This document shows positions 1-64,000 of a stretch of DNA of 64,000 nucleotides, one piece after another. This stretch comes from Aquisphaera giovannonii. GTDB lineage: Bacteria > Planctomycetota > Planctomycetia > Isosphaerales > Isosphaeraceae. A model generated the notes under the pieces. That model was not told the DNA's origin. It did not search any database and saw only the letters and a program-made list of their open reading frames with translations. Position numbers and translations under genes: made by a program. How positions within the stretch are numbered: the stretch's first letter is position 1; each line of letters starts with the position of its first letter. The stretch is from positions 5,952,001 through 6,016,000 of the forward strand of contig NZ_CP042997.1 of the NCBI RefSeq assembly GCF_008087625.1, given 5' to 3'.

Positions 1-89
1 TCGGCGGGGCCCTTCGCCGGCCCCTGGGCCGCGGCGGACGTGGCCAGGGCCGCGAGGACGAGGGTGCGGAATCCATATCGCATGAGCAT
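1..89 (-). CDS. Exported protein, N-terminal fragment (gene runs off the window)
   Basis: Only the first ~29 codons lie in the window. They encode a classical signal peptide, MRYGFRTLVLAALATSAAA, followed by QGPAKGPA, so the product is exported. Two ATGs are possible, at 89 and 83. An AGGAAG sequence abuts the first and sits 6 bases before the second, so 83 is the better start by spacing. The gene begins 25 bases after the stop of the efflux adaptor on the same strand. It is probably the next member of that operon, perhaps another exported transport component, but the function cannot be read from this fragment. Confidence 0.6.
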   Translation of the reverse strand, partial: MLMRYGFRTLVLAALATSAAAQGPAKGPA

Positions 90-114
90 CTTCCTGTGTC
101 CGTCGCCCGGCGGG

Positions 115-1740
115 TCAGGGTTTGGCGGCGAGGACCTCGTCGCCCTGGCGGAGGCCGGAGAGGATCTCGGTCCTGCCGCCGTGCACCTTGCCCGCCTTGA
201 CGACCTGGCGCGAGGGCTTGCCGTCGGGCCCGGGGCGATAGACGACCTGGACCGGCGAGCCGTCGTCGGCCTCCTCCTCGAAGACGGACGAGGAGGGGAG
301 CGACAGGGCGTCCCGGGCGCGGTAGGTCGTGAACTTCAGGGTGCACGCCATGCCCGGCTTGATGAGGGCGGCCTCCGGGCCGAGCTCGACGTCGGCGACG
401 ATGTCGAACTTGCCGGCCTCGCGGGGGACGGGCGTCAGGCTGACGAGGTGCGCCGGGGAGGCCAGGGCGGGGTCGATCGTCGGCACGGCCAGGCCCTTCA
501 GGTCGGCGCGGCCGGCCAGGTGGCGGAGCTCCTTCTCCTCCACGGAGGCGACGGCCACGAGCGGCCGCGGGGCGACGATGGTGATGAAGACCTCGTCGGC
601 CGCGAGGGTGCCCCCCTTGCGGAGCTTGGAGGCGAGGGCCGCGGCCTGGGGCCACGCCCCGCGCTCCTCGCGGCCGTAGTAGACGAGGCCGTCGGCCGGC
701 GCGTGCACGGACATGGCGTCCCGGTCGCGCCGCAGGTCGGCGAGCTTCTCGGCGGCCCTCGCGTGGTCGTGCTGGAGCTTGGCCAGGGCCTGCCGCTTCT
801 GGTTGAGCGTCAGGGGGAGCCCGGTCCGTGCCCGCTGGATTTCCAGGGCCTGGCGCGCGGCCGCCTCCCGGGCGGCGATCTCCTGGCGAGGGAGCTGGAT
901 CTTGAGGGTGGCCTCGCTCTGGAGCTGGGCGGACTTCAGGTAGACCTCGGCGGATTCCACCTGGAAGCGGGTGCGGCGGAGGATGATCTCCTCGGTCTCC
1001 TCCGTGAGGTCCTTGGAGCGGTACATCTTCTCGAGCTGGCGGAGCTCCTCGCGCGAGTACTCGAGGGATTCGGTCGCCGACTTCAAGGAGAAGGCGGCCA
1101 TCTTCTCCGCCTGGGGCCGGTCGATCTCCAGGAACCGCGCGAGGTCCTCGTCGGCCTGGGCCTTCGTCCGCTCGGCCGCGGCGAGGTCCAGGGGCAGGAG
1201 CTTCTCGAGGATCGGCAGCTCCTCGGCGGCGTGCTTCAGGGCGAGCTCGCCGGCGGCCAGGTCCACCTCGGCGTCCTGGATGGCCTTGTCGATCTTCTCG
1301 CGGTCGATGTCCACGAGGATGTCGCCCCGCTTGACGGCCGTCCCCAGGCCGGCCGCCCGCTCGACCATCATGGGCTGGGCCCAGGCCTTCGGGCTGATCG
1401 AGACCTCCACCGCCTTCACCGGCTCGAAGACGGCGGGGACCGAGACGTCCACGCGGAACGTCCCCTTCTCGACCTTCACCGTCGCCGGGGCGTCCGCCTT
1501 CGGCTTCGTCGCGTCCGCCTTCGGCGCGGCCTGGGATTCCGGCTTCGGTGCGGCCGCCTGCGGGCCCGGGGCCTCGGGCTTCCGCTCCAGCTTCAGCAAT
1601 GGGGGCGAATCGGTGATTTCTCCGAGGCGGCCCGGGAGTGGCTCCTGCGCGACGGATTCGGCGACACCGCCGGCGACGACAAGCGCGGCCGTCAGCCAGA
1701 ACGTTCGAACCACCAGGATCCCCCTCGCCATCGCCTTCAT
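115..1740 (-). CDS. HlyD/RND-type efflux periplasmic adaptor subunit
   Basis: 541 aa. A membrane-fusion protein that would bridge an inner-membrane transporter to the envelope. After an N-terminal export segment and an Ala/Lys/Pro-rich linker comes a first half-lipoyl region (around VKVEKGTFRVDVSVPAVFEP). Next is a very long charged coiled-coil hairpin rich in Glu, Arg, Lys and Ala (roughly residues 150-350), then the second half-lipoyl segment (MSVHAPADGLVYYG) and beta-barrel domains ending near EVLAAKP. I chose the start MKAMARGILVV at 1740, because the 23 residues upstream are Arg-rich and look non-coding. Its length is typical of the family. The partner pump is not in the window; the exported-protein gene at 1-89 follows directly. 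Substrate unknown. Confidence 0.85.
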   Translation of the reverse strand: MKAMARGILVVRTFWLTAALVVAGGVAESVAQEPLPGRLGEITDSPPLLKLERKPEAPGPQAAAPKPESQAAPKADATKPKADAPATVKVEKGTFRVDVSVPAVFEPVKAVEVSISPKAWAQPMMVERAAGLGTAVKRGDILVDIDREKIDKAIQDAEVDLAAGELALKHAAEELPILEKLLPLDLAAAERTKAQADEDLARFLEIDRPQAEKMAAFSLKSATESLEYSREELRQLEKMYRSKDLTEETEEIILRRTRFQVESAEVYLKSAQLQSEATLKIQLPRQEIAAREAAARQALEIQRARTGLPLTLNQKRQALAKLQHDHARAAEKLADLRRDRDAMSVHAPADGLVYYGREERGAWPQAAALASKLRKGGTLAADEVFITIVAPRPLVAVASVEEKELRHLAGRADLKGLAVPTIDPALASPAHLVSLTPVPREAGKFDIVADVELGPEAALIKPGMACTLKFTTYRARDALSLPSSSVFEEEADDGSPVQVVYRPGPDGKPSRQVVKAGKVHGGRTEILSGLRQGDEVLAAKP

Positions 1741-1886
1741 GGGCCGTGTCCCCGATTCCGCGGCGTCCGCCACTCGACGTCGGCGGGCTCGCCACCGCGT
1801 CCCACTCATCTTGCCACCAGGCCCGGCCGGGTGCTAGTCTCCGTTCTCGAAAGCGAGTCCACCCCGCGTCCTTCCCCTCGCCCCCG

Positions 1887-2231
1887 ATGCCGAACCCATC
1901 CCCCGCCGATTACGAATGCGACGGCTGCGGCGCCTGCTGCGGCGCGTACCTGATCTTCGCCTCGGTCGACGACGCCCGCCGCGAGCCCCGGATCGAGGCG
2001 GAGACCCAGCGCCTCGCCGGCTGGCTGGAGACGCCGAAGTGGGCCTATCGCCTGCACCCCCTGCCGTTCCACGAGTCCTGCTGCTTCCTGGACGCCGACC
2101 GCCGCTGCTCGATCTACGAGACCCGCCCGACGGTCTGCCGCGAGTTCGCCGCCGGCGATGAGCCGTGTCAGAAGGCCCGCGCGATGCGGGGCCTCCCGCC
2201 GCTCGAGCCGCTCGCGAGGAGGGAGGGATGA
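1887..2231 (+). CDS. YkgJ-type CxxCxxCC cysteine cluster protein
   Basis: 114 aa. It has the metal-chelating cysteine pattern of the YkgJ/UPF0153 family: CDGCGACC near the N-terminus, then ESCCFLDADRRCSIYETRP and VCREF. The family is thought to bind zinc or an iron-sulfur cluster; its role is poorly defined. The start at 1887 puts the first cysteine motif near residue 12, as is usual. The stop codon overlaps the ATG of the Sir2-like gene (ATGA at 2228-2231), so the two are probably translationally coupled. Confidence 0.85.
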   Translation: MPNPSPADYECDGCGACCGAYLIFASVDDARREPRIEAETQRLAGWLETPKWAYRLHPLPFHESCCFLDADRRCSIYETRPTVCREFAAGDEPCQKARAMRGLPPLEPLARREG

Positions 2232-3100
2232 GCGGAGAGGGGGCGCGATCGGTTGGGCTCGGCGTGCCGCTCGATCGCGCCGCGGAGGCGATCTGCAAGG
2301 CGGGGGCGATGCTCATCGGCGCGGGGGCCGGGATGGGCGTGGACAGCGGCCTGCCCGACTTCCGCGGCGACGACGGGTTCTGGAAGGCCTATCCCCCGTA
2401 CGCGAAGCTGGGGCTGCGGTTCGCCGAGCTGGCCAACCCGCGATGGTTCGGCCGCGACCCGGAGGTGGCCTGGGGCTTCTACGGGCATCGGATGATGCTC
2501 TACCGCGAGACCGCCCCCCACGAAGGCTTCTCGATCCTCCGCCGATGGTCCGAGCGCATGCCGCGCGGGGCCTTCGTCTTCACCTCCAACGTCGACGGCC
2601 ACTTCCAGAAGGCGGGCTTCGACGCGAGCCGGATCCACGAGGTCCACGGCACGATCACCGCGTTGCAGTGCCTGGTCGGCTGCGGCGCCGGGATCTTCCC
2701 GGGCGACGAGGTCTCGGTCCGGATCGACGAGGAGACCATGCGCGCGGCCCGGCCGCTGCCGAGCTGCCCGGAGTGCGGCGGCCTGGCCCGGCCGAACATC
2801 CTCATGTTCGGCGACTGGGGCTGGGACTCGTCCGGGTCGGACGCGCAGGCGCGGGCCCTGAACGCCTGGCTGCGGTCGGTCAACGACACGCCGCTCGCCG
2901 TCGTCGAGTGCGGCGCCGGCACGGCGATCCCGACCGTGCGGATGATCTGCGAGGAGGCCGCCGCCCGATCCGGCGGCACGCTCATCCGCATCAACGTCCG
3001 CGAGCCGGAGGTCCCCCGGGGCGGCATCTCGCTGCCGCTCCCGGCGCTGGCGGCGATCCGAGAGATCGAATGGCGCCTGCAAGGTCGGGGCAAGGTCTGA
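2228..3100 (+). CDS. Sir2-family NAD-dependent protein deacylase
   Basis: 290 aa. A sirtuin Rossmann fold that would use NAD to remove acyl groups from lysines, or act as an ADP-ribosyltransferase. Visible motifs are GAGMGVDSGLPDFRG (NAD binding), TSNVDGHF (the TQNxD motif with Gln replaced by Ser), and VHGT with the catalytic His. Possible zinc ligands are the cysteines in LQCLVGC and CPECGG. The Ser of the canonical GAGxS motif is Gly here. The start ATG overlaps the stop of the YkgJ-type gene by four bases, implying coupling and perhaps a shared task. The exact acyl specificity is not readable. Confidence 0.85.
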   Translation: MSGEGARSVGLGVPLDRAAEAICKAGAMLIGAGAGMGVDSGLPDFRGDDGFWKAYPPYAKLGLRFAELANPRWFGRDPEVAWGFYGHRMMLYRETAPHEGFSILRRWSERMPRGAFVFTSNVDGHFQKAGFDASRIHEVHGTITALQCLVGCGAGIFPGDEVSVRIDEETMRAARPLPSCPECGGLARPNILMFGDWGWDSSGSDAQARALNAWLRSVNDTPLAVVECGAGTAIPTVRMICEEAAARSGGTLIRINVREPEVPRGGISLPLPALAAIREIEWRLQGRGKV

Positions 3101-3485
3101 GCCTCACCATAGCCCGGTACACTTGGGATTGCGCCGGCGTGGAGTGCCATGCTCTCCCTCTCCCGCTCGGCGGGAGAGGGGCGGGGTGAGGGCGGAGCAG
3201 GCCCCCTCCTGCGTACCATGGTGTATTCGCGACCGCGGAGGACCTGCATCCGGGTGCCTTCCGTGAAGGCCGAGGCGGTTGAAGGCCCTCACCCCATCCC
3301 TCTCCCGCCGAGCGGGAGAGGGAGAGGCATGGGGGAGAGGCCATGCGACGGAATCCGTCAGTTCGTCCCCCACTTGGAGCTCGGCTGACGGTGCGGCCGC
3401 AGGACGAAGCTCGTCGGATGGCACGCTTCGAGGCTTGATTGGCCTTCCGAACGCCAATCTCGCGGCATCGCGATCGCCTCACTGC
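3101..3485. other. Intergenic region with a pair of inverted hairpin repeats
   Basis: 385 bases between convergent genes. Two near-identical ~44-bp copies lie in opposite orientation at about 3147-3190 and 3284-3328. Each is itself a hairpin built on CTCTCCCGCTCGGCGGGAGA, with a flanking GGGTGAGGGC. About 90 bases of unique sequence separate them. I see no credible gene. The pair could act as a bidirectional terminator or be a REP/MITE-like element. Confidence 0.6.
3147..3328. repeat. Inverted pair of CTCTCCCGCTCGGCGGGAGAG hairpins
   Basis: The left copy (3147-3190) and the reverse complement of the right copy (3284-3328) differ at only a few positions. Each contains an internal palindrome around GCTCGGC. 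The arrangement resembles REP/BIME pairs or a miniature inverted-repeat element lying after two convergent genes. No coding capacity is present between the arms. Confidence 0.65.
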
Positions 3486-4238
3486 TCACCGCTTCTTCAG
3501 CGACACCCCCAGGCCCTGGTCGTGCATGTTGATGAACAGGCTCTCGAGGGCCGGGTTGGTGGTGAGGGCCTTGACGAACTCGGGGTCGGGGGGCGGGCTC
3601 GCCATGTTGTGGCTGACGATCAGGCCGCCGGGGCGGACCAGGGGGAGGAGCTTGTTGAGGTAGTCGAGGTAGCCGGCCTTGTCGGCGTCGATGAACAGGA
3701 GGTCGATCGGGTCCTTCATCTTGAGGACCTCCTCGTGGGCGTCGCCGAGGACCTGGGTGACGAGCGCATCGACGCCCGCTCTGTGGAAGTTGGCCTTCGC
3801 CAGCTCGAAGCGGCCGGGGTCGATGTCGAACGTGGTCAGGTGGCCCCCGGTCTTTCCCAGGGCGAGGCAGAGCCAGAGGCCGGAGAGGCCGTTGGAGGTG
3901 CCGATCTCGACCACGTTCTTCGCGCCGATCGACTCGGCGAGGACGCGGAGCATGCGGCCGTCCTCGCGGGGGACGTTCATCGTCCCGCGGCGGTGCTGGT
4001 CCAGGTCGTCGAGGACGGCGAGGATCTTCGCCTCGCGGTCGTCCTTCGCCAGCGGGTCACGCTCCCGGGCCCGGTCGGTCGCGCCGGGGACGGAGCTGTT
4101 GGCGGGGATCGAGCGCCCCTTGCTCGGCGTCGTGGAGGCCTCCTGCGGGCCCCCGGGGCCGGCGGCCTCGACCAGGACCGAGGCGGCGAGCAGGGCCCCG
4201 CCCACGAAGGCGAGCGCCCCCATCGTGCGTTGATACAT
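3486..4238 (-). CDS. Exported class I SAM-dependent O-methyltransferase
   Basis: 250 aa. The N-terminus (MYQRTMGALAFVGGALLAAS) is a signal peptide or anchor, followed by a Pro/Ser-rich linker. From about residue 60 comes a catechol/caffeoyl-CoA-type O-methyltransferase fold. The SAM motif is VVEIGTSNGLSGLWLC, an acidic motif is TTFDIDPGRFELAKANF, and a metal/substrate motif is LLFIDADKAGYLDYL. The start at 4238 was chosen because upstream residues are Arg-rich. Export is unusual for a SAM enzyme, since SAM is not expected outside the cytoplasm, but such signal-bearing family members are seen in planctomycetes. It lies 142 bases after the PhyH gene on the same strand. Substrate unknown. Confidence 0.85.
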   Translation of the reverse strand: MYQRTMGALAFVGGALLAASVLVEAAGPGGPQEASTTPSKGRSIPANSSVPGATDRARERDPLAKDDREAKILAVLDDLDQHRRGTMNVPREDGRMLRVLAESIGAKNVVEIGTSNGLSGLWLCLALGKTGGHLTTFDIDPGRFELAKANFHRAGVDALVTQVLGDAHEEVLKMKDPIDLLFIDADKAGYLDYLNKLLPLVRPGGLIVSHNMASPPPDPEFVKALTTNPALESLFINMHDQGLGVSLKKR

Positions 4239-4380
4239 CGCGTCGTCCTTTCGTCTCCCGTGGTGAGCTCGGCTCCGAGCGTCCCCGGATCGCCGCGATG
4301 GCCGCCGTGCGCGGCCCGCGGGTCGAAGGTGGGCGGGGATCGCACCACATCTCCCTTGTAACACCGCGAGCGGGCCGCTG

Positions 4381-5097
4381 CTACGGGGCGGCGCCGGCCG
4401 CCCCCGCGGAAGCGGCCCGGATCGCGCGGGCCCAGCGCAGTCCGCACGGCGGCGTGTCCGGGCCGAAGACGAAATGCAGGACGCGGCGTCGCCCGCCCCC
4501 GGACGCCTTCGACGACGCGTGCAGCAGGAGCGGCCTCATCAGGAGGGCGGAGCCCCGGGGCGCCTCGCAGGCGACCTCGGGCAGGGCCTCGCGCGCCTCG
4601 AGGACGGCCGCGGGCTCGATCCGGCCCAGCCGGTGCGAGCCCGGGATGACGCGGAGGGGCCCGTCCTCCGGCCGGCATCCGTCGAGGTGCACCCGCACCG
4701 CCACGACCTGCTCGAGGAGGTCCACGGGCCCCTGCACGAAGAGGGATCCCTCCTTCTCCGACCACCCACGCAGGCCTTCGCCCTCGACCCGCTCGGCGAC
4801 CGGGACGCTCAGGTCCTGGTGGATGGGCACGAGCCAGTTGCGGGCCGACGACTTCTCGAAGTACGTGCACTGGATCGCGACGTGGCCCGACGGGATGAGC
4901 CCCGCCAGCGCAGGGTGCCCGCCCAGCCGGCCCGCCAGGTCGGCACACCAGGGCTCATCCAGCAGGCTACGCCTCCCGCCCGAGCCGTACTCCGCCCCGG
5001 GCACGATGCGATCGCCGATGGCCTCGCACTCCTCCGCCGCGAGCACGCCCGGGACCAGCAGGAAGCCCTGGGCCTCGAACAGGTCGAAGGTCGTCAT
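4381..5097 (-). CDS. Phytanoyl-CoA dioxygenase (PhyH)-family Fe(II)/2-oxoglutarate oxygenase
   Basis: 238 aa. A double-stranded beta-helix oxygenase that would hydroxylate a small molecule using Fe(II), O2 and 2-oxoglutarate. The N-terminus (FEAQGFLLVPGVL) is typical of PhyH. The iron-binding HxD is in IHQDLSVP; the distal His is probably in MRPLLLHASS, and Arg residues follow that could bind 2-oxoglutarate. The motif GPLRVIPGSHRLG is also characteristic. It starts 19 bases after the GH71/99-like gene and so is probably the third gene of that operon. Substrate unknown. Confidence 0.85.
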   Translation of the reverse strand: MTTFDLFEAQGFLLVPGVLAAEECEAIGDRIVPGAEYGSGGRRSLLDEPWCADLAGRLGGHPALAGLIPSGHVAIQCTYFEKSSARNWLVPIHQDLSVPVAERVEGEGLRGWSEKEGSLFVQGPVDLLEQVVAVRVHLDGCRPEDGPLRVIPGSHRLGRIEPAAVLEAREALPEVACEAPRGSALLMRPLLLHASSKASGGGRRRVLHFVFGPDTPPCGLRWARAIRAASAGAAGAAP

Positions 5098-5116
5098 GTC
5101 GCACCCTCCGTGGCGG

Positions 5117-7255
5117 CTACCGGCCGGCGGCCGGGAAGACCGCGCGGAAGTTGAAGCGGTCGTCGGGCGCGGCGTCGCCGTTGAGCGTGAAGTCGGACCA
5201 GTCGCCGGTCTCCTGGATGTTGTCGGCCCACTTGAAATCGAGCGAGGCGGGCGGCCGGGCGAGCCCGGGCGTGGACGGCGGCAGGGTCAGCTCGACCTCG
5301 CGAGCGCCGCGGGCGAAGGGGGCCTCGCCCGCGGTCTCCCAGCGATAGGCGCCGTCGACGTTGCGCTCGACGGTCGCCTTGCCGTCGCCCGTGCGGCGGG
5401 CGTTGACGCGGAGGTCGTAGCCGAGCCAGCCGGTCCTCGGGTCGTTGTCGGCGTCGACGAACAGCAGCATCCAGCGCGAGTCGGAAGGGGGCGACAGGTC
5501 CTCGCGGGCCCGGGCGTAGAACGAGACGCCGCCGGGGTCGACGCTGACCCGGGCGGAGGCGATGTCGTTGCGGCCGGTGTCGTTCCGGTAGTGCGGCGCC
5601 TTGCCCCAGCCGGCGTGGTCGCGATGCATAGGGTCGCCGACGGCGTCGCGGAAGTCGGGCTTAACCTCGGCCCAGTCGTCGAACCGGCCGTCGATCGCGA
5701 TCGGCCGCGAGGCGACGGGCGTGGCCTCGCGGACCCCCTTGAAGCGGCGGACGTTGGCGACGAGCTGGTAATAGTAGTTGTCGCCGTGGCCCCCCCTCAT
5801 GGGCTCGATGTCGCGGCTGAACTCCTGGTCGAACTCGTCGCAGAAGGTGACCGGGCCGGAGCCGGCGAGCGGGAAGGTCTGGTCGAACCGGCCGGCGATC
5901 CATTCGTTCCAGCCGGTCACGAAGACGACGGCCGGGTCGATCTCGAAGGCGCGCTTCCACTGCTCGGCGAAGTTCTTGCCAGAGCCGTCTCGGCCCTCCG
6001 GCCCGGGCTCCTCGCCGTCGTGGAAGCTCCGCCCGTGGGACCTCGGGTTGCTGAGCACACCGAGCTTGCCGTCCACCGCGTTCTCGGCCACGCCGACGGC
6101 CACCTGCTCGGGGACGCCCTCCTTCGCGTAGAAGGCGTGCTGCGGGTAGACCTCCAGCCACGACCATTGCCGCGGGCCGGTCGGGCCGACGAAGTAGTCC
6201 GGCTGCGGCTTCCGGAACGTGAAGGACTTCAGGATCCGCGCGGTCGCCTCGTCGTGCGGCCGGATCCGGAGCGTCCGGCTGCCGCCGCCCGCCCACCAGC
6301 CGACGCGGCCCTTGGGCTCGGACAGGGTCAACTCGTAGGCACCGCTCGGCAAGGGCTTGTCCAGCTCGATCATCGACCAGGCGTTGTCCTCGAGGCCCTC
6401 GAATCGTCGCGAGGCGATGGGCCCCCCGGCGCGTCCGGCCCGGTAGAGCGTCAGGGTGACGCCGGCGCCTCGGTCGCCCCAGGTCGGGGTGCAGGCGCCG
6501 ACGGCGTCGAAGGGCGATTCGGCGGTGAACGCCTGTGAGTGCGTCTGGCCCTGCCGGACCTCGTCCGGCCTGCCGTTGCGGCCCTTCTGGACATGGCGAC
6601 CGAGGAGGGCGGGGTCCGCCAGGATCAGCGGCCTGCCCTCCCACTCGAACCAGAGGTCGCGATACTGCCCCGGCTCGTACAGGTCGTGCCAGAGCTCGCG
6701 GACGACCTTCCCCGGGTCGCCGAAGGGGCAGAGGAAGCCGATCTTCGGCGCGGGGACGCCGTCCTTACGGGCCCGGTCGAAGACGCGACAGAGGGCCTTC
6801 CAGCTCGCCGGGTAGGTGACCTGGTTGGTGACGTCGAAGAAGACCGCGTCCACGCCCGCGTTGGCGAGCATCTGGGCGTGCTTCCGGAGCACGGCCTCGT
6901 CCTCCGAGACGTAGTGGCCGAAGATCGACTCGCCCCAGTGGTGCGGCGCCAGCATCGGCCCCCACGGCGGGCTGGTGGGCTTGCTCATCGCGGCCGGATC
7001 CTGGACCAGGATCCGGGAGATGTCGAACGGCCCGAGGTCGCCCGACTGGCCCAGCCAGAGGAAGTAGAACATCACGACCGTCTTGCCCGGGCGCGGCGGC
7101 CCGACCTCCTTCGCCGTCGGCAAGGACCGCCCGAGCGCGTCGGTCGCGGCCCAGGTGTCGCTGCCGAGGTCGGGAATGTCGTCGCCCGCGGCCATCCCCG
7201 CGGCCGACAGGGCCAGCCCGATGGCGAACCCGAGCAAGAGGCCGTGTCGATTCAT
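5117..7255 (-). CDS. Secreted GH71/GH99-like protein with C-terminal CBM9-like domain
   Basis: 712 aa. A Sec-type signal peptide (MNRHGLLLGFAIGLALSAAG) is followed by a TIM-barrel-like region resembling glycoside hydrolase families 71/99. Visible parts are VVMFYFLWLGQ near the start, HHWGESIFGHYVSEDE, AGVDAVFFDVTN, and later VVFVTGWNEWIAGRF. The last ~160 residues begin with PIAIDGRFDDWAEV, the entry signature of CBM9/DOMON-like carbohydrate-binding modules. A glycan-active periplasmic or surface enzyme is likely; the exact reaction is inferred only from family resemblance. It begins 29 bases after the sugar isomerase stop and ends 19 bases before the PhyH gene, an apparent three-gene operon. 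Confidence 0.8.
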   Translation of the reverse strand: MNRHGLLLGFAIGLALSAAGMAAGDDIPDLGSDTWAATDALGRSLPTAKEVGPPRPGKTVVMFYFLWLGQSGDLGPFDISRILVQDPAAMSKPTSPPWGPMLAPHHWGESIFGHYVSEDEAVLRKHAQMLANAGVDAVFFDVTNQVTYPASWKALCRVFDRARKDGVPAPKIGFLCPFGDPGKVVRELWHDLYEPGQYRDLWFEWEGRPLILADPALLGRHVQKGRNGRPDEVRQGQTHSQAFTAESPFDAVGACTPTWGDRGAGVTLTLYRAGRAGGPIASRRFEGLEDNAWSMIELDKPLPSGAYELTLSEPKGRVGWWAGGGSRTLRIRPHDEATARILKSFTFRKPQPDYFVGPTGPRQWSWLEVYPQHAFYAKEGVPEQVAVGVAENAVDGKLGVLSNPRSHGRSFHDGEEPGPEGRDGSGKNFAEQWKRAFEIDPAVVFVTGWNEWIAGRFDQTFPLAGSGPVTFCDEFDQEFSRDIEPMRGGHGDNYYYQLVANVRRFKGVREATPVASRPIAIDGRFDDWAEVKPDFRDAVGDPMHRDHAGWGKAPHYRNDTGRNDIASARVSVDPGGVSFYARAREDLSPPSDSRWMLLFVDADNDPRTGWLGYDLRVNARRTGDGKATVERNVDGAYRWETAGEAPFARGAREVELTLPPSTPGLARPPASLDFKWADNIQETGDWSDFTLNGDAAPDDRFNFRAVFPAAGR

Positions 7256-7284
7256 CGTCCGGGCTCCGATTCGTGGAGGGCGGT

Positions 7285-8253
7285 CTATCCGATGAGCGCG
7301 AACGCCCTGTCCATGGCGGCCGCGGTGCGGGTCACGGCCTCCTCCGCGGGCAGCTTGCCGAGCTCCGCCTTGAACGGCTCGGCGCGGACGGGGCCGTCGA
7401 AGCCGATGCGGGCGAGGGCGTTCAGGAAGGCCTTCACGTCGATCACGCCCGTGGCGCAGGGGAGCTCGCGGCGGAGGTCCATCTGCTCGTCCGTCGGGAT
7501 GCCGGCCGGCGCGTCGTTGAGGTCGCAGCAGACGACGTCGGCCCCCTTGAGGGCGAGGATGTCCTTCTCGGCCTCGTGCGCCGTGTACCAGTGCCAGCTG
7601 TCGAGGACCAGGCCGACGTTGGGACGGTTGATGGCGTCGATCAGCTCGCGGGTCTCGGCCATCGTGTGGATGAACGGGTAGCGGGAGGAGGCCCGCGAGG
7701 TCTTCGGCCCGACGTACTCCAGGCCCAGGCGGAGGCCGTGGTCGCCGAGGATCGCCGCGACCTCGCCGAGGCGTGCGGCGTGCTGCTTGAAGTTGGCGAG
7801 GTACGTCAGCCGGTCGCTCCCCGGCGTGATCCAGGTGCCGACCCGCGTGGCCCCGGCCCGCTGCAACGCCGCGGCGGCCGCGGGCAGGTCCTTCAGCCCA
7901 TTGCGGAACGCCTCGTCGCCCTGCCGGAAGTCCACCGGCAGCTCCGCCGCGCCCCAGGCGAGCTTCGCGGCCTTGAGCTCGGCGAGCAGCTTCGCGAGGG
8001 CCTCGTCGGAGAGCGGCCGGAGCGCGCTCGGATCGGGCCCGACGGACTCGAAGCCGTGCCGGCCCGCCAGCGCGATCGCCTCGGGCAGGCCCACGCGGAC
8101 GCCGATGTTGCCGCAGACCAGGTCCTTGGTGAACTTCCGGGCGGGAGGATTCTCCCCCTCGTTGCGGGCGGATGCGTGGGCGCCCGCCGTCGCGAGCAGC
8201 GCCGTCCCGGCGAGGCCGCGGAGGGCGGCCCGTCGCGTGATCGTCTCGGCCAT
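7285..8253 (-). CDS. Exported sugar phosphate isomerase/epimerase (xylose isomerase-like TIM barrel)
   Basis: 322 aa. The start MAETITRRAALRGLAGTALL carries a twin-Arg export signal, so the protein is probably folded in the cytoplasm and exported. The barrel belongs to the AP-endonuclease-2/xylose-isomerase-like family. Likely metal ligands sit in RLGLEYVGPK (Glu), GLVLDSWHWY (Asp/His), VVCCDLNDAP (Asp) and the late VRAEPF (Glu). It is the first gene of a minus-strand operon with the GH71/99-like and PhyH genes, which suggests sugar or sugar-acid conversion. The 63 residues upstream of the chosen Met are Arg/Pro-rich and rejected. Confidence 0.85.
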   Translation of the reverse strand: MAETITRRAALRGLAGTALLATAGAHASARNEGENPPARKFTKDLVCGNIGVRVGLPEAIALAGRHGFESVGPDPSALRPLSDEALAKLLAELKAAKLAWGAAELPVDFRQGDEAFRNGLKDLPAAAAALQRAGATRVGTWITPGSDRLTYLANFKQHAARLGEVAAILGDHGLRLGLEYVGPKTSRASSRYPFIHTMAETRELIDAINRPNVGLVLDSWHWYTAHEAEKDILALKGADVVCCDLNDAPAGIPTDEQMDLRRELPCATGVIDVKAFLNALARIGFDGPVRAEPFKAELGKLPAEEAVTRTAAAMDRAFALIG

Positions 8254-8433
8254 GGCTTCGGAGCTCCGGGGCGTTGGGGGCAGTGGGCGGGGATCGCGGC
8301 GGGGCGTGGCCCGATCGCCGCGGCATCGGGCGGAGTGCCTCCGCGCCACTCTATCGCCGCCCGGGGCGGAATCAATGGCCCTCCGCGACACCCCGGCTGC
8401 GAGGGCGCCGGAGGAACGGACTCCGCGGGGGCC

Positions 8434-8813
8434 CATACGCATCAGGTTGGGGCCGGTCTCCCCCGAGCCGGAGACACGGGCGCACCCCGTGGGAGCCGGC
8501 TCAGAGTCTGTCCCATGAGCGACGCTTCCTGGAAGCCTTGCGAAGAAGGCCGGCCGATCCCGGTTCTCCCCCTTACGAAGGAGGAGTCGGAGAGGGTGTA
8601 TCGGTCGAGGCCGAGGCGATCGAAATCACCCCCCTATATCCCCCCTTCGTAAGGGGGGAAGCGGATTCGGACCCCCCACGGGGCCGATCCGGGTTCGACG
8701 GCTTGGCCTCCAGGTCGAGGCCCGCGCGGTCGCCGGGCGGAGCCGGCTCCCACGAGGCATGACTCTCGCCGCCGCCCGCCCCGGTCCCCGGCGGCTTGAC
8801 CGGATGCGTATCG
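8434..8813. repeat. Composite element with CATACGCATCAGGTT inverted ends
   Basis: About 380 bases. The left end is CATACGCATCAGGTT. The right end is its imperfect inverted copy, ACCGGATGCGTATCG. The interior contains GGAGCCGGCTCC palindromes. A second element with the same ends and the same interior palindrome lies at 60932-61191. No transposase is encoded, so if mobile it would need a helper. Confidence 0.5.
8565..8659. repeat. Inverted pair of CCCCCTTACGAAGG hairpins
   Basis: The left copy is TCTCCCCCTTACGAAGGAGG. The right copy is the inverted TCCCCCCTTCGTAAGGGGGG. About 52 bases lie between them. Each arm can fold on itself and the arms can also pair with each other. The architecture matches the pair at 3147-3328, though the sequence differs. 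Confidence 0.55.
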
Positions 8814-8875
8814 GGCGGGGTTCGCGGGTGCTCACCCGGGCCGGGTCGGGAGGGCGGCCGTCTGCCCGCGTGCCC

Positions 8876-9922
8876 TCACTTCCCCCTCCTCCTGGGCGCG
8901 GTCCTCCGCGCCCGGAGCTCCTTCAGGACGCGGTCGTGGGTCGCCTTCGACAGCCTCCAGCGGAGGCCCTTGGTGAAGAAATCCCCGAGGTCCTTCCCGG
9001 CGGCCAGGCTCGCGGCGGCGTAGAAGTTGTCGCGGGCGGCCAGGTAGTCGGACCGGTCGCGGGGCGGGGGCTGGCGGGGGATCTCGCGGTAGAGGCGGGA
9101 GACGAACTCGAGGCCGCCGTGCTCTCGCTGGAGGCGGAGGACCAACCCCGTCATGAGGTCGTTGACGCTGGTGTTCGCCTTCCAGGGGAGCATCTTGACG
9201 CACCAGGCGTTGTCCCAGCCGTACTTGTCGGGGTGGGCAAGGTACTCGTCCAGGTTGGCCTCCATGCCCGCGGCGAACTGCTTGCTGCCCTGGCCGTAGT
9301 AGGTCATGTCCTCCACGCCGGGCACCTCCCTGGCCAGGACGACGGCCATGACGTTGTTGAAACCGACGGTCCACCAGCCGTAGCTGTCCGGCCCATCGTG
9401 GGTGGCGTAGTCGATGGAGGCCATGTCCGGCATCCAGTAGTTGCGGTTGGTCTCGTAGAAGAAGACGTGGTCGAGCGTCTTGCCGCCCGCCTTCACCCGG
9501 TCGTAGAGGCCCTGGAACAGCCTGTCGTTGACGGCGTACCCGAGCCGGCCGTGGTAGGCGAGGCCGCCGCCGACCTGCGGCGAGACCTCGACCCGGATCC
9601 GGCCCTGGAACGGGTCGGTCAGCTCCGGGCGGCGGCCGGTGACGCGATCGTAGGCGTCGAACAGGCCGTCGAGCATGGCGCAGATCGCGGCCATGACCTT
9701 CGCGTCCCGGGCGTCGGGGCGCTCGCCCTCGAGGATCAGGGCCGTCCGCCGGCCGAACCAGGCCGCGGCCGAGGGCCCGCCCTTGATGTAGGGCCGGTAG
9801 TCCGTCAGGGCCATCGGGGCGGGCGTGCGGCCGGGGGCGTCGGCCTCGACCCGCGGCACGCACGATGCGACGGCCGCAACGAGGATCACCGTCACGGCGG
9901 TGCACGACTGGCAGCGGTCCAT
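8876..9922 (-). CDS. Secreted protein of unknown function
   Basis: 348 aa. The start MDRCQSCTAVTVILVAAVAS gives a signal peptide, possibly with a lipobox-like VAAVASC. The mature part is rich in aromatic residues (SYGWWTVGFNN, DNAWCVKMLPW) and has regular helices such as AKVMAAICAMLDGLFDAYDRV. I looked for a HExxH metalloprotease motif and found none. The C-terminus is strongly basic (RRTAPRRRGK). I do not recognise the family. The gene is flanked by the repeat-filled region downstream and the divergent ferritin-like gene upstream. The 74 residues upstream of the chosen Met are not supported. Confidence 0.7.
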   Translation of the reverse strand: MDRCQSCTAVTVILVAAVASCVPRVEADAPGRTPAPMALTDYRPYIKGGPSAAAWFGRRTALILEGERPDARDAKVMAAICAMLDGLFDAYDRVTGRRPELTDPFQGRIRVEVSPQVGGGLAYHGRLGYAVNDRLFQGLYDRVKAGGKTLDHVFFYETNRNYWMPDMASIDYATHDGPDSYGWWTVGFNNVMAVVLAREVPGVEDMTYYGQGSKQFAAGMEANLDEYLAHPDKYGWDNAWCVKMLPWKANTSVNDLMTGLVLRLQREHGGLEFVSRLYREIPRQPPPRDRSDYLAARDNFYAAASLAAGKDLGDFFTKGLRWRLSKATHDRVLKELRARRTAPRRRGK

Positions 9923-10142
9923 GGTGACGAACCCCTCCGAAGGCCCACGAGCGAGCGTCCGCGCAACCCGATCACGATAGGCCATGCCGGCGCCATCAAT
10001 CAAGGGCGGAGCGTTGATGCGTGGGCGCCCGGATTCCCGGGCCCGCGAGGCGCCGTCATCCGCGCCCCGCGGAACGGGGTTTGCAACCCGAGGCTCCCTC
10101 GTCTGCCCGTACTGAACCTCCACAAGATCGGGAATCCCCACC

Positions 10143-10631
10143 ATGAAGCTCGAATCCCTGCGCGACCTCCTGGTCGAACAGCTCCAGGACCTCTACGACG
10201 CCGAGAACCGCCTCACCAAGGCGCTGCCCAAGATGGCGAAGGCCGCGACCTCGCCCGAGCTGAAGGCCGCCTTCGAGAAGCACCTGGCCGAGACCGAGAA
10301 CCAGGTCTCGCGGCTGGAGCAGGTCTTCGAAGCGCTCGGCCAGAAATCGAAGAAGAAGACCTGCGCGGCGATGAAGGGCCTGATCGAAGAAGGCGAGGAG
10401 ACGATCAAGGAAGACGCCGAGCCCGAGGTCAAGGACGCCGCGCTCATCGCCGCCGCCCAGCGGGTGGAGCACTACGAGATGGCCGGCTACGGCACCGTCT
10501 GCTCCTACGCCAAGCTCCTGGGCGAGAAGGACGTGCTCAAGCTCCTCAAGGAGACCATGGCGGAGGAGGTGGCGACCGACGAGGCCCTGACCCAGCTCGC
10601 CGAGAGCACGATCAACCTCCAGACGGTCTGA
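10143..10631 (+). CDS. YciE/YciF-type ferritin-like protein (DUF892)
   Basis: 162 aa, the usual size. A four-helix ferritin-like bundle associated with stress responses in other bacteria. The hallmark opening LRDLLVEQLQDLYDAENRL is present. Carboxylate and His ligands can be seen in DLYDAE, KHLAETENQ, RVEHYEMAGYG and MAEEVATDEAL. It is a single gene, followed 31 bases later by a perfect 13-bp hairpin. Function is inferred from the family; many planctomycetes carry several copies. Confidence 0.9.
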   Translation: MKLESLRDLLVEQLQDLYDAENRLTKALPKMAKAATSPELKAAFEKHLAETENQVSRLEQVFEALGQKSKKKTCAAMKGLIEEGEETIKEDAEPEVKDAALIAAAQRVEHYEMAGYGTVCSYAKLLGEKDVLKLLKETMAEEVATDEALTQLAESTINLQTV

Positions 10632-10662
10632 CGCGGCGCCCGCCCGCGAGCCCCCGCCCGGA

Positions 10663-10695
10663 CGGAGGAGCCCCGGCTTGCGCGGGGCTCCTCCG
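10663..10695 (+). terminator. Strong hairpin after the YciE-like gene
   Basis: Perfect 13-bp stem CGGAGGAGCCCCG with a 7-base loop, 31 bases past the stop at 10631. There is no T-tract on either side, so it may be a GC-rich terminator without poly-U or an mRNA-stabilising end. It also sits at the 3' end of the convergent gene 10731-11153 and could serve both. Confidence 0.5.
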
Positions 10696-10730
10696 CGGGC
10701 CCTCGCGACGCCGGGCGTGCGGGGCATTCG

Positions 10731-11153
10731 CTAGGAGACTTCGGCCATGCCCTCGGGCCTCCTCCGCCCCGAGGACCGGCTGCCGGCGACGATCGCGGCC
10801 GGCACCACGAGGAGGTTCGCTACCTGGAACCAGGCCGGATAGGGCAGCTTGGAGAGGTTGAAGACCAGCCCCACGAGCAGCAGCAGCCCCACGGCCCCGG
10901 AGGCATAGACGCCGCCGATCCGGCGCGCGATCCCCGTGCCCGCCAGGGCCGCGAGGCCCCACAGGGGGACGACCGCGGCGAGCACCCACCGCGGGTATCC
11001 CTCGACGTGCCGGCACACCTCCTCCATCGATCCCCCGAAGCCGTCGGGGACCGGATGGGCCACCGCGCCGAAGGCCTCGACCGCGACGATCAGGGCGAAC
11101 GCCGCGAGCATCCCGGCCAGGGCGGCGAGGATCGCACGTAGGTATGCGGGCAT
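10731..11153 (-). CDS. Small four-helix integral membrane protein, unknown function
   Basis: 140 aa. Four hydrophobic segments are visible: AILAALAGMLAAFALIVAV, WVLAAVVPLWGLAALAG, YASGAVGLLLLVGLVFNL, and FQVANLLVVPAAIVAG. The C-terminus is basic and cytoplasmic-looking (RSSGRRRPEG). I do not recognise a named family. It stands between convergent and co-directional neighbours with no obvious partner. Confidence 0.75.
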   Translation of the reverse strand: MPAYLRAILAALAGMLAAFALIVAVEAFGAVAHPVPDGFGGSMEEVCRHVEGYPRWVLAAVVPLWGLAALAGTGIARRIGGVYASGAVGLLLLVGLVFNLSKLPYPAWFQVANLLVVPAAIVAGSRSSGRRRPEGMAEVS

Positions 11154-11264
11154 GATCAGGTTCCTGTACGGGCTTTACCGGGACGAGGGCGGCGGCGGCG
11201 CCCTGCGCGATCGCGGGCGCCCTCGCCGCCTCGCCGTCGTCATCCATCCGGCGGGCCGGCCCGC

Positions 11265-12266
11265 CTACGACAGCTTCGCGAGCCTGCCGCGCAGGAAGGC
11301 CGCGCACCCGGGCGCCTGGTCCTCGCTCAGGCTGTGGAGCAACAGCGGCCCGCGATAGCCGCAGCGGTGCAGCAGGCCGAGGTAGCTGTCGTAGTCGAGC
11401 TTGCCGTGCCCGGCCGGCCTGTCCCCCGCGTCGCCGTCGCGGACGACATCCTTGGCATGCGCCAGGACGGTGTCCTTGCCGACGAGCGAGACCGCCTCCT
11501 CGAGGATCTCCCTCATGCGCGGCAGCTCGCCGAGGTGGTAGAGGTTGGCGCCGTCCAGCGTGACCTTCAGCCGCGGCGAGCCGACCTCATCGAGCAGGCG
11601 GCGGGCCTTGCGCGCGGAGTCGACCACGTTGTTCACCTCGGGTTCGAAGGCCAGGGTCACCCCCGCCCGCTCGGCGATGCGCGTCGCCTCGCGCACGCAG
11701 GCGACCATGTCGCGCCAGGCCTCGGGAGTGCCGTTGTCCGGGTGGCCATGCCACATGTGCTCGCGCGATCGCGTGCCGGTGCAGATGTGGATCCGCGAGG
11801 TGCCCATGGGCCCGCACGCGTCGGCCAGGACGCCGAGCCGCCTCAGCCCCTCGCGGCGATGCTCCGCGTCGGGGTGACTCATGTTGAAGGTGCCGTCGAC
11901 GGAGGCCAGCACGACCGCCCGATCGGCCGCGGCCCGCCGCATCCGCTCGGCGAGCTCCGGGGCGATCTTCTCCGGCATCTTCGGCAGGCCGACGCAGTCC
12001 ATGCCGACCTGGACGTGTCGCAGGCCCAGGGCCTTCGCGGCGTCCAGCCTCGCCTCGACCGTCGGCCGGGAGAAGACGCTCAGGAAGATGCCGATCGGCA
12101 TGATCGCCGGCGGCTCCTCCTCGCGGGCGCCGCCCGGCCCGTCCGGGTAGGGCGCAGGGCCCGCGAGCGCGAGCCTCGCGGCCGCCGCCGGGGGCATCGC
12201 CGCGGCGGCCCGGAGCACCGCTCGACGGGGCCACGCCGCGGGTCGGTCCTGTCGTGACGCGTCCAT
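11265..12266 (-). CDS. Exported sugar phosphate isomerase/epimerase family protein
   Basis: 333 aa. A second xylose-isomerase-like TIM barrel. The N-terminus (WPRRAVLRAAAAMPPAAAAR) looks like a twin-Arg export signal. Barrel strands with probable metal ligands are GVTLAFEPEVNN (Glu), LKVTLDGANLYHLGE (Asp/His), VLAHAKDVVRDGD (His/Asp) and the late LLLHSLSEDQ. The start at 12266 is the first Met of this segment; residues upstream are Arg/Pro-rich. It is not adjacent to the first isomerase, so the two probably act on different sugars. Substrate unknown. Confidence 0.85.
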   Translation of the reverse strand: MDASRQDRPAAWPRRAVLRAAAAMPPAAAARLALAGPAPYPDGPGGAREEEPPAIMPIGIFLSVFSRPTVEARLDAAKALGLRHVQVGMDCVGLPKMPEKIAPELAERMRRAAADRAVVLASVDGTFNMSHPDAEHRREGLRRLGVLADACGPMGTSRIHICTGTRSREHMWHGHPDNGTPEAWRDMVACVREATRIAERAGVTLAFEPEVNNVVDSARKARRLLDEVGSPRLKVTLDGANLYHLGELPRMREILEEAVSLVGKDTVLAHAKDVVRDGDAGDRPAGHGKLDYDSYLGLLHRCGYRGPLLLHSLSEDQAPGCAAFLRGRLAKLS

Positions 12267-12349
12267 CGTGCGCCGACCCTCCTCTCGCCTGCCCGGCATC
12301 CGGGCCCGCCGCGGGCCCGGTCCGTCCCGCGGCCGCCGGGGCTGCGGGC

Positions 12350-13240
12350 TCACCCGGTCGTCATCTTGCCGATCGCCGGCCCGTCACGCAACGGGGCGGC
12401 CCCTCCGGCGGGCTCGCCCGTCCCGCGGGGCCGGTGCCGGGCTCGGCTCCGCGAGTACCAGCCGGGGATAACGATCGCGAGGGCCAGCGCCAGCATCGCG
12501 ACGGCGGGCGGCTCGGGGGCCGCCGCGGTCAGATATGTGTACGTGATCGAGAGCGATCCGGTGACCGAGGGGGAGGTGAGGTCGAACGCGGTGTCGGCGG
12601 AGAAATCGAGGCCGCCGCTCACCTGGACCCGGAACAGCCCCGGGCCGATGTAGGGCGAGAGGTCGTCGATCAGGATGTCCTCGTGGCAGGTCCAGGAGGG
12701 CGAGGTGACCGTCCGGGGATCGGCGACGTCGAACGCCTGGGGGACGGCCGGCCCCGAGTCGAACGACAACGTCTCCTCGTCGCCGAGCAGGTCGATGCGG
12801 GCGTGGGGCGAGATCGTGTAGGACGAGATGGGGCCGGAGGACTGATACTCCCCGGACACGGTGACGGTCCAGATCAGCTCCACCCGCTCGAGCGATCCCC
12901 GGCCTCCGCCGAACTGGGGGACGGCATCGGGCTGCGTCCTGCCGTTCAGCTCCGCGCAGTACGTGATCGATTCCGCCCTGAGCGGAGGGGCGACCAGGAG
13001 CAGGCATCCCAGCAGCGCCCAAGGCCGGAAGGGGTGCCTGCGGCGTCCGCGCTCCGAGGGCCTCGCCGAGGGCCGATCGCTCGCAGGGCCCGGCTCCCGC
13101 TCCGCCCCTGGGCGAAGGGACGAGGTCAGCGGCGCCGCGGGGTGCGACCCGGGCCGCCCTTCGCGGCGTATCGCAGGATCCGGCGGGTGCCGGCGGAGGG
13201 CGGAGAATCCTCGTGGCCTGGCTTCGATGGGGCACCGCAT
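12350..13240 (-). CDS. Exported PEP-CTERM-like surface protein
   Basis: Up to 296 aa. The true start is uncertain, because the first ~70 residues are Arg/Pro-rich and a signal peptide (FRPWALLGCLLLVAPPLRA) begins only after them. The mature part is a beta-rich domain with repeated Ser/Thr/Tyr strands (LSITYTYL) resembling choice-of-anchor proteins. The C-terminal tail AAAPEPPAVAMLALALAIV, then a basic SRSRARHR, is a PEP-CTERM-like sorting signal: a PEP motif, a hydrophobic helix and an Arg cluster. The protein is probably exported and anchored or released by an exosortase. It is divergent from the sigma factor at 14070 across an AT-rich region. Confidence 0.65.
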   Translation of the reverse strand: MRCPIEARPRGFSALRRHPPDPAIRREGRPGSHPAAPLTSSLRPGAEREPGPASDRPSARPSERGRRRHPFRPWALLGCLLLVAPPLRAESITYCAELNGRTQPDAVPQFGGGRGSLERVELIWTVTVSGEYQSSGPISSYTISPHARIDLLGDEETLSFDSGPAVPQAFDVADPRTVTSPSWTCHEDILIDDLSPYIGPGLFRVQVSGGLDFSADTAFDLTSPSVTGSLSITYTYLTAAAPEPPAVAMLALALAIVIPGWYSRSRARHRPRGTGEPAGGAAPLRDGPAIGKMTTG

Positions 13241-14069
13241 CGGCGTTTTCCTCCTGGGCCGCCCCCGAGGTCGTCGGGGGCTGCGGTAAGAGTCCGTCCC
13301 GGAAGTCGGGCTCCGAGGCGAGCGGGGCGGCTGCGGCGCATGAAGGCCGCGGAGAGGCCATGCCGACCGTCACGCGGGGCATCGCCCTTCGTCCGCTCGG
13401 GTCGACACGACCGATCGCGCCCGCTTCGGCTCAGCAACTCGACACCCGCGGAGCATACCAGGCGTCGACCAGGTCCGCAATTGGATGCATCAAAAAATGG
13501 GATCATTTTAAGAAAAGATCGTTTCGTGAATCTGTATTTAATAGCTGTCGCTCGGCCCCTGATCTTACGCCTGGGCGAAAGGCTTGAGTCATTTTTAGCT
13601 TGACGCGACGTCTCCGGACCGACGGTCGGGGAGAAGGGGGGACGCGAAGGTCGAAGATGAATTCGACCCCCTCGGAGAGGCGGGCGGAGCGGGACGATGC
13701 TGATCGAAGTCCCTCACGATGGCGATCCGAACGCGAGCGGGATGTGGATGCGGGGCCGCCTTTTCGGGGCATTCTATCCCGGAGGAACCGCTAATCTTTC
13801 TCGAAAGCTTTTTTTGTTTTGGCTTTTTCACTCCTGGCTGGTAATTTCTAATTTGACTTGGTGAGTCCGATCAGGCCACGATTTCTGTTGTGGTCATAAG
13901 CACGAATTCTTCGACGAATCCGCTGCTCGCGATTTCATGGATGGTTGTGTGATGTTGTGTTTTCGGGCCAGTTCGGCGCAGGTGCCGATTGGCCCGCGTG
14001 CGGGGGCAACGTCGCCCGCTGTCACGTTTCGGTCCACGCGGCAAGGCCTGGATCATCCGGAGGACGCCG
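13241..14069. other. AT-rich divergent intergenic region
   Basis: 829 bases between divergent genes. The stretch from about 13490 to 13960 is strikingly AT-rich for this chromosome (for example GATCATTTTAAGAAAAGATC and GCTTTTTTTGTTTTGG). It also holds CCACGATTTCTGTTGTGG near 13876, a short inverted repeat, and TTGACTTGG near 13854, which could be part of a promoter. I see no gene. It most likely carries promoters and operators for the flanking sigma factor and PEP-CTERM genes, or is an acquired segment. Confidence 0.5.
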
Positions 14070-14990
14070 ATGTTCGACGCGGCAACGAAGCGAACCTTCG
14101 ATTCGACGAGGATTTACGACCGGGACATGAGGAAATCCGTCCGCCTCTCGGCGGAGGAAGAGCGCAGGCTGGGCGAGGCCGTGGCCGGGGGCGATCGCGA
14201 CGCGCGTAGCCGCCTGGTGGAGGCCAACCTCCGCCTGGTCGCCAAGATCGCGGGCGGCTTTCGCAACCGCGGCATGGACTACGAGGACCTGATCGGCGAG
14301 GGGAACCTCGGGCTGATCCGGGCCGCGGAGGGCTACGACCCGCGATTCGGGACCCGGTTCGGCACGTACGCCAGCCACTGGATCAAGCAGGCGATCCGCG
14401 CCGCGCTGATCAACAACGCCTCGACCATCCGCCTGCCCGCCCACATGCACGGCCTCCTCGCCCGGTGGCGGACCGCCGAGCAGGCCCTCCGCCGCGAGCT
14501 GGATCGCAAGCCGAGCCTCGACGAGGTGGCCGCGCGCATGGGGCTCAGCAAGGTCCAGAAGGGGATGGTGGAGAAGGCGCAGAAGGCCGGGCGCATCCGG
14601 CTCGAGAGCGGCCTCAATGACGACGGCGAGGCCTGGAACCCCGACGACACCCGGGACGGCTCGACCGTCCCCGGGGGCGACCTGGAGCGGGCCGACGAGC
14701 TCGACGAGTTCCAGCGGCGGATGGGCCGACTGGACGACCGCGAGCGGACGGTCCTGGCGCTGCGGTTCGGCCTCGAGGGCAACGTCCCCCAGACGCTCAC
14801 GGAGATCGGCCGGCAGATGGGCGTGACCCGCGAGTGGATCCGCCGGATTGAACGCCGGGCCGTGGACAAGCTGTCGCGTGAGGAGACCGGGGGCGCCTCC
14901 GATGCCAGGCCGCCCGTCCTGCATGCGGGCCACCGGCCGCTCCTGGCCGGGCCGTCCAGGTCGGTCGACGGTGCCCGGGCCCTCGCTTGA
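14070..14990 (+). CDS. RNA polymerase sigma-70 factor, short RpoD/RpoS-like
   Basis: 306 aa. It has region 1.2/2 (RLVEANLRLVAKIAGGF, DLIGEGNLGLIRAAEGYDP, ASHWIKQAIRAAL), region 3 (KPSLDEVAARMGLS) and region 4 with its helix-turn-helix (LTEIGRQMGVTREWIRRIER). It lacks the long region 1.1 of a housekeeping sigma factor, so it is an alternative group 2/3 factor. The start ATG at 14070 has a good GGAGGA 6 bases upstream. The last ~35 residues are Pro/Gly/Arg-rich and outside the family core. It likely directs a stress or starvation regulon; the AT-rich leader suggests its own regulation. Confidence 0.9.
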   Translation: MFDAATKRTFDSTRIYDRDMRKSVRLSAEEERRLGEAVAGGDRDARSRLVEANLRLVAKIAGGFRNRGMDYEDLIGEGNLGLIRAAEGYDPRFGTRFGTYASHWIKQAIRAALINNASTIRLPAHMHGLLARWRTAEQALRRELDRKPSLDEVAARMGLSKVQKGMVEKAQKAGRIRLESGLNDDGEAWNPDDTRDGSTVPGGDLERADELDEFQRRMGRLDDRERTVLALRFGLEGNVPQTLTEIGRQMGVTREWIRRIERRAVDKLSREETGGASDARPPVLHAGHRPLLAGPSRSVDGARALA

Positions 14991-15467
14991 GCGGATCGAG
15001 GCGATCCGCCTGGTGAATCCGCCCTCGCGGCGCGTGGGGCGGGTCGGCCCTGCGCCCGCTCGTCCCGGCGGGGAGTCGGCACCCGGTCGTCGGCGTCCGG
15101 CTCGGCCCCGTCGGCCCTGCGCCACTTCCTGGACGGGGATGGCACGGGGGCGACGAAGGAGGCTCGGGGCGTGTCGAGGGCGTTCGAGCGGGGCTCGAAG
15201 GCGACGATGGGGCATTCCACCGGGCCGACCGGCCGCGGCACGGTCCGGCTGCGCTCCGACCGGCTCGGCCGGGCGGCCGCCTCGGGGATCGCGGAGCGGA
15301 CGCGCTCGCGCCACCCGGCCCGGCGATCGAGGACCGCGCCGTTCGCCCCGGCGGGGGGGTGGATTTCCGGGCGGGCCGGATGATCCGCGCGGGACCCCAT
15401 GGTCGAGGCGCGGGGGTTGCATTCCGTTTTCCCCGACCGTGCCCCGAGGTGCGAGCGAGGAGGTGAC
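14991..15467. other. Intergenic region, no gene seen
   Basis: 477 bases of uniformly GC-rich sequence between the sigma factor and the dehydrogenase. Open frames here have Arg/Pro/Gly-rich translations typical of non-coding DNA at this GC content. The only feature supported is the GAGGAGGTGAC ribosome-binding site just before 15468. Confidence 0.5.
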
Positions 15468-16514
15468 ATGCGTGCCCTGACCGTCCAGCCCGGCTCCGCC
15501 GGGTCCGCCCGCCTGGAAGACGTCCCGGAGCCCGACCCGGGGGGCGGCGCCCTCCTCGTCCAGGGGCTGGCGCTGGGGATCTGCGGGACCGACAGGGAGA
15601 TCGTCGGGGGGGAATACGGCTGGGCCCCCGAGGGGCACCAGCGGCTGGTCCTGGGCCACGAGTCGCTCGGCCGCGTGATCGAGGCGCCGGGCGATTCCGG
15701 CTTCGCGCCGGGCGACCTGGTCGTCGGCATCGTGCGCCACCCCGACCCGGTGCCGTGCCCGAACTGCGCCGCCGGCGAGTGGGACATGTGCCGCAACGGC
15801 CGCTACACCGAGCACGGCATCAAGCAGCGCGACGGCTTCGGGGCCGAGCGATACCGCCTCGACCCGGCCTTCGCCGTGCGACTGGATCCCGGCCTGGGGG
15901 GGCTCGGCGTGCTGATGGAGCCGGCGAGCGTCCTGGCCAAGGCGTGGGAGCACATCGAGGCCATCGGCCGGCGCGCCGTCTGGGAGCCCCGCCGCGTCCT
16001 GGTCACGGGGGCCGGGCCCATCGGCCTGCTCGCCGCCCTCATGGGCGCCCAGCGCGGCCTGGAGGTGACGGTGCTCGACCGGGCGGCCGAGGGCCCGAAG
16101 CCCGCCCTGGCCCGCGACCTCGGCGCGGCGTACATCACCGGCGACGTCGAGGAGGCGTGCAAGTCGGCCGACGTGATCGTCGAGTGCACCGGGGCCGCCC
16201 CGCTCGTGCTGGCCGCCATGACGAACTCGTCGCCGGGCGGCATCGTCTGCCTGACCGGCGTTTCGTCCGGCAGGCGGAAATACGCGCTCGACGCCGCCGC
16301 GTTGAACCGGGACATGGTGCTCGACAACGACGTGGTCTTCGGCTCGGTCAACGCCAATCGCCGCCACTACGAGAAGGCGGCCGAGTCTCTGCGGGGGGCG
16401 GACCCCGGCTGGCTCGGGCGGCTCATCACGCGTCGCGTCCCCCTGGATCGTTGGGCCGAGGCCCTGGACCACCGGCCCGACGACATCAAGACGGTGATCG
16501 AACTGGATTCCTGA
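15468..16514 (+). CDS. Glucose 1-dehydrogenase-type zinc alcohol dehydrogenase
   Basis: 348 aa. A medium-chain dehydrogenase/reductase that resembles archaeal-type glucose 1-dehydrogenases oxidising glucose to gluconolactone with NAD(P). Visible are GICGTDREIVGG (catalytic Cys/Asp region), VLGHESLGRV (His-Glu zinc ligands), CPNCAAGEWDMC (structural zinc cysteines), and the Rossmann motif VLVTGAGPIGLLAAL. A strong GAGGAGGTGAC precedes the ATG. Thirty bases downstream is a GH15 glucoamylase-type gene, so the pair could release and then oxidise glucose. Confidence 0.9.
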   Translation: MRALTVQPGSAGSARLEDVPEPDPGGGALLVQGLALGICGTDREIVGGEYGWAPEGHQRLVLGHESLGRVIEAPGDSGFAPGDLVVGIVRHPDPVPCPNCAAGEWDMCRNGRYTEHGIKQRDGFGAERYRLDPAFAVRLDPGLGGLGVLMEPASVLAKAWEHIEAIGRRAVWEPRRVLVTGAGPIGLLAALMGAQRGLEVTVLDRAAEGPKPALARDLGAAYITGDVEEACKSADVIVECTGAAPLVLAAMTNSSPGGIVCLTGVSSGRRKYALDAAALNRDMVLDNDVVFGSVNANRRHYEKAAESLRGADPGWLGRLITRRVPLDRWAEALDHRPDDIKTVIELDS

Positions 16515-16543
16515 ACGGACCGGCCGCCCCGGAGGCGACGAGA

Positions 16544-18337
16544 ATGCCGTCCCGAATCGAGGATTACGCGCTGATCGGAGACTGCCAGGCCGCGGCCCTG
16601 GTCGGCCGCGACGGCTCCATCGACTGGCTCTGCGTCCCGAGGTTCGACTCCGCCGCCTGCTTCGCGGCGCTGCTCGGCACGCCGGAGGACGGGCGTTGGC
16701 TGGTCGGCCCCCGCGGCGGCGAACCCCGGGTGCGCCGCCGCTACCGCGAGGGGACCCTGGTCCTGGAGACCGAGTTCGAGACCGACGCCGGGACGGTCGC
16801 CCTGATCGACTTCATGCCGCCCCGGTCCGAGCACCCCGACCTGGTGCGGATCGTCGAGGGCCGCCGCGGCCGCGTGCCGATGCGGATGGAGCTGGTCATC
16901 CGCTTCGACTACGGCTCGGTCGTCCCCTGGGTGCGGCGGGTCGAGCACGGGATCGCGGCGATCGCCGGGCCGGACATGCTGGCGCTGCGCACCGACGTGC
17001 CGATGCACGGCGAGAACCTGCACACCGTCGCCGACTTCGAGGTCGCCGAGGGCCAGCGGGTCGCGTTCGACCTCACCTGGCACCCGTCGCACCGGCCCCG
17101 GCCCGCCGAGGTCGACGCGGCGCGTGCCCTGGAGGAGGCCGAGAGCTGGTGGCGCGAGTGGTCGGGGCGCTGCGACGTCGACGGCGAATGGTGCGAGGCC
17201 GTCCGGCGCTCCCTGATCACGCTCAAGGCGCTGACCTACGCCCCGACCGGCGGCATCGTCGCCGCGCCGACGACCTCGCTCCCGGAGTGCCTGGGCGGCG
17301 TGCGGAACTGGGACTACCGCTACTGCTGGCTCCGCGACGCCACGTTCACGCTCTACGCCCTGATGCTCGCCGGCTACCGGCAGGAGGCGGCGGCCTGGCG
17401 GGAGTGGCTGCTCCGGGCGGTCGCCGGCACGCCCTCGCGGCTCCAGATCATGTACGGCCTGGCCGGGGAGAGGCGCCTCACCGAGCAGCAGATCCCCTGG
17501 CTCCCGGGCTACGAGGGCTCGGCCCCGGTGCGCGTCGGCAACGGCGCCTGGGACCAGCACCAGCTCGACGTCTACGGCGAGGTCATTGATGCGCTCCACC
17601 AGGCCCGACGCTTCGGCCTGGAGCCCGACGGCGATTCCTGGAGATTCCAGCGGGCCTTGATGGACTTCCTAGAGTCGGACTGGCGGCGGCCCGACGAGGG
17701 CATCTGGGAGGTGCGCGGGCCCCGCCGGCAGTTCACGCATTCGAAGGTCATGGCCTGGGTCGCCTTCGACCGGGCCGTCAAGGGCGTGGAGCAGGCCGGC
17801 CTGGATGGGCCGGTCGGGCGTTGGCGCGCGATCCGGGACGAGATCCACGCGCAGGTCTGCGCCGAGGGCTTCGACGCGTCGCTCGGCTCGTTCGTGCAGT
17901 CGTACGGCTCGAAGCACCTGGACGCCAGCCTCCTGATGATGCCGCTGGTCGGCTTCCTGCCGGCGACCGACCCCCGCGTCCGCGGCACCGTCGAGGCCAT
18001 CGAGCGCGGCCTCGTGACCGACGGGTTCGTGCACCGCTACAGGCCCGACCCCGGCGTGGACGGGCTGCCGCCGGGCGAGGGCACGTTCCTGCTCTGCACC
18101 TTCTGGCTGGCCGACTGCCTGGCCCTGATGGGCCGCCGCGACGACGCCCGGGCGATCTTCGAACGCCTCCTGGCGATCCGCAACGACGTCGGCCTCCTCT
18201 CCGAGGGCTACGACCCCCAGGCCCGCCGGATGGTGGGCAACTTCCCCCAGGCCTTCTCCCACATCGGGCTGATCAACACGGCCTACAACCTCATGCAGGG
18301 GCCCGCCTGCCCCGCCAGCGACCGGCCCGGGCGCTGA
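16544..18337 (+). CDS. Glycoside hydrolase family 15 protein (glucoamylase/trehalase type)
   Basis: 597 aa. It starts with the GH15 opening MPSRIEDYALIGDCQAAALV and IDWLCVPRFDSAACFAALLG. An N-terminal beta-sandwich (about 1-230) leads to an (alpha/alpha)6 barrel. The hallmark is NWDYRYCWLRDATFTLYAL; acidic residues that could be catalytic lie in QHQLDVYGEV and PGEGTFLLCTFWLADCL. No signal peptide, so the enzyme is cytoplasmic and would act on intracellular maltooligosaccharides or trehalose. The gene follows the glucose dehydrogenase by 29 bases on the same strand. Substrate choice between glucans and trehalose is not resolvable here. Confidence 0.9.
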   Translation: MPSRIEDYALIGDCQAAALVGRDGSIDWLCVPRFDSAACFAALLGTPEDGRWLVGPRGGEPRVRRRYREGTLVLETEFETDAGTVALIDFMPPRSEHPDLVRIVEGRRGRVPMRMELVIRFDYGSVVPWVRRVEHGIAAIAGPDMLALRTDVPMHGENLHTVADFEVAEGQRVAFDLTWHPSHRPRPAEVDAARALEEAESWWREWSGRCDVDGEWCEAVRRSLITLKALTYAPTGGIVAAPTTSLPECLGGVRNWDYRYCWLRDATFTLYALMLAGYRQEAAAWREWLLRAVAGTPSRLQIMYGLAGERRLTEQQIPWLPGYEGSAPVRVGNGAWDQHQLDVYGEVIDALHQARRFGLEPDGDSWRFQRALMDFLESDWRRPDEGIWEVRGPRRQFTHSKVMAWVAFDRAVKGVEQAGLDGPVGRWRAIRDEIHAQVCAEGFDASLGSFVQSYGSKHLDASLLMMPLVGFLPATDPRVRGTVEAIERGLVTDGFVHRYRPDPGVDGLPPGEGTFLLCTFWLADCLALMGRRDDARAIFERLLAIRNDVGLLSEGYDPQARRMVGNFPQAFSHIGLINTAYNLMQGPACPASDRPGR

Positions 18338-18534
18338 TCACCGCGGGCCGGCGACCGGCCTGACCCGCCCGGGGAGCTTGAGGATGGGGCGCCTGAGGAG
18401 CGGAGCACCCCTCCGGCACCAGGGGCGCCGGGGGGGGACGGGGACCCGGCGAGGAACGGGGCGCACCTCGATGTCAGGGCCCGGGAGGCGCGAAGAGGGG
18501 ACGGATTCCGGGGCCGGACGCGTCCCCATCCGTT

Positions 18535-20838
18535 TCAGTCCCCCGCGGATCCGGACCAGCCCTTGACGCCCTTCGGGCCGAACACGGCCGAGAGCAGGTA
18601 GTAGACGATCGCCAGCCAGAGCAGGGCCTGGAACCCGCCCACGACCGAGAGGTTCTCGCTCAGCCCGCCGACGATGACGCCGCCGATGTTCGAGCCGAAA
18701 TCGACGTCGGGCCTCCGGCTGTCGCGGAAGGACGCCGCGAAGATCACGCCCGCGAAGAAGACCGGCACGAACACCACGACGCACGAGACGACCGTCTTCC
18801 AGGCCCCCGCCAGGGCCAGGAACTCGGTCATCGGCACGAGGCTGTTGACGGCGAGGAAGAGGATCAGCAGGGCGTAGTACGGCCGCAGCGCCCTCGGCCG
18901 GAAGCGGAGCACGTAGACGTTGCTGAGCAGGATCATGCAGAGGATCGCCGCGAAGACGACCGAGTTGACCACCCACGTCGACCCGAACAGGAGGGCCATG
19001 TGCACGACCCCCTTCGTCTCCAGGAGCATGAACCCCGCGCCGAGGAAGAACATCCGGCCGTCCGGCCTGACCGAGCGGACCGGCGCGAACGCGAGCAGCA
19101 GCAGCGTCGAGAGCACGCCCACGATGGCCATGCCTCGCAGGCTCAGCCCGGGGATGCGGGGCTCGCGGAGGTAGAGGAACGGCCAGTCGTCGGTGGGGAG
19201 CCGATCGGCCCCCTCGACGTCGACGCTCGCCGGGCCGATCTTCTTGACGCCCTCGGACGCGGGATCGACGCCGCCCGGTGGCTCGGCCCCGAAGGCCGTC
19301 CTCGGCCGGCCAGCGGCCCTGTCGTCGGCCATCCAGTAGAAATCGCCGCCCGCGAACCGGCCGCGGATCCGCTCGACGACGTCGGAGCCCGTGTTGCCGA
19401 TCAGCAGGAACGTGATGTAGCCGCGCTGGTTGCTCGAGGGCCGGATCGTCGATTGATACGGCAGCGAGATCACCACGGGCTTCGTGCCGAAGACCTTCTC
19501 GGCGAGCCTCTCGATCCGGCCCACCACCCAGCCCTGGCGATAGTAGTTGTAGAGCGCGAAGACGCCGCCCGGCTTGAGCCTCGCCTTGATGTCGCGGAAC
19601 GCCTGCTCGGTGAACAGGAAGCTCTCCAGCCGCAGGCTCGAATACCCCGAGTGCAGCACGAGCGAGTCGACGAGGGCGTAGACGACCAGGTCGTAGGCCC
19701 GATCGGTGCGGCGGACGAAGCTGCGACCGTCGTCGAGGTGGATCCGGACGCGAGGGTCGTCGAACGGCCTGTTGGGGTGGTCGCGGCGGCCGATGGCGTT
19801 GATGACCGGGTCGATCTCGACCGCGTCCACGCGACCGGCCCCTTCGAGGAGCGCGGCCGAGACGTCGTTGCCGGAGCCGGCGCCGATGATCAGGACGTCG
19901 TCGAACGCGCCCCCGCCGGAGTCGCGATTGAGCCGGTACGGGAGCCGGTACGCCGTCGCGGCGCCCCCGATCTCCTGCATCCCCTGGTGGTTCAGGTTGT
20001 TCACGTCGATCCAGAGCTTGCCCGGCTTGTAGGAGACCAGGTAGTACGGCGACCAGGTGTTCTCGACGGACGTCCCCTCCGCCCCGCGCGGCCAGTCGAC
20101 CCGGGCGGCGACCAGCAGCGCCGCCGCGGCCGCCAGGACGTGGAGCGCCCGCCATCCCCGGCCCCGCACCAGCGGCAGGGCGAGGAGGAACGTCAGGCCG
20201 AACCAGACGACCGAATGGAGCTGCAGGACCGAGACCAGCCCGAAGGCGACGATGCCCATCAGGCTGCCGAGGATGTCGGACGTGTAGGCGGCGATCCGGT
20301 TCGGGATCGCGTCGAATCGACGCCCCATCTCCTGCCCCAGCCCGACGAACGCCAGGGCGATCAGCACGAAGAAGGCCCCCGCGACGACCTCGATCGGGAC
20401 GACGAACGAGGAGATGTCGCGGACGCGGGCGTCGGTGCCGAAGAAGATGAGCTGGGGCGATTGCTGCCCCCCCACGTCGATCATCAGGCGTTCGTAGCGT
20501 GCATAGAGCCAGAGGACCGCGTAGCTGGCGGCGACGGCCGTCGCCGCGAGGATCGCGAACCCGTTCATCAGCCGGAACCCGCGCCGGGCCGCCAGGCAGC
20601 CGACCGACACGCCCAGGAACGACGCCATGAGCACGAGGTTCGTGAAGAATGTCAGGAAGACGACCGTCGCGCCGAACCATCGGATGCAGGCCAGCTCGTG
20701 GAAGAGGACCAGGAAGCTGACCAGGAACAACTCGGCCGACGCGCGGCGAGGGCTGCTCGCCCGGGCGTCCCCAGTCCCGAATCCCGGCCCGCCGGCAAGC
20801 TCCCCCTTCCCCGCCGTCCCACGCGAATCGCCCGTCAC
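18535..20838 (-). CDS. Polytopic membrane protein with spermidine-synthase-like methyltransferase domain
   Basis: About 767 aa from a GTG at 20838, chosen because the upstream gene ends at 20858 and a G-rich ribosome-binding site precedes it. The first ~300 residues form about six membrane helices (LFLVSFLVLFHELACIRWFG and others). Around residues 330-480 is a Rossmann SAM-type domain: VLIIGAGSGNDVSAALLEGA, VDAVEIDPVINAIG, RVRIHLDDGRSFVR, LKPGGVFALYNYY. A second block of helices follows (from about 580). Such spermidine-synthase-like proteins usually lack polyamine activity; the true role is unknown. It is likely co-transcribed with the GT39-like gene 19 bases upstream. Confidence 0.8.
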   Translation of the reverse strand: MTGDSRGTAGKGELAGGPGFGTGDARASSPRRASAELFLVSFLVLFHELACIRWFGATVVFLTFFTNLVLMASFLGVSVGCLAARRGFRLMNGFAILAATAVAASYAVLWLYARYERLMIDVGGQQSPQLIFFGTDARVRDISSFVVPIEVVAGAFFVLIALAFVGLGQEMGRRFDAIPNRIAAYTSDILGSLMGIVAFGLVSVLQLHSVVWFGLTFLLALPLVRGRGWRALHVLAAAAALLVAARVDWPRGAEGTSVENTWSPYYLVSYKPGKLWIDVNNLNHQGMQEIGGAATAYRLPYRLNRDSGGGAFDDVLIIGAGSGNDVSAALLEGAGRVDAVEIDPVINAIGRRDHPNRPFDDPRVRIHLDDGRSFVRRTDRAYDLVVYALVDSLVLHSGYSSLRLESFLFTEQAFRDIKARLKPGGVFALYNYYRQGWVVGRIERLAEKVFGTKPVVISLPYQSTIRPSSNQRGYITFLLIGNTGSDVVERIRGRFAGGDFYWMADDRAAGRPRTAFGAEPPGGVDPASEGVKKIGPASVDVEGADRLPTDDWPFLYLREPRIPGLSLRGMAIVGVLSTLLLLAFAPVRSVRPDGRMFFLGAGFMLLETKGVVHMALLFGSTWVVNSVVFAAILCMILLSNVYVLRFRPRALRPYYALLILFLAVNSLVPMTEFLALAGAWKTVVSCVVVFVPVFFAGVIFAASFRDSRRPDVDFGSNIGGVIVGGLSENLSVVGGFQALLWLAIVYYLLSAVFGPKGVKGWSGSAGD

Positions 20839-20857
20839 GAATGCCCCCCGCTTGCAG

Positions 20858-22321
20858 CTAACGTCCTGGGCCACCGCGGACCGAACCCGGCCCGCCCCCG
20901 CCCCCGACGCGGGTGACCGCCAGCCCGTGGAACGAGGCCATGACCCCCTCCCTCGCGTCGGGATCCCCGTCGGCCGGCGCGAGGCAGGAGACATGGTACA
21001 CGACGATGCCGGGGCCGGGCGAGTTCTCGACCCGACAGGCGGCCTCGGAGCCGGCGAGCTCGACCGGGACGTCCGGCGCGAGGTAATACCGGGCCGTCTC
21101 CAGCGGCTCCCTCCGGAACCGCTCGTCGTTCGCGTCGACGATCACGAATGCCTTCTCGTCCCTCCGCTCGCGGATCCAGGCGGCGGCCGAACGCCAGTCG
21201 GCCTTGTGGCCGCTCGCGTAGGTCGTCGACATCAACGCCGGGACCGTGAGGGCCGCCATCGCCGCCGCGAGGGCCCATCGAGCCCGTCGCGGCGACACCG
21301 CCAGGCCCGCGCCGACCAGCAGCATGTAAGCCGGTGCCACGAACAGGTGATAGCGCGACGGCCCGAAGATCGGCCGGCTCGCCCAGGAGTAGGCGTACAT
21401 GAGGAGCGGCGGCGCCGCGAACCAGCCGACGGCCGCGGCCCACGCCTCGGGCTCGCGGAACGCGACGCGCCCGTCGCGGGGCCTCAACAGGCCGGCGGCA
21501 ATCAAGGCCCCCCAGGCGAGCAGCGTCACGCCGGGGCCCCCGATGTATTCGATCGGGACGCCGAGGAGGAACCGGGGCGAGTAGCGGGGCATCGGATAGT
21601 CGGTCCCGTGGTCGAGGTAGCGCGGGAGCCAGGGGGCGATCACGGCCCCGGCGAGCGCGACCGCGGCGAGCCAGCGGGCCCCGGGGAGCAGGCCCCGCGC
21701 CAGGGCCACCAGGCCGACCAGCCCGTGGGCAGCGATCATGAACAGGCCCAGGGGATGCGTGTAGGCCATCGCGGCCAGCGAAAGCCCGTACGCGACCGCC
21801 AGGGATCGGGTGGGCCGGCGGCGGAATGCCAGGAAGGCGAGCCAGGACAGCACGGCCAGGAAGACCAGGAGGGCGTACATCCGGACTTCCTGGGAATACG
21901 CCACCAGGGGCGGGCAGAGGGCGCAGAGCCACGCCCCCCACCTCCCCGTGGCATCGTCCCAGGCGCGGCGACCGAGGACATAGACGAGGATCACGGTCCC
22001 GCAACCGAGCGCCGCGCTGAAGGCTCGCGCCGAGCACGATCCCCCGCCGAACACGCCCATCCAGGCGTGAAGCAGGAGAGGGTGCAGGGGGGCCCGCGTC
22101 CCATCGATCCGGCCCAGCAAGTCGAGCATCGCCGCTGGGCCCGGGGCCTCGGCCAGCCGCATCGAGACGACCTCGTCGTACCAGAGGCTCTTCGCGTCCA
22201 GCCTCCAGGCACGAAGGGTGACCGCGACGAGAAGGATCGCCGCGAGGGGAAGCCAGTCGGCGTCCCGGCGGCCTTGCGGCCCGGCCCGGGGATGCGGGGC
22301 ATCGGCGGCGTCATGGAGCAT
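20858..22321 (-). CDS. GT39-like membrane glycosyltransferase (ArnT/PMT superfamily)
   Basis: 487 aa. About ten membrane helices. The first extracytoplasmic loop contains LDAKSLWYDEVVSMRLAEAP, which carries the acidic catalytic signature (WYDE) of polyprenyl-phosphate-dependent glycosyltransferases. The C-terminal ~120 residues form a soluble domain (AFVIVDANDERFRREPLE). It would transfer a sugar from a lipid-phosphate donor to a surface acceptor. It ends 19 bases before the spermidine-synthase-like membrane protein on the same strand, suggesting a two-gene envelope operon. Donor and acceptor unknown. Confidence 0.85.
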   Translation of the reverse strand: MLHDAADAPHPRAGPQGRRDADWLPLAAILLVAVTLRAWRLDAKSLWYDEVVSMRLAEAPGPAAMLDLLGRIDGTRAPLHPLLLHAWMGVFGGGSCSARAFSAALGCGTVILVYVLGRRAWDDATGRWGAWLCALCPPLVAYSQEVRMYALLVFLAVLSWLAFLAFRRRPTRSLAVAYGLSLAAMAYTHPLGLFMIAAHGLVGLVALARGLLPGARWLAAVALAGAVIAPWLPRYLDHGTDYPMPRYSPRFLLGVPIEYIGGPGVTLLAWGALIAAGLLRPRDGRVAFREPEAWAAAVGWFAAPPLLMYAYSWASRPIFGPSRYHLFVAPAYMLLVGAGLAVSPRRARWALAAAMAALTVPALMSTTYASGHKADWRSAAAWIRERRDEKAFVIVDANDERFRREPLETARYYLAPDVPVELAGSEAACRVENSPGPGIVVYHVSCLAPADGDPDAREGVMASFHGLAVTRVGGGGGPGSVRGGPGR

Positions 22322-22838
22322 CGCGGCGTCATCCCGGCGTTATGGCCCTCGCCCCGATGGCCGACAGCAGCGCCATTCCACAACGTGATCGGGTCGTCCC
22401 TCGGGGCCTGCGAGGGAGGATTGTAACTTGCCCGCGCATCTCCCGCTGGCGATCGTCGGGCGTTCGGTGGACGTTTTCGAGACGAGGCCGGTGGTTGGGC
22501 GATGCTCGCGTGCCCCAGGGACGGCCCTCACCTCGCTCGCGGGAGCCGGGCCCTTCGAAGTGGCCGCTCCCCCCATCCCGACCTCGTCGATCCTGCGCCG
22601 GCCTCCGGTCCGGGCCGGCCGAGCACGTCACGCGTGACGACCTTGCCGCGGGGCCGGAAGCGAACCGGGAGGGGCCGCCTCCATCCTGCCCGCCGGACGG
22701 CGGCTGCCTCGAAAGCCTCGCGAAAGCCTCGTTCCTAGCCGGCCCCTTCGGTCTGCTCGCCCCGGATGTAAGGATGGGTGGCCAGGATTCGCCGTGGTAT
22801 GATCGGGTCACTCCCATGCCGCGTCCGAGGAATTTTCG
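22322..22838. other. Intergenic region, no gene seen
   Basis: 517 bases between divergent genes. Frames translate to Arg/Pro-rich sequence without family resemblance. Nothing repeated elsewhere in the window was noticed. It presumably carries the promoters for the GT39 operon and the Uma2-like gene; a GAGG ribosome-binding site lies just before 22839. Confidence 0.45.
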
Positions 22839-23219
22839 ATGCGAGAGCTCGTCCCCTATCGGCTCGACGTCAACGGCCACGACGCCCTCGCCGCCGCGGG
22901 GACGTTCGCGGATCGGAAGGTCGAGCTGCTGAACGGATTGCTCGTCATGACGACGACCGGCCCCGGCCCCGGCCACGACCACGCCGTCACCGCGCTGGGC
23001 GAGCTCCTCCGCGAACGGGTTTCGAGGGACGCCTGGACCGTCCGCGAGGAGAAGCCCCTGGCCCTCTCCCGCCACTGGGAGCCCGTCCCCGACGTCGTCG
23101 TGGCCCGCGGCCCGCGATCGCGGTACGCCCGCCGGACCCCCGGGCGTCGCGACGCGTTGCCCCCGCGGCTCGACGACATCGACTTCGCCGCGATGCCCGC
23201 GGCGGAGCTCTTCCCCTGA
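22839..23219 (+). pseudogene. Uma2-family endonuclease-like gene with internal deletion
   Basis: 126 aa, against the usual ~185-200 for Uma2/DUF820 PD-(D/E)XK-like proteins. The N-terminal half is normal: RKVELLNGLLVMTT, VTALGELLRERV, VREEKPLALSRHWEPVPDVV. After RGPRSRYARRTPG it jumps to LDDIDFAAMPAAELFP, which matches the extreme C-terminus of the family. The missing ~60-70 residues normally carry the catalytic Glu-x-Lys and the YARAGIPEYW-type region. The frame is intact, so a short protein may be made, but it should be inactive as a nuclease. Start ATG at 22839 follows a GAGG site. Confidence 0.65.
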
Positions 23220-23339
23220 CCCGATCGGCGACGCTCGCGGCGAGCTCGGCCTCCGACGGCCGCGGGCCCGGCCGAGGCCGCCCGGCCCCATCCGGCCCGG
23301 CGGGCGGGGCCGGGCGGGCCGCGCGGAGTGGAGTGCAGC

Positions 23340-24167
23340 ATGGAGCCGGCGATCCAGCAACTGCCCGAGAGCACGCACACCCTGGTCGTGTCGTACATGG
23401 GCCTGCGCCGGGCCATCGGCGAGATCGGCCTGCTCCTGCCGATCGTCCTGGGCCCGGTCGGGCGGCTGGCCTTCGGCATCGAGATCCAGGACAACATGAG
23501 CAGCTATTATCACACCCCGTTGCGCGACGTCTTCGTCGGCTCCATGTGCGCGATCGGGGTCTTCCTCTACTGCTACCGGGGGTACGACTGGATCGAGTCC
23601 TGGACCGGGAAGGTCGGGTGCACCTCCGCGCTGGGGGTGGCCCTCTGCCCGCTGGACCCCGGCAGCGACCCGCTCAGCCAGAGGTCCGTCCTCGGCTACC
23701 TGCACACCCTCAGCGGCGGCGCGTTCTTCCTGACGCTGGCCTTCTATTCCCTGTATCACTTCCCCAGCACGCAGGCCGGGAAGCACGAGGTGGCCCCCCA
23801 CGAATCCCAGCGCAACTTCGTCTATCGCGCCAGCGGGGTGGTCATCCTGCTCAGCATGGCGGCGATGGGCGGCTACCTGTTCCTCCTGCCGGCGGGGCCG
23901 AAGCGCCTCCTCAACGACTTCAACTTCCTGTTCTGGATGGAATGGGTCGCGGTCTGGGCGTTCGCCGCCGCGTGGCTGACGAAGGGCCGGGCCATCCTCG
24001 CCGACATCGCGCTCGACCTCCTGGCCCTGCCGGTCGAGCTGTTGCGCAGGCATGAGGCGGTCGAGGACGTCGGCCGTCGCGTCCGGTCGCTCTTCCATCT
24101 CGACCCGCCGGGGAGCCAGGGGCCCGCGGGGGCCAGCCTCGAAGGCCCGGCCGCCGAGGAACCGTAG
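23340..24167 (+). CDS. Multi-pass membrane protein of unknown function
   Basis: 275 aa. Six to seven hydrophobic segments: GEIGLLLPIVLGPVGRLAFG, FVGSMCAIGVFLYCY, TSALGVALCPLD, LGYLHTLSGGAFFLTLAFYS, SGVVILLSMAAMGGYLFLLP, FWMEWVAVWAFAAAWL. The pattern YLHTLSGGAFF with conserved His and Tyr resembles DUF998/Frag1-type proteins, but I do not assign a family. The C-terminus is Pro/Gly-rich and cytoplasmic. The ATG at 23340 follows a GGAG; a GTG at 23328 is an alternative. Confidence 0.75.
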   Translation: MEPAIQQLPESTHTLVVSYMGLRRAIGEIGLLLPIVLGPVGRLAFGIEIQDNMSSYYHTPLRDVFVGSMCAIGVFLYCYRGYDWIESWTGKVGCTSALGVALCPLDPGSDPLSQRSVLGYLHTLSGGAFFLTLAFYSLYHFPSTQAGKHEVAPHESQRNFVYRASGVVILLSMAAMGGYLFLLPAGPKRLLNDFNFLFWMEWVAVWAFAAAWLTKGRAILADIALDLLALPVELLRRHEAVEDVGRRVRSLFHLDPPGSQGPAGASLEGPAAEEP

Positions 24168-24195
24168 GCCGCCCACCGGCCCGCGGCCGGTCGCG

Positions 24196-25503
24196 TCACC
24201 TGCCCCGGCCCAGCTCCTCCAGCAGCCGGCGGCCCGGCTCGCCCCACGAGTCGCGCGCCTGCTTGCGGACGTATTCCCGCATCGGTGGCGAGGCCTCGGC
24301 GAGCCAGCGGGCCGCGAGCGCCGGCGTGCCGGGGCGGTCGTGCTTCACGAGCGACGCCAGAGCCAGGGCCCGGATCGATTCCGGGATCGTGCGGTCGAAG
24401 GCGTAGCGGGCGAGGGCGTCGTCGGCCTCCCGGGAGTCGACCTCGCCGAGCGCCAGGACCAGGCGATGGACGTCGCCCTGGGCGGGGACGACCTCGCCCT
24501 TGCGGGCGTGCTCGGCGAGCAGGCGGTCGACGTGCTCGACGGCCGGCTTGACCTCGCGATCGGGGTCGGCCCGGAGGAGGATCTCGCGGACGGCCCGGCG
24601 GAAGTAGGGGGCCAGCGATTCCTTCTCCAGCCAGGTGCGGGCCGCCCTCGCGACCTCCGGCGACGGGCCGGCGTGCTTCTCCAGGAGCATGACGACGTAA
24701 ATGTTGAAGTCGGCCTTCGGCCCGGTCGGCCCGTCGAAGTGGGCCAGGACCTCGCGGCGGGCCCGGGGCGGATCCAGCCGGAAGAGGACGTCCCAGATCC
24801 GGTCGCCGTTCGTCGGCCCGTGGGGGGACTGCATGACGAGGTAGTCGTAGGCGACCTTCGCGGCGTCCGGCGGCAGCTCGCCCGCGAACCGGCCGATGAG
24901 CCGGAACGGGAGCGAATCGCCCGGGGCATTCGGGTCCAGCGGCGGGGCCTCGCGGGCGAGGTCGCGGATGCGATCGACGGCCCAGCCGCGGGTCGCCGCC
25001 CCCGCCAGGACGGCCGGCCAGGGGATCGAACGCTCGCTGGCGGGATGCCGCCGCCCGAGGTCGTCCCGGTACTCCCGGAGGGCCTCGATCCTCCGCTCGT
25101 CGGGATTGCCGGCGATCGCCTCCAGGTAGGCGGCATGCCGCAGGGCCCGGGCCGGGTCGTACTTCGCGGCGGCCCGCCCGGCCGCCGGCCTGCGCCCGCC
25201 GGGGAACAGGGCCTCGGGCTCCTCGCCGAGGTGCCGGGCCTGGGCCGCGAGGAAGGCGAGCGGCAGCCCGAGCGGCCTCAGGTCCAGCCCGGGCGGCGCG
25301 CTCCGCTTCCGCCACCCGGCGACCCGCCTGTCGTGGTCGTCCACCGCCCGGTCGACGCCCCGCTCGAACTCGGCCCATCGGTCCGGACAGGCCGCCTTCA
25401 ACTTCGCCGCCTCCCCGGTCAGGGCGTCGAGGGTCGGCGTGGCCCCACGCCCGACGGCCCCTCCGAGGGCGGCCAGCATCGCGAACATGGCGAGGGGGCG
25501 CAT
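24196..25503 (-). CDS. Exported alpha-helical (HEAT-like) protein, unknown function
   Basis: 435 aa. The signal peptide MRPLAMFAMLAALGGAVGRG marks the start at 25503. The rest is a run of amphipathic helices separated by Pro/Asp turns, such as ALRHAAYLEAIAGNPDERRI and IRALALASLVKHDRPGTPAL, which suggests HEAT/Armadillo-type repeats for protein binding. No catalytic motif seen. It converges with the membrane protein gene ending at 24167. Family not recognised. Confidence 0.75.
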   Translation of the reverse strand: MRPLAMFAMLAALGGAVGRGATPTLDALTGEAAKLKAACPDRWAEFERGVDRAVDDHDRRVAGWRKRSAPPGLDLRPLGLPLAFLAAQARHLGEEPEALFPGGRRPAAGRAAAKYDPARALRHAAYLEAIAGNPDERRIEALREYRDDLGRRHPASERSIPWPAVLAGAATRGWAVDRIRDLAREAPPLDPNAPGDSLPFRLIGRFAGELPPDAAKVAYDYLVMQSPHGPTNGDRIWDVLFRLDPPRARREVLAHFDGPTGPKADFNIYVVMLLEKHAGPSPEVARAARTWLEKESLAPYFRRAVREILLRADPDREVKPAVEHVDRLLAEHARKGEVVPAQGDVHRLVLALGEVDSREADDALARYAFDRTIPESIRALALASLVKHDRPGTPALAARWLAEASPPMREYVRKQARDSWGEPGRRLLEELGRGR

Positions 25504-25828
25504 GGGGAACTCCAGGTTCCGGGCGTCGCGACGCGGGCTCTTCTCCGACCGCGGGCGAGGCGGGCCGCCCTCCGCGACCGGATCGCACGGATGGGCGGGG
25601 CCTCGAGGCTGCGCCACGCCCCCGAAGTCGGGAGGGGGCATCCCGAGGCAGGCCCTCGAGCGGAGGCCTCCTCGAGACCTCGAGGCCATCCTGATCACGC
25701 CGCCGTGGCTGACGGCCCGGCCGGCTCCGCGGGACGGGCGACCCCTCGGCCTTGAGGCCCGGCCGGTCGGCGGCCCTCAAGGGGGAGCGTGAGCACGGGG
25801 GGACGGGCGGGGCGTGGGCCGCCGAGGG
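25504..25828. other. Intergenic region, no gene seen
   Basis: 325 bases upstream of the HEAT-like gene and downstream of the zinc-ribbon gene on the same strand. Translations are Arg/Pro-rich. No repeat or hairpin with a T-tract was noticed. It probably contains the promoter of the HEAT-like gene. Confidence 0.4.
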
Positions 25829-26026
25829 TCATGGGATCTCGCCTTCGATGAGCGAGGAGGGGGCGGGGGCATCCGCCCCCTTGGACTTCAGCCGCGGCCC
25901 ATCGGCCTGGCGCATGGCGCACTGGGGGTGGATGCCCGCCCGCGAGTAGACGGGCTGGTTGCAGATCGGGCAACGGCCCCTGGTGGAGGACGGGGCCGGC
26001 GGGTTGTGGTAGTGCCTCGTTGACAT
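25829..26026 (-). CDS. Small zinc-ribbon-like protein
   Basis: 65 aa. It has a clear metal-binding knuckle, GRCPICNQPVYSRAGIHPQC, giving CxxC and then His/Cys. The start at 26026 is preceded by GGAAGGCGG. It lies 17 bases after the stop of the small gene 26044-26376 on the same strand. The cysteine pattern and the good ribosome-binding site support it as a real gene despite its size. Function unknown; it could bind zinc and act as an adaptor. Confidence 0.7.
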   Translation of the reverse strand: MSTRHYHNPPAPSSTRGRCPICNQPVYSRAGIHPQCAMRQADGPRLKSKGADAPAPSSLIEGEIP

Positions 26027-26043
26027 CGCGTCCGCCTTCCGGT

Positions 26044-26376
26044 TCAGGTCGCCCGCCGTGATCGTCGGGCATGGGGCCTCTCTCCGCCGTCCGGCCGGGC
26101 CTCGGGCCCCGGTGCCGTCCAGGCGATCCGGACCAGGGGTCGTCCGGTGTCGGGGTCGTTCGTGCCGAGGTCGGTCACGACGGTGAGCGAGACGAGGACC
26201 GAGTCGCCCCCCTTGACGTAGCGGGGCTCCGCGCCGGGGCCGGTCGAGGAGAGGGCGAAGAGGACCGAGTCGCCGACCTGCAGCGTCGTGCCGGCGGGCG
26301 CCGGAACGACGGCCTCGCAGCTCCGGCCCCGCTCCACGTCCGAGATGCGCCGCTCATCCGACGGGTAGGTGTGCAT
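26044..26376 (-). CDS. Small cytoplasmic protein, unknown function
   Basis: 110 aa from MHTYPSDERRISDVERG. A beta-rich core (VGDSVLFALSSTGP, GGDSVLVSLTVVTDLG) resembles small barrel folds such as the GreA/GreB C-terminal or CarD-like domains, but no family can be claimed. The C-terminus is basic (RRSRRAT). The next gene downstream is the 65-aa zinc-ribbon protein; upstream is the RRM protein. All three are on the minus strand and could be one transcript. Confidence 0.6.
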   Translation of the reverse strand: MHTYPSDERRISDVERGRSCEAVVPAPAGTTLQVGDSVLFALSSTGPGAEPRYVKGGDSVLVSLTVVTDLGTNDPDTGRPLVRIAWTAPGPEARPDGGERPHARRSRRAT

Positions 26377-26546
26377 GGGCGTTCCCCCGGGATGTCGCGA
26401 GTCCGGCCGGGCCCGCGCCGCGGTGACTCGCGGCGTGGCCGATTCGACCCCCGGCCGCGGCGCGGCGAGGGAGGTCGGGGCATCCATGGCGATGCTCGGG
26501 GCGGCGGAGCCGGCGGCAATCCCGCCGACTCGCCCCCGGCACGCGA

Positions 26547-26846
26547 TCAATCGCGGCGGCCGTATCCGCCGCGGTCACCGCCCCCGGGGGAGCGGCTCAC
26601 TCGCGGCCTGGCCTCGTTGACCGTGAGGTTCCGCCCGTCGTGGGCCTGGCCGTCCAGGCCCTCGATCGCGGCCCGCGACTCGCCTTCCGAGGCCATCTCC
26701 ACGAAGGCGAAGCCCTTCGACCGATTCGTGTCCCGGTCGACGACGATCTGGGCGCTCTGCACCGTCCCGAACGGCGCGAACAGCGCCTCCAGTTCGGACT
26801 CGTTGACGTTGTAGGTCAGGTTGCCGACGAAGAGCTTCCTGGACAA
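26547..26846 (-). CDS. RRM-type RNA-binding protein
   Basis: 99 aa. A single RNA recognition motif with RNP2 (KLFVGNL) and RNP1 (KGFAFVEM), then a Gly/Arg tail (GGGDRGGYGRRD) typical of bacterial cold-shock-like RRM proteins. I chose a TTG start at 26846: it opens SRKLFVGNL as in homologues, and a GGAG sits 7 bases before it. The ATG at 26954 would add 36 Pro/Arg-rich residues with no similarity. It likely binds single-stranded RNA. Confidence 0.85.
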   Translation of the reverse strand: MSRKLFVGNLTYNVNESELEALFAPFGTVQSAQIVVDRDTNRSKGFAFVEMASEGESRAAIEGLDGQAHDGRNLTVNEARPRVSRSPGGGDRGGYGRRD

Positions 26847-27349
26847 GTGCGGCTCCGAAAGCGAAGGGCCGACCCGCGCTGGGCTTTCCGGGTCGAGTCG
26901 AAAGGCGGGCCCAGGGGGAGCCCATCTGGCGGGAACGGCGAAGGAGGGGAGCAACGACTGGTTCCCATGAGAGCCGGCGGAGCCGCTCGGTCGTCAGACC
27001 AACCGACCCGAGCATATCCGGCATCGAGTAGGAAAGATAGGATAATCCCTTGGCGGTCACGGGTTTCTTGACCGGCTCGAAGATCGGCGACGAGCCCTGG
27101 CCGGCGGACTTGCGACGCCGGGGCCCGTGGTCGGCCGGGAGGCCGGAGGGATCGGTTGATCGCGGGGCGGCGCGTGAGGCGGGCGGCGAAGGGATGAGGG
27201 GGGCGGGGGCCGGCGTGGCGTGGCGTGGCGTGCCCGGAAAACGACCCGGCCGGACGCGAGGGTCCGGCCGGGTGGGGCCGCCCGGAGGCCGGGCGGACGG
27301 GCAGGTCGAAGGGCGGGGGCCGCGCGGGGCTCCCGCGGTCGTCCGGGGT
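26847..27349. other. Intergenic region with a terminator and a short tandem repeat
   Basis: 503 bases. It contains the rho-independent terminator at 27244-27273 and a short GGCGT tandem (about four copies near 27212-27232). No gene is supported; frames here translate to Arg/Gly/Pro-rich sequence. Confidence 0.5.
27244..27273 (-). terminator. Rho-independent terminator of the 27350-29035 gene
   Basis: Perfect 12-bp stem ACCCGGCCGGAC with a 6-base loop. Read on the minus strand it is followed by CGTTTTCC, a short T-tract. It lies about 80 bases past the stop of the acidic membrane protein gene. Confidence 0.7.
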
Positions 27350-29035
27350 TCATACGCGGAGCGGCGGAGACCTCGGGCGGGACTGCCGGGGGACGCCGGG
27401 CCGCCGACCGGCGTTGCGTCGGGAAGGGGTCCGCGTGCCGCGGGGCGGCGGGGACGCCTTGAGGACGCGCGGCCGGGCGGGCGGGCCCGTGCGGATGTTG
27501 GTGACGCGGAGCGCGGCGGCGAAGGACGCCCGGGATGAGAGGCGCGAGCCCGCTCGGGGGGCCGGCGTGGGCCGGCTCCCTCCGCGGTCGGGCACCGTCA
27601 TGTCGGGGAGGTCGGCGTCGCCGGCCGTGCTCGCGCGATCGCGTCCGTCATCGCCGCGGCCCTGGCCCGCGATCGCATCCAAGGCCAGGGCCGCGGGCAC
27701 GGCCGCGTCCTCGACCGCCTCCTCGTCGCGATCCCACCCGCCCGCGTCCATCTCCCCCGCGTCGAGCCCCTCGTCGGCGGCCCCGGGCGGTGGCCCGGGG
27801 ATGCCTTCGTCGGGGTCCAGGACGAGGTCGAAGGATGCGGGGTGGGCCGGCTCGATCGGCGTCGCGGCCTCGGGTTCGAGGCCGCACTCGGGCTCGTCCG
27901 GGCGCGAGGCGGGATCGTCTTCGGGTTCCGGAGAGGCGGCCTGGGGCGTCGTCTCGTCGTCGGCCTCCGGCGATGCAGCGGATGGCGGGTCCTCGCCGAG
28001 TGCAGAGGGTGCGATACCGTACTCCTCGGCGGCGGGTTCCGCATCCGGCTCGGGGCCCTCGGGCGCGTCGAGATCCTCGTGAGGATCGGCGACGTCCTCG
28101 GGCGCATCGGTCGGGGCGGGCGGTTCGAACGGCGGCTCCGGCATGGCCTCGATCCGGGCATCCTCGACGGGCGCCTCGGCCTCGGGCGGGCCCGCGATCG
28201 GGTCCGGCACCTCGGTCGGATCGGGCGGAGGAAACGGAAGGGGTTGCGGCCCGTGCTCCGATTGCGGCCCCGGCTCGGGCGCCTCGGCGAAGGCCTCGTG
28301 GACCTCCGCGGGGGCTTGCGAGGCGGGCTCGGGCTCGGGCGTGACGTCGGGGGCTCCGGCCGGGGCGTCGGGGACGACGGCCTCGGGCCGGGGCTCGTGC
28401 AGGTCGGCCCGGACGAACTTGCCGGGCGCGACCTGGATCCAGGTGGCCGGGGCCGGCGCGAGGGCCGGCTCGGCTCCCGGTCGGGCCGTCCGCTTGGCTC
28501 GGCCCCGGGTTCGCCGGGGCTTCGCGGCGGGCGGCTCGGCGGGATCGGTCGCGGGGTCGAGGTTGGCCTCGGGGCCGTCGACGCGGAGGTCGGCGGCGCC
28601 GCCCTCCGGGCCTTCGCCCGCGACCAGCCCCTCCGCCGTCGCCGGCGTCCGCGGCCGCATCGGGGCCTTGCGGCCCTTCCGCGGGCGATCCGCCGCGTCG
28701 GCGGGCCGGCCCGGATCGGCCGGCGACCCCGCCCCGTCTCGCTGCGCCTCGGAGGCTTCCCCCTTTTCCCCATCCCGGCGAGGCGCCCGGGGGGTGGCGA
28801 AGATCAGGACCATCGCGGTCACGTAGGCCGGCACCATCCAGGTGGAGACCGACGCGATCACCCAGCTCGTCAGGCCCATGAGGACCGCCAGGGCGACGAT
28901 CCCCAGCGTCCGGGCGAGTCCCGGCCGGCCTTCGCTCGCTCTCGCGAGGAGGGACGGGCCGGGCTCTCCGGGGGGCGTGGGGCGTCCCTCCGTCGATCGG
29001 GGCCGAATGCCTGGAGTGCTCGACGTCGTGCTCAA
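27350..29035 (-). CDS. Membrane-anchored, acidic, intrinsically disordered protein
   Basis: 561 aa. Near the N-terminus are two hydrophobic helices (LGIVALAVLMGLTSWVIASV and VPAYVTAMVLIFA). After them comes a basic stretch (PRKGRKAPMRPRTP), then about 300 residues very rich in Pro, Glu, Asp and Ala (for example EPEPASQAPAEVHEAFAEAP), and finally a basic tail (SRRNAGRRPGVPRQSRPRSP). There is a short ordered island, ATWIQVAPGKFVRADLHEP. No enzymatic motif. The opposite-strand long frame is a composition shadow. A tether or spacer role in the cytoplasm or envelope is conceivable; function unknown. A rho-independent terminator follows. Confidence 0.7.
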   Translation of the reverse strand: MSTTSSTPGIRPRSTEGRPTPPGEPGPSLLARASEGRPGLARTLGIVALAVLMGLTSWVIASVSTWMVPAYVTAMVLIFATPRAPRRDGEKGEASEAQRDGAGSPADPGRPADAADRPRKGRKAPMRPRTPATAEGLVAGEGPEGGAADLRVDGPEANLDPATDPAEPPAAKPRRTRGRAKRTARPGAEPALAPAPATWIQVAPGKFVRADLHEPRPEAVVPDAPAGAPDVTPEPEPASQAPAEVHEAFAEAPEPGPQSEHGPQPLPFPPPDPTEVPDPIAGPPEAEAPVEDARIEAMPEPPFEPPAPTDAPEDVADPHEDLDAPEGPEPDAEPAAEEYGIAPSALGEDPPSAASPEADDETTPQAASPEPEDDPASRPDEPECGLEPEAATPIEPAHPASFDLVLDPDEGIPGPPPGAADEGLDAGEMDAGGWDRDEEAVEDAAVPAALALDAIAGQGRGDDGRDRASTAGDADLPDMTVPDRGGSRPTPAPRAGSRLSSRASFAAALRVTNIRTGPPARPRVLKASPPPRGTRTPSRRNAGRRPGVPRQSRPRSPPLRV

Positions 29036-29482
29036 AGGAGGGCCGTCCTGTGCGCCGTTCTGGAGGGCCGCCCGAGGGGGAGGACGTCCGGGTCGCCCCG
29101 GTCGCCTCGATCCTCGCGTGCCTGCCCTTTGTCCTGTTCGTCGCCCGGAGGAAGGGCGTGCGCCCGCTGGGGAGGCACGGCCCGGGGCCGCGGCCGCCTC
29201 TCGGCCGCCGCGACTCCCCCGGCTTGGTCTATCGGCCGAGTCGGCCGGCGAACTCGCGTCGAGACCGGGGCCTCCCGACGGCCGCGGCGGGCCCGCCGCA
29301 TCCTCCCGTCAGGAGCGCCAGGGGACGGATAGCCGGGAGACTTCCCGCCGCCCGCCGCAGCGTCACGATCGAAACTGATCGGATGTTCTGGGCCGTCCCT
29401 GGCATCGGGTTTGCGTTCCGCGACTCGCGGAGGGGACCGACGTGGGCCCACTGTACAAAAGAGAATGAGGCGGCAGGTCAAC
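29036..29482. other. Intergenic region between divergent genes
   Basis: 447 bases. A 10-base palindrome, GTGGGCCCAC, lies at 29442-29451 just before the YihY gene and might be an operator. No gene seen; it should contain the promoters of the two divergent membrane protein genes. Confidence 0.4.
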
Positions 29483-30472
29483 ATGTCGACGCCATCGCCA
29501 GTGATCGGTCCGAAGTCGAGGCGGAGGCTGCTCTCGGCGATGAACCTCGGGGGCCTGAGCTTCCGCGAGGCGTGCGTGCGGACGTGGAAGAAGATGAACG
29601 AGCACGAGATCCTCACGAGGGCCGCGGCGGTGAGCTTCTACGCGATCGCGGCGCTGGTGCCGTTCCTCGCGCTGGTGATCTCGCTGATGGCCGGCTCGTT
29701 CCCGCTGATCGCGCACGCCGTCTCGTTCGTGGTCCCCAGCGCGGGGGCGGGCGTGACGCAGGCGACCTCGCAGTCGGACAAGGTCTTCCAGGTGCTCCAG
29801 AACCTGCTGCCGGCGGACGCCGCGTCGCTCGTCGACCGCGAGATCAAGACCATCCAGGACCGGCCCAAGACGGGGCTCGTCTCCTTCGGCGTCGCGGCGC
29901 TGATCTGGCTGTCGTCGAGCCTCTTCGTGGCGGTGATGGACGCGATGAACCGGATCATGGGCGTCTCGGAGACCCGGCCATTCTGGAGGGTCCGGGTCAC
30001 GGCCATGCTGATGACGCTGAGCCAGGCCGCCATCCTGATCGTCGCCTTCGTCACGACGCTGGCGTGGCCGCAGATCCTCGCGCTGATCGGGCTGAAGACG
30101 GCGGCCGCGGCGCTCGCGTCGGTGATCCAGGGGGTGGCCGTCTTCCTGCTCATCCTTTTGAGCTTCGCCATGGCGATGTACTTCGGCCCGGACGCCGAGC
30201 AGCGCTGGGAGTGGATCACGCCGGGGAGCCTGGCGGGCACGCTCATCCTGCTGGCCGTGAGCTTCGCGTTCCGGTTCTACGTCCAGACCTGGGGGAACTA
30301 CAGCGCGACGTACGGGTCGCTGGCGGGCGTGATCGTCCTCACGAGCTGGCTCTGGATCACCTCGGTCGTCCTGCTGGCCGCCGCCGAGTTCGACAAGGTC
30401 ATCGAGGACGCCTCCCCCTACGGCAAGCCGTACGGCCAGCGGCACGAGTCGATGGCGACCCCCAAGGCGTGA
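29483..30472 (+). CDS. YihY/BrkB-family inner membrane protein
   Basis: About 329 aa from MSTPSPVIGP (an ATG at 29465 is an alternative). Signature YihY features are the opening WKKMNEHEILTRAAAVSFYAIAALVPFLALV and later LRFYVQTW-like segments (FAFRFYVQTWGNYSATYGSLAGVIVLTSWLW in overlapping parts). Six membrane helices. The C-terminus ends with a short polar tail after AAAEFDKVIEDA. Proteins of this family were once annotated as ribonuclease BN; the true role is unknown, with links to envelope processes. Length is typical. Confidence 0.9.
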   Translation: MSTPSPVIGPKSRRRLLSAMNLGGLSFREACVRTWKKMNEHEILTRAAAVSFYAIAALVPFLALVISLMAGSFPLIAHAVSFVVPSAGAGVTQATSQSDKVFQVLQNLLPADAASLVDREIKTIQDRPKTGLVSFGVAALIWLSSSLFVAVMDAMNRIMGVSETRPFWRVRVTAMLMTLSQAAILIVAFVTTLAWPQILALIGLKTAAAALASVIQGVAVFLLILLSFAMAMYFGPDAEQRWEWITPGSLAGTLILLAVSFAFRFYVQTWGNYSATYGSLAGVIVLTSWLWITSVVLLAAAEFDKVIEDASPYGKPYGQRHESMATPKA

Positions 30473-30500
30473 GCCGGCCCGCGGGCCCGCTCCGGCTGAC

Positions 30501-32270
30501 TCAGCCGGCGGCCTCGTCGAGGACCGGGGCCGGGCCCGGCCCCGGGCCGGCGCCCGGGCCCTCGTCGTGATGCCAGGGCAGCCTGATGACGCCGCCCTTC
30601 GCCAGGCTCATGAGCCAGGCGAGCACGAACGACGACATCCCCAGCAGGAGGTAGTCGAGCCCCTTCACGCGGCCGCGGAGCGGGGCATACCCGCGCCAGG
30701 CGGCGGCGAGCCCCCAGCAGGCGAGGACGGCCTGGCCGCCTCGCGTCGAGGGCCGGTGGCCGAGGGCCCGGCCGTAGGCCAGGAGCAGGCCGCCCATCGC
30801 GGGCAGGTAGGCCCAGGGCGTCCAGGCGGGCAGGGGGTCGAGGGGGAACCCCGCGGCGAGGATGCCGGTCGTGGTCAGGCAGGCCAGCAGGGCCAGCGCC
30901 GTGCCGGCGGTGCGGATCCATCGGCCGAAGGCGTCCCCGTACGCGGCGCCGGCGGCCAGCAGGGCGAGCGTCAGGGCGTGGAAGAAGATCACGAACCGGA
31001 GGTCGGAGACGGGCTCGCGGGCCGGGACGTCGGCGAGCCAGGCGATCGCCATGCCGCAGGCCCCGGCGAAGAACCGGCCCGGGCTCCGCGTCGCCAGGCC
31101 CGTGGCGAAGAGCATCCCGCCGGCCAGCGAGAGCGGCACGGGCCGGGGAGTCGTGAGGTCGTCCAGGTCCAGGGTCCCGGGGCCGACGAAGGTCAGGGCG
31201 AGGAGCGTATACCAGAGCAGCTGGCGCGCGCCCGGCACGCGGCGGGCCCAGGCGTAGGCATAGAAGAGCAGCGAGAGAAGGAGCGTCAGGTACAGCGGCG
31301 TCCCGCCGAGCCGGCCCTCGAACTGGGAGAGGAAGAGCCGGTAGACCGGCTCGTCGCGATGGCCGGCCGCGGCGAGCACGGCGAGCGCGACCGGCACGCC
31401 GAGCGACACGACGATCACGCCGCGATGCCGCTCCACCAGGCCGATCTCCAGCAGCAGGATCGCCACGGCGAAGAGGAACGGGATGAGGAAGTACGCCCCG
31501 AAGACCAGCGGCTCCGCCGCGGCGGACTCGGGATGGTCCATCGACCAGCAGAGGAGCGGGACGCGGGCCAGCACCGCGAATCCGAGCACGCCGAAGAGGG
31601 TCCAGGGATACCAGGCCCAGCGCCACGGGCAGCCCGAGCTCTTGGGGCGGCCGTACTCGCGGCCGCGGCGGATCGCCGGGATCAGCGTCAGGGCGACCAG
31701 GCCGGCGGCCGGCGAGAAGCCGAAGAGGGCCCAGGACAGCGCCTCGGTCCGCGGGCCCTCGAGCAGGGGCGTCATCGCGGTCGGATAGACGTAGAAGAGC
31801 GCGAGGAGCAAATAATAGGGGATCCGGAACGCCCGCGCGAGGACCAGCCGCGTCCCCCGCAGCATGCCCTCGCTGACGACCGCGGCGAAGGCCAGCCCGC
31901 CCAGGTAGCAGGCGACCCCGCGCGACGGCGCCTCGGCGAGCACCTCGTCGAAGGTCACCGACGTGGCGAGGAACATCAGGACGGTCAGCAGCATCACCGT
32001 CCGGACGTCGTCCCAGACGCCGAGCCATCGCACCAGCAGGCAGGCGGTGATCGCCAGCAGCAGCGTGTACCCGGACAGCCCCCCCATGAGGGCCCAGGTC
32101 TGCGCCGCCTGAGCCTGGCCGCCGAAGGAGACCCACAGCCCCAGGCACACGAGCAGCGCGCTGAGGACGTAGAACGGGTTGTTGCAGCTCAGCCACTGGA
32201 GCAGCGTCCGCGAGCGGACGCCGGCCGCCGGCACCCCGGCGCGATCGCTCCCCGCGAGTCCCGTCGCCAT
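30501..32270 (-). CDS. Large polytopic membrane protein, unknown function
   Basis: 589 aa with at least 14 hydrophobic segments, for example LSALLVCLGLWVSFGGQ, YTLLLAITACLLVRWLG, YLLLALFYVYPTAMTPLL, LVFGAYFLIPFLFAVAILLL and AGGMLFATGLA. The C-terminus is Gly/Pro-rich (GPGAGPGPGPAPVLDEAAG). No transporter or enzyme motif recognised. It converges with YihY. It may be the last gene of the minus-strand row from RlmN through HemC, 152 bases after HemC, though that gap allows a separate promoter. Confidence 0.8.
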   Translation of the reverse strand: MATGLAGSDRAGVPAAGVRSRTLLQWLSCNNPFYVLSALLVCLGLWVSFGGQAQAAQTWALMGGLSGYTLLLAITACLLVRWLGVWDDVRTVMLLTVLMFLATSVTFDEVLAEAPSRGVACYLGGLAFAAVVSEGMLRGTRLVLARAFRIPYYLLLALFYVYPTAMTPLLEGPRTEALSWALFGFSPAAGLVALTLIPAIRRGREYGRPKSSGCPWRWAWYPWTLFGVLGFAVLARVPLLCWSMDHPESAAAEPLVFGAYFLIPFLFAVAILLLEIGLVERHRGVIVVSLGVPVALAVLAAAGHRDEPVYRLFLSQFEGRLGGTPLYLTLLLSLLFYAYAWARRVPGARQLLWYTLLALTFVGPGTLDLDDLTTPRPVPLSLAGGMLFATGLATRSPGRFFAGACGMAIAWLADVPAREPVSDLRFVIFFHALTLALLAAGAAYGDAFGRWIRTAGTALALLACLTTTGILAAGFPLDPLPAWTPWAYLPAMGGLLLAYGRALGHRPSTRGGQAVLACWGLAAAWRGYAPLRGRVKGLDYLLLGMSSFVLAWLMSLAKGGVIRLPWHHDEGPGAGPGPGPAPVLDEAAG

Positions 32271-32422
32271 GATCGATGCCTCCGGATCTTCGAAGCCGGG
32301 GCCGGGGCGGATCGCTGGCCGATTCGACGATGATGGGAGCCCCGTCCCCTCGGACCGAGGTTATCGTCCTGTGACAAGTGTCGCAAGTGGGGTGCGGGGA
32401 ATCGTCGCGATCGCGTCGCCGC

Positions 32423-33379
32423 TCACGATGGGGGCCGGATGCTCCCCCCGAGCAGCTCCGCGGCGCCCCGATCGCGGAGGGCCGAGGCGACGCGGATGCC
32501 GAGCCCGCGGGGGTCGTCGACGGGGCCCGAGTCGGCGGCGTGGACGCGGCGGCGGCCGTCCGCGTCGAAGACGGAGGCGTCCAGGGCGAGCCGGCCGCCC
32601 TCCGCGTCGCGCCCCCAGGCGGCCATGGGGATGAGGCAGCCCCCCTCCAGCTCCGCCAGCGCCGCCCGCTCGGCGACGACGGCGCGGTGGCTGGCCGGGT
32701 CGTCGAGGGCGGCCAGCAGCGACCGCGTCCCCTCGTCGTCGGCGCGGCACTCGATGCCGAGGGCCCCCTGGCCGACGGCCGGCAGGAACCGCGGCGGCGC
32801 CAGCCGCTCGGTGACGTGCCCGTGCAGCCCCAGGCGGTGGAGCCCGGCCCAGGCGAGGACGATCGCGTCCATCGCCCCGTCGAGCGCCTGGCGGAGCCGG
32901 GTCTCGACGTTGCCCCGGATCGTGACGACCTCCAGGTCCGGCCTCCGGTGGAGCAACTGGGCCCGCCGCCGGAGCGAGCCGGTGCCCACGCGGGCCCCGG
33001 CGGGCAGGGCCTCGAGCGTCCGGTGGGCCGGGGCGATCAGGGCGTCGGCGACCTCCTCGCGGGGCGGCACGGCGGCCAGGACGAGCTCCGCCGGGCCCAT
33101 CGTCGGCAGGTCCTTGAGGCTGTGGACGGCCACGTCCACCGAGCCGTCCAGCACCGCGCGCTGGATCTCCTTGGTGAACACGCCGGTGCCGCCGATCGCC
33201 GCCAGCGGCGAGTTCCGGTCCCGGTCGCCGAGCGTCCTGATCTCGATCAGCTCCACGGCCAGCCCCGGGTGCCGCTCCCGGAGCGCCGAGGCCACCCATT
33301 CCGCCTGCCAGCGGGCCAGCCGGCTGCCTCGGGTGCCGATGCGGAGGGTCGCGGTGCGGGCGCTGGCGGGGGTCGTCAT
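32423..33379 (-). CDS. hemC: Hydroxymethylbilane synthase (porphobilinogen deaminase)
   Basis: 318 aa, close to the E. coli enzyme length. It polymerises four porphobilinogens into hydroxymethylbilane in tetrapyrrole synthesis, in the cytoplasm. Motifs: the N-terminal RIGTRGSRLARWQAEWVA, catalytic-loop HSLKDLPT, basic residues in GTGSLRRRAQLL and RGNVETRLRQAL, and the cofactor cysteine in ELEGGCLIPMAAW that carries the dipyrromethane. All expected residues seem intact. The neighbours (ComF, sigma factor, RlmN) are not haem genes. Confidence 0.95.
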   Translation of the reverse strand: MTTPASARTATLRIGTRGSRLARWQAEWVASALRERHPGLAVELIEIRTLGDRDRNSPLAAIGGTGVFTKEIQRAVLDGSVDVAVHSLKDLPTMGPAELVLAAVPPREEVADALIAPAHRTLEALPAGARVGTGSLRRRAQLLHRRPDLEVVTIRGNVETRLRQALDGAMDAIVLAWAGLHRLGLHGHVTERLAPPRFLPAVGQGALGIECRADDEGTRSLLAALDDPASHRAVVAERAALAELEGGCLIPMAAWGRDAEGGRLALDASVFDADGRRRVHAADSGPVDDPRGLGIRVASALRDRGAAELLGGSIRPPS

Positions 33380-33484
33380 GGGCGGTTCTTGATGGTGGGG
33401 GAGGGGGGGAGTCCGTTCCTCCCAGGCTACGCGCTGGCGGCCCGATTGGCTACGGAAGTCCCGCGGGCGGGGCGGGAGCGGCGA

Positions 33485-34273
33485 TCAGAGGTCCCTCGCC
33501 ACGACCGCGACGACGACGCGCCGGGCGCCGGCCCCCTTCAGGGCGCGGGCCGCGGCCCCGGTGGTGGCGCCGGTGGTGAGGATGTCGTCCACGAGCAGGA
33601 CGGTCCGTCCCTTCAGCCGCGGGTCGGGGACGCGGCGGGCGCGGAAGGCGTCCCTCACGGCCTCGTGCCGCTCCGCCTTCTTCATCCGGGAGAGGTGGCC
33701 CGTCGCCCGGACCCGCCGGATCGGCCGCAGGAGGGGCAGGCCGAGCGAGCTTGCCAGGCCGCGGGCCAGCTCCTCGGCCTGGTTGAAGCCGCGGCCGAGC
33801 CGCCGCGACCAGTGGAGCGGCACCGGGACGATCCAGGCGTCGCGAGGCAGGGCCGCCAGCCCCGCCGCGCGGGCGGTCGCCAGCAGGCCGCTCAACCCGG
33901 GCGCGAGCCAGGCGTTCGCCTCGTGCTTCAGCTTGAGGCAGAGCTCCCGGAGGTGGCCCTGGTACGGCCCCATTGCCATCGCGGCGTCGAACCCGAGCGG
34001 CCGGCCCCGGCACTGCGAGCATCCCTTGTCCACCCGGGCATGCGGCCCGACCGGCAGCGCACAGCGAGGACACGTCGAGCCCTCCGCAAATGCCCCGTCG
34101 CCCAGCAGCCTCGCGCGGCAAGGCGGGCAGAACGCCCCGCGGAGCGCATGGTCCCGCCCGCAGACGGCGCAGTGCCAGGGGAACACCAGGTCCGCCGCCG
34201 CCCTCCCGCACGCACCCATTCCCCGGACGATCGCCCGCGAGATCACCCCGGGACCACCGAGCATCGCCCCCAT
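33485..34273 (-). CDS. ComF-family phosphoribosyltransferase-like protein
   Basis: 262 aa from ATG 34273 (a GTG at 34294 and an ATG at 34264 also fit). N-terminal zinc-finger cysteines are CAVCGRDHALRGAFCPPC, then CPRCALPVG and CSQCRG. The C-terminal phosphoribosyltransferase domain has VPVPLHWSRRLGRGFNQAEE and the PRPP-binding loop VLLVDDILTTGATTGAAAR. ComF acts in DNA uptake in naturally competent bacteria, though most homologues are untested. It sits between HemC and an ECF sigma factor. Confidence 0.9.
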   Translation of the reverse strand: MGAMLGGPGVISRAIVRGMGACGRAAADLVFPWHCAVCGRDHALRGAFCPPCRARLLGDGAFAEGSTCPRCALPVGPHARVDKGCSQCRGRPLGFDAAMAMGPYQGHLRELCLKLKHEANAWLAPGLSGLLATARAAGLAALPRDAWIVPVPLHWSRRLGRGFNQAEELARGLASSLGLPLLRPIRRVRATGHLSRMKKAERHEAVRDAFRARRVPDPRLKGRTVLLVDDILTTGATTGAAARALKGAGARRVVVAVVARDL

Positions 34274-34340
34274 CCGTCTCTCGCTTTCTCTCACTCCCCT
34301 CCCAATTCCTCCCGATTGTCCCCCGTCTTCTCTTCCCCGT

Positions 34341-34370
34341 CTTCTCTGTGTCCTCTGTGCCTCTGTGGTT
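34341..34370 (-). repeat. Dispersed AACCACAGAGGCAC repeat, copy 1
   Basis: Read on the minus strand it begins AACCACAGAGGCACAGAGGA and continues ACACAGAGAAG. A second copy with two A-to-G changes lies at 51604-51633 on the plus strand. Both are intergenic. The unit is purine-rich and not palindromic; similar sequences are scattered in other genomes, but their role is unknown to me. Confidence 0.7.
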
Positions 34371-34375
34371 GGCCC

Positions 34376-35017
34376 TTACAATGGAGGTCGGTCGCCGGCG
34401 GAGAGGTAGGGCTCCAGCCGCTCGCGGAGTTCGTTGCGGGCGCGGGCCAGGAGCGACTTCACGGCCGCCGGCGAGCGGTTCATGACGTCGCCGATCTCCG
34501 CGTAGCTCATGTCCTCGAACTTGTTCAGGAGCACGGCCATGCGCTGGTCCTCGCCGAGGACCGAGAGCGCGTCCCGGACGACGTCGGAGAGCTCGACCTG
34601 CCGCATCTGGGCCGAGGCGGTCGCGTCCCGCGATGGGATCTGCCCGGGGGACGGCGCGGCGTTGTGGGTGCTCGTGCTGTTGCCGCCCATGGGCACCGAC
34701 GGGTGCCGCCCCTTGGACCGCAGGTGGTTCAGGGCGAGGTTGTTGGCGATCGTGAAGAGCCAGGTGGAGAACCGGGCCCGCGGCTTGTAGCCCTTGCGGG
34801 CCTTGTAGACCCGCAGCAGGACCTCCTGGCTGAGGTCCTCCGCCTCCTCGCGGCTGCCGACGAGGTGAAAGAGGATCCCGACGAGCCGGTCCTGGTACCG
34901 CTGGACCAGCTGCTCGAACGCACCGGGCACGCCCTCGCGGACCTGGAGCATCAGCCGGACGTCGGGGTCCCGCGCTTCCAGTTGCCGCCCCAGGACGTCG
35001 AGCTCACCCTGGCTCAC
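34376..35017 (-). CDS. ECF-type RNA polymerase sigma factor
   Basis: 213 aa from a GTG at 35017, chosen because GGGGAG lies 8 bases upstream; a GTG at 35056 would extend it by 13 residues. Sigma region 2: FEQLVQRYQDRLVGILFHLV, AEDLSQEVLLRVYKARKGY, FSTWLFTIANNLALNHLR. Region 4: VLLNKFEDMSYAEIGDVMNR and SPAAVKSLLARARNELRERL. A Ser/Thr-rich linker joins them. No anti-sigma gene is adjacent, which fits the soluble, transcriptionally controlled ECF types common in planctomycetes. It is followed by the ComF-like gene. Confidence 0.9.
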   Translation of the reverse strand: MSQGELDVLGRQLEARDPDVRLMLQVREGVPGAFEQLVQRYQDRLVGILFHLVGSREEAEDLSQEVLLRVYKARKGYKPRARFSTWLFTIANNLALNHLRSKGRHPSVPMGGNSTSTHNAAPSPGQIPSRDATASAQMRQVELSDVVRDALSVLGEDQRMAVLLNKFEDMSYAEIGDVMNRSPAAVKSLLARARNELRERLEPYLSAGDRPPL

Positions 35018-35083
35018 TCGGACAACTCCCCAGGGACCATCCTCGGCCGTCGCCACGCCGGGACGCCGATCGAATCCACCCCC

Positions 35084-36235
35084 TCACTCTACCGCAATCG
35101 CCGGCCCGGGAACATCCGCCAGCAATGGCGAACCCGGCCCGGTCCCGGTGGCCTCCGCCTCCACCCGGCGGCGGAGCTGGCCGCAGGCGGCGTCGATGGC
35201 CCGGCCCTTGGTCTTGCGGACCGTGACGCTGATCCCTCGCCCGCGGACGACCTCCACGAACCGCCGGATCGCCTCCGGCGTCGGCCGCTCGTAGGGGAGG
35301 CCCGCTACCGGATTATAGGGTATGAGGTTGACGTGTGCCTTGCGCCCCTTCAGCCGCGAGCCCAGCGCCTCGGCGTCGCCGGGGCGGTCGTTGATCCCGT
35401 GCAGCAGGACGTACTCGTAGGTCACCTGCCGCCCGGTCGCGCGGAAGTAGTCGTCCGCCGCCTCCAGGACCGCGGCCAGTCCGATCTTCTCGTTCACGGG
35501 CACCAGCTCGTTGCGGAGGGCCTCCGTGGGCGCGTGCAGCGAGACCGCCAGGTGATACTGCCGGTCGAGCGCCGCGAGCTCCCGGATCTTGCCCGGCAGG
35601 CCGACCGTGGAGATCGTCACCCGACGCTGGCCCATCCCCAGGCCCTCCGGCGAGCAGACCACGTCGAGCGCGGCGATCAGGTTGTCCAGGTTGGCGAGGC
35701 TCTCGCCCATGCCCATGACCACGACGTTCGTGAGCGACTCCCCGGCCGGCAGCAAGTTGCGGAGCCGGATCACCTGCTCGAGGATCTCACCCCGTGACAG
35801 GTTCCGCTCGACGCCCTTCAGCCCGCTGGCGCAGAAGACGCAGCCCATGCCGCAGCCGACCTGCGTGCTGATGCAGATCGTGTGTCGGCGGTCCTCCGCC
35901 ATGAGCACGCACTCGATCCGCCTGCCGTCAAGGCATTCCAGCAGCAGCTTGTCCGTGCCGTCCGGCGAGACGCCGTGGAAGGCGACCTTCGTCCCGAACA
36001 CGACCCATCCCTCGTCGAGCTGCCGCCTCAGCGCCAGCGGGACGTCCGTCATCCCCTCGAACGACTCCGCCCGCCGCTGGATGACCCACTCCCGCACCTG
36101 CCGGGCCCGGAACGCCCTGTGCCCCCGGGCCTCGACCCACGCGCGCAGCTCGTCCGCCGAGGCGTCCAGCAGGGGGCGCCGCGAGTCGCTCGAGGTCGTT
36201 CCCGGTTCGGGGCTTGCGTCGTGGTTCGGGTGCAT
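35084..36235 (-). CDS. rlmN: Dual-specificity RNA methyltransferase RlmN (radical SAM)
   Basis: 383 aa. It makes 2-methyladenosine at A2503 of 23S rRNA and usually A37 of some tRNAs, improving decoding accuracy. The radical-SAM cluster motif is CGMGCVFC within ICISTQVGCGMGCVFCASG. GMGESLANLDNLIAAL and NLIPYNPVAG are typical, and the C-terminal cysteine that forms the methylated intermediate is in AIDAACGQLRRR. I chose the start at 36235 because the preceding 38 residues look non-coding. Essential residues look intact. Confidence 0.95.
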   Translation of the reverse strand: MHPNHDASPEPGTTSSDSRRPLLDASADELRAWVEARGHRAFRARQVREWVIQRRAESFEGMTDVPLALRRQLDEGWVVFGTKVAFHGVSPDGTDKLLLECLDGRRIECVLMAEDRRHTICISTQVGCGMGCVFCASGLKGVERNLSRGEILEQVIRLRNLLPAGESLTNVVVMGMGESLANLDNLIAALDVVCSPEGLGMGQRRVTISTVGLPGKIRELAALDRQYHLAVSLHAPTEALRNELVPVNEKIGLAAVLEAADDYFRATGRQVTYEYVLLHGINDRPGDAEALGSRLKGRKAHVNLIPYNPVAGLPYERPTPEAIRRFVEVVRGRGISVTVRKTKGRAIDAACGQLRRRVEAEATGTGPGSPLLADVPGPAIAVE

Positions 36236-36414
36236 CTTGGGGGCGGTTCCAACGGCCGGCCCGCGCGGTCCCCGATGGAGGCTCCGTCGCGTCCGGCGTC
36301 GGGACAATTCTAAAGGGAAGCACGCGATGAGGAAAGGACGGCTCCCCATCGTCCCGACATCTCATCCCTCGGTTGAACTCCTCGTCGAGACGAATCTCGG
36401 TGTATCGTAGGGAG

Positions 36415-36963
36415 ATGCCGCCCGGTCGATCGCAAGGCATTCCTGCGTTGATCGAGCGTGGCGCGGAGGCAAGCCCCGTGGAGCAGGGCGAGGCCGAGAA
36501 TCCGTCGCAGCCTGGAACGCCATTCGACGCGGACGGTCCGCCCGCAATCCTCGTCATCCTGGTGGCCTTGCCAATCTCAGCACTCGGCGGCGTCGCGTCT
36601 GAGCTCGCGGGCATGGGCGCGACGAAGGAGGTCACCGCAGCGTCCTGCACGGTGCACGCCATCGGTGCCATGGCCTGTTCCCTGATCGTGCTGGTGACGA
36701 TTTTCCTCATCGGCCGGCTTCACGTCTTTTCGTATATCATGGGCATGGTGCAGGGCATGCTGATGACGAACCGCGAGGTTCGGCCGGCGACCTGGATCGT
36801 GGGAGCCCTGATCGGGGGCCTGATGCTCGGCCTGATCAGTCGGTACTGGCCCCCCGTGGACCTCCCCGATTCCGGCCCGGAGACGAGCGATCCCGACGCC
36901 GAGGCGGGACGATCGATAGCCAGCTCCTCGTCGATCGCGGGACAGCAAGACGATGATGCGTGA
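36415..36963 (+). CDS. Small membrane protein, unknown function
   Basis: 182 aa. A polar N-terminus, then hydrophobic segments AILVILVALPISALGGVA, TVHAIGAMACSLIVLVTIF, FSYIMGMVQGMLM and TWIVGALIGGLMLGLIS. The C-terminus is acidic and Ser-rich (SIASSSSIAGQQDDDA). The ATG at 36415 is directly preceded by GGGAG, which is tight spacing; a TTG at 36373 is an alternative. Base composition is slightly lower in GC than its neighbours. No family recognised. Confidence 0.6.
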   Translation: MPPGRSQGIPALIERGAEASPVEQGEAENPSQPGTPFDADGPPAILVILVALPISALGGVASELAGMGATKEVTAASCTVHAIGAMACSLIVLVTIFLIGRLHVFSYIMGMVQGMLMTNREVRPATWIVGALIGGLMLGLISRYWPPVDLPDSGPETSDPDAEAGRSIASSSSIAGQQDDDA

Positions 36964-37045
36964 CCATGCTGGACCAGGCCCAGTCGATGATCGACGGGTC
37001 CGCAGGCCGAGGGCGTGAGGTGAGGGGCGCAAGTCGAGACGAGGT

Positions 37046-37375
37046 TCACTCCCCCGGTGGGACGTAACGGTGGAGGATGACGACGGACCGGGTGCCGTCC
37101 GCCTCGTATACCAGCGTGATCTCCTCCGTCCCTACGAACTGGATCTTGTCGGCCGGCCAAACGAAGGCGAGCGATTCGCCGCCGTCCCGGGCGATGCCGA
37201 CGGCCACGTCCTCGTCGCACTGAAGGCGTTCCAGGGACCAGACCATGGCGGGGAAGTCCGGCATCGGCATGTCGTTCTGCCCGAGGACGTCCTCCAACCG
37301 ATCGGCGTACTCCAGCAGCGACGCCTCGCCGTACTCATCCCGCAGCCTTTGCATCGCATGCAGTTGCCAGGGCAT
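37046..37375 (-). CDS. Small cytoplasmic protein, unknown function
   Basis: 109 aa from MPWQLHAMQRLRDEYGEASL. The first half is helical; the second is beta-rich (SLAFVWPADKIQFVGTEEIT, TRSVVILHRYVPPGE). The amino-acid use is balanced, unlike the Arg/Pro-rich shadow frames, which supports it as real. No family recognised. It converges with the small membrane protein gene. Confidence 0.6.
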   Translation of the reverse strand: MPWQLHAMQRLRDEYGEASLLEYADRLEDVLGQNDMPMPDFPAMVWSLERLQCDEDVAVGIARDGGESLAFVWPADKIQFVGTEEITLVYEADGTRSVVILHRYVPPGE

Positions 37376-37792
37376 GCTGTTTCCCTCCGCTCGTCGGCCC
37401 TGCGTCACCTGCGGTCCTGCGGCTCATCCGGCCGGGGCGTCTTGCCCGCTGGGCCATGATGCCGTGCCGTGATGGACGAGCGTGGCGGGGGGCAGCCCCA
37501 CAAGCCCGTCGGATCGCAAATCCGGGTGGCTGTGGTGGAGCGGAGCGACACCACGGTCGGGCACGCCGGTGCGAGGGGCCAGAGCCAACTCGCGGTCCGG
37601 GGCGATCCCGCGGCATCGCCTTCGGCTCTGCCGCAGCCACCCGGAGCGCCCGCGAGGCCGCCTCGGGACGCCCGTTTCCACGCCCGTCGCTCGCGTCAGC
37701 CGGTTCAGCCTCAGGAACGCACATCGAATGCCGACCGGGCCCCGGACGTTGCGGGCGTCTCGCGGAGCATGCCGCCCGCGGGCCCTCCTCGC
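37376..37792. other. Intergenic region, no gene seen
   Basis: 417 bases. It includes the stretch GTGGCTGTGGTGGAGCGGAG (37528-37547), which has the look of a dispersed repeat, but I found no second copy in the window. Open frames have poor composition. Nothing else supported. Confidence 0.4.
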
Positions 37793-38935
37793 CTATCGCC
37801 CGCGATTCCTTCGGCCCGGTTTCAGGACATGCTCGAGGAACCGATAGATCTGCTCGTTCGACTCCTCGGTCGGGTCGTGGCCGGCGCGGTTGGTCATCGC
37901 GACGCGGTGAGCCTGGCCCAGGAGCCGGTTGACGGCGACGGCGTGGTTCAGGGCCCGCCAACGCTCGGGCGGGTCCTCCGAGCCGCCGGAGACGAGGAAA
38001 GGCCGGGGCGCCATCAGGGCGTGCAGCTCGTGCAGGTCGCGGCCGGCCTCGACGAGCTTCCGGTACGCCCCGGTGCGCGGGCTCTCCGGCGTGAGGACGC
38101 CCCGCGTGCGGGCCCGGCCCGGCTCCCAGCCCAGGTACCAAGGCTCCCAGTAGTTGACGTTCGGGCGGGATTCGTCGAAGACGACCCCGGGGTCGGACCA
38201 GACCCCGCAGGCGAACCGCTCGTAGAGGCAGGAGGCGAACAGGGCCCACTTGCCGCCATAGGAATGGCCCATGACGCCGATCCGGGCCGGGTCGATCTCC
38301 GGGAGATGGGCCATCGCGTTGCAGGCGTTGGCCGCCGCGTAGGCGAGGTAGGAGAGCGGCTGGATCTCGGGATACCCCCGGCCGGGGACGATCTGGTCGG
38401 GCGGGATCCCCAGCGACAGGCAGGCGAACCCCCGACTCGCCAGGTGAGATGCGAAGTCGCGGCCCGCCTTGCCCCGGCCGATGGCCGTCTCCGGCTCGTA
38501 GTAGACGACCAGCACGGCCGGGAACGGCCCCTCGCCCTCGGGCACGAGCAGGTAGCCGTCCATCGACCGATCCGCGGCCACCTGCACCCGCACCCGGCGC
38601 TGCTCGAATCGGTCCCGCCGCTCTACCCCAAGGACCTCGAGCTTGGGCCGCTCGATCAGCGGCGGCCAGGCCCCCATGAATCCGTGCCAGGCCTCCAGGA
38701 TCTCCTCCCGTCGCTTCCGCCACTCGCCCGCGTCGCGGACGGGCCGGCCGTCGTCGCGGAGCAGCGGCGATCGGTACGTCCCGAGATCATCCCGGAACGC
38801 GTCCGGGGGGCGGAAGGCCGACGCGAGCGTCTCGGGCACGTCGCCGGGGATCTTCTCCTGACCCTCGCCGCGGGACATGGCCCCGGAGATGAAGGCCAGG
38901 CCCGCGGCCATTGCTGCGACGAACGAGGTCTTCAT
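37793..38935 (-). CDS. Secreted alpha/beta-hydrolase (esterase / dienelactone hydrolase-like)
   Basis: 380 aa. The signal peptide MKTSFVAAMAAGLAFISGAM sets the start at 38935. The hydrolase fold has DGYLLVPEGEGPFPAVLVVY, the nucleophile elbow MGHSYGGKWALF (Ser), an acid probably in VSGGSEDPPERW, and the His in NRAGHDPTEESNE. An N-terminal helical part precedes the barrel. The family includes acetyl-xylan esterases and other carbohydrate esterases, so removal of acetyl or feruloyl groups from glycans is plausible but not proven. Confidence 0.85.
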   Translation of the reverse strand: MKTSFVAAMAAGLAFISGAMSRGEGQEKIPGDVPETLASAFRPPDAFRDDLGTYRSPLLRDDGRPVRDAGEWRKRREEILEAWHGFMGAWPPLIERPKLEVLGVERRDRFEQRRVRVQVAADRSMDGYLLVPEGEGPFPAVLVVYYEPETAIGRGKAGRDFASHLASRGFACLSLGIPPDQIVPGRGYPEIQPLSYLAYAAANACNAMAHLPEIDPARIGVMGHSYGGKWALFASCLYERFACGVWSDPGVVFDESRPNVNYWEPWYLGWEPGRARTRGVLTPESPRTGAYRKLVEAGRDLHELHALMAPRPFLVSGGSEDPPERWRALNHAVAVNRLLGQAHRVAMTNRAGHDPTEESNEQIYRFLEHVLKPGRRNRGR

Positions 38936-39293
38936 CGGGGGTTCCCTCCGCGATCCGGGGTCGGCGGGCCCGGAACGGCCATCCGACTCCGTGCTCATTC
39001 TCGCTCACCCGGGGCGGTGACGTCAGCCCCGGTACGAGCAGCTGGCATCCCGATACCATAGGCATCCGGTTAAGCCAAGGACGGCGGATCGCCTCTTGTA
39101 GGGTGCGTCTTGACGCACCGGACCGCCGCGTCACGGAGACGAGCTGCGATGGGAGGCGTGCCCCGCCGTGCGAGGCGGCCGGGGCCATCCGCGGTGCCGA
39201 GTCGGTCCGGTGCGTCAAGACGCACCCTAACAAGAGGCGGACCGGTCCATCGCGGCTTAAGCCGATGCCTACGAGTCGACGGCCTCCCGATCG
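38936..39293. other. Intergenic region holding an inverted-repeat element
   Basis: 358 bases between two minus-strand genes. Most of it is the MITE-like element at 39087-39240. No gene is seen inside or outside it. The promoter of the esterase probably lies near 38940-39080. Confidence 0.5.
39087..39240. repeat. MITE-like element with ~40-bp inverted ends
   Basis: The left end reads CGCCTCTTGTAGGGTGCGTC then TTGACGCACCGGACCG. The right end is its inverse with one extra T. Each end is itself palindromic (GTGCGTC-TT-GACGCAC). About 75 bases lie between the ends with no coding capacity. The size and shape fit a miniature inverted-repeat transposable element or a paired hairpin. No target-site duplication is obvious to me. 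Confidence 0.6.
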
Positions 39294-42200
39294 TCATTGA
39301 CGCGGCAACAACGCCTCGACGGCCTCGGCCAGGTCGCGCCCTTCGAGCTCCTTGCCGCGGATGATGCCGTTGGCGTCGATCACGAAGACGGACGGGATCT
39401 CGTTGGCCCGCCAGAGGGTGCGGTTGGGGCCCGTCTCGCGGCCCTCCCACCAGCAGGGCCAGGTGATCTCGCCGTCGGCGAGCGCCTTGCGGAGGGCCGA
39501 TTCCTCGCCGTCGACATCCATCATCAGGAGCACGGAAGGCCGGCCCTTGAGGCGGTCGAGGAGCTCGTGTTCGAGCGGGTACTTCCCGTCGTGCGCCCAC
39601 CCGGCGTTGAAGGTCAGGACGACGACCTTGCCGCGGAAGTCGCTCAGCTTCATTGGCCGACCGTCGGCGTCGGGGCCCTCGACCTCGGGGGCGGGCTTGC
39701 CGATCGCCAGGTCACGGAGCTGGAACAGCTCGCGGCGAGCCTCGTCGCCGATCGTCGCGTCGCCGATCCGAACGTCGGTAAACTCGTCGACCAATCTCTG
39801 GTAGAGCTGCTCGGCCTGAGCATCGGCGGCGTCGGGCGACTCGGACCGGAGGGCGTCGAAGGCGTCGCCCGCCGTGGCCTTCGTGGAGAGGGCCAGGTAC
39901 GGGTCGGCCCACCGGCTCGAGAGCTTGCGGAGGGTCCGGGCCTTCCAGCGCAGGTTGCGGGCGAGGCTCAGCCCGGCGCGGGCCCGGGATTCGCGATCGG
40001 GAGCGTTCACCAGGCCGTCGCGGAGCAGGCGGTCGGCCGCCGGCGAAGAGGCGAAGAGCGGGGCGTCGAGCTCGGCGTAGACCTTCCGCATGCCCGGGTC
40101 GTTCCGATGGTCGCGGATGAGGAACTCCGCCGCCCGCAGCGACTCCTTCGGGGCAGACGGGGCCACGGCGACCTCCTCGAGCGCCTCGAAGGCGAGGCGA
40201 TCGCCGGCATGCGTGCCGGCCAGGTCTAGGAACCTGGCGGTGTCTTCCGCCTGGACCTTCGAGAGCCTCTCAATCGCCGCGGCCTGCTGGGCCTCGCCCT
40301 TCGCCTTCATGACGGCCTCGTCGGCCGCCCGCCGACGTTTGCGGCTCGCGGCCACCAGCGCGAGGTAGGGCTCCCGGCTGACGCCGTCATCGACGCTGCC
40401 CGGTTTGGGGAAGGGGATCGGGCCGGAGCCGGCTGACTTCGTGGGCTCGCCCGGCCGCCTCTCCCTTACCACCCCGCCGGCGCGGATCAGATTGATCGGG
40501 GGTTGCTTGCGCAAGTCCAGGCCCCCATAGCCTTCGGGCAGTGGCATGTCACCCGGCGTGAAGACGGCGGCCGGGATGGGCGCCGAGCGGTTCGCCCGCA
40601 GGTTGGAGGTCCGCAGGTCGAACTGCCTGGAGGGGTGACGCTCCAGCCCCATGATGGCGACCTTGACGAGGTGGGACGGACACCAGGCACCATCCGTATT
40701 CGTCCACTCGCAGGTCTCCTCGCCGTGCGTCATGACCTCGCCCTTGCGAACCTCGCCGAATCGGACCTTCACGGGCAGGTCGGCCGCGGACTTGTCGCAG
40801 GTGATCTCGATCCAGTGTCCCTCGCCGGCATGGTCGAGGCGCAGGTGGATGAACCTCTCATCCTCCTTGGACGTCCCCCGCATGCTCTTCATCATCGCCT
40901 TCAGCTCCCCGGGTGCCGCGCGGAAGCAAGTGGCGTAATGGACCCATGGATCCAGGTCCCGGAAGGGGAAGCCACCCCGCCACTCGGCCAGCGACTTCGG
41001 CGGGGGCTCGATCTTCAGCATCACGCCGAAGACTTCATGCTCCTCGGTGCGTGCGGCCATGTCCCTGGTGCGGAGGACGCTGAACGTCCCCGAAGAGCCG
41101 GCTTGCCACTCCCCCCGGCTGTTGCGGTGGCGCGGGTCGAGCCCTTCGAAGTCGTAGCGGACCGCACCTTCGTTCCAGTACAGCTTCCCCCGGAGATGGC
41201 CCGGCTCGAACGTCAGGTGATTGGCGCCGTCGTTGCGGAAATTCTCGACGTCCAGGTCGAAGTCGCAGGTGAGGCGGTGCAGGTTCGCGAAGTTCTCGTT
41301 CGCGGATCGGGCGCATCGCTTGAAGCGTTCGCGGGTGGCCGCGTCGAGGCCGGGCAGGTCGTCGACCCAGGACCAGTCGTCGGGCACCGCGCGATCGAAG
41401 GGCGACGGATCGCCCGTGCCGGCGAGCTGCGAGGCGACGACCCCCGCGCCGATCATCGCGGCAATCAGCACGCCCGCCGCCAGGATCCGGGAGGGCAGGG
41501 CGGAGATCCAGACACTCTTCAGGACCTGCCGCGAGAGGTCGACGGCGGCGGACGACGCGGCACCCGCCGCACCCGCTCCCAGGAGGCCGGCGGCCGCGGC
41601 GCGACAGGTGGCGTCGGCCAGGGCGGGGGGGACGGCGCCGGCGGCGGCCTCGGATTCGAGGATCGCCGCCAGGCCCGCGGCGGAGAGCGTGAAGCCCCGC
41701 CGGACCAGCCGCGACCGGAGGGCCTCGCGGGCCCGGACGAGGCGGCTGGAGACCGTGCCCACGGGCAGGCCGAGCAGCCGGGCCGCCTCGCGGTGGGACA
41801 TCGACTGGAGGTCGCAGAGGACGACGGCCCGGCGGAGGCGGTCGGGCAGCCGGCTCAGCTCGTCGTCGAGCGCCTGGAGGATCTCGTCGCGGGCCGCGTC
41901 CGGCGCGGGGACCGCGGCCTCCGGTCGGGTCGCCTGGCCGTCCATCGAGCCCTCCTTCGATCGCCTCCGATTCGCCTGCGCCTTCAGCTTCCTCGACGTC
42001 CGCACCGCCACGCCGTACAGCCAGTTGGCCAGCAGTTCCCCGCGGCGGAGCGACCGGGCCTTCCGCGCCAGGACCAGGAACGTCGCCTGGAACGCGTCCT
42101 CCGCGTCGGCCGCATCCCCCGCGACCCGCCGGCAGACGCCCAGCACCATCGCCCCGTGCCGCCCCACGATCGCCGCGAAGGCCGCCTGCGCCTCCTCGCC

Positions 42201-42314
42201 GCGGCTCGCCGCGAACCGCCGGAGCAACTCCCCGTCGCTCGCCGCCCCGTCCGCGCCGTACGTCATCAACCTCGCCAGCTCACTCCCCGCGGCCCCGACC
42301 GATCGCCCGCCCAT
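39294..42314 (-). CDS. ECF sigma factor fused to a membrane anchor and thioredoxin-like domain
   Basis: 1006 aa. Residues ~20-190 are an ECF sigma factor: region 2 (AFAAIVGRHGAMVLGVCRRV, DAEDAFQATFLVLARKARSL) and region 4 (VVLCDLQSMSHREAARLLGL, SSRLVRAREALRSRLV). Around residue 275-300 is a membrane helix (ILAAGVLIAAMIGAGVVAS). The ~550 residues beyond it should face the periplasm and are of unknown fold. The last ~140 residues form a thioredoxin/AhpC-TSA-like domain (GKPAPEVEGPDADGRPMKLS, GKVVVLTFNAGW, IPSVFVIDANGIIRG), but where CxxC is expected it has WAHDGKYP, so it lacks redox cysteines. Likely a sensor-sigma hybrid. Confidence 0.85.
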   Translation of the reverse strand: MGGRSVGAAGSELARLMTYGADGAASDGELLRRFAASRGEEAQAAFAAIVGRHGAMVLGVCRRVAGDAADAEDAFQATFLVLARKARSLRRGELLANWLYGVAVRTSRKLKAQANRRRSKEGSMDGQATRPEAAVPAPDAARDEILQALDDELSRLPDRLRRAVVLCDLQSMSHREAARLLGLPVGTVSSRLVRAREALRSRLVRRGFTLSAAGLAAILESEAAAGAVPPALADATCRAAAAGLLGAGAAGAASSAAVDLSRQVLKSVWISALPSRILAAGVLIAAMIGAGVVASQLAGTGDPSPFDRAVPDDWSWVDDLPGLDAATRERFKRCARSANENFANLHRLTCDFDLDVENFRNDGANHLTFEPGHLRGKLYWNEGAVRYDFEGLDPRHRNSRGEWQAGSSGTFSVLRTRDMAARTEEHEVFGVMLKIEPPPKSLAEWRGGFPFRDLDPWVHYATCFRAAPGELKAMMKSMRGTSKEDERFIHLRLDHAGEGHWIEITCDKSAADLPVKVRFGEVRKGEVMTHGEETCEWTNTDGAWCPSHLVKVAIMGLERHPSRQFDLRTSNLRANRSAPIPAAVFTPGDMPLPEGYGGLDLRKQPPINLIRAGGVVRERRPGEPTKSAGSGPIPFPKPGSVDDGVSREPYLALVAASRKRRRAADEAVMKAKGEAQQAAAIERLSKVQAEDTARFLDLAGTHAGDRLAFEALEEVAVAPSAPKESLRAAEFLIRDHRNDPGMRKVYAELDAPLFASSPAADRLLRDGLVNAPDRESRARAGLSLARNLRWKARTLRKLSSRWADPYLALSTKATAGDAFDALRSESPDAADAQAEQLYQRLVDEFTDVRIGDATIGDEARRELFQLRDLAIGKPAPEVEGPDADGRPMKLSDFRGKVVVLTFNAGWAHDGKYPLEHELLDRLKGRPSVLLMMDVDGEESALRKALADGEITWPCWWEGRETGPNRTLWRANEIPSVFVIDANGIIRGKELEGRDLAEAVEALLPRQ

Positions 42315-42764
42315 GGCCTTCGCCCTCCGCCCCCGCGGAATCCGTCATTCGCTCCCACGGAAGATACTGCCCCAAGGGGCGGAAACGCATCCCGCGGGTG
42401 GGCCCGTGGGAGCCGGCTCCGTCCGGCGACCGTGCCGGCCTCGGCTCACCCGGTCGCCGGACGGAGCCGGCTCCCACGGGGCGGGCGGATCCCAGCCGCT
42501 CGGCCTCCGGGCCAGGGCTCACCCGGTCGCCGGACGGAGCCGGCTCCCACGGGGCGGGCGGATCCCAGCCGCTCGGCCTCCGGGCCAGGGCTCACCCGGT
42601 CGCCGGACGGAGCCGGCTCCCACGGGGCGGGCGGATCCCAGCCGCTCGGCCTCCGGGCCAGGGCTCACCCGGTCGCCGGACGGAGCCGGCGCCCGCGGGG
42701 TGGGCCCTCTGTCCGAGGCACGGAGCCCGATCAATCGATCCGAGTCCGGACGAGGAACCCCGAA
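42315..42764. other. Intergenic region dominated by a 73-bp tandem repeat
   Basis: 450 bases between the divergent sigma-fusion gene and the frameshifted gene. The core is the tandem array at 42445-42704, preceded at about 42410 by an inverted GTGGGAGCCGGCTCC copy. No gene seen. Confidence 0.6.
42445..42704. repeat. 73-bp tandem repeat, about 3.6 copies
   Basis: Units begin at 42445, 42518, 42591 and 42664, each opening with CTCACCCGGTCGCCGGACGG. The first three units appear identical; the fourth is partial and diverges after GGAGCCGGC. Each unit includes the palindrome GGAGCCGGCTCC found singly in other intergenic regions of the window. The period is not a multiple of three, and there are no spacers, so it is neither coding nor CRISPR. 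Confidence 0.9.
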
Positions 42765-43188
42765 ATGACGCCATTCTGCCCCAGGCTCCGAACGCTCCTC
42801 CTGACCATCGCCCCTCCTGGCCGTGCTGCTCGGCGGCGGGGTGGAATTCGAGCGGCTGCGGCGATGGTCGGCCGCCTACCGGAAGGAAGCTTCCTGGTTC
42901 AGGCTTCAAGCGGATATGACCCGCCTCGCGGTCCAAGATGCCAGGTCGGAACTCCAACAACGGAGGGAGTCCGGAGCGGAGACCTCCGAGGTCGAGCGGG
43001 CGGAATTGGAGATCGAGCGATTGCAGGCACACGTCGCCGCGGACACCTACCGCATGCTGATCTACGAGCACGCCGCGAGCCACCCCTGGGAGGCGCTCCC
43101 GCGGATCGCGGATGCGGACGGCGACATCGAGGAGGCTCCTGTCCCCGGGCCTCGGCCCACGATCCCGCCACCGCCTCCGCCGAGGTGA
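42765..43188 (+). pseudogene. Small membrane-anchored protein gene with a +1 frameshift
   Basis: The first frame from ATG 42765 starts MTPFCPRLRTLLLTIA. A run of four C at 42811-42814 then breaks it. Dropping one C continues as LLAVLLGGGVEFERLRRWSA, the expected hydrophobic segment and then a soluble helical domain (SELQQRRESGAETSEVERAE) to a Pro-rich end at 43188. Together they give about 140 aa resembling short planctomycete proteins with an N-terminal LRTLLLxIALLAVLLG helix. The break sits in a homopolymer, so it may be a sequencing error, a real mutation or slippage. Function unknown. Confidence 0.65.
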
Positions 43189-43242
43189 CCGAAGCGGCCG
43201 TGCGGGGTAAGACCGGAGGCCCGACATGGCCGATGCGACGCG

Positions 43243-45222
43243 CTATCGCGGATTCCCGGCGACCGCGGGCAGTAGATCGGCCAGGTCCCAGAGCCGCACG
43301 GTCCGGTCGGCGCTGGCCGAGGCCAGGGTCTTGCCGTCGTGCGAGAAGGTCAGGTCGTGAATGTAGCCTTGGTGACCGCGAAGGCTCACTCGCGGGACCA
43401 ATGAGCCCGTGTCGCAGAGGACGATCTCGTTCGTGGAGAGGGCGTAGGCGAGGGCCTTTCCGTCGGGTGAGAACGCGACCCCGCGAGTCATGTACTTCTC
43501 CGGAGCATTGACCGTCCGCCTCCTTCGAGCGTCGACGTCCCAGACCTCGATGGGGCCGATGAAGTTTGACATACCGATGCTGTGGCGGTCTCCGTCGCGT
43601 TGCGATTTCCCGTGTGCCGCCACGAGTGTCTTGCCGTCCGGTGAGATCGCAAGATTGTGGGGCGTTCCCTGCAATGGAATCGTGGCTATTCGCCTGCCGG
43701 AGTCCGCCTGCCACAGGGAGACGATCCGGTCGTCGCTCCCCGCGGCAATTGTGGACCCGTCGGCGGAATAGGCGATCGCGTGGACGCCGCGGTTGCGATA
43801 CCTGATGGTCCCCCGCACCTCGCCGATGGCCGTGTCCCACAGCGAGATCGCGTTCCAGTCTCCGGCATCCGGGGCAGGGGAATGGGGCGGGTAGGAGCCG
43901 GCCCAGGCCAGCGTTCTCCCGTCCGGGGAGAAGGCGAGGGCGTCGACGAAATAGCGCCGCGGGATGCTCCGCGGTCTCCCGAGCGATGGGGCATCGAACA
44001 GCCTGATGGACATATCGTCGCAGGCCGCGGCGAGGGCCATGCCGTTGGCGCTGCTGGCCAGGGACAAGGCGGCGACATGATCACCCTTGAGGGGCTTGAG
44101 TAGCAACTCGTTGCGGCACCTTCCGGTGGCGGTATCCCAGATCCTGATGAGTCCGTCCGAATCGCCCGAGGCAATCGCCTCGCCGCCGTCCACGAAAGCG
44201 ACGCAGAAGAACGGCGCCTTGTTCCCGGCCAGGATTCGCCCCGTGGCGGCCCGAGTGAGCGCGGCCGTCCCTGGGACTGCATCGGGTGGAGGAGCCTCGG
44301 ACCTGCTTGCGGAGCTCGTGGCAAACGTGATCGGCTTCGGCGGCTCCGACTTGCCCTGTACGAGGGCCAGGGCCCCGGCCGCGAGGCCCGCTCCAAGCAG
44401 GGTCGCGCCAACCTTCAGAGAGATCGTCATCATCGGTCGACGTGCTCCTTCCATCATCGCAGCGACGGCGGCCGGGGCCGCCGCGACGGCGCTCCCTCCG
44501 GCTGCGAACTGGATCGCGGCGCGGGTCGTCGATTCGACGAGCGCCGGCGGGACGGCCGAGGCCCGGGCCTCGGGGGACGATGATGCCGCGAGCAGGACGG
44601 CGGGGATCTCCAGACCTCGGCGGGTCAGCCGGGCTCGCAGCCGTTCGCGTCCGCGGGCGAGGCGGGAGAGGATCGTGCCCCGGGCGCAGCCGAGACGGCG
44701 GGCGGCCTCGTCGGTGGTGAGTCCCTCCAGGTAGCAGATCACGAGAGCGGCCCGCTGCGACTCCGGAAGGCGGTCGAGCTCCTCGTACAGCTCGGGCCAG
44801 GCGTCCGGCCCGGTGGCCGGACCTGCGCCCTCGGGCTCATCCCGTTCGATCGATCGCACCTCGGTGGCCTCCCGCTCGCGGGCTCGTCGCCGCGCCTCGT
44901 CCGCACGGGCCCGCACGGCGATCCGGCGGCAGACGCCGAACAGCCAGGGGCCCGCGGATCGATCGCGCCGGACCTCGCGAGCGCGGCGGACCAGGACGAG
45001 GAACGTCGCCTGGAATGCGTCCTGGGCGCGGTGCTCGTCCCGCAAGACCTCCCGGCAGACGCGGAGGACCATCGGCCCGTGCCGGGCGACGATCGCCGCG
45101 AACGCGTCCTCATCCCGGCGCGAAAGAAACCGGTCGAGCAGCTCCCCGTCCGAAACGCCGTCCGCCGTCCCCTCGCGGAAGAGCCGCCCGATCGAATCCG
45201 CGACCTTATCCGTCGGAGCCAT
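43243..45222 (-). CDS. ECF sigma factor fused to a membrane anchor and WD40 repeats
   Basis: 659 aa from MAPTDKVADSIGRLF. The sigma part (~20-200) has LLDRFLSRRDEDAFAAIVAR, AQDAFQATFLVLVRRAREV and region 4 ICYLEGLTTDEAARRLGCA. A membrane helix follows (LGAGLAAGALALVQG, ~residue 300). The rest is a WD40 propeller of about seven blades, recognisable from SDGLIRIWDTATGR, MSIRLFDAPS, DRIVSLWQADSGR, GPIEVWDVDARR and ADRTVRLWDLADL. The propeller would be outside the cytoplasm if the helix spans the membrane. Such WD40-linked ECF factors are a known planctomycete type. It is the second sigma fusion within 3 kb. Confidence 0.9.
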   Translation of the reverse strand: MAPTDKVADSIGRLFREGTADGVSDGELLDRFLSRRDEDAFAAIVARHGPMVLRVCREVLRDEHRAQDAFQATFLVLVRRAREVRRDRSAGPWLFGVCRRIAVRARADEARRRAREREATEVRSIERDEPEGAGPATGPDAWPELYEELDRLPESQRAALVICYLEGLTTDEAARRLGCARGTILSRLARGRERLRARLTRRGLEIPAVLLAASSSPEARASAVPPALVESTTRAAIQFAAGGSAVAAAPAAVAAMMEGARRPMMTISLKVGATLLGAGLAAGALALVQGKSEPPKPITFATSSASRSEAPPPDAVPGTAALTRAATGRILAGNKAPFFCVAFVDGGEAIASGDSDGLIRIWDTATGRCRNELLLKPLKGDHVAALSLASSANGMALAAACDDMSIRLFDAPSLGRPRSIPRRYFVDALAFSPDGRTLAWAGSYPPHSPAPDAGDWNAISLWDTAIGEVRGTIRYRNRGVHAIAYSADGSTIAAGSDDRIVSLWQADSGRRIATIPLQGTPHNLAISPDGKTLVAAHGKSQRDGDRHSIGMSNFIGPIEVWDVDARRRRTVNAPEKYMTRGVAFSPDGKALAYALSTNEIVLCDTGSLVPRVSLRGHQGYIHDLTFSHDGKTLASASADRTVRLWDLADLLPAVAGNPR

Positions 45223-45346
45223 CCGCACCAGTCGTCCTCCCGTGGTCCCGCCCTCTTTCGCCCCTATATTGCCGGCGGCGGGGCGGCCGATTCCATGGCT
45301 TCGGGGAATTCCGGAGGGTACGGGCCGCGATCGTGGAAAAGTCCGC

Positions 45347-46330
45347 TCATCCGCCGGGGCGGCACACGCCACGCCGGGGCGACTCGCGAAGGTCCAGCAC
45401 CACCTTGAAACCCCGCCCCGCTGACTCGTGGGCGGCCAGGGCCTCTCGCCAGGCCCCCATGGGGAACCTCCGGGCCGGGACGAGGCCGGGGCCGCAGAGG
45501 CGGGGCCAGAGGCGGTCGAAGCATGCCCGCCAGGAGTCGGGATCGAGGCGGGGCAGGTGGTCGCGGACGTGGAAGCGGTGGACGGTCGCCTTGCCTTGGA
45601 CGGGGACGAACGGCGTGCCGGAGAGGAGGCCGTAGCTAATCAGGTGAGACGTCGCCGGCATCGCGTCGAGGATCGTCCCCGCGAGCGGCCCGCCGACGGC
45701 CTCGAACGCGAGATCAGCCCGGTAGGCCGCGCGGCGGACGGCGCCCGGGTCGTCCATCCTCACGGGGGTCAGGCCGAGGCCGGACAGAGTTTCGGCGTGG
45801 ACATTCGAGCGGATCACCGAGGTGACCTCCGCCGCGTCCGCGTCGAGGGCCCAGCGGCCGAGGAGCCGGGCGCAGGAGGAGCCGCCGGCGGTCAGGAGGA
45901 CGCGGCGGCCCTGAACTGGCCAGGAATCGAGCATCAGGAGGGCGGCCAGCGGGTTGATGTAGGCCCGCGCGGCGACGTCGTCGGGGATGTCGTCCGGGAC
46001 GACGATCGTCCACCGCGGGTCGGCGTCCACGACCGATTGCCACGTCCCGGGCCCTCGCAACGGAAGCACGCGGCGGCCGACGAGCCCCGACCAGGGCGGG
46101 TCGGCCTCCTCGACGACGCCCGCGCCCTCATACCCGGCGACCATCGGGAGGGTGATGCGATGGGCATACGCCCCGGCGATCGGGATCAGGTCCGACGGGT
46201 TGATCCCGGCCGCGATCATCCGGACGCGGATTGCCCCGGCCGGCCGCGGGCCCAGGGGCTCCTCCTCCAGCGCGAGGACGTCCGCGGGGCGGCCGAAGCG
46301 GCGACAGCGGAGTCCGTGAATTAAGGGCAT
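45347..46330 (-). CDS. MDR-superfamily oxidoreductase (quinone / enoyl reductase-like)
   Basis: 327 aa. An NADPH-dependent medium-chain reductase without catalytic zinc. Visible are RMIAAGINPSDLIPIAG, the fold motif LPMVAGYEGAGVVEEADPPW, INPLAALLMLDSW, and the nucleotide-binding stretch RRVLLTAGGSSCARLLGRWA. It resembles 2-enoyl thioester reductases and quinone oxidoreductases; no structural zinc cysteine cluster is seen. The protein is cytoplasmic. It lies upstream of the sigma-WD40 gene on the same strand (gap 124 bases). Substrate unknown. Confidence 0.85.
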   Translation of the reverse strand: MPLIHGLRCRRFGRPADVLALEEEPLGPRPAGAIRVRMIAAGINPSDLIPIAGAYAHRITLPMVAGYEGAGVVEEADPPWSGLVGRRVLPLRGPGTWQSVVDADPRWTIVVPDDIPDDVAARAYINPLAALLMLDSWPVQGRRVLLTAGGSSCARLLGRWALDADAAEVTSVIRSNVHAETLSGLGLTPVRMDDPGAVRRAAYRADLAFEAVGGPLAGTILDAMPATSHLISYGLLSGTPFVPVQGKATVHRFHVRDHLPRLDPDSWRACFDRLWPRLCGPGLVPARRFPMGAWREALAAHESAGRGFKVVLDLRESPRRGVCRPGG

Positions 46331-46365
46331 GACGGAAGCGGCTACGAAGGAGCCTCGAGGAGCGT

Positions 46366-47520
46366 CTATGTCGGTGACGTGCCGGCCCGGACGAACGAAC
46401 GGGCCAGGTCGATCAGGGCCTCACGGTCCAGGTCGGAGCGGATCGTCACGTGGGTCCCCTCCTGCTCGAAGGCCACGAGCCGCTGGCTGCCGGGCTCGCC
46501 CGAGTCGGAGATGCGGATACTCTGTGGGGCATCCGGACCGGCCTCGACCTGATCCCACTCGTACCGGTCGAGATCCGGTTTCGGGCGGTCCGACTCGCTG
46601 ATGGACAGACCCCGGACCGCCTCGCTCCCGCGATACATCAAGGACAGGTGCGGCCATCGCTGCCGCCGGCTAGGCGGGAAGTAATGGAACTCGCAAAGCG
46701 CGTGGGCCGCGTCGGGCACCCGCGTGGGGACGAGGACGACGAAGGGCATGCGCTCGACCTCGCCGGCGATCGAGAGTTGTTCGACCGCGGCCGGGCGGGG
46801 CTCGACCTGATCCCCGGGATCGGCTTCGTAGGTGAACAGGGCGGGGTCGATCGGATCGTCGAAGGAGACCGCCAGCGCCTCATAGCGGACGACCTCCACG
46901 CCGCCGTGGCGGCCGATGATGGTCAGCAGGGCCCCCCGCTCGAGGTCGGCGTGGAATTCGAACTCCTCCGACTCGTTCCCCAGCCAGTGCGGCCAGAGTC
47001 GCCGTCCGGGGCGACGGGTTGCGCGGAGCCGCTCGCAGTCGCGGCCGGCAACGCGGGCCGGTCCTCGCGCCTCGACGGCGAGCTCCGTCAGGAACTCCCG
47101 GATCTGCGCCGGGTTGAAGTGGCGGTCCACGTCGATATCCACGCTGATGTCACCGGTCGCCTCCCGCCGCCCGGCCTCGCCGTCCCGAGTCGTCACGTGG
47201 CCCTCGGCATCGCGGTCCCATCGCCGATCGCCGTCCGTCACGACGAGCGAGACCTCGGTGCCATCTTCGGCCTCGACTCTTCTCTCGATCCGGACGCACC
47301 CGGGCCGGCTGAGCCAGATCTCCAGCGTGGCCGCCCAGGCCCTCGGCCGATCCTGGCCGGCCTCGGCGCCCTCCTTCATCCGCCCCACGCGTGGCCACGC
47401 CCGGCCGGACAGCCTCCGCGCCAGCCCGCGATCTTCCCACTGGCGGATGGTGGCGCGGACCGTTCGTATCCGGTCGTCGGGTCCGAAGAGCACCTCGAGC
47501 ACGTCTCCCATCCGCCCCAT
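46366..47520 (-). CDS. Protein of unknown function (LolA/RseB-like fold possible)
   Basis: 384 aa without a signal peptide. The pattern of alternating strands (ATLEIWLSRPGCVRIERRVE, TEVSLVVTDGDRRWDRDAEG, RYEALAVSFDDPIDPALFTY) recalls the half-barrel of LolA/LolB/RseB-type proteins, often found in planctomycetes as cytoplasmic hypotheticals. No catalytic motif. It ends 35 bases before the start of the MDR reductase gene on the same strand. I offer no function. Confidence 0.75.
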   Translation of the reverse strand: MGRMGDVLEVLFGPDDRIRTVRATIRQWEDRGLARRLSGRAWPRVGRMKEGAEAGQDRPRAWAATLEIWLSRPGCVRIERRVEAEDGTEVSLVVTDGDRRWDRDAEGHVTTRDGEAGRREATGDISVDIDVDRHFNPAQIREFLTELAVEARGPARVAGRDCERLRATRRPGRRLWPHWLGNESEEFEFHADLERGALLTIIGRHGGVEVVRYEALAVSFDDPIDPALFTYEADPGDQVEPRPAAVEQLSIAGEVERMPFVVLVPTRVPDAAHALCEFHYFPPSRRQRWPHLSLMYRGSEAVRGLSISESDRPKPDLDRYEWDQVEAGPDAPQSIRISDSGEPGSQRLVAFEQEGTHVTIRSDLDREALIDLARSFVRAGTSPT

Positions 47521-47863
47521 GGCTCGGCCTCCACTTCGGCTCGGGGAATCCGCGATGTGGGGCGCCGATCATCCGGGCTGGCCCTCCCGACGGGCGGCGC
47601 GTCGGACCGATTATACCGAGGCCGTCATGCGAAAGGGGCGACGCCGTCCCTTGTGGTCTCGCGGCTGGCGGGCGTGTGGGGATTTGCATCCCCGATCGCG
47701 GCGGGCGATGGCGCGGTCCTGCGGGGCCGCTCGGAGCGGGAATGGCATCCCGCGGGCGGCGGTGTGGGGGCGAGGATCGGAGCCCCTCGCGGACCGGCCC
47801 GGCATCCCTCCCGCCCAGCCGGCCGATTGAAGGGCTGGACGGGATGCAAGGCCGATGGCCCGA
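47521..47863. other. Intergenic region with a small hairpin
   Basis: 343 bases. A 6-bp stem GGGGAT with loop TTGC lies at 47678-47693. A second short inverted pair (CGGGAATGGCATCCCG) lies near 47740-47755. No gene seen. These may be terminators of the small acidic gene downstream of 47864. Confidence 0.4.
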
Positions 47864-48094
47864 TCAGGGCTTCTTCCTGTCCGACGGGGTCTCCTTCCGG
47901 CCGACGTCCTTCGGTCCCCGGTCGGGATAGCTCGCGAGGAGCTCGTCGTGGCCTTCGTCGCCGAGGGTCTCGCGGCCCTTCTCCCCGACGGTCCCGCCGG
48001 CTTCGAGGATGATGCCCTCGTCGGCCGGCTGCGGATCCGGGATGCCCTCGTTGTCGTCCATGTCCGTCTGGAGGATCTTCTTCTCGTTCTCCAT
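47864..48094 (-). CDS. Small acidic hydrophilic protein, unknown function
   Basis: 76 aa. MENEKKILQTDMDDNEGIPD is followed by more acidic and Gly-rich sequence, ending with a basic tail (GRKETPSDRKKP). It has no hydrophobic core and is probably disordered. Its codon use is unlike the Arg/Pro-rich shadow frames around it, which supports it as coding. Function unknown. Confidence 0.55.
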   Translation of the reverse strand: MENEKKILQTDMDDNEGIPDPQPADEGIILEAGGTVGEKGRETLGDEGHDELLASYPDRGPKDVGRKETPSDRKKP

Positions 48095-48281
48095 GCTGCG
48101 GCTCCTGGCTCGGGTCGTCGGGTGGGCGGCCCCGGGGGATCGCGTCGCGATTACCGTGCCGGAGCCTCAGGGAACCGGGCGTCTGCAAAATGGGACGGCA
48201 GGCGGCGCGAGGGGTTCGCCGACGGTGACTGGTCATCGTAAGCTGGATGGGGATTGTCCGTCCGCAGCAAGGGGGCAGGGC

Positions 48282-49397
48282 ATGAGCAGTCGCAGGGAAT
48301 TCCTGGGGATGTCGGCCGCGATGGTGGCGGCCGGGGCGTTCGGCCGGCCGGCGATGGCGGGCGCGGCGCGGGCGGCCGAGCCGCGATCGATCCTGATGCT
48401 CGGCGGGACCGGGTTCCTCGGGCCGCAGGCGGTGGAGGCGGCGGTCCGCCGGGGGCACAAGGTCACGCTCTTCAACCGGGGCAAGACCCGGCCGGGGCTG
48501 TTCCCGGACCTGGAGAAGCTGCACGGCGACCGCGAGAAGGGCGACCTGAAGTCGCTCAAGGGGCGGAAGTTCGACGCCGTCGTGGACACGTCGGCGAACG
48601 TCCCCCGGTGGGTCAAGCAGGCCGCGGAGGTCCTGGGGCCGGACCTGGGCAAGTACATCTACATCTCCTCCGTCTCGGTCTACTCGGACATGAGCAAGCC
48701 GGGCGCGGACGAGGCGGCGCCCGTGGCGACGATCGCCGACCCGACGGTCGAGAAGATCGACGGTCAGACTTACGGGGCGCTCAAGGCCCTGAGCGAGAAG
48801 GCGGCGGAGGCGGCTTATCCCGGCAAGGCCGCGGTGGTTCGCCCGGGCCTGATCGTCGGCCCGGAGGACCCGAGCGACCGCTTCACCTACTGGCCCGTCC
48901 GGGTGGCCCGCGGCGGCGAGGTCCTGGCGCCGGGCTCGCCGGAGGACCCGATCCAGCTCATCGACGTCCGCGACCTGGGCGAGTTCCTCGTCCGCCTGAT
49001 CGAGGACCGGACGACGGGCGTCTTCAACGCGCTCGGCCCGAAGGACACGCTCACCATGGGCCGCACGCTCGCGGCCTGCAAGGAGGCGTCCGCTAGCGAC
49101 GCCACGTTCACCTGGGCGGACGCCGCGTTCCTGGAGACGCAGGGCGTCCAGCCGTGGAGCGACATGCCCGCCTGGGTGCCCGACGGCGGCGAGACCGCCG
49201 GGTTCTCCCGGGTCAGCAACGCCCGCGCGATCAAGGCCGGGCTGACCTTCCGGCCGATCGCCGACACGGCGAAGGCGACGCTCGACTGGTTCAAGACCCT
49301 GCCGCCTGAGCGCCGGGCGAAGCTCCGGGCGGGGATCTCGCCGGATCGCGAGGCCAAGGTCCTGGCGGCGTGGAAGGCCCGGGCCGCCAGGCCGTGA
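48282..49397 (+). CDS. Exported NAD-dependent epimerase/reductase (SDR family)
   Basis: 371 aa. The N-terminus MSSRREFLGMSAAMVAAGAF is a twin-Arg export signal. The extended-SDR Rossmann motif LMLGGTGFLGPQAVEAAVRR follows, then KVTLFNRGKTRPG, the catalytic-type YGALKALSEKA (Tyr/Lys) and GRTLAACKEAS. It resembles CSP41/isoflavone-reductase-like epimerases found in planctomycetes. It stands 24 bases before the nucleotide-exchange-type transporter on the same strand. Substrate unknown; export suggests surface-sugar metabolism. Confidence 0.85.
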   Translation: MSSRREFLGMSAAMVAAGAFGRPAMAGAARAAEPRSILMLGGTGFLGPQAVEAAVRRGHKVTLFNRGKTRPGLFPDLEKLHGDREKGDLKSLKGRKFDAVVDTSANVPRWVKQAAEVLGPDLGKYIYISSVSVYSDMSKPGADEAAPVATIADPTVEKIDGQTYGALKALSEKAAEAAYPGKAAVVRPGLIVGPEDPSDRFTYWPVRVARGGEVLAPGSPEDPIQLIDVRDLGEFLVRLIEDRTTGVFNALGPKDTLTMGRTLAACKEASASDATFTWADAAFLETQGVQPWSDMPAWVPDGGETAGFSRVSNARAIKAGLTFRPIADTAKATLDWFKTLPPERRAKLRAGISPDREAKVLAAWKARAARP

Positions 49398-49420
49398 CGG
49401 GCTGCGACGCGGGGATCGGG

Positions 49421-50794
49421 ATGCGGGCCGGCGCCCCGGCGGGCGGCGCGCAGGTCCCGGGAGCGGAGCCGCCGCCCTCGATCGCCTGGCGGCGGCTCCG
49501 GGGCGGCCTCCGCGCGGTGGCGGACGTCCGCGACGGCGAGGAGGGGCCGCTGCTCCGGGGCATGGCCTTCCTCTTCTGCGTGCTGGCGGCCAACTACCTG
49601 GTCCGCCCGGTCCGCGACGAGATGGGCCTCGCCGCGGGGCGGGCGCACCTCCCCGCGCTCTTCCTGGGGACGCTGGCGGCCATGCTCGTGGCCGCGCCGA
49701 TGCTCTCGGCCCGGCTCCGACGGCCGGGCCGGCCGCTCCTGCCCGCGGCCGTCCGCGCGACGCAGTTCGTCCTCGTGGCGTCGTTCGCCGCCTTCTGGTG
49801 GATCCTGCCGGAGGGGCATCGCCCGTCCGCGCGGGCGTTCTTCGTCTGGGCGAGCGTGGCGAACCTGCTTGCCGTGTCCGTCGCCTGGGGGACGCTGGCG
49901 GGCCGGTTCGGCAACGAGCCGGCGCATCGCCTCTTCGGCCTGATCGCGGCCGGCGGCACGCTCGGGGCCGTCGCCGGCTCCTCGCTCGCCGGGCTGCTCG
50001 TCGCCCGCGTCGGCACCGTCGCGCCCTTGCTGGCGGCGGCGGTCGTGCTGGAGCTCGGCCTGATGGCCGCGCGCAGCCTGCCCCGGGCGGACCTGAATCT
50101 CGGAGAGGCTCGGAGCGGGCGGGACAGCCAGGACCATCCGGCCGGCCCGCCCCGCGGGCGTTCGCCCTACCCGATGGGCCTGGGGCTGTGGACTCTGCTG
50201 TTCACGTCGAGCTCGGCCGTCATCTACATGGAGCAGGCGCGGATCGTGGACCTGGCGATCGGCGACGCCGCGTCCCGGGCGGCCTTCTTCGCGAGGGTGG
50301 ACCTGTACGTGAACCTGCTGGGCCTGCTCCTGCAGGTCGCGGTGGCCGGGCGGGTTCTCGCGGCGCTCGGGGCCGGGGCCGCGACGGCGATGCTGCCGGC
50401 CGTCACGCTGGCCGGCGTGGTCCTCCTCTACCTGAGGCCGGGCCTGGCGACCCTCCAGTGGTTCCAGGTCGTGCGCCGGGGCGTCGATTACGCGATCGCC
50501 CGGCCGGGCCGCGAGGTCTTCTGCACGGTGCTGGGCCGCGACGAGATGCTCCGGTCCAAGGGGCTCATCGACACCGCCGTCTATCGCGCCGGGGACGCCG
50601 CGGGGGCCTGGGCCTACGGGGCACTCGCGGCGATGCCGGCCCTCGGCCCGGCCGCGCCGCTCGCCATCGTCCCGCTCTCGGTCGGTTGGATCGCCCTCAG
50701 CCTCGCCCTGGGCCGCGCCATGAACCGCCGCCTGGCCGCGGACCGCGACGCGCCGTCGCCCGCGACGGAGGCCCCGGCCGAGTCCTCCCCTTGA
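49421..50794 (+). CDS. MFS-type transporter resembling ADP/ATP (NTP/NDP) exchangers
   Basis: 457 aa, about 12 membrane helices. The opening MAFLFCVLAANYLVRPVRDE is typical of the NTP/NDP antiporter-like branch found outside the classic obligate intracellular bacteria. Later segments are FGLIAAGGTLGAVAGSSLAG and RRGVDYAIARPGREVFCTVL. In free-living bacteria these proteins are of unknown substrate, and nucleotide exchange is not established. It follows the epimerase by 24 bases and precedes the ICMT-like gene by 31, making a likely three-gene transcript. Confidence 0.8.
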   Translation: MRAGAPAGGAQVPGAEPPPSIAWRRLRGGLRAVADVRDGEEGPLLRGMAFLFCVLAANYLVRPVRDEMGLAAGRAHLPALFLGTLAAMLVAAPMLSARLRRPGRPLLPAAVRATQFVLVASFAAFWWILPEGHRPSARAFFVWASVANLLAVSVAWGTLAGRFGNEPAHRLFGLIAAGGTLGAVAGSSLAGLLVARVGTVAPLLAAAVVLELGLMAARSLPRADLNLGEARSGRDSQDHPAGPPRGRSPYPMGLGLWTLLFTSSSAVIYMEQARIVDLAIGDAASRAAFFARVDLYVNLLGLLLQVAVAGRVLAALGAGAATAMLPAVTLAGVVLLYLRPGLATLQWFQVVRRGVDYAIARPGREVFCTVLGRDEMLRSKGLIDTAVYRAGDAAGAWAYGALAAMPALGPAAPLAIVPLSVGWIALSLALGRAMNRRLAADRDAPSPATEAPAESSP

Positions 50795-50825
50795 TCCGCG
50801 GCGTCCCATCGGCGATACCGTCTCC

Positions 50826-51596
50826 ATGAGAGACGACGACCTCCGCGCCGCGACCGCCCTCCGCACGCCCGCCGCGACGCCGACCCCCGCGCCGGCCTGG
50901 GCCTCGGCCGTCCGCCGGTTCACGGACTTCATCACGATCGACCTCGGCGGCGGTCCTCGGCCCTGGAAGTTCGCCTGGGTGATCAACTTCCAGAAGACCG
51001 GGACGTTCCCCTTCCTGGCGCTCCTGATCGCCTGGTATCGGAACCACGACGTCGCGGCCTGGATCTACCTGGCGATGCACGGCAGCTACGGCCTGGCCTG
51101 GTTCCTCAAGGACATGGCCTTCCCGGATCCCGCCTGGCAGAGGCGGATCACGATCCTCGGCGGCCTCAACGTCTTCTTCGGCGTGCTCGCGTGGTACTGG
51201 GCGTTCGGCTGGCTCCTGATCTCGGGAACGTCGCGCCCGGCCTACCCGCTGCCCGACCACGCCTGGTTCTGCCTCTGCATCAGCCTCTGCCTCGTGGGCA
51301 CCGCGATCATGATCGCCGCCGACGCGCAGAAGTTCTACACACTCCGGGTCCGTCGCGGGCTCATCACCGACGGCCTGTTCCGGTACGTCCGCCACCCGAA
51401 CTACCTGGGCGAGATGATGATCTACGGCAGCTTCGCCCTCATGGTCTGGCACTGGCTGCCGTTCGTCGTGCTGGCCGTCGTCTGGACGGTCGTCTTCGCG
51501 GTCAACATGATCGCCAAGGAGGCCAGCCTGTCCCGCCATCCCGAGTGGGCCGAATACCGCCGCCGGACCTGGTGGCTGCTGCCGCCGATCCTGTAG
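50826..51596 (+). CDS. ICMT/DUF1295-type membrane methyltransferase-like protein
   Basis: 256 aa with about five membrane helices. The C-terminal signature GLFRYVRHPNYLGEMMIYGS and EASLSRHPEWAEYRRRTWWL match the isoprenylcysteine carboxyl methyltransferase / steroid 5-alpha-reductase-like group, whose His/Asn/Glu residues bind SAM or NADPH. The bacterial substrates are mostly unknown. It ends the epimerase-transporter row, followed by the dispersed repeat at 51604. Confidence 0.85.
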   Translation: MRDDDLRAATALRTPAATPTPAPAWASAVRRFTDFITIDLGGGPRPWKFAWVINFQKTGTFPFLALLIAWYRNHDVAAWIYLAMHGSYGLAWFLKDMAFPDPAWQRRITILGGLNVFFGVLAWYWAFGWLLISGTSRPAYPLPDHAWFCLCISLCLVGTAIMIAADAQKFYTLRVRRGLITDGLFRYVRHPNYLGEMMIYGSFALMVWHWLPFVVLAVVWTVVFAVNMIAKEASLSRHPEWAEYRRRTWWLLPPIL

Positions 51597-51603
51597 GAGG
51601 GCT

Positions 51604-51633
51604 AACCACAGAGGCACGGAGGACACGGAGAAG
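51604..51633 (+). repeat. Dispersed AACCACAGAGGCAC repeat, copy 2
   Basis: AACCACAGAGGCACGGAGGA then CACGGAGAAG. It matches the copy at 34341-34370 except for two A-to-G changes. It lies just after the ICMT-like stop. About 30 bases further on, near 51667, begins a degenerate GTGGGAGCCGCCTCC copy of the palindrome family. Confidence 0.7.
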
Positions 51634-51750
51634 AGGGAACGAGAAGGCGGGCAGGGGAGCCGGATGTGGCCCCGTGGGAGCCGCCTCCGCGCGGCGACCG
51701 GGCGAGGCTCGGCCTGCGCCGGACGCGAGGCTCGGCGGGAGGCATCCCGG

Positions 51751-52782
51751 TCAGAACGGAACGATCCTCCGCAGGCCGTGCCCGATGACCACCGGATAGA
51801 GGGCGAGGTTCCGCGCCAGGGCCAGGGCGGGGGAGTAGTCCGGGGCGGGGGTCGGCTCGCCGCCACGGATCCGCGCCAGGGAGCGGGCCAGGGCCCGCAG
51901 GTGGGTCGGGCCGAACGGGCCGTCGTGGATGGCGCCGATCAGGGCCGCCGGGAGGGCGGAAGCGCCGTGCAGGGCCCCGAGCCACGCGCCGAGGATGGCC
52001 GCGTTGGAGTCGGTGTCGCCCCCCGCCCCGATGACCTCGGCCAGGGCGTGCAGCGGGTCCGATCCGTGTCGCAGCAGGCCGAAGGTGGCGAAGGGGACGC
52101 TGTGGACGACGAAGCCGGACGTGCCGCAGGCGGCCGCGGCCTCGGCGGTGCTCGCCCCGCGCAGGGCCAGGTCCCGGGCGCGATCGAGGGCCTCGCCCAG
52201 CGCGGGGACCGTGACGATGCGTCGGGCCCGTTCCTGGCAGGCCTCGGCGGGGGTGCCGGGTGGGAGGTCGGCGCAGGCGGCGGCGAGCTCGGCGACGTAG
52301 AGGGCGCCCTCGACGGCGCGCGGGTCGCGATGGGTGACCTCGGCGAGTGCGCGGCCGAATCGCTCCCGCTCGATCGGCCGGGCGTCGAAGAAACACCCGA
52401 CGACCGCCGCGCGCATGGCGGCCCCGTTCCCGGCGGACATCACGCCGCTGGGCCGCATCCCCAGGCCGATCCGGACGCAGGCGCGGACCGTCCCGAGCCC
52501 CACGCCCCAGGGCAGGCGCGCGAACCACCCGAGCAGCGAACGCCGGAAGGCTCGCACGCAACGCTCGACGTCGTCCGGATGCCGCGCCAGGCTCTGCGCG
52601 ACGAGTGCGGACTGCTCCGTGTCGTCGGAGACGAAGCCCGTCCGGCCCAGCAGATGGAACCGCTCCACCCGCCCGAACCTTCTCGCGATCGACCGGGCCG
52701 ACATGCCTTCGGCGGCCAGCCCGAGCGCATCGCCGAGCGCCGTGCCCAGCAGCGCCCCGGCGATCCGGTCTTCCTCCGCCAC
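51751..52782 (-). CDS. ADP-ribosylglycohydrolase (DraG/ARH family)
   Basis: 343 aa from a GTG at 52782 with GGAGGA upstream. It would remove ADP-ribose from proteins or nucleic acids. Metal-site motifs are GTALGDALGLAAEGM, SDDTEQSALV (the DDT near the N-terminus) and VIGAGGDTDSNAAILGAWLG. Helical throughout, as expected for the family. It is on the same strand as the riboswitch-controlled PEP-CTERM gene, 175 bases downstream of it. Whether it shares that transcript is unclear. Confidence 0.9.
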   Translation of the reverse strand: MAEEDRIAGALLGTALGDALGLAAEGMSARSIARRFGRVERFHLLGRTGFVSDDTEQSALVAQSLARHPDDVERCVRAFRRSLLGWFARLPWGVGLGTVRACVRIGLGMRPSGVMSAGNGAAMRAAVVGCFFDARPIERERFGRALAEVTHRDPRAVEGALYVAELAAACADLPPGTPAEACQERARRIVTVPALGEALDRARDLALRGASTAEAAAACGTSGFVVHSVPFATFGLLRHGSDPLHALAEVIGAGGDTDSNAAILGAWLGALHGASALPAALIGAIHDGPFGPTHLRALARSLARIRGGEPTPAPDYSPALALARNLALYPVVIGHGLRRIVPF

Positions 52783-52957
52783 GGCCGGGGATCCTCCGTT
52801 GCCCGCGAGCCTTCGACGCGACCTGCACGGGGCGGGACGCTCGCGATGTGCGGCACCTCCGTGCGGGACAAGGGCCCGGTCGGCCCCCATTCCACCACGG
52901 AGGTGCCTCGGTTTCCACCCGGGTCGGTGGGGCCCGCGCGGTGCGCGGCCCGGGCGG

Positions 52958-54622
52958 TCAGGCCCGACGGCGTCCGGCCGGGGTCCGCGCCAGGCGGGCC
53001 GCGCCGACGAGGCTCGCGGCGGAGAAGGCCATGGCCAGGCCCGCCGGCTCGGGGACGGCGGCCGCGTGGATGACGCCCACGCCCGACAGGTCGAAGCCGC
53101 CGGAGGCGAAGGGGGTGGAGAACGGGTCATTGATCAGGTGGCCCTGGGAGTCCCGCGTGCCGTAGCGCGGGTCGATCGAGCCGACGACGTCCGTGATCCG
53201 GACCTGGGTCACGCGGTTGACGTCCAGGAACGGGGAGACGCCGGCCAGCTCGGAGAGGTCGAAGCCGGTGCCGTAGCCGGCGACGTACTTGCCCGCCAGG
53301 TCGTGCAGGTTGCTGGCGTCCAGCGAGCCGAAGGCCCCGACCTGGGTGTCGGCCTGGGTCTCGGAGATCGACGGGAACCGGAAGAAGTGGACGCCGTCGG
53401 ACGAGACGTCCACGAAGGCCAGCTCCAGGTACGCCAGGCCGTTGCCACCGGAGAGGAACCCGTTCTCGAAGACCGCGAAGTCCGCCCCCGTACCGTTGGT
53501 GATCGGGGCGTCGAAGCCCAGCGTGATCGACCCGCCATCGCCCAGCGAGACGATGCCCCCGGCGGAGCCCAGCGCGTCGGTCGGCTGGCCGAACGACGCG
53601 AGCGGGCTGTTGGGGTTGCTGATGTCCTGCGGGCCGCGGGTGATCGAGACCACCGACGAGGCCCACTCCTGGAAAAGCGGGCTGCTCCGGGCGATGCCGA
53701 GCGAGCCCGCCTGCCCGACCTGCGGGGCGAAGCTCCCGGCGCGGGCCTCGAGGGCCGACGTCGCCAGCAGGACGCACGGCAGCAGGGCCGCGACCCGCCG
53801 CCGGGCCTTCAGCCCGAGGAGGCCGGCCAGGCCCAGGCCCATGAGGGCCAGGCCCGACGGCTCCGGGACCGCGGCCGCCGCCGTCGTGAACGTGAAGTCG
53901 TCGGCCGCGAAGTAGGCCGGCGTATTCACCCCGAAGGTCGGGTCGTCCTGGCTCGACTGGATGCCGAATTGCAGGACGGAGGAGCCGGCCAGCGAGGAGA
54001 GGTCGACGGTCTCCCAGGTGTTGACGATGTACCAGTCGTCCTTGTTGTCGCTCAGGAAGTTGGCGAGGTAGAAGTCGACGGTGCCGACGAGCTTGCCGGA
54101 CGCGTCGTAGCCGCGGACGTCCAGGAGCTGGTAATCGCCGTGCTCGAAGGCATGGGCGAAGCCGAAGGCGTCGCCGTCGCGCATGGTGTAGTACGCGTAG
54201 GCCGTGTTGGTGATCGCGATCGAGTCCGGCGTCGCCCCGGGGGCCAGGGTGATGGTCGTCCCGGCCGGGTGGAAGGGGTCGGTGTCCCCGCCGAACGTGA
54301 AGCCGACCGCGTAGGCCTTCGAGCCGTCCGCGCCCCCGCCGGTGATGGAGCTGTACTGGTTGGTGAAGGACGGGTCCGTCTTGTCGGTCATCGCGGACAG
54401 CGACCACCCGGACCAGATGCCGCCGAACGACGGGGAGAAGCTGTTGTTGTAGGCGTTGCCGTCGATCGTGAAATGGCCGCCGGGGCCGGCGTCGTTCACG
54501 TACGTGCCGGCCGCCAGGCCGAGGTCGTCGAACGTGGACGTCACCGTGCCGGCGCGTGAGGCGGATGCGGAGGCGAGGCCGAGCGTGAGGATCGCTGCGA
54601 GCGCAGCGCGAGCGTGGCGCAT
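52958..54622 (-). CDS. Double PEP-CTERM surface protein with DUF4465-like first module
   Basis: 554 aa. Signal peptide ARAALAAILTLGLASASASR. Residues ~30-250 match the DUF4465 pattern: TFDDLGLAAGTYVNDAG, WSGWSLSAMTDKTDPSFTNQ, GADGSKAYAVGFTFGGDTDP, DGDAFGFAHAFEHGDYQLLD, TPAYFAADDFTF. A full PEP-CTERM signal follows (AAAVPEPSGLALMGLGLAGL then KARRR). Without a stop comes a second signal-like helix (VAALLPCVLLATSALEARAG), a second surface domain (~300-520) and a second signal (AAAVPEPAGLAMAFSAASLV, then ARTPAGRRRA). It looks like two genes fused in frame. A cobalamin riboswitch lies upstream. DUF4465 proteins occur in B12 loci elsewhere, so corrinoid binding is inferred. Confidence 0.8.
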   Translation of the reverse strand: MRHARAALAAILTLGLASASASRAGTVTSTFDDLGLAAGTYVNDAGPGGHFTIDGNAYNNSFSPSFGGIWSGWSLSAMTDKTDPSFTNQYSSITGGGADGSKAYAVGFTFGGDTDPFHPAGTTITLAPGATPDSIAITNTAYAYYTMRDGDAFGFAHAFEHGDYQLLDVRGYDASGKLVGTVDFYLANFLSDNKDDWYIVNTWETVDLSSLAGSSVLQFGIQSSQDDPTFGVNTPAYFAADDFTFTTAAAAVPEPSGLALMGLGLAGLLGLKARRRVAALLPCVLLATSALEARAGSFAPQVGQAGSLGIARSSPLFQEWASSVVSITRGPQDISNPNSPLASFGQPTDALGSAGGIVSLGDGGSITLGFDAPITNGTGADFAVFENGFLSGGNGLAYLELAFVDVSSDGVHFFRFPSISETQADTQVGAFGSLDASNLHDLAGKYVAGYGTGFDLSELAGVSPFLDVNRVTQVRITDVVGSIDPRYGTRDSQGHLINDPFSTPFASGGFDLSGVGVIHAAAVPEPAGLAMAFSAASLVGAARLARTPAGRRRA

Positions 54623-55049
54623 GGGGATGCGTTCTCCTTCCTTCAGGATGAATGGGATCTCTTGGATGGCGGGGCGAGCGTTCGTTCGTCGCGGCGACCA
54701 CGGCGCGCAGCACCGCACGGGCTCGCGAGCGGGGCGGCGTCTCGCGACGCACGGCTCGAGGGGCTCACGCGGGGGCGACCGGTCCGTCGCGCGGGGCGAT
54801 CAGCCCCGGGCAAGGGGCCCCGGGCGGCGACGAGGTCGGTGTGACGGCCGCGGCGGGCCGGTGCGATCGGCGGGCGGGCCGCCCGGATCGGCGAGACTGG
54901 GGCCCTGGCGGGCGGGCGTGGGGCGGAGCACGGGGGGTGCGGTCCTTTCCGTGGCCATGCGCTCGCGGCCTTCGGGAAGGGCACCTGCGCGGACGTGGCG
55001 CGCCGGAACATGCCCCCCGATGCTTTAGGCCGAAGCATCGCATGGGTGT

Positions 55050-55218
55050 CCCGTCGGGCCGTATTCTGGCTCGCGAGTCAATCGGTCCCGGACGCCTTCC
55101 CGCGGGCGCTCGGCTCGCAGTGGCATGCTGTCCGGGGACCATCCTCGCTCACAGCGGCGGTCCCGCGCCGGATTCTCACCGGCTTCCTGCCCGGCCTTGC
55201 GGCCGGGCGCCCGACGGG
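55050..55218 (-). ncRNA. Cobalamin (vitamin B12) riboswitch
   Basis: A 169-base minus-strand element closed by a perfect 10-bp helix, CCCGTCGGGC with GCCCGACGGG. Inside, in order: a GNRA-capped hairpin (GCCCGGCC-GCAA-GGCCGGGC), the conserved core GGTGAGAATCCGG (55168-55180) then CCGCCGCTGTGA, the B12 box GCCACTG (55118-55124), GGGAAGGCG and GAGCCAGAATACGG. Together these are diagnostic of the cobalamin aptamer. It would turn its downstream gene off when cobalamin is bound. No canonical terminator with a T-tract follows, so the control mode is unclear. Confidence 0.92.
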
Positions 55219-55228
55219 CATGGCAGGG

Positions 55229-55258
55229 ATACTACAACGCCCCGCGTGGCCGAGTCAA
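55229..55258 (-). promoter_or_regulatory. Sigma-70-like promoter of the cobalamin-riboswitch transcript
   Basis: On the minus strand: -35 TTGACT (55253-55258), an 18-base spacer, then -10 TAGTAT (55229-55234). The predicted start, about 7 bases further at ~55222, lies just before the first riboswitch helix at 55218. The fit in both sequence and position is good. Confidence 0.7.
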
Positions 55259-55509
55259 TGGGGCACGGCTCGGGAGGTTACATCGGAATGATATGAACAA
55301 GATTAACAGATGATAAAAAATAGAAGTCGAGCCCGGGCCGTGCGGCCGGGCCTCCCCCGGGCACGGACGCCCCGTCGCGCCGTCACGCCCTGCCGGGCGT
55401 CCGCCCCGGCACGTCGAGGGGCGGGCCCGGAGTCGCACCCGCTCGCCCCCCGGGACGAAGCTCGCCCTTGCGGCCCGGGATCCCCGGGGCTAGAATCGCG
55501 ACCACGTAT

Positions 55510-55538
55510 GGTATTACGATTTCTGGTTTCGTGTTACC
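55510..55538 (+). promoter_or_regulatory. 29-bp palindrome A (putative operator)
   Basis: Begins GGTATTACGATT and ends TCGTGTTACC, an imperfect inverted repeat with 8 of 10 matches between arms. It lies 47 bases before the lipoprotein ATG at 55586. Palindrome B at 60721-60749 has the same length, the same first 12 bases and a closely similar end. Confidence 0.6.
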
Positions 55539-55585
55539 GGGCGGCGGCCGATCCCTCGGCCCCCGCCCGATGCGGGTGTGCGAAG

Positions 55586-55969
55586 ATGACCGCGATCCGA
55601 TGGCTCTCCCTCGCGGCCCTCGCGGCCGCCGTCGGCTGCTCGGGCGGCGCGGGGAGGTCCGCGGGCCCGTCCGCCGGCGCGGAGGAGGCCCGCTCCGCCC
55701 TCTTCGCCGCGCTCGACGCGTGGAAGAAGGGCCAGCCGAAGGCCCTCAGCGATCGCGACCCGCCGGTCCGATTCGTCGACGACGACTTCGCCGCCGGGAT
55801 GCGGCTGACGGGCTACGCCATCCAGGAGCCGGACCGGCCCATCGCCCCGGACGAGGACATCCCCGTCACGCTCTCGCTGCGCGATGCGCGAGGGAAGTCG
55901 ATCCGTCGCGTGGCCGCCTATCGGGTGTCGACGAGCCCCGCGCCGACCGTCGAGCGGAGCGGGCGCTGA
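55586..55969 (+). CDS. Small lipoprotein, unknown function
   Basis: 127 aa. It opens MTAIRWLSLAALAAAVGCSG, with a lipobox-like AVGC, so the mature protein is probably lipidated on Cys18. The short mature domain has a helix (ARSALFAALDAWKKGQPKAL) and a beta part (DEDIPVTLSLRDARGKSIRR). Such small lipoproteins often accompany DUF1559 genes in planctomycetes. It converges with the DUF1559/ABC operon and has the related 29-bp palindrome upstream, so the two may be co-regulated. Confidence 0.8.
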   Translation: MTAIRWLSLAALAAAVGCSGGAGRSAGPSAGAEEARSALFAALDAWKKGQPKALSDRDPPVRFVDDDFAAGMRLTGYAIQEPDRPIAPDEDIPVTLSLRDARGKSIRRVAAYRVSTSPAPTVERSGR

Positions 55970-55996
55970 GGGAGGTCCGCGGGCCGGGCCTCGCCC

Positions 55997-56701
55997 TCAG
56001 TCCCGCATGTGGTCGAGGTAGATCCGCTCGAGGTCGGCGTGGCCGATCTCCCCGGTCCGCAGCGTCTCGACGAGCCGGCCGTGCCTCATGATCCCGACGC
56101 GGGTGCCCGACTCCTTGGCGCGGAAGAGGTCGTGCGTGGCCATGAGGACCGCGGTGCCCGCGTCGCTCAGTCGCCTCAGGAGGACCGAGAACTCGTTCGA
56201 CGCCTTGGGGTCGAGGCCCGAGGTCGGCTCGTCGAGGAGCAGCGCCCTGGCGGCCTTGGCCATCGCGACGGCGATGCCGACCTTCTGCCGCATGCCCTTC
56301 GAGTACCCCGAGACGCGGCGGTCGGCCGCCTCATCCGGCAGGCCGGCGTCGGCGAGGAAGGCGCGGATCTGGGCGTCCGAGTACTCCTCCCGGCCCGAGA
56401 GCGCGGCGAAGTAGGCGAGGTTCTCGACCCCGGTGAGGTTCCTGTAGAGCATCACCTGCTCGGGGATGTACGCCAGCGACCGCTTCGTCTCCAGCGGATG
56501 GGCGGCGACGTCCAGGCCGTTGACCCGCGCGACGCCGGAGGTGGGCGGGACGAAGTTCAGGAACAGGTTGATCGTGGTCGTCTTCCCGGCCCCGTTGGCG
56601 CCGAGGAGGCAGAAGACCTCGCCCGGCTCGACCCTGAGGTCCAGGGCGTCGAGGGCGACCGAGCCGTTGTAGGACTTCGACAGGCCGACGGCTTCGAGCA
56701 T
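55997..56701 (-). CDS. ABC transporter ATP-binding protein
   Basis: 234 aa. Walker A GANGAGKTTT, Q-loop IPEQVMLYRN, signature SGYSKGMRQKVG, Walker B ALLLDEPTSGLDP and the H-loop ATHDL are all present. It energises the two DUF3526-type permeases just upstream (32 and then 16 bases between genes). With the DUF1559 gene it forms a four-gene minus-strand operon. Exporter-type by architecture; substrate unknown. Confidence 0.92.
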   Translation of the reverse strand: MLEAVGLSKSYNGSVALDALDLRVEPGEVFCLLGANGAGKTTTINLFLNFVPPTSGVARVNGLDVAAHPLETKRSLAYIPEQVMLYRNLTGVENLAYFAALSGREEYSDAQIRAFLADAGLPDEAADRRVSGYSKGMRQKVGIAVAMAKAARALLLDEPTSGLDPKASNEFSVLLRRLSDAGTAVLMATHDLFRAKESGTRVGIMRHGRLVETLRTGEIGHADLERIYLDHMRD

Positions 56702-56733
56702 GGCAATTCATCCCTCACTCTGGCGATGGGGCC

Positions 56734-58173
56734 TCAGCCCGTGATGCGGTAGCGGCGAAGCGCCAGCAGCCCGAGTGCCGCCAGGGCCAGGGCCGGGATC
56801 GCCAGGCCGATCACGCCCTCGGCGACGCGGGGGCCCACCGAGGCCAGCGGCTGCTCGCGGAACTGGAATTCGGGGATCGCGTCGAAGTCGGCGGGGGCGA
56901 ACCGCTCGCGACGCATGATCCGGGGGATGAAGAAGTCCTGCCAGGCGCGGTGGAACTCGTCGACCTGGGCGAGGAAGAACCGCTGCCGCGCCAGGCTCGT
57001 GCCGCTGACGTCGTTCAACGCCTCCTGGGTCACGACCGCCGGCGAGAGGAATCGCAGGCGGTCCACGAGGTCCTGCTGGCGCGCGAGCTGGTCGTCGTAG
57101 CGGGCCATGACCGGCTCGATCGTGCGATCGACCGAGCCCTGCACCGCCTGGAGCTTGGTCAGGAAGTCGGCCGGCACGGGGGCCGCCTCGGCGGGGGCGA
57201 GCTCCGGGTGGTCCTCGTAGTACCTCGCCAGCAGGTTGCTGCCCCGGGCCGACGCCTCGGCCGACGCGTCCCGGATCGCCAGGATCAGGGAGACGCGCGA
57301 GGGGACCGGGCGGAGCGACGTCACCGCCACGTTGAGCAGCGCGGGGGCGACCACGACCAGGGCGATCCAGCTCGCGACCAGGATCACGGCGTTCGTCGCC
57401 GAGCCGCGGCCGAGGGCATTCACCGCGAGGGCGAGCGCGAACCAGAAGGCGCCATACGCGACGACCACCAGGGCCCAGAGGCCGAGACGCGCGGGGACCT
57501 CCGGCCCGGACAGGTCGAGCCCGGCGAGCAGGCCGGCCAGGACCGACATGCCGACGGCCAATGCGAGGATGAGGGCCGCCCGCGCCAGGACCTTGCCCAG
57601 GACCACCGTGCGGAGGCGGACCGGCTGGGACAAGGTCATCGCGAGGGTCCCCTGCTCGCGCTCCGCGCTGAGCAGGTCGTAGGACAGGCCGAGGATCAGC
57701 AGCGGGAACAGGTACACGACCACGAAGCCGAGGTCGAAGCGGCCGGCGAGCAGGTTCGACGGGTTCTCGATCTCGTCGGTCGTGATGAAGGTCTGCTTGG
57801 TGCGGTTGGTCATCTTGAAGCAGAAGGGGTACAGGTCCGCCTGGCCGACGTCCATCGCGGCCAGGGGGCCCGGCGGCGCCGCGGCGAACCGCTGGCCCCG
57901 CGAGCCGGCGACGACCCCGGGCGTCCGCGGGTCCAGGAACGAGACCGGCGGCTCGGCCTTCGGGTCGATCGCCGCCGCGTCCCGGCGCAGCTCGGCGAGC
58001 CGCCGCTCCTGGTCCTCCATCGCGGCGGCGACGGCCCCCCGCTGGAACCGGACCCAGGCCGACCCGTTGTACACGCCGTATCCGACGAAGGCCGCCAGCA
58101 CCGCGACGAGGAGCCGGGCCGTCCGGTCGGCGGCGAGGCACCGCCAGTCGTGCCGCATGATTCGGGCGAGCAT
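56734..58173 (-). CDS. ABC-2-type permease with DUF3526-like architecture (second)
   Basis: 479 aa. A long extracytoplasmic segment lies between the first helix (LLVAVLAAFVGYGVYNGSAW) and the others. Later helices are LGFVVVYLFPLLILGLSYDL and LALAVGMSVLAGLLAG, and a C-terminal helix lies near LAIPALALAALGLLALR. The motif SAEREQGTLAMTLSQPVRL, after the second helix, is typical of NosY/GldF-type permeases. It is the partner of the permease encoded directly upstream and of the ATPase downstream. Confidence 0.88.
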   Translation of the reverse strand: MLARIMRHDWRCLAADRTARLLVAVLAAFVGYGVYNGSAWVRFQRGAVAAAMEDQERRLAELRRDAAAIDPKAEPPVSFLDPRTPGVVAGSRGQRFAAAPPGPLAAMDVGQADLYPFCFKMTNRTKQTFITTDEIENPSNLLAGRFDLGFVVVYLFPLLILGLSYDLLSAEREQGTLAMTLSQPVRLRTVVLGKVLARAALILALAVGMSVLAGLLAGLDLSGPEVPARLGLWALVVVAYGAFWFALALAVNALGRGSATNAVILVASWIALVVVAPALLNVAVTSLRPVPSRVSLILAIRDASAEASARGSNLLARYYEDHPELAPAEAAPVPADFLTKLQAVQGSVDRTIEPVMARYDDQLARQQDLVDRLRFLSPAVVTQEALNDVSGTSLARQRFFLAQVDEFHRAWQDFFIPRIMRRERFAPADFDAIPEFQFREQPLASVGPRVAEGVIGLAIPALALAALGLLALRRYRITG

Positions 58174-58189
58174 CGGGATCGCCTCCTGC

Positions 58190-59611
58190 TCAGGACACGC
58201 GGATGCGCGAGGCCGCGGCCACCGCCGCGGCCGACGACAGGGCGAGCCAGCCGCCCAGCACGGCGAGGTCGGGCCACCGTCGCGCCAGCACCCGGGACAC
58301 GCCCGGGGGCGTGTACTCGAAGTCGGGGACCTTCGCCCACACGTCGTCGCCGGCGATGTACTCGACGCCGGGCCCCTTGCCGTGCTCGGCGATGTCGTCG
58401 TTCATGTGCTTGATGATGACCCGCCGGTAGGCCTCGGCCGCGCGGGCGAAGTCGCGGTGCTGCTCCGGGTCCGTGCCCGCCATCGCCATGGAGAAGGACC
58501 GCACGGCGAGCAGCGGCGAGGCGAGGGCCGCCGCCCGCTGCACCTCGTCCTGCCGGGCATACGTGCCCCAGAGCTCGGCGTACCGGGCGTCGAAGACGCG
58601 GTAGCCGTACTCCTCGGATTCCTGCAACGCGATCCCGGCGAAGTCCACCTTGAGGTCCTCCAGCCGGCCGACCCCGTGCTCCTTCATCACCCTCGCCTTG
58701 AGGTCGGCGAGGCGGCGGTCGGCCGGGTCATGTGCGTTCATCCCCTGCTTGATGTCGCGGTCGATCGCCTGGCCGAACTCCAGGGAGGAGGGGGTCGGGT
58801 GCAGCCGCCTGGCCACGTCAACGGACAGCCGCGGGACGATCAGGCCGTTCGCGACCCAGAACGCGAGCAGCGTGAGCAGCGCCGCGCGGCTCGACCCGGA
58901 CCAGGCCGAGACGGCGAGCGAGGCCCCGACGAACGTGCCGAGGTAGAGCACGTACCCCACGGCCATCAGGGCAAGCCGCGGCAGGTCGTCCGGGAGGGAA
59001 TAGACGTCGGACGCGAGCCCGATCGCCAGCACGCCCAGGACGGCCGAGGGGACGCACAGCAGGGCGAGCGCCGTCGCGACCCCCAACGCCTTGCCGAGGG
59101 CGAGGTCGCGCGGGCGGACGCCGAGGCTCAGCACCTGCCGGAGCGTCCCCAGGTCGCGCTCGCCCGCGAACGCCGGGAATGACAGGAGGATGATCAGCAG
59201 CGGCACGAGGAGTTGCAGCACCGCCGCCGAGCTCAGCTCCCCGAAGCGGGCGAGCGCCGTGGCGTCCTGCGCGGGCCGGTACTTGAAGTCGTTCTGCTTG
59301 TGGGCCTCCAGCCAGACGGCGACCCCCGTGTACGCATCGACGCCCGGGTCGATCAGCGAGAGCGGCATCTTCGGCTTGAAGGCGTACATGCCGTAATGGG
59401 CCGCCGAGTGGGGGTTCTTCGCGCCCTGCTCGAGCCACTGCCGGCGCGTGGCGCGGCCCGCCTCGCGGTGCTGGGCGGCGACCTCGCGGCGATGCGCCCA
59501 CCCCATCGCGATCGAGGCCGCGAGCAGCACCAGGACGACGGCCGCCGACGCGCGGAACCGGCCGTCGCGGGCCATCTCGGTGAATTCCTTCCGGGCGATC
59601 CGGGCGATCAT
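58190..59611 (-). CDS. ABC-2-type permease with DUF3526-like architecture (first)
   Basis: 473 aa. The first helix is SAAVVLVLLAASIAMGWAHR, then a large outside domain and a cluster of helices (VLQLLVPLLIILLSFPAFAG, VATALALLCVPSAVLGVLAI). The motif AGERDLGTLRQVLSLGVRPR matches the permease group. A long soluble loop (~280-430) precedes a final helix near LAVLGGWLALSSAAAVAAA. It is similar in layout to the second permease, so the two probably form a heterodimer. Starts 49 bases after the DUF1559 gene. Confidence 0.88.
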   Translation of the reverse strand: MIARIARKEFTEMARDGRFRASAAVVLVLLAASIAMGWAHRREVAAQHREAGRATRRQWLEQGAKNPHSAAHYGMYAFKPKMPLSLIDPGVDAYTGVAVWLEAHKQNDFKYRPAQDATALARFGELSSAAVLQLLVPLLIILLSFPAFAGERDLGTLRQVLSLGVRPRDLALGKALGVATALALLCVPSAVLGVLAIGLASDVYSLPDDLPRLALMAVGYVLYLGTFVGASLAVSAWSGSSRAALLTLLAFWVANGLIVPRLSVDVARRLHPTPSSLEFGQAIDRDIKQGMNAHDPADRRLADLKARVMKEHGVGRLEDLKVDFAGIALQESEEYGYRVFDARYAELWGTYARQDEVQRAAALASPLLAVRSFSMAMAGTDPEQHRDFARAAEAYRRVIIKHMNDDIAEHGKGPGVEYIAGDDVWAKVPDFEYTPPGVSRVLARRWPDLAVLGGWLALSSAAAVAAASRIRVS

Positions 59612-59660
59612 GCGGCGGGCTCCGGGGCGGGGGGGCGGTCGGGCGGGCGAGGCGCGGGCA

Positions 59661-60689
59661 TCAGTACGAATCGGCCGAGAGGACCTCGCCGCCCGCGCGG
59701 GTGCCCAGCCCCTGCCAGGTCGGGACGCTGACCGAGTCCTTGACGAACCGCGCGCTGCCGTCGCAGAAGAGGGCGTTCACGCCGCCGGGGTGGTAGCTGC
59801 GGGGCCCCTTCCACCCGTAGTCGCTCCCGCGCAGGCAGTCGTACGTCTTCGAATTCGGCGGGTAGTAGTGCGTGTACAGCGCGTGGCGGAAGTCGCCCTG
59901 CGCCCAGCTCCCGCCGCGCTGGGCGTTGTAATAGCCCGAGGAGCCGGCGGCGGCCGAGGCGCACTCGGCCACGGTCAGGTCGGCCGGGGGGGTGGCGTTG
60001 ATGTCGACGGCCACCTGCTGCGCCATGAACTGCCTCGGATTCACGGGCGTGCCGGCCGCGACCGCGAACGCGCCCGCGGCCTGGCCGAGGATGCTCTCGC
60101 CGATCGCGACCGTCTGGCTCAGCCCGTCCGTGATGCCCGCGACGCCGACCCCGGAGTTGTAGAAGAAGCAGCCGTTGGGGTTCTCGTACAGGCCCGAGCC
60201 GCCCGGCAGCCCGTTCCCCGCGCAGGCCATGTAATTGCTCGGCGCGAAGCCCGGCTGCACGACCTTCGGCTCGTCGCTCGGGCAGAGGAAGACGCCGACC
60301 TGCGCGGCGAAGATGGTCGTGTTCGGCGGCGCGATGCTGCCGTCGGGCATGTAGACGGGGAACTGGAAATTCAGGGCGCCGAAGAGGGCCGTCTGCTCCA
60401 GGAACGGCGAGAGCATGGCGAGGGCCGAGTAGCGGTAATGCTCCCCGCCGACGCCGGTGGGATACCAGTAGTTGCCGGGCTGGGCCACGATCGCCCCGTA
60501 GGGGAACCGGCCCAGCGCGTCGTGGTAGCCGTGCAGGGCGATGCCCAATTGCTTCAGGTTGTTGGTGCACTGGATCCGCCTGGCCGCCTCCCTCGCCGAC
60601 TGGACGGCGGGCAGGAGCAGGGCGATCAGCACGGCGATGATCGCGATGACGACCAGCAGCTCGATCAGCGTGAAGCCGCGACGGCGCAT
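59661..60689 (-). CDS. DUF1559 pseudopilin-like protein (prepilin-type N-terminus, H-X9-DG motif)
   Basis: 342 aa. The N-terminus MRRRGFTLIELLVVIAIIAV is a type IV prepilin/pseudopilin leader, cleaved before Phe by a prepilin peptidase. The next ~25 residues (LIALLLPAVQSAREAARRIQ) form the N-terminal helix. C-terminal hallmarks are HPGGVNALFCDGSARF (the H-X9-DG motif) and VPTWQGLGTRAGGE. The family is greatly expanded in planctomycetes with unknown function. It is the first gene of an operon with two ABC permeases and an ATPase. The 29-bp palindrome B lies 32 bases upstream. Confidence 0.92.
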   Translation of the reverse strand: MRRRGFTLIELLVVIAIIAVLIALLLPAVQSAREAARRIQCTNNLKQLGIALHGYHDALGRFPYGAIVAQPGNYWYPTGVGGEHYRYSALAMLSPFLEQTALFGALNFQFPVYMPDGSIAPPNTTIFAAQVGVFLCPSDEPKVVQPGFAPSNYMACAGNGLPGGSGLYENPNGCFFYNSGVGVAGITDGLSQTVAIGESILGQAAGAFAVAAGTPVNPRQFMAQQVAVDINATPPADLTVAECASAAAGSSGYYNAQRGGSWAQGDFRHALYTHYYPPNSKTYDCLRGSDYGWKGPRSYHPGGVNALFCDGSARFVKDSVSVPTWQGLGTRAGGEVLSADSY

Positions 60690-60720
60690 TTGGGCCTCCG
60701 GGGCGAGCCCCGCGGGGCTG

Positions 60721-60749
60721 GGTATTACGATTCGAAGATTAGTAATACC
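60721..60749 (-). promoter_or_regulatory. 29-bp palindrome B (putative operator)
   Basis: Perfect 8-bp arms GGTATTAC and GTAATACC with a 13-base centre. It has the same length as palindrome A and the same first 12 bases, GGTATTACGATT. It lies 32 bases before the DUF1559 ATG. It overlaps the place where a promoter is expected, so a repressor or activator site is plausible. Confidence 0.65.
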
Positions 60750-60931
60750 ATCGCGGCCGGGCCCGGGGCAAGGCCCGAGGGGCGAGGCGTCCGCGACCTG
60801 GAGTCCGATGGCCGCGGCGAGGCGGATCGCCGGCTCGTCGCGTCGAAGGTCGATACGCCCCGAGGAGCGAATGATGGCGGCCGGAGGTGTGAGTGGATTC
60901 GGATCCGGGCGGGGTGGGCGAACGAGGGAGA

Positions 60932-61191
60932 CATGGGTATCAGGTTGAGCCCCCAGGGGGGACTCAAGGCGTCGGGGACGAGCGAGCCCCGTGGGAGCCG
61001 GCTCCGCCCGGCGATCGCGCCGGCAAAGGCTCACCCGGTCGCCGGGCGGAGCCGGCTCCCACGGGGCTCGCGGATCTCCCGCGGTTCGGCCCCCGGGCGA
61101 CGGCGCCCGCGGTCGCCGGGCGGAGCCGGCTCCCGCGGGGCCGGCCCGTGTCCTGCGCCCGGGGGAGGTGCATCGGAACCTGATGCGTATG
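60932..61191. repeat. Element with CATACGCATCAGGTT inverted ends and GGAGCCGGCTCC array
   Basis: About 260 bases. The left end is CATGGGTATCAGGTT; the right end is the inverted AACCTGATGCGTATG. Three or more GGAGCCGGCTCC palindromes with CCCACGGGGC flanks lie inside at about 60990-61140. It shares ends and interior motif with the element at 8434-8813. No coding capacity. Confidence 0.6.
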
Positions 61192-61376
61192 GAGCGGGCG
61201 ACCGGGGGGGGCTCGCCGCGGCGGGGCAGGAGGGGGGCCGGCGAGCGCCGGCGGTGCCGGTTGGAGATCAGGCGGGCCCGCGTGCCGGATACCTCGCGTC
61301 GAGGCAGCCGGCGCGACTGGCCCGGTGGATGGGAGGTGGCCGGGCCAGGCGGCGCGGCCACCTCGGCGTGCGGCTT

Positions 61377-63659
61377 TCAGGCCGTGAACGTCCCGGAGAC
61401 GTCGTTGCTGTTCGTGGAGGCGGTGTTCCCGGTGGGCGTCGCGTCGTCGATGACCGCGACGCCGCCGGTGGCCAGGTTGAGGCCGCCGCCCACGCCCTGG
61501 CCGGCCGTCCCGGCCGCGCCGGCCCTGCCCGGGAAGGCCGTGCCGGCCTTGCCGTTCGGGATGCCGCCGGTCCCGACGAGGATGGTGCCCGCCGAGCCGC
61601 CGGCCCCGCCGGCCGCGAGCGTCGCCTGATTGCCGCTGATGACGTCCGTCGCCCTGGACTGCTTGGAGTTCTTCTTCGTCCCCAGCCGCGGGGCGATCGT
61701 CAGGTTGCCGGTCGCCGCGTTGAAGGCGCCGCCTCCCAGGCCCGAGCCGCCGGCCCCGCCGTTGCCGCCGTTGCCGCCGATGCCGTTGCCGCCGTCGCCG
61801 CCGACCTTCCCGTTGGCGCCATTTCCGCCCTTGCCGAGGCCGCCGTTGCCGGCGACCGTGCCGGCGCCGCCGGCGGCCAGGTTGTTCGTGATGTTGACGG
61901 TGATCCCGGTGAAGGTCGCCGCGCCGGCGTTGAAGATCGCGCCGCCGCTCCCGTTGGCCCCCGCGCCGCCGCCGCCGCCCAGGCCGCCGGCGCCGAAGCC
62001 GCCGGCGCCGCCGGCACCGTTGGTGCTACCCCGGCCGCCGTCGGCGCCGAAGTCGCTGGCGCCCGAGCCGCCGGTGCCGCCGGCGCCGCCGCCGGCCCGG
62101 TTGCCCGAGAAGGCGCTGGCCGCCGGGGGCTTCGACGGCTTCTGGGCCCGGAACGCGACGGTGCCGCCGGAGGCGTTGAAGAGCGCCCCGCCGTTGCCGC
62201 CGCCGCCGTTGCCGCCGTCCCCGCCGATCCCGATCAGGAACGAGATGGCGGTACCCCCGTCGCCGCCGACGCCGTTGTTGGGCGTCCCGACCCCGCCATC
62301 GGCCGCCAGGGCCAGGGCGCCGAGCCCGCCGTTGCCGCCGGCGCCGCCGACCGCCGCGTTCGCGGAAAGATCCAGGGCGGACGTATTCAGGAACGTGCCG
62401 CCGCCGCCGTTGAAGACCGCACCGCCGCTCGCGTTCCCGCCGCGGCCGCCCAGGGCGCCCGACCCGGCGACCGCGATGCCGCCCGGGCCGCCGTTCCCGC
62501 CCGCCGAGCCGTTGCCGCCGAGCCCCGACGTGCCCGTCCCGCCCGAGCCCCCGACGCCGCCGGCCCCGCCGCCGGCCTGGTTGCCCCCCAGGGAGCCCGA
62601 TTTCCCGCTCGCCGAGGCCGAGCCGAGGTTGAACAGGCCGCCGCCGTCCCCCTCGCCGCCGTTGCCCGCGGCCCCGCCGTTGCCGCCGGTCCCGGAGCCC
62701 CCGCCGCCGCCGTTCCCGCCGCCGACGGTGCTGCCCCCCTTGCCGCCGGTGCCGAAGCCGCCGGCGCCACCCTTGCCGCCGAGCCCGCCCCGGGCGACGT
62801 TGGAGCCGATCGACGTCCCGGTCAGGGAGAGGCTGGCCCCGGCCGCGTTGAAGATCCCGCCGCCCTGGCCCTGGCCGCCGGCCCCGCCGTTGCCCCCCGC
62901 CCCGCCCTTGGCGTCCTGGCCGGCGAGGCCGGCGCCGCCGTTGGCGCCCGTGCCGTCCCCGCCGCGGCCGCCGGCGCCGCCGTCCCCGCCGATCGCCTGG
63001 TTCGACGCGATGATGCCGCCGGAGATCGAGAGCGAGCCGGCCGCGTTGAAGATCCCGCCGCCGGCGGCGTTCGACCCGTTCGCGCCGTTGCCGCCGGCCG
63101 TGCCGTTCACGCCGTTCGCCCCCGCCGCGCCGGCGGCGCCCGCGTTCCCGACGGCGAGGTTGTTCGCGACGGCCACCGAGGAGAGCGACACCCGGCCGCC
63201 GGAGTTCAGCAGCCCGCCGCCGGTGCCGGCGCGGCCGTGCTGGATCGTCAGCTTCGAGATCGACACCTTCCCGCCGAGGACCTGGATCACCCGGTCCAGG
63301 TTGTTGCCGTCGATGACGGTGCTCCCGGCGCCCTTCCCCTTGATCGTGAGGTTGTCGTTGATGTCCAGGTCGCCCGTCGCCGAGGCGTCCTCGTCGGCCC
63401 CGGGCCGCGTCAGCGTGAATGTGCCGGAGGGCAGGATGATGGTGTTGTTCCCGCCCCGGGCGTTGGCCGCCTGGATGGCCGAGCGCAAGGAGATCTGCCC
63501 GTTGGCATCCTTCCCCTTCTTCAGGTCCACCGCCACCGTGTCCAGCGTCGTGTTGACCTTGAACGTGGAGAGCAGGGCACGCTCCTCCAGGACCTGAACC
63601 CCCGGCCGGAGCCGCACCACCTGCCTCTTGCCCGCCCGCCGAGACGCATTGTTGATCAT
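61377..63659 (-). CDS. Giant glycine-rich exported protein with LEERALLS motif
   Basis: 760 aa from MINNASRRAGKRQVVRLRPG. The N-terminus carries VQVLEERALLS, a motif common at the start of large planctomycete surface proteins. Residues ~35-170 resemble the choice-of-anchor/right-handed beta-helix type (LRSAIQAANARGGNNTIILP, GSTVIDGNNLDRVIQVLGG). After that come ~550 residues of Gly/Ala/Asn repeats (GGNGGAGGQGQGG and similar), interrupted every 60-90 residues by beta-helix-like rungs such as GGIFNAAGASLSLTGTSIGS. Export is likely. A structural or adhesive surface role is inferred from composition. The long proline-rich frame opposite is its shadow. Confidence 0.8.
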   Translation of the reverse strand: MINNASRRAGKRQVVRLRPGVQVLEERALLSTFKVNTTLDTVAVDLKKGKDANGQISLRSAIQAANARGGNNTIILPSGTFTLTRPGADEDASATGDLDINDNLTIKGKGAGSTVIDGNNLDRVIQVLGGKVSISKLTIQHGRAGTGGGLLNSGGRVSLSSVAVANNLAVGNAGAAGAAGANGVNGTAGGNGANGSNAAGGGIFNAAGSLSISGGIIASNQAIGGDGGAGGRGGDGTGANGGAGLAGQDAKGGAGGNGGAGGQGQGGGIFNAAGASLSLTGTSIGSNVARGGLGGKGGAGGFGTGGKGGSTVGGGNGGGGGSGTGGNGGAAGNGGEGDGGGLFNLGSASASGKSGSLGGNQAGGGAGGVGGSGGTGTSGLGGNGSAGGNGGPGGIAVAGSGALGGRGGNASGGAVFNGGGGTFLNTSALDLSANAAVGGAGGNGGLGALALAADGGVGTPNNGVGGDGGTAISFLIGIGGDGGNGGGGNGGALFNASGGTVAFRAQKPSKPPAASAFSGNRAGGGAGGTGGSGASDFGADGGRGSTNGAGGAGGFGAGGLGGGGGAGANGSGGAIFNAGAATFTGITVNITNNLAAGGAGTVAGNGGLGKGGNGANGKVGGDGGNGIGGNGGNGGAGGSGLGGGAFNAATGNLTIAPRLGTKKNSKQSRATDVISGNQATLAAGGAGGSAGTILVGTGGIPNGKAGTAFPGRAGAAGTAGQGVGGGLNLATGGVAVIDDATPTGNTASTNSNDVSGTFTA

Positions 63660-64000
63660 CGAACTCCCCCCGACCGGTACGAAGAGGCATCCGCCCGCGG
63701 GGCGAGATCTACGCGATTCCCGCGGGCCAATGGATGCGGTGGAGATGAAACCTACAGATGCGGCGCCCCTCGCAAGTGGCGTCGCCGGGACCATACGAGC
63801 CATCAGGGAAAGGCCCCGCAGCCCGATGCAAGATCCCGATCTTCGCGGGGTTATCGCCGGGGCGGGGGCCGGCGGACGGGAAAACGGGGGCGGCCGATCG
63901 CGCGGGGCCTCGCGCGTGGTGCGGGCGAGGGCCTCGGGCCCGGTGGCGGGAGGCGGCGAACCGCCGATGTTTCCTCGGCCCGGGGTCAGACCTTGTCCAC
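63660..64000. other. Window end, no gene seen
   Basis: 341 bases upstream of the glycine-rich gene. It should contain that gene's promoter. The last 14 bases could be the 3' end of a minus-strand gene (codons for VDKV and a TGA), but this is too short to support. Confidence 0.4.

Follow-up and report, generated by a model that had tools for sequence, protein, structure and literature searches.

The locus described here raises the question of why a cobalamin riboswitch precedes a gene for a 554-residue protein with two PEP-CTERM signals, in a 64-kb stretch of Aquisphaera giovannonii DNA (hereafter the window, i.e., the whole stretch that was analyzed) from which the classic B12 genes are absent. 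The initial annotation of the window had proposed, from sequence alone, that this is a B12-binding surface protein, sorted by exosortase, which replaces or assists an outer-membrane receptor. This proposal is supported by the present analysis, with B12 binding and the response to B12 being inferred. The gene is likely a B12-repressed gene for the capture of B12 at the cell surface, although this reading, like the full mechanism proposed below, is not backed by biochemical work or expression measurements.

Table 1. Features of the riboswitch-controlled locus (positions in the window).
Feature	Position	Strand	Basis or remark
554-aa DUF4465 (BtuJ-like) and BtuH-like double PEP-CTERM protein	52958..54622	-	single open frame
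C-terminal PEP-CTERM signal, residues 523-554	52961..53056	-	second PF07589 stretch; sequence
BtuH-like B12-binding-type domain (likely), residues 296-521	53060..53737	-	profile match and structure model
Second hydrophobic segment, signal-peptide-like, ending ARA/G, residues 277-295	53738..53794	-	no indels versus G001
Internal PEP-CTERM sorting signal, about residues 251-276 (VPEP, hydrophobic helix, RRR)	53795..53869	-	PF07589 and TIGR02595
DUF4465 domain, residues 67-243	53894..54424	-	PF14717, 175.6 bits
Long 5' leader, AAGGAG Shine-Dalgarno ahead of ATG	54623..55017	-	sequence; comparable leader lengths in sister loci
Hairpin CGATGCTT-CGGCCTA-AAGCATCG, immediately 3' of aptamer	55018..55040	-	possible expression-platform element, role not shown
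Cobalamin riboswitch aptamer RF00174, complete	55040..55229	-	71.3 bits, model 1-189
Sigma-70-like promoter TTGACT-18-TAGTAT, adjoining aptamer upstream	55229..55258	-	consensus scan

The riboswitch and its leader

The Rfam scan gave a single match in the whole window, to the cobalamin riboswitch model RF00174 (E 1.4e-15). Given that the match is full length and its score exceeds the gathering score of 31.5 bits, the aptamer is counted as a cobalamin riboswitch. The 554-residue frame is the next gene downstream on the minus strand. Two sigma-70-like sites were observed near the locus in the consensus scan of the region, versus 0.1 expected in shuffles. A complete aptamer had been claimed at 55050-55218 with a promoter upstream, and this held, the Rfam match running from 55229 to 55040; the claim of a double PEP-CTERM protein on the riboswitch strand held as well. 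The claimed distance of 428 bases from aptamer to start codon was off, as the 3' end of the aptamer lies 417 nt from the ATG.

No intrinsic terminator was found, in agreement with the initial annotation. The 417-nt gap and the missing terminator weigh against reading the gene as B12-repressed, and the mode of expression control is not resolved. Nonetheless, neither is anomalous, because similar distances are seen in sister loci, where the domain starts about 120-620 nt past the aptamer when a DUF4465 or BtuH-like gene comes first. The hairpin motif that follows the aptamer recurs behind 40 of 92 Isosphaeraceae riboswitches. Pairing of its loop with one of the aptamer loops, as a kissing loop, is unsupported, because the complementarity (mean run 4.20) is no better than that of shuffled loops (4.14). 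An upstream open reading frame starting at an AUG in the hairpin stem was also considered; its length and frame vary among loci and, therefore, there is no conserved leader peptide.

Two modules in one frame

The first module belongs to DUF4465, as had been claimed, with a PF14717 score that compares with a cut-off of 25 bits. The closest PDB match of the 554-residue protein in phmmer is 9hmu, the structure of D5EK51 with B12 (E 6e-19), followed by BtuJ1 (9fct). In the alignments to these two structures, Tyr142 (NTAY) and Tyr237 (NTPAYF) align with Tyr146 and Tyr245 of BtuJ1, which have been named as conserved B12 contacts (PMC13398666), and the module therefore keeps both of the DE- and HI-loop tyrosines (NTPAY motif) through which B12 is contacted. 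Clarke et al. 2026 showed that eight divergent DUF4465 proteins bind B12, a set that includes 'Pan' of the planctomycete Mucisphaera calidilacus, and the D5EK51-B12 structure was reported in the same work (PMC13398666). The first module is a member of this published B12-binding family and, as such, a protein of a kind already known; binding of B12 by the 554-residue protein itself is inferred. The N-terminus, MRHARAALAAILTLGLASASASRAG, has no lipobox cysteine and, with its PEP-CTERM signals and a genome without TonB plug, the protein counts as a DUF4465 member and not as a BtuJ lipoprotein as strictly defined for Bacteroides. A Pectate_lyase22 match to the same module scored 17.2 bits, under the cut-off of 30, and was not taken as real.

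The second module, which the initial annotation had missed, matches no Pfam family above cut-off. A profile built from 14 sequences, A1, matches solely 8blw_B, which is BtuG1 of Bacteroides thetaiotaomicron, and does so in the C-terminal H domain (E 4e-5). This profile was used instead of a wider BtuH-like profile, A2, because in the latter most of the signal came from the secretion-system sorting domain present in its Bacteroidota members. The AlphaFold model of the module, which is of moderate confidence only (mean pLDDT 69), is most similar to 7biz_A, the BtuH2-B12 structure (Z 13.8 over 167 residues, rmsd 4.1, 21% identity over the aligned part), with 8blw_B ranking next (Z 12.4) and generic CBM32-like jelly rolls at 10.7 and below. 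BtuH2 binds B12 with a KD of about 6 pM by SPR (PMC8941943), its contacts with the ligand being Tyr510, Trp511, Trp577, His476, Asn399 and Gln333, and BtuG1 is itself a fusion that carries a BtuH domain (PMC10404256). The second module is likely BtuH-like, given that the match is remote, the ligand residues of BtuH2 are unmapped in it, and B12 binding is inferred. Because the BtuH-like profile and fold are found together with a DUF4465 first module, the gene is read as a BtuJ-BtuH type fusion. Fusions of DUF4465 with BtuH-like domains, in both orders, are also present in Bacteroidota.

Sorting signals occur both at the junction and at the C-terminus. PF07589 matches the protein in two stretches with 25.6 bits (cut-off 20.7), and the PEP motif, hydrophobic helix and basic end that define an exosortase substrate are all present; the genome that contains the window (G000) has four exosortase matches. 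At the junction, the PEP-CTERM helix and an arginine run are followed by a second hydrophobic helix with a signal-peptidase-like site after VPEPSGLALMGLGLAGLLGLKARRRVAALLPCVLLATSALEARA and before G. The two modules share one frame in both G000 and G001, which we take to be Aquisphaera insulae JC669, and the junction has 44 codons in each, with 23 identical residues and no indels. An assembly error was rejected as the origin of the fusion, because the same open junction is seen in this second species, in a separate assembly. After the arginine run G000 has GTC where G001 has ATG and, therefore, the second module of G000 has no separate start codon at this site. Elsewhere, in other genera, two separate genes encode the DUF4465 and BtuH-like proteins, each with its own sorting signals. 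It is inferred that exosortase and signal peptidase would cut this polyprotein at the junction to give two proteins; there are no processing data.

B12 genes and riboswitch targets among relatives and in other phyla

The absence of classic B12 genes extends beyond the window, for which it had been claimed correctly: TonB plug, FecCD and CbiC, the last a marker of de novo B12 synthesis, were sought across the whole of G000 (10.5 Mb, 3 contigs) and none was found. The B12-binding enzyme domain was matched seven times in the same genome, once inside a 1267-aa frame consistent with MetH. Because these enzyme domains are present while cbiC, a TonB receptor and FecCD were not found, the organism probably relies on some other route for its B12. 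The TonB plug domain was found in none of 45 Isosphaeraceae genomes, with positive controls in E. coli, Caulobacter and Bacteroides, and strong FecCD matches occur in eight relatives and not in G000. DUF6580, which lies beside BtuF-like genes behind riboswitches and occurs once in G000, at G000:C1:3333080, is a possible candidate for the inner-membrane step. There are three secretin matches in G000.

In the survey of these 45 genomes, cobalamin riboswitches were found in 41 and DUF4465 in 29. The initial annotation had suggested a search for the riboswitch-DUF4465-PEP-CTERM arrangement in other Isosphaeraceae. The link of riboswitch and DUF4465 was indeed found across the survey, with a same-strand riboswitch at most 4 kb upstream for 36 of 39 DUF4465 matches; two of the exceptions lie close to the end of a contig, and the remaining one is a partial match. 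A DUF1559 prepilin-like gene is the first target of 43 of the 92 riboswitches, DUF4465 of 16 and a BtuH-like gene of 9. Among the other 24, sequence reading recognized MetE-like, ribonucleotide-reductase-like, CobN-like and BtuF-like genes; at some of these loci, a profile match confirmed FecCD. If DUF1559 makes up a few per cent of the genes, a share of 43 in 92 far exceeds the chance expectation. A frequent operon is composed of riboswitch, DUF1559, DUF4465 and, at times, a BtuH-like gene last. G000 has two riboswitches, one ahead of the DUF4465-BtuH-like gene and the other (G000:C1:4388930) ahead of a DUF1559 gene.

The presence of these genes is associated with the absence of CbiC. DUF4465 is found in 27 of 35 CbiC-minus genomes, leaving eight without it, versus 2 of 10 CbiC-plus genomes (Fisher p 0.0017, n=45 Isosphaeraceae). 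The contrast is seen within the genus as well, given that G002 has CbiC and no DUF4465. For riboswitch-linked DUF1559 the figures are 33/35 versus 3/10 (p 8e-5), counting one that is truncated at a contig end. These genomes are not phylogenetically independent, owing to shared ancestry, and several are incomplete.

The DUF1559 partner, which had also been missed, is identified in G000 by a PF07596 match (G000:C1:4389371). It has a prepilin N-terminus, FTLIELLVVIAII, with the motif FTLIELLVVIAIIAVLIALLLPAVQ and a helix at residues 3-54 whose first part is confident. The structure model of the riboswitch-linked protein is otherwise uninformative (mean pLDDT 44), and no claim is based on it. DUF1559 has 113 matches in G000. 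In a quick tree of 86 sequences, which is independent of the use of the family as HMM seed, one group of 43 rows contains all 30 unlinked paralogs and 13 linked proteins; these 13 include a second linked lineage, from genomes without cbiC and DUF4465. The linked DUF1559 proteins of DUF4465 operons, that of G000 and the Pirellulales relatives fall outside this group. One publication describes PF07596, in a passing remark, as solute-binding (PMC2754498). In the literature searched, no paper linked DUF1559 to both cobalamin and a riboswitch, dealt with pseudopilins in the uptake of B12, or described a pilin-type role in vitamin uptake; PEP-CTERM and cobalamin riboswitch appeared together in one paper, which appears unrelated.

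BtuH-like loci of Bacteroidota, Verrucomicrobiota, Planctomycetota and Armatimonadota came up in a scan of named genomes, and a same-strand cobalamin riboswitch is present ahead of 43 of the 50 that were tested (contigs matched by position, not by name). Loci labelled Bacteroidota carry a TonB receptor in 36 of 55 cases, and 40 loci carry a BtuG-like DUF5074 propeller; among the PVC and Armatimonadota loci, neither was found in any of 25, a count restricted to the loci and not extended to whole genomes. Excluding Isosphaeraceae, a same-strand prepilin-like gene is near BtuH-like or DUF4465 genes in 18 of 21 PVC and Armatimonadota loci. One locus labelled Bacteroidota also has such a gene nearby. 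The anchors differ among these groups: planctomycetes and Chthonomonas have PEP-CTERM, Bacteroidota have type 9 sorting domains, and the counterparts from B. thetaiotaomicron have lipid anchors (PMC12751083).

Proposed mechanism, alternatives and known systems

From the riboswitch class it is inferred that scarce intracellular cobalamin would allow expression. Sec would then export the protein and exosortase would direct it to the cell surface; for the latter step the signals and the exosortase genes are shown and the processing is inferred. There, the DUF4465/BtuJ and BtuH modules would capture B12, given their homology to families with proven B12 binders, where the homology is shown and the binding inferred. 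The PEP-CTERM helix, arginine run and signal-peptide-like helix probably form a membrane hairpin at the module boundary, and it is inferred that, once exosortase and signal peptidase have cut there, the polyprotein would yield two separate proteins at the cell surface. Captured B12 might then be handed to the co-regulated DUF1559 prepilin-like protein, as a putative filament that carries it through the outer membrane. Capture of B12 by the surface protein is the well-supported and likely part of this proposal, with binding inferred from homology. A bolder reading, which we put forward only tentatively and consider rather less probable than its negation, is that in diderms without TonB-dependent B12 receptors a riboswitch-controlled prepilin-like filament (of DUF1559 or RWHG type), fed by surface DUF4465 and BtuH-like proteins, helps B12 to cross the outer membrane, i.e., a pilus-based import that replaces BtuB, with the Aquisphaera capture pair made as a polyprotein that exosortase and signal peptidase then separate. 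The lack of TonB-dependent receptors on which this reading rests has been tested for Isosphaeraceae and is merely suggested for the loci of Verrucomicrobiota, other Planctomycetota and Armatimonadota.

Several alternatives need to be weighed against these readings. The riboswitch could serve another transcript, its position before the 554-residue gene being incidental. The gap of 417 nt and the lack of a terminator are in favor of this, but a cobalamin riboswitch precedes 36 of 39 Isosphaeraceae DUF4465 matches at comparable distances, which makes it very unlikely. The protein could also bind B12 in order to store it, sequester it or scavenge it by way of vesicles, and not to import it directly; kept in the matrix or on vesicles, it would concentrate B12 or withhold it from competitors. 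Extracellular vesicles of B. thetaiotaomicron carry BtuJ proteins, which provide B12 from that location (PMC12751083), no importer adjoins the gene, and PEP-CTERM proteins are typically matrix-associated. Nonetheless, the presence of DUF4465 tracks the missing cbiC, as uptake predicts, and in Bacteroidota these domains are encoded alongside TonB and BtuG-like genes, so that this alternative is considered unlikely.

The two remaining alternatives are harder to set aside, although neither is favored. The protein might remain one continuous two-domain chain, with the internal helices as a membrane anchor between B12-binding domains and no polyprotein. The single open frame of both Aquisphaera genomes speaks for this, as do the Bacteroidota DUF4465-BtuH-like fusions that have no internal membrane segment and the precedent of BtuG1 fused to its BtuH domain (PMC10404256). 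Against it, both junction signals are kept, each in the form that it has in relatives with separate genes, and the single chain is judged less likely than not. Likewise, riboswitch-linked DUF1559 proteins could be abundant surface pseudopilins under B12 control for attachment, metabolism or other purposes unrelated to B12 import. The number of matches in G000 indicates a versatile family, and the structure model of the linked type offers no guidance. Nonetheless, DUF1559 is the commonest first riboswitch target, the types that accompany DUF4465 belong to lineages separate from those of the 30 unlinked paralogs, their presence tracks cbiC loss (33/35 versus 3/10, p 8e-5), and a prepilin-like gene replaces TonB at the BtuH-like loci of other phyla. 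This explanation is, on balance, doubtful without being excluded.

The claim of a new system made by the initial annotation is right for the combination and wrong for the DUF4465 module, whose family comprises published B12 binders. What is new is a variation, an exosortase-sorted fusion, likely of BtuJ-BtuH type, in a lineage without TonB; the locus shows one TonB-less diderm family keeping both known types of surface B12 binder under B12 riboswitches. B12 is too large for ordinary porins. A prepilin import route, if real, would be categorically new, and the DUF1559 finding provides a concrete candidate for a TonB-independent route of vitamin uptake, giving a testable role to a family with about a hundred copies in G000 and no established function.

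Compared with known systems, the BtuBG-BtuFCD system of Bacteroides likewise has surface proteins that capture B12 under cobalamin riboswitches, whereas Aquisphaera has no detected BtuB-type TonB receptor or FecCD, and has instead the co-regulated DUF1559 prepilin-like protein. Type IV pilus and competence pseudopilus machines resemble the proposed route in the prepilin N-terminus of this partner and in the secretins of the genome, but filament formation by the partner is only inferred. The DUF4465 proteins BtuJ1 and BtuJ2 of B. thetaiotaomicron, D5EK51 and 'Pan' share with the Aquisphaera protein the domain family, the DE- and HI-loop tyrosines and secretion, and BtuJ of B. thetaiotaomicron shares the control by a cobalamin riboswitch. 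While BtuJ1 and BtuJ2 are lipoproteins of btuB loci, the Aquisphaera protein carries PEP-CTERM signals for exosortase sorting, is fused to a BtuH-like module and occurs in a family without TonB receptors. In comparison with BtuH domain proteins, the Aquisphaera module is remote in sequence, has no PKD domains, and has PEP-CTERM in place of the lipoprotein anchor. Nonetheless, the BtuH domain (BtuH2, 7BIZ; C-terminal part of BtuG1, 8BLW) is both its top structural match and a significant profile match and, as in BtuH systems, the module is found in riboswitch-controlled loci and fused to another type of B12 binder.

Riboswitch-controlled prepilin-like genes in Isosphaeraceae

The only other cobalamin riboswitch of the A. 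giovannonii genome is directly followed by a prepilin-like DUF1559 gene, and DUF1559 is the commonest target of these riboswitches across Isosphaeraceae (43 of the 92 surveyed). In one relative, a gene for a putative PepSY-type membrane protein follows a DUF1559 gene under riboswitch control. This resemblance, assigned without a profile search, might point to a reductive step. A hairpin, GATGCTT-CGGCCNN-AAGCATC, lies directly 3' of the aptamer in 40 of the 92 riboswitches.

Features in the window, the A. giovannonii genome (G000) and related loci (G, genome; C, contig; L, locus with its own coordinates)
Feature	Position	Score
Cobalamin riboswitch and DUF1559 gene	G000:C1:4388930-4390234 (L001; L068 8931-10235)	96.5 bits (riboswitch)
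DUF1559 and putative PepSY-type genes	L080 (G037) 1190-3555	
Hairpin, window copy	55018-55040	
DUF6580 gene	G000:C1:3333080-3333595	
DUF6580 gene	G020:C546:7008-7520 (in L121)	
DUF6580 gene	L140 5336-5887	
DUF4465 protein, 1283 aa	L060 (G038) 6239-10090	
Acido-Lenti-1 RNA match	L006 (G037) 2214-2258	39.8 bits (cut-off 37)

DUF6580 and DUF4465 neighborhoods

DUF6580 (PF20221), a family of small membrane proteins of unknown function, is found in 30 of the 45 Isosphaeraceae genomes; downstream of cobalamin riboswitches it accompanies BtuF-like and diphthamide-synthase-like genes, and it also adjoins a BtuH-like fusion. The long DUF4465 protein runs on into repeat-type sequence (GGVVFNDLDGDGSQDSGE...) in place of PEP-CTERM, apparently another mode of surface display. 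The Acido-Lenti-1 match lies just 3' of another DUF4465 gene.

A prepilin-like family in other phyla

A separate prepilin-like family (RWHG...CPxF...GGYGYN...SVHFRH...CDGH...YYGGD...GWFGP) occurs downstream of cobalamin riboswitches in loci of Verrucomicrobiota, Armatimonadota, and Planctomycetota (L128-L201), where its genes adjoin BtuH-like or DUF4465 genes. One contig labelled Bacteroidetes (L156) has the prepilin-like/BtuH-like arrangement typical for Verrucomicrobiota; its label is perhaps mistaken. In Bacteroidota loci, by contrast, a TonB receptor takes the position held by the RWHG-type gene in the other three phyla.

Follow-up and report, generated by a model that had tools for sequence, protein, structure and literature searches.

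A single open reading frame of Aquisphaera giovannonii encodes two PEP-CTERM-type surface modules in tandem, termed J and S here, and we lean, with somewhat better than even confidence, towards the view that it represents a B12-regulated capture fusion of BtuJ-BtuH-like type whose product would be cut into two separately sorted proteins, both the vitamin binding and the cuts being predicted. The B12-capture reading is based on the riboswitch that precedes the gene, the DUF4465 affiliation of the first half, the BtuH-like model of the second half, the linkage of S to riboswitches in other genomes and the parallel fusions encountered in Bacteroidota.

Organisation of the fused gene

The gene occupies positions 52958-54622 of the window (the whole 64-kb stretch of DNA that was analysed). 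These coordinates were correct in the initial annotation, which however left the strand unsaid: the gene is read on the minus strand, from 54622 to 52958. A plus-strand reading of 52958-54622 was dropped as the frame found there is unrelated and contains a stop. The features of the locus, all on the minus strand, are as follows.

55288..55316, minus: sigma-70-like promoter match TTATCA-17-TATCAT (consensus only)
55229..55258, minus: sigma-70-like promoter match TTGACT-18-TAGTAT, which abuts the riboswitch (consensus only)
55040..55229, minus: cobalamin riboswitch RF00174 (71.3 bits)
54634..54643, minus: Shine-Dalgarno-like AAGGAAGGAG, located 11 bases upstream of the first ATG (from sequence)
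52958..54622, minus: fused gene, 554 aa, stop included (one open reading frame)
54551..54622, minus: N-terminal signal peptide-like segment, residues 1-24 (hydropathy, end by eye)
53882..54550, minus: module J, DUF4465/BtuJ B12-binding domain, residues 25-247 (PF14717)
53795..53872, minus: internal PEP-CTERM with PEP motif, helix and basic ARRR, residues 251-276 (TIGR02595 and Pfam)
53840..53842, minus: ATG within the frame, residue 261 (unlikely as a start)
53738..53794, minus: signal peptide-like helix inside the chain, residues 277-295, with Ala-Arg-Ala before Gly at its end (hydropathy, alignment)
53066..53737, minus: module S, BtuH-like domain, residues 296-519 (AF2 model, structure matches)
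52961..53056, minus: terminal PEP-CTERM-like tail, residues 523-554 (PEP motif, helix and RRR recognised by eye)

Domain and hydropathy matches bear out the earlier description of a single frame holding two complete PEP-CTERM proteins, together with the order of modules, the terminal PEP-CTERM being the weaker of the two. Hydropathy at the N-terminus peaks at 1.85 over residues 7-21 of a segment that ends, as judged by eye, in Ser-Arg-Ala before Gly. The internal PEP-CTERM scores 21 bits against TIGR02595 (cut-off 16) and 25.6 bits against Pfam (cut-off 20.7), and is positioned at residues 251-276 of 554, away from the extreme C-terminus that is usual for exosortase substrates. Its Arg-Arg-Arg tail leads directly into the second hydrophobic helix, which has a peak hydropathy of 2.27 at residues 277-291 and corresponds, in the alignment, to the signal peptides at the N-terminus of stand-alone relatives. 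The terminal signal is located at the extreme C-terminus, but its 13.5 bits fall below the Pfam cut-off of 20.7. Four matches to the exosortase family PF09721 exceed the cut-off in the A. giovannonii genome, two of them strong. The AF2 model of the full-length protein is poor (pLDDT 63.7) and says little on topology, although it contains, at low confidence, helices at 257-270 and 274-292 that are compatible with a hairpin.

The fusion is shared with Aquisphaera insulae

A search with the whole protein, covering 59 genomes (that of A. giovannonii and relatives), returned one other full-length match, in Aquisphaera insulae JC669, which is 69% identical over residues 1-554 and stop-free. No indel separates the two species between the PEP motif and the second domain, and GC3 is 1.00 in windows over codons 241-310 of the A. 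giovannonii gene; the junction of A. insulae has values of 0.87-0.90. The in-frame fusion is real and more than a product of chance, since a second genome carries it stop-free, with no junction indel and with continuous GC3. The two fusions differ by a dS of approximately 0.60, with dN/dS values of 0.29 for J, 0.34 for S and 0.75 for the junction. The second helix has a dN/dS of 1.12, a value that comprises only 17 codons, and in both species it has kept its hydrophobicity and an Ala-x-Ala motif; free variation with retention of these properties is typical of signal peptides.

These data make a sequencing or assembly artefact, in which a stop or frameshift was missed, extremely improbable: the layout is odd, and another single-frame case (G287, described below) is absent from its sister species, yet the junction is shared by the second species, lacks an indel and displays a continuous codon pattern, which largely refutes an artefact.

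Among 45 genomes of the family (including A. giovannonii itself), 29 match the protein at E 1e-10 and two carry the fusion, both of them Aquisphaera, while the third member of the genus (G001) contains neither half at that threshold. In the other family loci inspected, J and S are encoded by individual genes, most of which specify both a signal peptide and a PEP-CTERM; J copies at two loci (L049 and L050) are without the PEP-CTERM tail. Across the family, the halves are separate in the other matching genomes and fused in A. insulae. The loss of a stop codon, which had been put forward as an origin, agrees with these separate halves, as would a small deletion; a merely recent stop loss or a sequencing error does not, since the fusion is common to two species approximately 0.6 synonymous changes per site apart. 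A plasmid search gave one weak match.

The ATG at 53842 does correspond to residue 261 and lies within the first PEP-CTERM helix, as previously described, and it is the sole in-frame ATG, GTG or TTG in residues 250-320. That it starts a second protein appears unlikely because no close Shine-Dalgarno-like sequence was found upstream of it, whereas AAGGAAGGAG precedes the first ATG, the only one of the two with a strong ribosome-site match. More generally, separate translation of two proteins, the second starting within the frame, is in our estimation quite improbable: stand-alone S genes do begin with such a signal peptide and in A. insulae the second one begins exactly at an ATG, but A. giovannonii has GTC at this position, its nearest in-frame start being ATG 261 inside the PEP helix.

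Two further observations were made in this neighbourhood. Directly after the A. insulae fused gene (L039:5323-6529) there is a second riboswitch with a solo DUF4465 PEP-CTERM gene that has 66% identity to the J module of the window. A large glycine-rich frame is present near the A. giovannonii locus (approximately 61377-63803 of the window, minus strand), and A. insulae contains two similar tandem frames upstream of its fused gene.

Module J belongs to the DUF4465/BtuJ family

PF14717 matches residues 67-243 with 175.6 bits (cut-off 25, E 1.6e-51), and the best solved relative of J is 9hmu, the D5EK51-B12 complex (phmmer E 6.1e-19). J was modelled only within the full-length model of pLDDT 63.7, and the known fold of the family is an augmented beta-jellyroll. 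The planctomycetes include Mucisphaera calidilacus. A protein of this organism is among the DUF4465 members shown to bind B12, eight distant members having been reported to do so, and the family is named BtuJ in B. theta (PMC13398666, PMC12751083). According to the available text of the former, an HI loop of sequence GTPAYF or NTPAYF, with its tyrosine, constitutes the conserved B12-binding motif of DUF4465 (PMC13398666); J retains this loop as NTPAYF at residues 233-238, tyrosine included. By its sequence, J is a member of DUF4465/BtuJ and, as for the family, a predicted B12 binder.

Module S resembles BtuH in fold

No Pfam family matches S, and among 18 of its relatives compared with Pfam a PEP-CTERM tail was detected in 14, the only other matches being to two stray weak families. 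The AF2 model of S, built on 52 sequences, is confident (pLDDT 96.3, pTM 0.93). Foldseek placed BtuG1 first (8blw, E 1.2e-4) and BtuH2 second (7biz, E 4.7e-3), and VIA-align gave 7biz_A a Z of 14.5 (rmsd 3.8, 162 residues aligned, 20% identity) and 8blw_B a Z of 13.2 (169 residues, all within the H domain of BtuG1), the next entry being unrelated with a Z of 11.2. In three profile searches with S, the BtuG1 H domain was the top PDB match at marginal E values of 0.0023, 0.014 and 0.0046 over part of the domain; 7biz itself was not recovered by these sequence searches. The residues of BtuH2 that contact B12 are Asn399, Gln333, His476, Tyr510, Trp511 and Trp577; the invariant Asn in the FEN motif of S has an Asn of BtuG1 as its counterpart in the alignment. 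Since both structure comparisons rank BtuH2 and BtuG1 highest while the sequence signal is marginal, we conclude that, among the solved structures searched, the BtuH fold suits the S model best, membership by sequence being tentative.

Riboswitch linkage of S and its pairing with J

The initial annotation was sound with regard to anatomy, but overlooked the cobalamin riboswitch and the B12 theme that unites the two halves. RF00174 is situated directly upstream of the fused gene on the same strand, where it covers the full model (1-189) at E 1.4e-15 (gathering threshold 31.5), and is the only Rfam match within the window. A promoter consensus scan of 52400-55500 identified the two sites listed above, against 0.0 (sd 0.2) in shuffles. 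The only other cobalamin riboswitch found in the A. giovannonii genome (96.5 bits; L061, G000:C1:4384000-4402000, 4931-5131, plus strand) precedes a prepilin-like frame (L061 5081-6235, FTLIELLVVIAIIAVLIALLLPAVQ), where regulation by B12 is surprising.

A cobalamin riboswitch is present in each of 20 planctomycete loci, all picked for matching the fused protein, ten of them with S alone, three with J alone and seven with both (a weak J match in L042, at E 7e-5 and apparently unrelated, was counted as absent). A contig scan with S confirmed at least 554 relatives, of which 80 from named genomes were kept, mainly from Bacteroidota and additionally from Verrucomicrobiota and Planctomycetota. When 19 of the riboswitches were combined into a model, this gave 73 matches in 71 of these 80 loci (80 of at least 554), all on the strand of S, or in 68 of 77 once L063, L064 and L071, which correspond to sequences used in model building, are set aside; no match was obtained in L081, L089, L091, L098, L112, L126, L128, L133 or L138. 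This linkage also bears on the possibility that S is a CBM32-like sugar-binding or structural domain residing in B12-regulated loci, which would be compatible with the other readings of processing. CBM32-type folds reach Z values of 9-11 against the S model and the sequence link to BtuH is marginal, but in both structure comparisons the top-scoring entries are BtuH2 and the H domain of BtuG1, which also cover the most residues, and the riboswitch accompanies S in the great majority of the retained loci; we regard a CBM32-like identity as unlikely.

J was present in 34 of the 80 S stretches (80 of at least 554), always on the same strand and mostly upstream of S. Both modules share one frame in four of the 80 (80 of at least 554), namely in A. 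insulae (L064) and in the Bacteroidota loci L088, L093 and L135. The order is J-S in L088 and S-J in L093 and L135, which are alike and perhaps derive from one event; on our reading of these sequences the fusion of J and S would have arisen at least three times. In the Bacteroidota fusions the mature domains are joined without internal signals, and two of the three end in a Por secretion tail above the Pfam cut-off. For B. theta it has been proposed that BtuJ passes B12 on to BtuH (PMC12751083, available text); such a transfer would require joint action, and the recurrent fusion of J and S speaks for the two modules working together.

Two candidate fusions were set aside. In G287, a planctomycete of another family, a frame downstream of a cobalamin riboswitch (L162:6701-8854; 800 aa open, 718 codons from its ATG) encodes S with a PEP-like tail, followed by a linker, a signal-like helix and J; it was dropped as a firm second signal-bearing fusion owing to the linker GC3 of 0.37-0.5 and the two separate frames of its sister G478. 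A 684-aa frame with both halves in G455 was discarded as direct translation yields separate frames. Other arrangements were also noted: a tandem pair of DUF4465 modules within a single frame of a member of the Flavobacteriales (L094:3375-5114), and three fusions of S to repeated modules bearing a WVGxGS-like motif (L087:6483-8915, L092:7125-8927 and L141:2238-9404), one in a frame of approximately 2389 aa and all downstream of cobalamin riboswitches. The WVGxGS-like module is perhaps a further domain of B12 loci.

B12 use and import in the host

The A. giovannonii genome (10.5 Mb, 99.94% complete) encodes MetH (PF02965). Pfam searches of the whole genome revealed no CbiC (PF02570), no TonB plug (PF07715) and no FecCD/BtuC permease (PF01032), and a single Peripla_BP_2 protein (PF01497) that falls below all listed NCBIfam cut-offs, including that of BtuF. 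In 14 control genomes the same models matched in 7 (PF02965), 7 (PF02570), 3 (PF07715), 13 (PF01032) and 13 (PF01497) cases. This suggests that A. giovannonii is a B12 user lacking a standard importer, the search extending to the plug, FecCD and PF01497 families.

Discussion

Under the processing that we favour, B12 scarcity would cause the riboswitch to permit expression of the mRNA, and one ribosome would produce one chain with two different predicted B12-binding modules, J and S. The chain would be exported by Sec; the first PEP-CTERM helix would act as a stop-transfer element, its arginines remaining cytoplasmic, and the helix that follows would restart transfer in the manner of a signal peptide. 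Signal peptidase I would then most likely cut after Ala295, thereby freeing S, while exosortase would process each PEP-CTERM. The outcome would be two separately sorted B12 catchers, supplied in equal amounts from one frame. B12 binding by this particular protein, the membrane topology and both cuts are the parts that we infer.

The main rival accepts the same B12-capture fusion but leaves it uncut, as a two-headed protein whose modules flank a membrane hairpin of two helices, comparable to BtuGH but looped through the membrane. Two-module B12 proteins are known in the form of BtuGH (PMC12751083, PMC10404256, in the text available), and the Bacteroidota J-S and S-J fusions, being without internal signals, indicate that permanent joining can be functional. 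Moreover, in the available text of Haft and colleagues, the few PEP-CTERM signals that lie far from the C-terminus are considered possibly non-functional (PMC1569441), and the internal signal may accordingly be dead. On the other hand, the second helix maintains its signal-peptide character and Ala-x-Ala in both species, beyond what a membrane loop would need, and we consider an uncut protein possible but rather unlikely.

The cleaved fusion may be taken a step further, to a vitamin-capture polyprotein in which signal peptidase and exosortase cut in mid-chain, the BtuJ-type module hands B12 over to the BtuH-type module and the vitamin enters by an undescribed import route; the last element would follow from the presence of MetH where CbiC, a TonB plug and a FecCD/BtuC permease were not seen. 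We hold this fuller scheme to be doubtful as a whole.

The individual parts are of known kinds, while their combination with export and sorting signals inside the chain was not found in the literature searched. That search, judged by titles and parts of papers and covering few subscription papers, revealed no such internal-signal combination, no single BtuJ-BtuH chain and no planctomycete BtuH-like domains; by title, queries on internal signal peptides and polyproteins led to viruses only and those on PEP-CTERM and vitamin B12 to nothing on such a fusion, and nothing was found for Planctomycetes with B12 riboswitches or for DUF4465 with Planctomyc. Among known systems, BtuGH of Bacteroides thetaiotaomicron (BtuG1, BT_1490) is similarly a riboswitch-controlled chain of two B12 modules, one of them BtuH (PMC10404256, PMC12751083, available text), but there the partner is the BtuG beta-propeller rather than BtuJ, and the protein is a lipoprotein with a plain linker devoid of internal export or sorting signals. 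J falls by sequence with BtuJ1, BtuJ2 and D5EK51, whereas the studied DUF4465 members are single-module proteins and more than 70% are predicted lipoproteins according to the available text (PMC13398666), the protein described here being a PEP-CTERM fusion. BtuH2 (BT_1956) is the closest known fold to S and shares its regulatory setting, but its identity is approximately 20% over 162 aligned residues; S is without the N-terminal PKD domains, and PEP-CTERM replaces the lipid anchor. The FbcH cytochrome b/c1 precursor of Bradyrhizobium is a bacterial polyprotein with a signal peptide inside the chain as its presumed cleavage site, although it gives rise to respiratory membrane proteins and is without PEP-CTERM. 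ZepA of Anabaena is likewise a PEP-CTERM exoprotein that rises in micronutrient scarcity and aids uptake, but is a single-domain, Zur-controlled protein concerned with zinc (PMC10957091, available text).

The present analysis provides a predicted function for a gene otherwise recognisable only by its DUF4465 domain and a surface domain that has no name, and would extend BtuH-like B12 proteins, with their riboswitch link, to Planctomycetota and Verrucomicrobiota. The signals in mid-chain represent a clean test case for exosortase and signal peptidase acting internally, and the missing TonB plug and BtuC permease raise the question of how planctomycetes import B12.
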